DNA of 13,158 nucleotides from Deltaproteobacteria bacterium (lineage in GTDB: Bacteria > Desulfobacterota > Desulfobulbia > Desulfobulbales > BM004). Shown in pieces: positions 1 to 13,158 of the stretch (positions are counted from its first letter, which is position 1; every line of letters starts with the position of its first letter). Where the stretch lies: the NCBI GenBank assembly GCA_019312695.1, contig JAFDCT010000215.1, positions 1 through 13,158 of the forward strand. The letters are read 5' to 3'. The notes beneath the pieces were generated by a model, which was not told where the DNA came from, made no database searches, and saw only the letters and a program-made list of their open reading frames with translations. A program made the translations under genes and the position numbers.

Positions 1-204
1 GCAACCATTCTGCGTGATGTCCTTGGGGGAGCAGATGGTCCCAAGCGGAGTATGCTGCTGCTGAACAGCGGTGCGGCACTCTATGTTGCCGGCAGGGTAC
101 CCGGATTGAAAACCGGTGTTGAGCAGGCAGCAGATATACTCGATTCCGGAGCTGCGCTGGCCAAGCTTGATGCCCTGATCAAATTTTCCCGAAATATGTC
201 CTGA
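1..204 (+). CDS. trpD: Anthranilate phosphoribosyltransferase, C-terminal end (partial)
   Basis: Frame 1 is open from the window edge to a TGA at 202-204 and encodes the last 67 residues. The tail contains LNSGAALYVAGR and DSGAALAKLDALI, which match the end of TrpD (the helical region after the phosphoribosyl-binding core, with the usual D-S-G-A-A-x-x-K/L ending). TrpD transfers the phosphoribosyl group of PRPP to anthranilate, the second step of tryptophan synthesis, in the cytoplasm. The stop codon shares one base with the trpC start (TGATG), so the two are almost certainly translationally coupled in one operon. The 5' part, including the PRPP-binding motif, lies outside the window. Identification rests on this short tail and the trpC-trpF context. 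Confidence 0.9.
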   Translation, partial: ATILRDVLGGADGPKRSMLLLNSGAALYVAGRVPGLKTGVEQAADILDSGAALAKLDALIKFSRNMS

Positions 205-971
205 TGAAAATTCTTGAAACCATTGTTGCCCAGAAGAGACAGGAAGTTGCAAAGCTGAAGGCGGAAGGGATCCGAGATCCGCAGCAGTCAGCAGAGCCAC
301 CACGGGGATTCATTCAGGCCTTGAGGCAATCCCCGGAGATTGCAGTGATTGCTGAAGTAAATAAGGCATCACCTTCCAAGGGTATTATCTGCCCGGATTT
401 TGAGCCTGATCAGATTGCGGCCAGTTATGAAGAGGGTGGAGCAGCAGCGATTTCAGTGCTTACCGACGAGAGGTTTTTTCTGGGCAGTCTTGATTATATC
501 CCCCTTGTTCGGCAAACTGTAAAACTGCCCGTTATCCGCAAGGATTTCATCATCCATGAATTGCAGATTGATGAGGCCAGGCATTACGGGGCCGATGCCA
601 TTCTGCTTATTGCAGCCATTCTGGTACAGGAGCAGATAAAGGATTATTTGCAGATGTGTGCGGAGCTCGGCATGGATGCTCTCGTTGAGGTACACGATAA
701 GAAGGAGCTTGAGAAATCGTTGGCCGCCGGAAGCAGGATCATCGGCATAAATAATCGCAACCTCAGGGACTTTTCGGTTGATCTTCGTACTACCATAGAA
801 TTGCGGCAGGAGATACCTGGAGCAATCCCGGTGGTAAGCGAGTCGGGTATCAAGGACCATGAAGATGTAAAAATGTTGCAGGAGAACCGGATCACGGCAA
901 TACTGGTGGGTGAAACCCTTATGCGTTCTGAAGACAGGGCAGCGGCCTTGCGGCATTTAATGGGTAAGTAG
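204..971 (+). CDS. trpC: Indole-3-glycerol phosphate synthase
   Basis: This (beta/alpha)8-barrel enzyme closes the ring of CdRP to indole-3-glycerol phosphate, releasing CO2 and water, in tryptophan synthesis. It has 255 residues, the usual length for a monofunctional TrpC. Visible motifs: AEVNKASPSKG (50-60), VIRKDF (110-115, catalytic Lys113), ALVEVHD (159-165, catalytic Glu162), GINNRNL (181-187), VVSESGI (210-216) and the phosphate-binding ILVGE (233-237). The oddity is residue 53. Most relatives, including E. coli with ECKKASPSKG, have Lys at this active-site position, but here it is Asn. The other key residues are intact, so the enzyme may still work. The start codon overlaps the trpD stop by one base, and trpF follows after 18 bases. 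Family assignment is firm; the effect of the Asn is inference. Confidence 0.97.
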   Translation: MKILETIVAQKRQEVAKLKAEGIRDPQQSAEPPRGFIQALRQSPEIAVIAEVNKASPSKGIICPDFEPDQIAASYEEGGAAAISVLTDERFFLGSLDYIPLVRQTVKLPVIRKDFIIHELQIDEARHYGADAILLIAAILVQEQIKDYLQMCAELGMDALVEVHDKKELEKSLAAGSRIIGINNRNLRDFSVDLRTTIELRQEIPGAIPVVSESGIKDHEDVKMLQENRITAILVGETLMRSEDRAAALRHLMGK

Positions 972-989
972 TCATACAGGCGGAGAAAA

Positions 990-1655
990 ATGGCTTTTCG
1001 GACACGTATCAAGGTATGCGGTATAACCTGCCAGGAAGATTCAAGGATTGCGGTGGCAGCCGGTGTTGACGGCCTGGGTTTTATTTTTGTGGAGCAGAGT
1101 CCAAGACTGGTGCAACCTGATATGGTGAGAGCCATAACGGCTGAAATGCCTCCCTTTGTTGACCGTGTCGGTATCTTCCAGGATGAGGAAATTGATGTTG
1201 TCAAGGAGATAGTACATTACTGCCATCTGACACTGGTCCAGCTTCACGGCTCTGAATCACCGGAATATTGCCAGAAAATACCCTGCAAGGTTATCAAGTC
1301 TTTTTCCATCCGCAGCGAGTCTGCAAGCGAAGAACTTGCAGCATATGTTGACGCGGCCAGCGGTTTTCTTCTGGATACCTATCACGAACACATGGCCGGT
1401 GGCACTGGCAAAACATTTGACTGGAATCTTGTTGGCCAGGTAAAACCTCCAGGCCCGGTCATACTTGCCGGCGGCTTGACCCCGGAAAATGTGGGAGAGG
1501 CGATCAGGCAGGTTAAGCCTTTTGCAGTGGATGTAAATTCAGGAGTGGAGTACCAGCCGGGCAGAAAAGATCCGGACAAACTCAAAAGATTCGTCCATGA
1601 AGTACTAAAAGCTGATGAACAGGCCAGTAAGGCCGGCACCCCATTCCTTGGTTGA
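990..1655 (+). CDS. trpF: Phosphoribosylanthranilate isomerase
   Basis: TrpF carries out the Amadori rearrangement of phosphoribosylanthranilate to CdRP, the step between TrpD and TrpC. The 221-residue barrel begins with IKVCGIT (7-13), where Cys10 is the expected general base, then GVDGLGFIF and SPRLV. FLLDTYHEHMAGGTGKTFDW (127-146) supplies the general acid Asp129. The phosphate-binding end has ILAGGLTPENV (158-168) and DVNSGVE (181-187); many relatives have DVSSGVE here. A GGCGGAG-like ribosome site about 979-985 precedes the ATG. It is separate from trpC, whereas E. coli has the two fused. It is the last gene of the operon in this direction, as degQ converges from the other strand 40 bases on. 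No convincing intrinsic terminator is visible between the two. Confidence 0.97.
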   Translation: MAFRTRIKVCGITCQEDSRIAVAAGVDGLGFIFVEQSPRLVQPDMVRAITAEMPPFVDRVGIFQDEEIDVVKEIVHYCHLTLVQLHGSESPEYCQKIPCKVIKSFSIRSESASEELAAYVDAASGFLLDTYHEHMAGGTGKTFDWNLVGQVKPPGPVILAGGLTPENVGEAIRQVKPFAVDVNSGVEYQPGRKDPDKLKRFVHEVLKADEQASKAGTPFLG

Positions 1656-1695
1656 TATTTTTGGGTCAGGTACATTCCTGCCATAATACAGGCTG

Positions 1696-3144
1696 CTACT
1701 CATGCAGATCAATGACCACAAAACGGGTATGCTCGTCCCTTTTGATAAGCAGCAGAATGTTCTCCTTTTTCTCTGCTTCCCGCAGGGCATTTTTATAGTC
1801 GCCGATCTTTTCAACCTTTTCCCGGTTGATTTCCAGAATTATATCACCCCTGAGGATACCGGCTTCTGCGGCAGCTGATCCTGCACTGATATCGGTAACA
1901 ATCAGGCCCTGTGTTTGTTCTATCCCAAGTGATTCAGCAAGCTTTGGCGTGAGCTCCTGAACAGTTATACCAAGTTTTTTGCTGGTGCCGGTCTCAGCAT
2001 CTGCAACAAGCTGCTCTTCATCTTCCAGCTTGCCGATTTCAACAGTTATACTTTGCTTATTGCCATCACGGATGATGATAAGCTTGGCCTTGGATCCCAC
2101 GTCTGTATTTGCGACCAGGGCGGGCAGCATGCTCATCTGTGAGATTTCTTTGCCATTATATTCAATGATGACATCACCTGGTTTCAGCCCGGCCTTTTCT
2201 GCAGGACTGTCAGCTATAACTTGGCCAACAAGGGCACCTATCGGCCTATCAAGGCCAAAATTTTCAGCCAGCTCGGATGTAACCTGCTGGATCATTACTC
2301 CGAGCCAGCCCCTTGTCACTTTGCCATGGTCCTTAAGCTGGGCAAAGACGTTTTTGGCCATATTGACAGGAATGGCAAAACCAATACCGATGTTGCCGCC
2401 AGTTCTGCTGAAAATGGCGGTATTCACTCCGACCATCTCGCCCTCAAGGTTGAAAAGCGGTCCACCTGAGTTGCCCGGATTGATTGAGGCATCCGTCTGA
2501 ATAAAATTGCCGTAAGACTGGCTGTTGATTGATCTTCCCTTGGCACTGACTATACCAGACGTTACTGTTTGTTGCAGGCCAAACGGGTTGCCGATGGCAA
2601 GAACCCACTCACCGACCCGCAACTTTTCAGAATTCCCGAAGGTTACATACTGGAGGTCAGCCTTGGGTTCAATTTTTATCAGGGCAAGATCACTCTTGGG
2701 GTCACGCCCTATAATTTTTGCTTCGTATTCCTCAAAAGTCGCGAGAGTGACATTTATTTCATCCGCATCCTCGACCACATGATTATTTGTCAGGATGTAG
2801 CCGTCTGCAGTTACAATAACACCGGACCCCAGGCTGGTTCTTTTCATTTCACGTTTTGGCGCCTGCTCATCGGGTCTTTCCGGCAAGCCGAAGAAACGCT
2901 TAAAAGGTTCCGGTATATCCATGTCATCCGGGAAAAAGAACTGGTGGGGTGAGGATGAAACCTCAACCGTCTGGGTCGTATATATATTGACGACAGTTGG
3001 ACTGAGTTTCTCAGCCAAATCTGCAAAGTCAGGCAATGCAGAACCATGTGCAACACGTGTTGAAAGCATTGCCAGGGCTATGCCGAGTAAAACAAAAGTT
3101 GTCACAGGTAAAGAATGCTTTTTAGGGTTGAATGCGTGAACCAT
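1696..3144 (-). CDS. degQ: Periplasmic serine endoprotease, Do/DegQ (HtrA) family
   Basis: An ATP-independent protease/chaperone that degrades misfolded envelope proteins. With the start at 3144 it has 482 residues, usual for Do-type HtrA. Order: N-terminal signal peptide (basic NPKKH, then a hydrophobic run ending near STRVAHGSA), trypsin-like domain, two PDZ domains (about 280-375 and 390-475). The catalytic triad is intact: His122 in TNNHVVE, Asp152 in RDPKSDLALI and Ser226 in GNSGGPL. The loop GNIGIGFAIPV is also typical. An in-frame ATG lies five codons upstream at 3159. It overlaps the only good ribosome site (AGGAGA, minus strand of 3151-3156), which sits seven to eight bases before the ATG at 3144, so I chose 3144. 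The gene converges on trpF. I see no sigma-E or sigma-32 type promoter in the AT-rich upstream stretch. Confidence 0.96.
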   Translation of the reverse strand: MVHAFNPKKHSLPVTTFVLLGIALAMLSTRVAHGSALPDFADLAEKLSPTVVNIYTTQTVEVSSSPHQFFFPDDMDIPEPFKRFFGLPERPDEQAPKREMKRTSLGSGVIVTADGYILTNNHVVEDADEINVTLATFEEYEAKIIGRDPKSDLALIKIEPKADLQYVTFGNSEKLRVGEWVLAIGNPFGLQQTVTSGIVSAKGRSINSQSYGNFIQTDASINPGNSGGPLFNLEGEMVGVNTAIFSRTGGNIGIGFAIPVNMAKNVFAQLKDHGKVTRGWLGVMIQQVTSELAENFGLDRPIGALVGQVIADSPAEKAGLKPGDVIIEYNGKEISQMSMLPALVANTDVGSKAKLIIIRDGNKQSITVEIGKLEDEEQLVADAETGTSKKLGITVQELTPKLAESLGIEQTQGLIVTDISAGSAAAEAGILRGDIILEINREKVEKIGDYKNALREAEKKENILLLIKRDEHTRFVVIDLHE

Positions 3145-3150
3145 TGTCAG

Positions 3151-3156
3151 TCTCCT
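3151..3156 (-). promoter_or_regulatory. Ribosome binding site deciding the degQ start
   Basis: Read on the minus strand the sequence is ATGAGGAGACTGACAATGG. The AGGAGA is embedded in the codons just after the upstream ATG (3159) and is correctly spaced for the second ATG (3144). Initiation at 3159 would leave no Shine-Dalgarno sequence upstream, so the shorter protein is favoured. Confidence 0.7.
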
Positions 3157-3317
3157 CATAATTAAACGCAGCTTTGTTGTGAAATGAATAATATAACAAT
3201 GATAATAGGTCTATACCTCAAATTAATTATTATTAATGATAAACATTTTGTGCCTAAAAACAAGACGACAAATCAGTGAGGAATGTTTTTACATAAGATG
3301 GCAGAAATCCAAGCAGT

Positions 3318-3887
3318 TTAGAGCAATCTATAGGGATACGCCCTCTTGGTCCATTCATTTTCCGGAAATCGATTGCTTAAAGTTTCATACGCCTCTTTTA
3401 AGGAGGCGGGGGATCCAGTGTTTTTATAATGCGCCACACCCCGGAGAAAAATTGCCTCCGGCACACTGTCACTCCCGGAATGAGCAGAAATTATTTCTGC
3501 AAAATATCCAAGGGCCTCCTTGAAGCGGTCATTGTCGAAATGGTATTTGCCGATACCGAGCAGTGAGCCGCTAATAAAGGCATCGGGATCCAGGAAGCCC
3601 ACTGAACGATGGTGTTCCTGCCTGTCAGCTCCAAGGGTTATCAGGACAGGGGTCCATTTGATATTGAAGTCAGCTGAGATTGGTTTCGCATCGAACGGAA
3701 TCTGCAGGGGAATATAGTTCTTATTCACGAAATCAATCACTTTTTTGTCGGGATACGTAACTGCATCCATCTGCTGGCAGCCTATTCAGTCGGGATTATG
3801 AAAAAACAGCAGGATCGGCAGATTTTCTTTTTGAGCACGACCTTGTGCACGTGCCATATCTTTTTCCCAGACGATTATTGCAGCCAT
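3318..3887 (-). CDS. Thioredoxin-fold selenoprotein (U-x-x-C) with TPR-like tail
   Basis: An ATG at 3887, preceded by purine-rich AAAGGTAAAGGT, opens a frame with a single in-frame TGA at 3786-3788 and a TAA at 3318-3320. Reading TGA as selenocysteine gives 189 residues. The N-terminus is like thioredoxin_7-type proteins: VWEKDMARAQ, then NLPILLFFHNPD, then U34-I-G-C37, QQMDAVTYPDKKVIDFVNK, and a cis-Pro motif WTP at 78-80. The TGA sits exactly where the first cysteine of the CxxC redox motif belongs. Residues about 108-175 look like one or two TPR-type helical hairpins (KYHFDNDRFKEALGYFAEI). No signal peptide is seen, so it is probably a cytosolic thiol/selenol oxidoreductase; the partner is unknown. 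A SECIS-like hairpin follows the TGA. A gene caller stopping at TGA would start falsely at Met40 (3770) and lose the active site. A nonsense-mutated pseudogene is the alternative, but is less likely. Confidence 0.85.
3751..3788 (-). promoter_or_regulatory. Candidate bacterial SECIS element
   Basis: Starting at the TGA (3788-3786), 17 nucleotides lead to a perfect six-pair stem: GGATGC (3768-3763) with GTATCC (3756-3751), including one G-U pair. It closes a six-base loop AGTTAC (3762-3757). The TGA-to-loop distance of 23 nucleotides, the short stem and a G at the second loop position followed by U agree with what is known of bacterial SECIS hairpins that bind SelB; the E. coli fdhF loop is AGGUCU. 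A competing fold exists: GGCTGC (3782-3777) with GCAGTT (3764-3759), two G-U pairs, a 12-base loop and only nine nucleotides from the TGA. That spacing is too short for a usual SECIS. Confidence 0.7.
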
Positions 3888-4072
3888 AACACTTTTACCT
3901 TTACCTTTTTCTTCCGAAAATTAATAAACTATTCTGTCCTTACAGGTTGTCATATGTTCTTTATATAACTTTGCGTATTTTGCCGGCTAATGCAATACCC
4001 ATATTCCGATTCAAATCGTTGCAGCATACTTTAGCAGGGCAGCATGAAAAGCTGCAGAATGCTTTGACAGGA

Positions 4073-4368
4073 ACAGTCAAGACCATTGATTTCCCCTGGT
4101 CTACTAACCAGATAGCCCATCAGCACCATGAAAGATTTGACGGGTCCGGTTATCCTCTGGGACTTATTGCAGACCAGATAATCCCTGGGGCAAAGATCAT
4201 CTGCGTTACAGATGTTGTTGAGGCCGTGGCTTCACATCGACCCTACCGTCCGGCCCGTGGTGTTGATACAGCACTGGGACATATCCAGGAGGAAGGAGGG
4301 CAGCCTGTATGATGCCACTGCAGCGGACATCTGTCTGAAATTGTTTACTGAGAAAGGTTTTCAGTTTG
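4073..4368 (+). pseudogene. Remnant of an HD-GYP domain (C-terminal part, frameshifted)
   Basis: The translated segment TVKTIDFPW..., QHHERFDGSGYPLGL, IICVTDVVEAVASHRPYRPA is clearly the second half of an HD-GYP phosphodiesterase domain, which hydrolyses cyclic di-GMP. The HHExxDGxGYP signature is kept. Around 4285-4300 the homology leaves this frame, where a TGA follows soon at 4310-4312. It resumes in another frame as GSLYDATAADICLKLFTEKGFQF, which is how such domains normally end. The segment upstream of 4073 in the same frame (from an ATG at 3947) does not resemble the HD half, and the His-Asp metal ligands are missing. So the N-terminal half is deleted and the rest carries about one frameshift. 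The tail touches the 3' end of the FKBP gene on the other strand. It probably makes no functional product. Confidence 0.8.
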
Positions 4369-4810
4369 GTGGGTCTTTTATCGCCTTTAAGGTCAGCTTG
4401 TAGATAAGGGTTTTGCCTGCCAGGGGATGGTTGAAATCAATGGTCACCTCGTCACCCTCAACAGCAGTCACAAGGGCTGGAATCTTGTGGGGCGGGCCTT
4501 CTTTATCAAGAGTCATACCAATCACCATTCCCGGCTTTGGCTGAATTTTCTCCCCCAAAACACTTCTATTGACTGTATGGATCAGGTTCTCATCTCTGGG
4601 GCCGAAAGCTTCTTCCGGTGCCATGGTTATAGTCTTTTCTTCTCCTTCCCGCATGCCGATCAGTGCTTTTTCAAAGCCTGGCGGCATAATATTTTTCCCA
4701 AGTCCGAATTCTACGGGCCCGGTATCCGAAGAGCGTTCAACAACTTCTCCATTTTCAAGCATGCCTTCATATTCGATGTTGACATGGTCGCCGGTTTGCA
4801 CTTTTCTCAT
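4361..4810 (-). CDS. FKBP-type peptidyl-prolyl isomerase, SlyD-like
   Basis: This 149-residue protein fits the SlyD-type FKBP family, which speeds cis-trans isomerisation at proline and acts as a folding helper. The N-terminal FKBP strand is HVNIEYEGMLENGEVVE (9-25), followed by GPVEFGLGKNIMPPGFEKAL (31-50) and MAPEEAFGPRD (63-73). The insert-in-flap chaperone region spans roughly 72-125. The diagnostic closing motif IDFNHPLAGKTL (124-135) follows. Unlike E. coli SlyD it has no His/Cys-rich metal-binding tail, ending soon after the fold with KDPPN. There is no signal peptide, so it is cytosolic. A GGAG site lies about ten bases before the ATG. It is a single gene, with the HD-GYP remnant converging at its 3' end and the hisI region diverging at its 5' end. 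Confidence 0.93.
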   Translation of the reverse strand: MRKVQTGDHVNIEYEGMLENGEVVERSSDTGPVEFGLGKNIMPPGFEKALIGMREGEEKTITMAPEEAFGPRDENLIHTVNRSVLGEKIQPKPGMVIGMTLDKEGPPHKIPALVTAVEGDEVTIDFNHPLAGKTLIYKLTLKAIKDPPN

Positions 4811-5159
4811 AAAAAAAATTCTCCTAAATATTAAATTGGTTAACGCATGTAATTTCAGTTCTGTGAAGTTTGTGCGCTTTTATTCTGCAGGAATGATCCT
4901 GAACGGGATAAAAAAATTATGAAATACTGTTTGTGTCAAGGAGTAATTTGCAGGAACTCTTTTTTCAGTCCGTCGGAAAAATTCCAATGAATGTTCCTGT
5001 AAGGTAATTGTGGAGATTTCAAGGGAAATATGCTACGGTGTCGCCCTCGTAATCAGGGTTAAGCAAAAAAGAAGGTTATTTTCTGTGAAAAACGTAAATA
5101 CTCTGAGACAGATTGCACTGGCTGCAGATTTTATTTGGATGTAATTATATTACCATGCT
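4811..5159. other. Gene-free region between the FKBP gene and hisI
   Basis: About 350 bases between two divergent genes, AT-rich, with no convincing ORF. It should hold the promoters for both neighbours. I find one notable inverted repeat (4947-5003, listed separately) and a small perfect hairpin, CAGGA-ATGA-TCCTG, at 4888-4901. A TATATT at 5146-5151 could be a -10 box about nine bases before the hisI ATG, which would make that transcript nearly leaderless, but no good -35 box accompanies it. I see no His-rich leader peptide or T-box. Confidence 0.5.
4947..5003 (+). repeat. Long imperfect hairpin upstream of hisI
   Basis: The outer arms TTTGCAGGAAC (4947-4957) and GTTCCTGTAAG (4993-5003) pair over 11 positions, two of them G-U, with a perfect seven-base core CAGGAAC/GTTCCTG. 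Inside, TTTTTTC (4960-4966) pairs with GGAAAAA (4975-4981), leaving an eight-base loop. The G-U pairs become A-C mismatches on the other strand, so the structure favours plus-strand RNA, meaning a hisI leader or a separate transcript. No T-run follows the outer stem, so it is not a standard intrinsic terminator. The function is unknown. Confidence 0.4.
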
Positions 5160-5702
5160 ATGGATCTGTATTGTGAAAAATATAAGGAAAAGGTGAGCGG
5201 TGAAAATGCCCGCTGTCAGCGCCCGAAGGAATACTGCAAGTTCCGAACTGCCTGTATAATTAACTTTATGAGCGGGGAGCCCGGCAGCAGCGATTCTGAA
5301 GTGCGAGCAGATGATGAGGATGGTATGCCAACTTTACGATTTGACAAAGGAAACGGTTTGCTGCCGGCAATAGTCCAGGATTTTGAGACGAAAGAGGTCC
5401 TGATGCTGGCCTATATTAATGATCTCGCCTGGCAGAAAACCCTGGAAACGGGAAAGGCCCACTATTGGAGCCGCTCAAGAAATAAACTGTGGCTGAAAGG
5501 CGAAACCTCGGGGCATCAGCAGCTGATCAAGCAGATATTGGTAGATTGTGATGATGATACAGTGATCTACCGAGTGGAGCAGCTTGGCGGGGCAGCATGC
5601 CATACAGGACACCGCAGTTGTTTTTACAGGCAGGTATCTGGAGAAGGAATTGAAATTCTAGACAATCCCGTATTTGATCCCAGGGAGGTATATAAGAAAT
5701 GA
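5160..5702 (+). CDS. hisI: Phosphoribosyl-AMP cyclohydrolase with Cys-rich N-terminal extension
   Basis: HisI opens the purine ring of phosphoribosyl-AMP, the third step of histidine synthesis; it is a Zn/Mg enzyme in the cytoplasm. The catalytic domain covers about residues 57-180: [36 protein letters not shown] and [15 protein letters not shown], which holds the metal-binding cysteines. No HisE domain follows. The first 55 residues are not part of the normal enzyme. They carry Cys at 5, 19, 26 and 32 ([20 protein letters not shown]) and then an acidic linker. The frame is closed by a stop at 5142-5144, so ATG 5160 is the furthest start, though its Shine-Dalgarno is poor. An alternative is Met56 (5325), preceded by GAGG, which gives a standard HisI. 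The extension's ordered Cys pattern makes me prefer the long form. The stop overlaps the hisG start by four bases (ATGA). Confidence 0.9.
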
Positions 5703-6571
5703 GCGTATTGAAACTAGGTATCCCGAAAGGAAGTCTTGAAAAGGCTACAATTGAATTGTTTGAAAAGTCCGGCTGGCGCATAAAACTTTCCCGGCGCAGC
5801 TATTTCCCGGAAATTGATGATGACGAGTTGAGCTGCTCCATCTGCAGGGCTCAGGAAATGTCTCGCTATGTTGAGCAGGGTGTAATTGATGCCGGCATCA
5901 CGGGTAAAGACTGGATACTGGAGAATGAATCCGATGTGGTTGTGGTGGCTGACCTGGTCTATTCAAAAGTCAGCAAGCGGCCTACCCGCTGGGTCATAGC
6001 AGTACCAGGGGATTCAAATATTGAGACACTTGAAGATCTCGAGGGCAAAAAGATAGCGACTGAGCTTGTACATTACAGCCGTAAGTTCTTTGCCCAAAAA
6101 AATATCAATGTGGAAATTGAGTTTTCCTGGGGGGCTACAGAGGCAAAGGTTGTTTCAGGACTGGCCGATGCCATTGTAGAGGTGACTGAAACGGAAAGCA
6201 CCATCAGAGCCCATGGGTTGCGGATCATTTACGAGATGATGACCTCAAATACACAGTTCATTGCCAATAAGGCTGCCTGGGAAGATCCCTGGAAAAGAGA
6301 GAAGATAGGGAATATCGTCCTGCTGTTACAGGGAGCCCTCAGGGCGGATAAGATAGTTGCTTTGAAGATGAATGTACCTGCCGACAAGCTTGATAAGATT
6401 ATTGCAAATCTGCCGAGTTTGAATGCTCCAACCATCGCCAACCTTTATAACACTGACTGGTACTCTGTCGAAACGGTGATTTCAGAACATCAGGTACGTG
6501 AGTTGATACCGAAGCTTATAAAGAATGGTGCGGAAGGTATCATTGAATATGGCCTGAACAAGATCATTTAA
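5699..6571 (+). CDS. hisG: ATP phosphoribosyltransferase, long form
   Basis: HisG condenses ATP with PRPP in the first, feedback-controlled step of histidine synthesis. At 290 residues this is the long form: two catalytic subdomains (about 1-210) and a C-terminal regulatory domain (about 215-290, starting near [16 protein letters not shown]) that normally senses histidine, so no HisZ is needed. Motifs: [11 protein letters not shown] (4-14), [12 protein letters not shown] (61-72), [12 protein letters not shown] (93-104), [14 protein letters not shown] (118-131) and the PRPP loop [18 protein letters not shown] (157-174). In relatives this loop usually reads TETGS; here the Gly is Glu (codon GAA), which is odd for a phosphate-binding loop. 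The gene overlaps hisI by four bases, so the two are coupled. The next gene, ysxC, is 56 bases away with a hairpin between. Confidence 0.96.
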
Positions 6572-6590
6572 TCTGTCTGTACGGACTGAT
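6571..6590 (+). terminator. Weak hairpin after hisG
   Basis: ATCTGTCT (6571-6578) pairs with GGACTGAT (6583-6590) around a GTAC loop. Seven of eight positions pair, including one G-U, and the stem begins on the last base of the hisG stop. What follows (ctgtgggttt) is only weakly T-rich, so termination would be partial at best. The hairpin may mark the end of the his pair. Confidence 0.25.
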
Positions 6591-6627
6591 CTGTGGGTTT
6601 CAAGACACTCATAAGGTACTTGTAACA

Positions 6628-7227
6628 GTGACTGATATTTCGAGCCGGAATTTTGCAGAAGTCAGGTTCTTGACAAGCGTCTTTGATCTTAAGCAGCTTC
6701 CATTGCCGGAGATCCCGGAGATAGCATTTGCCGGCAGGTCAAATGTCGGGAAATCAAGTCTGTTAAATTGCCTGCTCAGGCGTAAGAACCTGGTCAAGAC
6801 CAGTGGTAAGCCGGGCAAAACCCAGAGTCTCAATTTTTTCCTGCTTGATAACAGTATCTATCTCGTTGACCTGCCCGGTTATGGCTATGCCAGAGTTTCA
6901 AAAAAAATGCAGAGCGCCTGGCAGGAGCTTATAACCGCCTACCTAGAGACCAGAAAAAACTTAAAGTGCGTAGTTGTCATTGTCGATCTGCGTCATGAAA
7001 TCAAGATTGCTGATCTGCAATTGGTCGACTGGCTTCGAAATTATGGCAAACCATTCCTGCTGGTCTACACCAAGGCGGACAAGCTTTCCGCCAACAAGCG
7101 GGACAAAAATGCTGCTGTTCTTGATGCCGGTTTTGGCATATCGAAGCCCGAAAGGCTCCTTTTTTCAGCGAAAACAGGGATGGGCAGAGATAATATTTTA
7201 AGAGCTCTTGACACATTTCTTGTTTAG
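6628..7227 (+). CDS. ysxC: Ribosome-assembly GTPase YsxC/EngB
   Basis: This small GTPase of the TrmE-Era-EngA-EngB class acts late in 50S ribosomal subunit assembly and is essential in many bacteria. It has 199 residues, the usual length, and a complete G-motif set: G1 GRSNVGKS (36-43), a G2 Thr in TSGKPGKTQSLNFF (58-71), G3 DLPGYGYARV (81-90), G4 TKAD (148-151) and G5 SAKTG (180-184). PEIAFAGRSNVGKSSLLN and the PGKTQ-LNFF switch are typical of this subfamily. The start is GTG at 6628, with AAGGT about ten bases upstream; no in-frame ATG fits the conserved N-terminus. It follows hisG in the same direction but is unrelated in function. No terminator is obvious after it. Confidence 0.96.
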   Translation: MTDISSRNFAEVRFLTSVFDLKQLPLPEIPEIAFAGRSNVGKSSLLNCLLRRKNLVKTSGKPGKTQSLNFFLLDNSIYLVDLPGYGYARVSKKMQSAWQELITAYLETRKNLKCVVVIVDLRHEIKIADLQLVDWLRNYGKPFLLVYTKADKLSANKRDKNAAVLDAGFGISKPERLLFSAKTGMGRDNILRALDTFLV

Positions 7228-7326
7228 TGGTTAATTGTTTGCTTCGCCGAGATTTCTAATAATTGGGTTTGGAAAATAACAAGTAAGCTTCAATTTGGTT
7301 CTTATCTTAAGCAAGGGGGATTGTAA

Positions 7327-7590
7327 ATGGTACCAAATAGCGATTGGCCCTGTTGGGAAATCATGAAATGTGAGGGAACGGAAGACTGTCCAGCAAGAAA
7401 ACGTCCCGACTTAAACTGCTGGGAAATTGCCAATGAGATGGACGACTACAGAAAGGCATTCAATATCTGCAAGGACTGTATCGTTTACATGCTCAAGTCT
7501 GACAGCTCTGTTCTTACCAAGCAGGAAGTGCAGACTATCATGAACCGGAAGGGTAACTGTGCACTTCAGTTAGATATTCCCGGCAATTAA
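7327..7590 (+). CDS. Small Cys/Trp-rich 'two-CW' domain protein
   Basis: An 87-residue soluble protein with two similar C-W motifs: WPCWEIMKC (7-15) followed by DCPARKRPD (20-28), and NCWEIANEMDDYR (30-42), then ICKDCIVYML (47-56). It has seven cysteines, two of them in C-x2-C at 48 and 51, plus a late one in GNCALQL. This resembles small proteins I associate with sulfate-reducing and related Deltaproteobacteria, called two-CW domain proteins; their function is not established. The cysteine layout suggests binding of zinc or an iron-sulfur cluster, but that is inference. A very strong ribosome site, AAGGGGG, lies seven bases before the ATG, so it is likely well expressed. It stands alone, 99 bases after ysxC, and converges on the hydantoinase gene. 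Confidence 0.85.
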   Translation: MVPNSDWPCWEIMKCEGTEDCPARKRPDLNCWEIANEMDDYRKAFNICKDCIVYMLKSDSSVLTKQEVQTIMNRKGNCALQLDIPGN

Positions 7591-7610
7591 TTAGTTCCAG
7601 GTGAGTGGAC

Positions 7611-7638
7611 GGCGGGTCATCTCAGCCGATGGTCCGCC
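7611..7638 (+). repeat. 11-bp hairpin between convergent genes
   Basis: GGCGGGTCATC (7611-7621) and GATGGTCCGCC (7628-7638) pair over all 11 positions (two G-U) around a TCAGCC loop. It lies 20 bases past the two-CW gene stop and covers the stop codon and last codons of the hydantoinase gene. The G-U pairs become mismatches on the minus strand, so the fold favours the plus-strand RNA. A C-rich stretch follows rather than Ts, so it is not a canonical intrinsic terminator. It could block 3' exonucleases or limit read-through. Confidence 0.45.
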
Positions 7639-9205
7639 CCCAGCCCCCTCCCCCCGGTGTTTTAATAATCAGAAGATCTTCCGCTTCCGCTTCAAATAGT
7701 ACTTTCCCTGCCAGTTTTTTTCTTTTCTTTTGCTTGAAAAGCATATTCTCTCCAGCCATACCATGCTGCCCGCCGCTTAGACCGTAGGGCGCCAGTTTTC
7801 TTCTTTCGGTGAGAAGTGAAACATGGGCTTTTTCAAGGAAACGATACGATCTGATTATGCCGTCACCCCCCGGATGCAGACCTCCGCCGCCGGAATTTCT
7901 GCGCAGTCCATATTGTTCAATCATGAGGGGATACGTATGTTCCAGGGCCTCAATCGGCGTGTTCATGGTATTGGTCATATGGGTATGGATGCCGCTGAGT
8001 CCAGCCATTTCCGGTCGTCCACCCATGCCGCCACCGATGGTTTCATAATAGGAAAATTCCCGGGTGGAGTGCTTTTTTCTGCCGCCGATCGCAACGTTGT
8101 TCATGGAGCCGCAACTGGCTGCAGGGATGCGTTCAGGAACTGCCTTGGCTAAAGCGCCAAGCAGCACATCAACGATTCTCTGAGAGGTTTCAACATTGCC
8201 GGCAGCAACCGGCGCAGGATTTATGGCGTCAACAATTGAACCCGGTCTGGTCTTAACATGTAAGGGGCGGTATGAGCCTTGATTAATGGGATGTCCATCA
8301 CCCACCAGGCATTGAAAAACATAAGCTGTTGCAGACATAACCACAGATTTTACCGTGTTTATGGGAGTATCAGTCTGGTCACTGCTTTGACTGAAATCAG
8401 CAATGATATCTGAATCCTGAATTAAAAGCTTGATACTTATCGGAACAGGCTCTCGGGTTTTGCCGTCATCATCGAGATAATCGGTTTGGGAATAGGTGCC
8501 TATGGGCAGTTTTTTAATGACATCCCGCATCAAGCGTTCTGCATACTCCTTGAGTTGATCAAGAATGGTAAAAACATGCTCACTGGAATATTTCGCCAGA
8601 ATTTCATGAAGCCGCATTCTGCCGCGGGTCAGCGATGCTCTCTGGGCCCGCAAGTCTCCAAGACGCTCTTCCGGGTTTCTGACGTTCCGTAGAAAGACAT
8701 CCATGAATTTCTGGTTGTAGGCACCCTGTGAATAAAGAAGCGTTGGAGGGATAACAAACCCCTCTTCTTCAAGATTGGCTGCGAGTCCCATGGAGCCGGG
8801 ATAGGCGCCGCCCACATCGGCATGATGTGCCCGGTTGACAACGTAAAACAAGGGCTCAAGGGAATCCTGGTCTCCGGAGTCAGCAGCAAAGACAGGTTCG
8901 ATCAAGGTTATATCAGGCAGATGGCTTCCGCCCTTATAGGGATCATTCGTGATAACCATATCCCCGGGCCGCAGGCTCATTTCTGCCAGAATACAGGAAA
9001 GAGTCATAGGCATGGCCCCGAGATGCACCGGGATATGAGCAGCCTGGGCGACCAGATTGCCTCTGGCATCAAATAGAGCACAGGAAAAATCCCGACGTTC
9101 TTTAATATTTGACGAGAAAGAGGAACGAGCCAGGATAATGCCCATTTCCTCGGCAATGGAACTGAAAAGCTTGTTAAAGACTTCGACTTCTATTATGTCA
9201 TGCAT
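7622..9205 (-). CDS. Hydantoinase B / 5-oxoprolinase-type subunit
   Basis: This 527-residue protein is a complete HyuB-family protein, the partner subunit in ATP-dependent N-methylhydantoinases, oxoprolinases and acetone-carboxylase-like enzymes. Recognisable blocks: SSNIKERRDFSCALFDARGN (31-50), LVAQAAHIPVHLGAM (51-65), GDMVITNDPYKGGSHLPDI (81-99), NRAHHADVGGAYPGSMG (124-140, probable metal ligands), HTHMTNTMNTPIEALEHTYP in the C-terminal third, and PGGGGWGRT at the end. The usual HyuA ATPase subunit is not next to it. Upstream, only 32 bases away on the same strand, is lepA, so it may be co-transcribed with an unrelated gene. No clear Shine-Dalgarno precedes the ATG; the start is chosen because it fits the family's N-terminus. 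The substrate cannot be told from the sequence. Confidence 0.93.
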   Translation of the reverse strand: MHDIIEVEVFNKLFSSIAEEMGIILARSSFSSNIKERRDFSCALFDARGNLVAQAAHIPVHLGAMPMTLSCILAEMSLRPGDMVITNDPYKGGSHLPDITLIEPVFAADSGDQDSLEPLFYVVNRAHHADVGGAYPGSMGLAANLEEEGFVIPPTLLYSQGAYNQKFMDVFLRNVRNPEERLGDLRAQRASLTRGRMRLHEILAKYSSEHVFTILDQLKEYAERLMRDVIKKLPIGTYSQTDYLDDDGKTREPVPISIKLLIQDSDIIADFSQSSDQTDTPINTVKSVVMSATAYVFQCLVGDGHPINQGSYRPLHVKTRPGSIVDAINPAPVAAGNVETSQRIVDVLLGALAKAVPERIPAASCGSMNNVAIGGRKKHSTREFSYYETIGGGMGGRPEMAGLSGIHTHMTNTMNTPIEALEHTYPLMIEQYGLRRNSGGGGLHPGGDGIIRSYRFLEKAHVSLLTERRKLAPYGLSGGQHGMAGENMLFKQKKRKKLAGKVLFEAEAEDLLIIKTPGGGGWGRTIG

Positions 9206-9237
9206 TTTGCCAGGGAAGGTAAGGTTTGTCAGGCTGT

Positions 9238-11034
9238 TTAACCCGGCTCTGATTTGAGCACGGCCAGAAAGGCCTGCTGGGGAATATCAACGTTACCGAC
9301 CGTCTTCATCCGTTTTTTGCCTGCCTTTTGTTTTTCCAGCAGTTTGCGCTTTCTGGTAATGTCACCGCCATAACATTTGGCGGTAACATCTTTTCTCATG
9401 GCGGAGATGTTGGTCCTGGCGACTATGGTGGAGCCAATAGCCCCCTGAATGGCAATCTTGAACATATGACGCGGGATTTCCTCCTTGAGGCGTTCACAGG
9501 AATGTATAGCCCGTTCCCTCGCCTTTGAGCGGTGCACCAGTTGCGAGAGAGCGTCAACACGTTCGCCGTTAACAAGGATATCAAGCTTGACCAGGTCGCT
9601 ATCCCGGTAATCACCGAGTTCATAATCAAAAGAGCCGTATCCCTGAGTGAGGGATTTGAGCTTATCGTAAAAATCATAGATCACTTCAGCCAACGGCATT
9701 TCACAGTTGAATTCAATTCTGCCTGGAGCCGGGTAGTGATAGTGATTGTTGATACCACGGCGGTCCATGCACAGGTTCATCACCGGCCCCATATAACGCT
9801 CCGGGAAAATGATAACTGCTTTAATATAAGGTTCTTCTGTTCTGGCAATTTTAGATGGATCAGGAAAATACGCCGGGTTGTCGATCTCCAGCTTAGTGTT
9901 GTCCTGAAGAAAAAAATGGTAAAGAACAGTCGGTACAGTCATGATAAGGGAGATATCAAACTCGCGTTCCAGTCTTTCCTGGACAACTTCAAGATGGAGC
10001 AGGCCGAGAAAACCGCAGCGGAAACCAAATCCCAACGCATTTGAAGAGTCTTTCTGGAAGGTGAGGGAAGCGTCGTTGAGCTTGAGTTTTTCAAGCGCCA
10101 CAGCCAGGTCCTCATAATCGTCAGTAGAAATCGGGTAAATTGAGGAAAACACCACGGGCTTTACCTCTTTAAAACCGGGAAGTGGCTTGGCACAGGGATT
10201 ATCCTTGTGGGTTATGGTATCACCATTCCTGGTCTCGGCGACATTCTTGACACCGGCTATGATATAGCCTACCTGGCCGGCACGCAGCATTTTCTGCGGT
10301 TGCCGTGTAAGGCGGAAAAGCCCAACCTCCTCAACTTTGTGGACCGCATTGTTGGACATGAAGCGGATAATGTCACCGGGTTTGACTGTGCCCTGAAAAA
10401 TCCTGGTTGAGATGATGGTGCCCCTGAATGCATCATAACGGGCATCAAAGATGATTGCTTCCAGGGGTTTTTGGGGATCACCCTTTGGGGGCGGCAGCAG
10501 GTTGACCACTGCTTCCAGAATTTCCTCAACTCCTTTTCCGGTCTTGGCGGAACAGAGACGGATTTTTTCAGGCTCGAGTCCCAGATCCTCTTCTACCTGT
10601 TGGGCCACTGCCTCAGGATCAGCAGCCGGCAGGTCTATTTTATTTATGACCGGAATAATGACCAGGTCGGTCTCCATGGCCAGATAAAGGTTAGCAAGGG
10701 TCTGGGCTTCTACACCCTGGGCAGCATCGATGAGTAGCAAGGCTCCTTCGCATGATGCTAGGGCCCGCGATACTTCATAACTGAAATCGACATGGCCAGG
10801 GGTATCAACAAGATTAAGGATGTATTCCTTGCCGTCTCTGGCCTTGTAGGGCAAACAGATAGTCTGGCTTTTAATGGTGATACCCCTTTCCCGTTCAATA
10901 TCCATATCATCGAGAAGCTGATCACGGAAGTCCCGGTCGCTTACCATTTTGAAGGTCTGGATAAACCTGTCGGCCAGGGTTGATTTTCCATGGTCGATGT
11001 GGGCTATGATGCAAAAGTTTCTAATATTGTCCAT
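9238..11034 (-). CDS. lepA: Elongation factor 4 (back-translocating GTPase LepA)
   Basis: LepA is a ribosome-bound translational GTPase that helps under ionic or temperature stress and in initiation or subunit biogenesis. At 598 residues it has the standard length. G-motifs: AHIDHGKST (11-19), ERERGITI (47-54), DTPGHVDFSYEV (77-88), NKIDLP (131-136) and SAKTGKGV (162-169). The LepA-specific C-terminal domain is seen in AKCYGGDITRKRKLLEKQKA and KTVGNVDIPQQAFLAVLK near the end. There is no EF-G domain IV, which separates LepA from EF-G. The region before the ATG has no good Shine-Dalgarno. The gene is divergent from rpoH across about 200 bases, and a hydantoinase subunit follows 32 bases downstream. 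Confidence 0.98.
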   Translation of the reverse strand: MDNIRNFCIIAHIDHGKSTLADRFIQTFKMVSDRDFRDQLLDDMDIERERGITIKSQTICLPYKARDGKEYILNLVDTPGHVDFSYEVSRALASCEGALLLIDAAQGVEAQTLANLYLAMETDLVIIPVINKIDLPAADPEAVAQQVEEDLGLEPEKIRLCSAKTGKGVEEILEAVVNLLPPPKGDPQKPLEAIIFDARYDAFRGTIISTRIFQGTVKPGDIIRFMSNNAVHKVEEVGLFRLTRQPQKMLRAGQVGYIIAGVKNVAETRNGDTITHKDNPCAKPLPGFKEVKPVVFSSIYPISTDDYEDLAVALEKLKLNDASLTFQKDSSNALGFGFRCGFLGLLHLEVVQERLEREFDISLIMTVPTVLYHFFLQDNTKLEIDNPAYFPDPSKIARTEEPYIKAVIIFPERYMGPVMNLCMDRRGINNHYHYPAPGRIEFNCEMPLAEVIYDFYDKLKSLTQGYGSFDYELGDYRDSDLVKLDILVNGERVDALSQLVHRSKARERAIHSCERLKEEIPRHMFKIAIQGAIGSTIVARTNISAMRKDVTAKCYGGDITRKRKLLEKQKAGKKRMKTVGNVDIPQQAFLAVLKSEPG

Positions 11035-11237
11035 TCTGATTACGTATTAATAAATAATTCCCGGAGAACATACCAAAAAATTTAAGGGGTTGTTGAATGT
11101 TATGCGGCGAACACATTTAGCACATATGGAAAAAGAAAAAAACAGTAAATACAGCAGCGGTATAGAATGAATAGATATTAAATACAACTAAAACAATTTG
11201 CAGCAAAAATCCTTTATATAATCAGTAAGGAAAGAGA
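11035..11237. other. Divergent intergenic region, lepA / rpoH
   Basis: About 200 AT-rich bases that must contain the start signals for both genes. No ORF, RNA gene or clear inverted repeat is visible. A perfect TATAAT at 11217-11222 is only five bases from the rpoH ribosome site (AAGGA, 11227-11231) and lacks a -35 box at normal spacing, so I do not call it a promoter. Confidence 0.5.
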
Positions 11238-12227
11238 TTGACCTTTCAGGCGCTTTTATTAGAATGTGCCACCATGGAAGACGATACGAACGATAAAGCT
11301 GAAATTATGGAACCCCAACAACTGGTAAGCATGCCGGATGACAAAAACCTTCCTGTCATCGGTCATACGGGTTTACAGCGCTATCTCCAGGAGATCAGCC
11401 AGTTTCCTCTTTTGTCCAGGGAGGAGACCGAGGAGTTGGCGGTTCGTTATCATGAGACAGGTGATCAGGAAGCTGCCTACAAGCTTGTATCTGCAAATCT
11501 GCGGCTTGTGGTGAAGGTGGCCATGGATTTTCAGAAATACTGGATGCAGAATTTTCTTGATCTTATTCAGGAGGGTAATGTCGGCCTGGTTCAGGCAGCC
11601 AAGAAGTTTGATCCCTTCAGGGAGGTCAAGTTTTCCTATTACGCAGCTTACTGGATCAGAGCCTATATCCTTAAGTTCATCATGGATAACTGGCGTATGG
11701 TAAAGATCGGCACTACCCAGGCTCAACGAAAACTGTTTTTCAGCCTGAACAAAGAAAGAAAACTGCTTGAATCTCAGGGATTCAGACCTGATACAAAGTT
11801 GCTGGCGGAACGCCTTCATGTCAAGGAGAGTGAGGTTTTGGAGATGAGCCAGCGCATGGACAACTGGGATGTATCACTGGAAAGTCCGGTGCGTGAAGAT
11901 TCTGATGATGAACAAAAGGATTTCTTGCCGCATGGGGGACCAAGCGTTGAAGAGGTTGTGGCCGGCCGGGAGATTAAGGAGCGGATGGCGGAGATACTTG
12001 ATCAACTCCAGAGCAGTCTCAATGATAAAGAGCAGATGATCCTGCAGGCCAGATTACTGAGTGATGAACCCCAAACCCTGCAGGACATTGCTGATATTTT
12101 TGGGATATCCCGGGAACGGGTTCGGCAGATTGAGGTCAACCTGTTGAAAAAAATGAAGAAATTTCTTGAAAAAGAAGTCCCTGATATCAAGAATTTTTTT
12201 GGTCAGGAAGAAATAGAACAAGGATAG
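11238..12227 (+). CDS. rpoH: RNA polymerase sigma factor, RpoH (sigma-32) type
   Basis: A group 2/3 sigma-70 family factor of 329 residues that directs RNA polymerase, in this subgroup usually to heat-shock genes. Region 1.2: LQRYLQEISQFPLLSREETE (46-65). Region 2: ANLRLVVKVAMDFQ, FLDLIQEGNVGLVQAAKKFD and the -10 recognition part SYYAAYWIRAYILKFI. It is followed by the RpoH-box-like QRKLFFSLNK (163-172), the best evidence for RpoH. Region 4.2 helix-turn-helix: LQDIADIFGISRERVRQIEV (281-300). It is about 40 residues longer than E. coli RpoH, because of an N-terminal extension and an acidic segment near 217-230. The start is TTG at 11238 with AAGGA six bases upstream; the first ATG (11274) has no ribosome site. 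The true regulon cannot be read from this window. Confidence 0.93.
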   Translation: MTFQALLLECATMEDDTNDKAEIMEPQQLVSMPDDKNLPVIGHTGLQRYLQEISQFPLLSREETEELAVRYHETGDQEAAYKLVSANLRLVVKVAMDFQKYWMQNFLDLIQEGNVGLVQAAKKFDPFREVKFSYYAAYWIRAYILKFIMDNWRMVKIGTTQAQRKLFFSLNKERKLLESQGFRPDTKLLAERLHVKESEVLEMSQRMDNWDVSLESPVREDSDDEQKDFLPHGGPSVEEVVAGREIKERMAEILDQLQSSLNDKEQMILQARLLSDEPQTLQDIADIFGISRERVRQIEVNLLKKMKKFLEKEVPDIKNFFGQEEIEQG

Positions 12228-12337
12228 AACTCAGGAAGGCGGGTTTCCCCGGCATAATTTTACATATCAGCATTTACCAGCAGTATCCGGCACTGACGTT
12301 CACCCACATAATTTATCAATGATTGTTTATTGAGCCA

Positions 12338-13158
12338 GTGAATAATAAAGGAAAAGCTTACCCTGCAATAGTGCTGGCAGTATGGTTCCTTGGCCTGTCA
12401 ATTCAAGAGAGCCCGGCCCAACTTTTACCGGTTCCACCACATGAGCTTCTGCCAGAGGAGAAGATTGTGGTGGAAGGCGAAGAGGTCCCGGCCTGGAAAG
12501 CTCTTTGGGATGAAGCCCGAAAAAGCGCCCTGCAGGGTGACTTTGGAAAGGCACAGAGCCAGTATAAGGCCCTCCTTGTTTTGAAAAGTAACCTCGAGGA
12601 AGCGCGCTGGGAGTTGGCAAGGGTCATGATATATACGAAAAACTGGAACGAAGCTGCTGATCTCCTTGAACTCCTGATCGAATCATCTCCTGAAACTACG
12701 ATATATATCACTGCCCTCGGTAAAGTCATGTGGGAAATGGGACAGTATGAGCGGGCCGTGACACTTTTTAAAAGGGTTTATGAAAAAAAATCATCTGATC
12801 AGGCAGCTTTGGCTGGATTGGTGGAGGGACTGGCTAAGTTGGGTAGAAAAAATGAGGCGTTGCCGTACTTAGAGCAGCTCTCCCGGCAGGAACCTACTAA
12901 CAGAGGAGTGCGCAGTTATCTTGCCAGCCTGTTGTATGAAACCGGAAACTATGATAAAGCCAGGACGCATTTTACCATTTTGTCCAGAAGTGAAGATGTT
13001 GATATTGATATTTTGTATAAGACAGCAAAAACATATGAATACCTAGGGCTTGAAGAGCAGGCAGCTGCATATTGGGAAAGGATCATAGGACGTGAGGCCG
13101 GAAATAACGAGGCACATCTTTTTCTGGCTGAATATTATGAAAAGAGCGGCCAGCTTGA
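12338..13158 (+). CDS. Exported TPR protein, 5' part (partial)
   Basis: From a GTG at 12338 a frame stays open to the window edge (273 codons plus two bases). The first residues (NNKGKAYPAIVLAVWFLG...) look like a signal peptide: two lysines, a hydrophobic core of about 14 residues and a plausible cleavage at SPA-Q. The rest is a row of helical repeats of about 34 residues typical of TPRs: ALQGDFGKAQSQYKALL, NWNEAADLLELLIESSP, EMGQYERAVTLFKRVYEK, ETGNYDKARTHFTILSR and YLGLEEQAAAYWERIIGREA. So it is probably a periplasmic or outer-membrane-linked scaffold protein; the specific role is not recognisable. A TTG at 12323 is an alternative start; neither has a strong ribosome site. It lies 110 bases after rpoH in the same direction and continues beyond the window. 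Confidence 0.8.
   Translation, partial: MNNKGKAYPAIVLAVWFLGLSIQESPAQLLPVPPHELLPEEKIVVEGEEVPAWKALWDEARKSALQGDFGKAQSQYKALLVLKSNLEEARWELARVMIYTKNWNEAADLLELLIESSPETTIYITALGKVMWEMGQYERAVTLFKRVYEKKSSDQAALAGLVEGLAKLGRKNEALPYLEQLSRQEPTNRGVRSYLASLLYETGNYDKARTHFTILSRSEDVDIDILYKTAKTYEYLGLEEQAAAYWERIIGREAGNNEAHLFLAEYYEKSGQL

Follow-up and report, generated by a model that had tools for sequence, protein, structure and literature searches.

The question raised by this locus is whether a thioredoxin-like gene with a TGA codon at its redox site encodes a selenoprotein. In the window, as we call the whole 13,158-nucleotide stretch of DNA analysed, the frame runs on the minus strand from 3887 to 3318 and spans 189 residues, with a TAA stop and a lone in-frame TGA at codon 34 (3788-3786). 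The initial annotation had described a frame broken only by this TGA, and translation reproduced that description to the base. The motif around codon 34 reads H-N-P-D-U-I-G-C, and the TGA occupies the first position of UxxC, which is the first Cys of CxxC, as the same annotation had stated. Judging from sequence comparison, the gene very probably encodes a 189-residue selenoprotein, a U-x-x-C thiol-disulfide oxidoreductase of the thioredoxin fold. Its features are as follows.

3318..3887, minus strand: whole putative selenoprotein gene, 189 codons from ATG to TAA with an in-frame TGA at codon 34, supported by homologues.
3786..3788, minus strand: TGA codon 34, predicted to be read as Sec; TGA in 90 of 102 distinct loci and Cys in 9.
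3777..3779, minus strand: Cys37 codon, second half of UxxC; TGC or TGT in 88 of 88 distinct TGA sequences.
3751..3768, minus strand: SECIS-like hairpin with stem GGAUGC/GUAUCC and loop AGUUAC, the loop 23 nt past the TGA.
3564..3878, minus strand: thioredoxin-fold domain, approximately residues 4-108; among solved proteins, DsbD-gamma is nearest.
3648..3653, minus strand: Thr79-Pro80, presumed cis-Pro position of the thioredoxin fold by the usual pattern, shared by 60 of 60 members.
3324..3587, minus strand: C-terminal TPR-like helices, approximately residues 101-188, from PF13174 and model helices.

The TGA, Cys37, Thr79-Pro80 and the RNA element are all conserved. A contig scan of named genomes yielded 14 loci, 11 of which cover the whole protein at 48-73% identity. 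All 11 of these full-length relatives carry TGA at codon 34; the other three loci are remote matches (24-28% identity) and not full-length close relatives. In a profile search of 395 Desulfobacterota-phylum genomes, a draw from a larger phylum set that also served for the selB counts given below, matches were found in 86 genomes and the TGA form in 75. Each match contained one TGA or no stop, and neither TAA nor TAG was seen in the gene matches from the 395 genomes. Locus fetching and duplicate removal left 103 rows representing 102 distinct loci, as one copy (L069) is counted in two rows because it is frameshifted. Read as DNA, 90 of these loci have TGA at codon 34 and no other stop in frame along the match; of the others, nine have Cys, one has Asp, one has Glu and one is the frameshifted TGA copy. 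This count leaves out a fragment without column 34 (L068) and the second frameshifted reading of L069. Two far matches (62-63 bits, frames longer than 450 aa) were set aside as other proteins: L151, with no stop, and L152, with one TAA. Both kinds of relative that the initial annotation had named as support, with Cys and with an aligned TGA, were thus recovered.

No second in-frame TGA was reported by script in the aligned members. Two of the 90 TGA matches end before the tail (1-150 and 1-157), and identity to the window protein goes down to ~24% among the 99 longer members. Alignment A2 (60 rows) displays TGA as Cys and excludes the Asp and Glu members, so its 60/60 at column 34 is no evidence. 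In the same alignment, column 37 is Cys in 58 rows and Ser in the remaining two, and several Cys34 members have Ser at 37. T79-P80 is identical in all 60 rows; by the usual thioredoxin pattern we take it to be the cis-Pro place, which had been described as intact. Two of eight database proteins read (P0228 and P0288) have Ser at position 34.

Altered forms were observed among the relatives. L069 (~1907-2235, in genome G240) is a decayed gene copy that keeps the TGA and hairpin, with a frameshift just past the CxxC and a broken 3' half. In family f62 (L059, L061, L063, L064, L065, L066 and L067), CxxS-like motifs, or Asp or Glu in place of the first Cys, have come to occupy the site, which suggests that the drifted members no longer work as dithiol enzymes.

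Upstream of the TGA, the pattern of substitution is that of a coding sequence: when the window gene is compared with five relatives more than 60% identical to it, codons 1-33 show pS of 0.42-0.73 and pN of 0.16-0.30. Elsewhere in the window TGA is an ordinary stop: it ends four of the ten other genes checked, and none of the ten has it in frame.

We then consider the RNA element. The hairpin spans +21 to +38 from the U of UGA (3768-3751). According to PMC13188914, bacterial SECIS rules are a G in the first two loop positions, a spacing of 16-37 nt and a loop of 3-9 nt. A hairpin fitting these rules is present in 90/90 TGA loci; its loop lies at +27/+28 in 86 of them and at +21 in the other four, and 69 of the 90 outdo synonymous recodings of the same peptide (p<0.05). 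When the same rules were applied to the 11 Cys/Asp/Glu loci, some hairpin was found in six, at varying places, and none in five. Loop G28 shows no variation in an ungapped alignment of the 88 distinct TGA sequences (88/88). Measured against shuffles that do not preserve relatedness, 94.1% of stem cells in these sequences are paired versus 88.4%, and double changes at four of the six stem pairs amount to 30 cells versus 6.6; sliding the partner by 1-3 columns gives pairing of 22-65%. An Asp41 to Gly change (GAU to GGU) is coupled with a silent UAU to UAC change in Tyr45, and another sequence group has a longer perfect stem, GAAUACG-GGUC-CGUAUUC. Synonymous differences in codons 41-46 number 0-1 per pair in the comparison with the five relatives, versus pS of 0.70-0.84 in codons 47-189.

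Folding energy downstream of the TGA was not better than that of shuffles (z of -0.08, -0.23 and 0.52). Because this comparison was uninformative, covariation and synonymous constraint were used instead. The hairpin by itself folds at -7.2 kcal/mol, and the whole stretch at -8.4; the former is slightly short of the -7.5 quoted in PMC13188914. A scan of the window against Rfam yielded no hit that reached the gathering score. One Cys member with a motif similar to that of the group with the longer perfect stem (L057, in G288) is without this stem, and selB was not found at the threshold used in that 98%-complete genome. A Sec-to-Cys change with loss of the hairpin is possible in this case.

The initial annotation had proposed a check for selA, selB, selC and selD. 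The window's genome is a draft MAG of 2.01 Mb in 383 contigs and is 88% complete. It contains SelB (379.9 bits, cut-off 242) and SelD (341.9 bits, cut-off 125), and SelD has an in-frame TGA of its own, in RTCG-TGA-AAKIGP (L137, G000 contig C54), so that the genome has a further candidate selenoprotein in SelD. A search of this 88%-complete MAG for SelA and tRNA-Sec found neither; the proposed check thus came out in favour for selB and selD, while selA and selC were not found in the incomplete bin. Five weak tRNA-Sec matches in the genome were assigned by ARAGORN to Cys, Arg, Arg, Leu and Leu tRNAs. In same-genus genomes, SelA exceeded the cut-off in 7/8 and tRNA-Sec in 3/8, and the TGA gene is present in six of the eight, with no match in two. 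ARAGORN called a tRNA-SeC with anticodon TCA in all three loci tested, from the same genus (L157), family (L153) and order (L158).

Across the 395 genomes, selB was found in 72/75 TGA carriers versus 5/9 Cys/Asp/Glu-only carriers (Fisher p 0.002, from a table without G212 and G240, which hold the L068 and L069 fragments), and this test overstates independence because seven of the nine Cys/Asp/Glu genomes are one family. As the base rate of selB is 353/395 genomes, the contrast rests on those nine. selB was not found at threshold in three of the 75 TGA carriers: G042 (67% complete), G286 and G344 (both 92%). Taken from sequence, the TGA and Cys relatives, the covarying hairpin, and selB together with a TGA-containing selD support the proposed reading as a selenoprotein with a U-x-x-C oxidoreductase site.

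Database records bear on the other readings of the codon. Among the best 120 of 395 database hits, 103 start at Met40, two start at codon 35, ten have Trp at position 34 and five have Cys; further homologue listings covered the best 120 of 576 and the best 120 of 1892. The Met40 and codon-35 starts and the Trp34 entries are products of gene callers that met a TGA and either restarted after it or read it as Trp. Some fragment entries past the Sec codon bear TPR protein names (among the best 120 of 395). We found no description in the literature of a systematic annotation as 150-aa fragments. The prevalence of Met40 starts, which include P0002, the window's own cluster, would fit a product of only 150 residues from Met40, with the TGA either truly terminating a short upstream peptide or being read through in part, and partial termination at Sec codons is common. 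We nevertheless regard this as very unlikely, as a Met40 start would drop the first strand and the catalytic site of the model, Met40 itself is found in 53/60 members and is not universal, and the Cys members read are full length. Moreover, selection at the protein level constrains the 33 codons upstream, with W7 and F29 invariant in 60/60 members of alignment A2.

The ten Trp34 entries among the best 120 of 395 homologues would be expected if the TGA were decoded as tryptophan. However, the database W is a translation-table product, since P0006 and P0008, which show it, are near-identical to L020, and the DNA of L020 has TGA at that place. The alternatives seen at DNA level are nine Cys, one Asp and one Glu, with no TGG, four of ten other window genes terminate with TGA, and Trp would abolish the redox site; we give tryptophan decoding almost no credence. 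In a draft MAG one might suspect a pseudogene or artefact, an ordinary CxxC thioredoxin gene that acquired its TGA by nonsense mutation or by sequencing error, and the relative L069 is truly decayed, with both a TGA and a frameshift. This explanation is refuted by the identical TGA in 90/102 distinct loci from many genomes, and the coding constraint on both flanks of the TGA and the covarying hairpin also speak against it, leaving it a negligible probability. The sequencing error that the initial annotation had named as a possible refutation is excluded by the same recurrence.

Over the cut-off of 27 bits that applies to all three Pfam models, PF13098 (residues 18-104, 37.2 bits), PF13899 (residues 7-65, 36 bits) and PF03190 (28.1 bits) extend across the TGA. 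Thioredoxin-fold sequence thus lies on both sides of the TGA, as had been claimed. The earlier label of a thioredoxin-like gene is right for this domain and incomplete for the protein, whose second part is a TPR tail. Behind the thioredoxin-like domain of the window protein Pfam gives weak TPR matches, and PF13174 (TPR) matches 47/60 members at E<=0.01. An AlphaFold2 model from 60 sequences (mean pLDDT 97.4, pTM 0.92) has thioredoxin-like strands and helices to approximately residue 108 and tail helices at 101-118, 122-135, 142-157, 161-173, 178-182 and 184-188. Position 34, modelled as Cys, lies directly before helix 35-44, which we take to be the usual place of the redox site. In a sequence search of solved proteins, DsbD C-terminal domains and 2kuc, a putative disulphide-isomerase, came out as the best relatives, and CpoB, YbgF, BamD and designed TPR proteins matched the tail.

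No conserved neighbourhood was seen among 577 neighbour ORFs around the 103 rows, the largest cluster being nine ORFs in six loci, and no conserved neighbour among them names a partner. FKBP relatives lie near the gene in four loci. As the neighbourhood is not conserved, the window's HtrA and FKBP neighbours probably lie there by chance, and the mechanism is given by analogy. SelB and tRNA-Sec would decode the TGA at codon 34 as Sec, with the hairpin that spans +21 to +38 as their guide. From the fold and motif, the substrate would be attacked by Sec34 at a disulfide or at another oxidised sulfur or selenium, Cys37 would resolve the mixed bond, and a cellular reductant would restore the site. 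The C-terminal TPR helices would probably dock a partner or dimer mate. By this analogy, the U-x-x-C oxidoreductase probably acts in the reducing direction. As no long N-terminal extension precedes the fold, the protein is probably cytosolic.

Other features of the window were also noted. Adjoining the selenoprotein gene, an ORF at 3947-4312 on the plus strand retains just the end of an HD domain (PF13487, 56 bits over positions 89-164 of 170) and resembles a remnant of a longer HD-GYP gene. An 87-aa ORF rich in Cys (WEIMKC..CPARK..CWE) lies at 7327-7590 on the plus strand; neither Pfam nor NCBIfam gave a match to it at E<=0.001. The plus-strand gene at 11238-12227, with a listed TTG start, encodes an RpoH-like sigma-32 factor that scores over the NCBIfam sigma-32 subfamily cut-off and under the RpoH equivalog cut-off.

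We next compared the gene with named selenoprotein families. A 2026 catalogue holds 119 prokaryotic selenoprotein families and subfamilies, with no TPR entry in its Table 1 (PMC13188914). That table includes a 'Thiol:disulfide interchange protein' family with PF13098, UxxC and WP_011366075.1, for which a 2004 paper is cited (PMC13188914, Table 1). A 2006 survey (PMC1794560) reports the thiol:disulfide interchange family from Syntrophus aciditrophicus, Geobacter metallireducens and G. uraniireducens, and the GOS survey gives the same family ('Trx-like 2') as cd02953 with UxxC (PMC2398784). The window protein shares with the 2004 family the UxxC motif, PF13098 as its best Pfam match and a DsbD-gamma-like character. 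Among the matches listed, a TGA relative occurs in a Syntrophaceae-named record (P0155, DNA L123) and a Cys relative in a Geobacteraceae-named record (P0276); cd02953 is presumably DsbD-gamma. Unlike the 2004 family, for which the parts of these sources available mention no TPR tail, the window protein has one. On these descriptions, the window gene probably belongs to the 2004 thiol:disulfide interchange family or a close branch of it, and novelty is therefore lower than first estimated.

Similarity to DsbD gamma extends over residues 4-108, where the thioredoxin domain aligns with 4ip6, 1uc7, 2fwe and others (E ~5e-13). In contrast to DsbD, the window protein is without a membrane or alpha domain and without an N-terminal extension, has Sec for the first Cys and carries the TPR tail; P0001 scored 14 bits against the DsbD model cut-off of 330. 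The NCBIfam models for TsoB, VPGUxxT type 2 and Trx7/PDZ (seleno)proteins contain related thioredoxin domains, but P0001 reached 23.7 of 805, 25 of 275 and 18.8 of 300 bits, respectively, and by model name they have another architecture or motif. P0003 was likewise far below, and neither P0001 nor P0003 attained the cut-off of any NCBIfam model. No paper was found on a TPR-containing or, in the hyphenated spelling, 'thiol-disulfide interchange protein' selenoprotein, and we found no description in the literature of the TPR architecture or of the extent of the gene family (75/395 Desulfobacterota genomes). For two Desulfobulbia genomes, PMC12013277 puts the number of 'known' selenoprotein genes at 40-43, and the family of the UxxC-TPR gene may be among them. 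It is possible, though we doubt it, that the gene instead represents a distinct, widespread family with a DsbD-gamma-like UxxC domain and a TPR tail, probably cytosolic and separate from the 2004 family.

The finding is well supported and mostly of a known type. It clearly illustrates how annotation can miss a selenoprotein, with 103 of the best 120 of 395 database relatives lacking the catalytic residue. As amino-acid and silent changes covary in a way that keeps the stem, the gene family also makes a good test set for SECIS prediction. If the family should prove distinct, Desulfobacterota would commonly carry this redox enzyme, which goes unnoticed since gene callers place its start directly behind the Sec codon, and Sec would be its ancestral state, with Cys forms arising where the Sec system was lost, as in G288.
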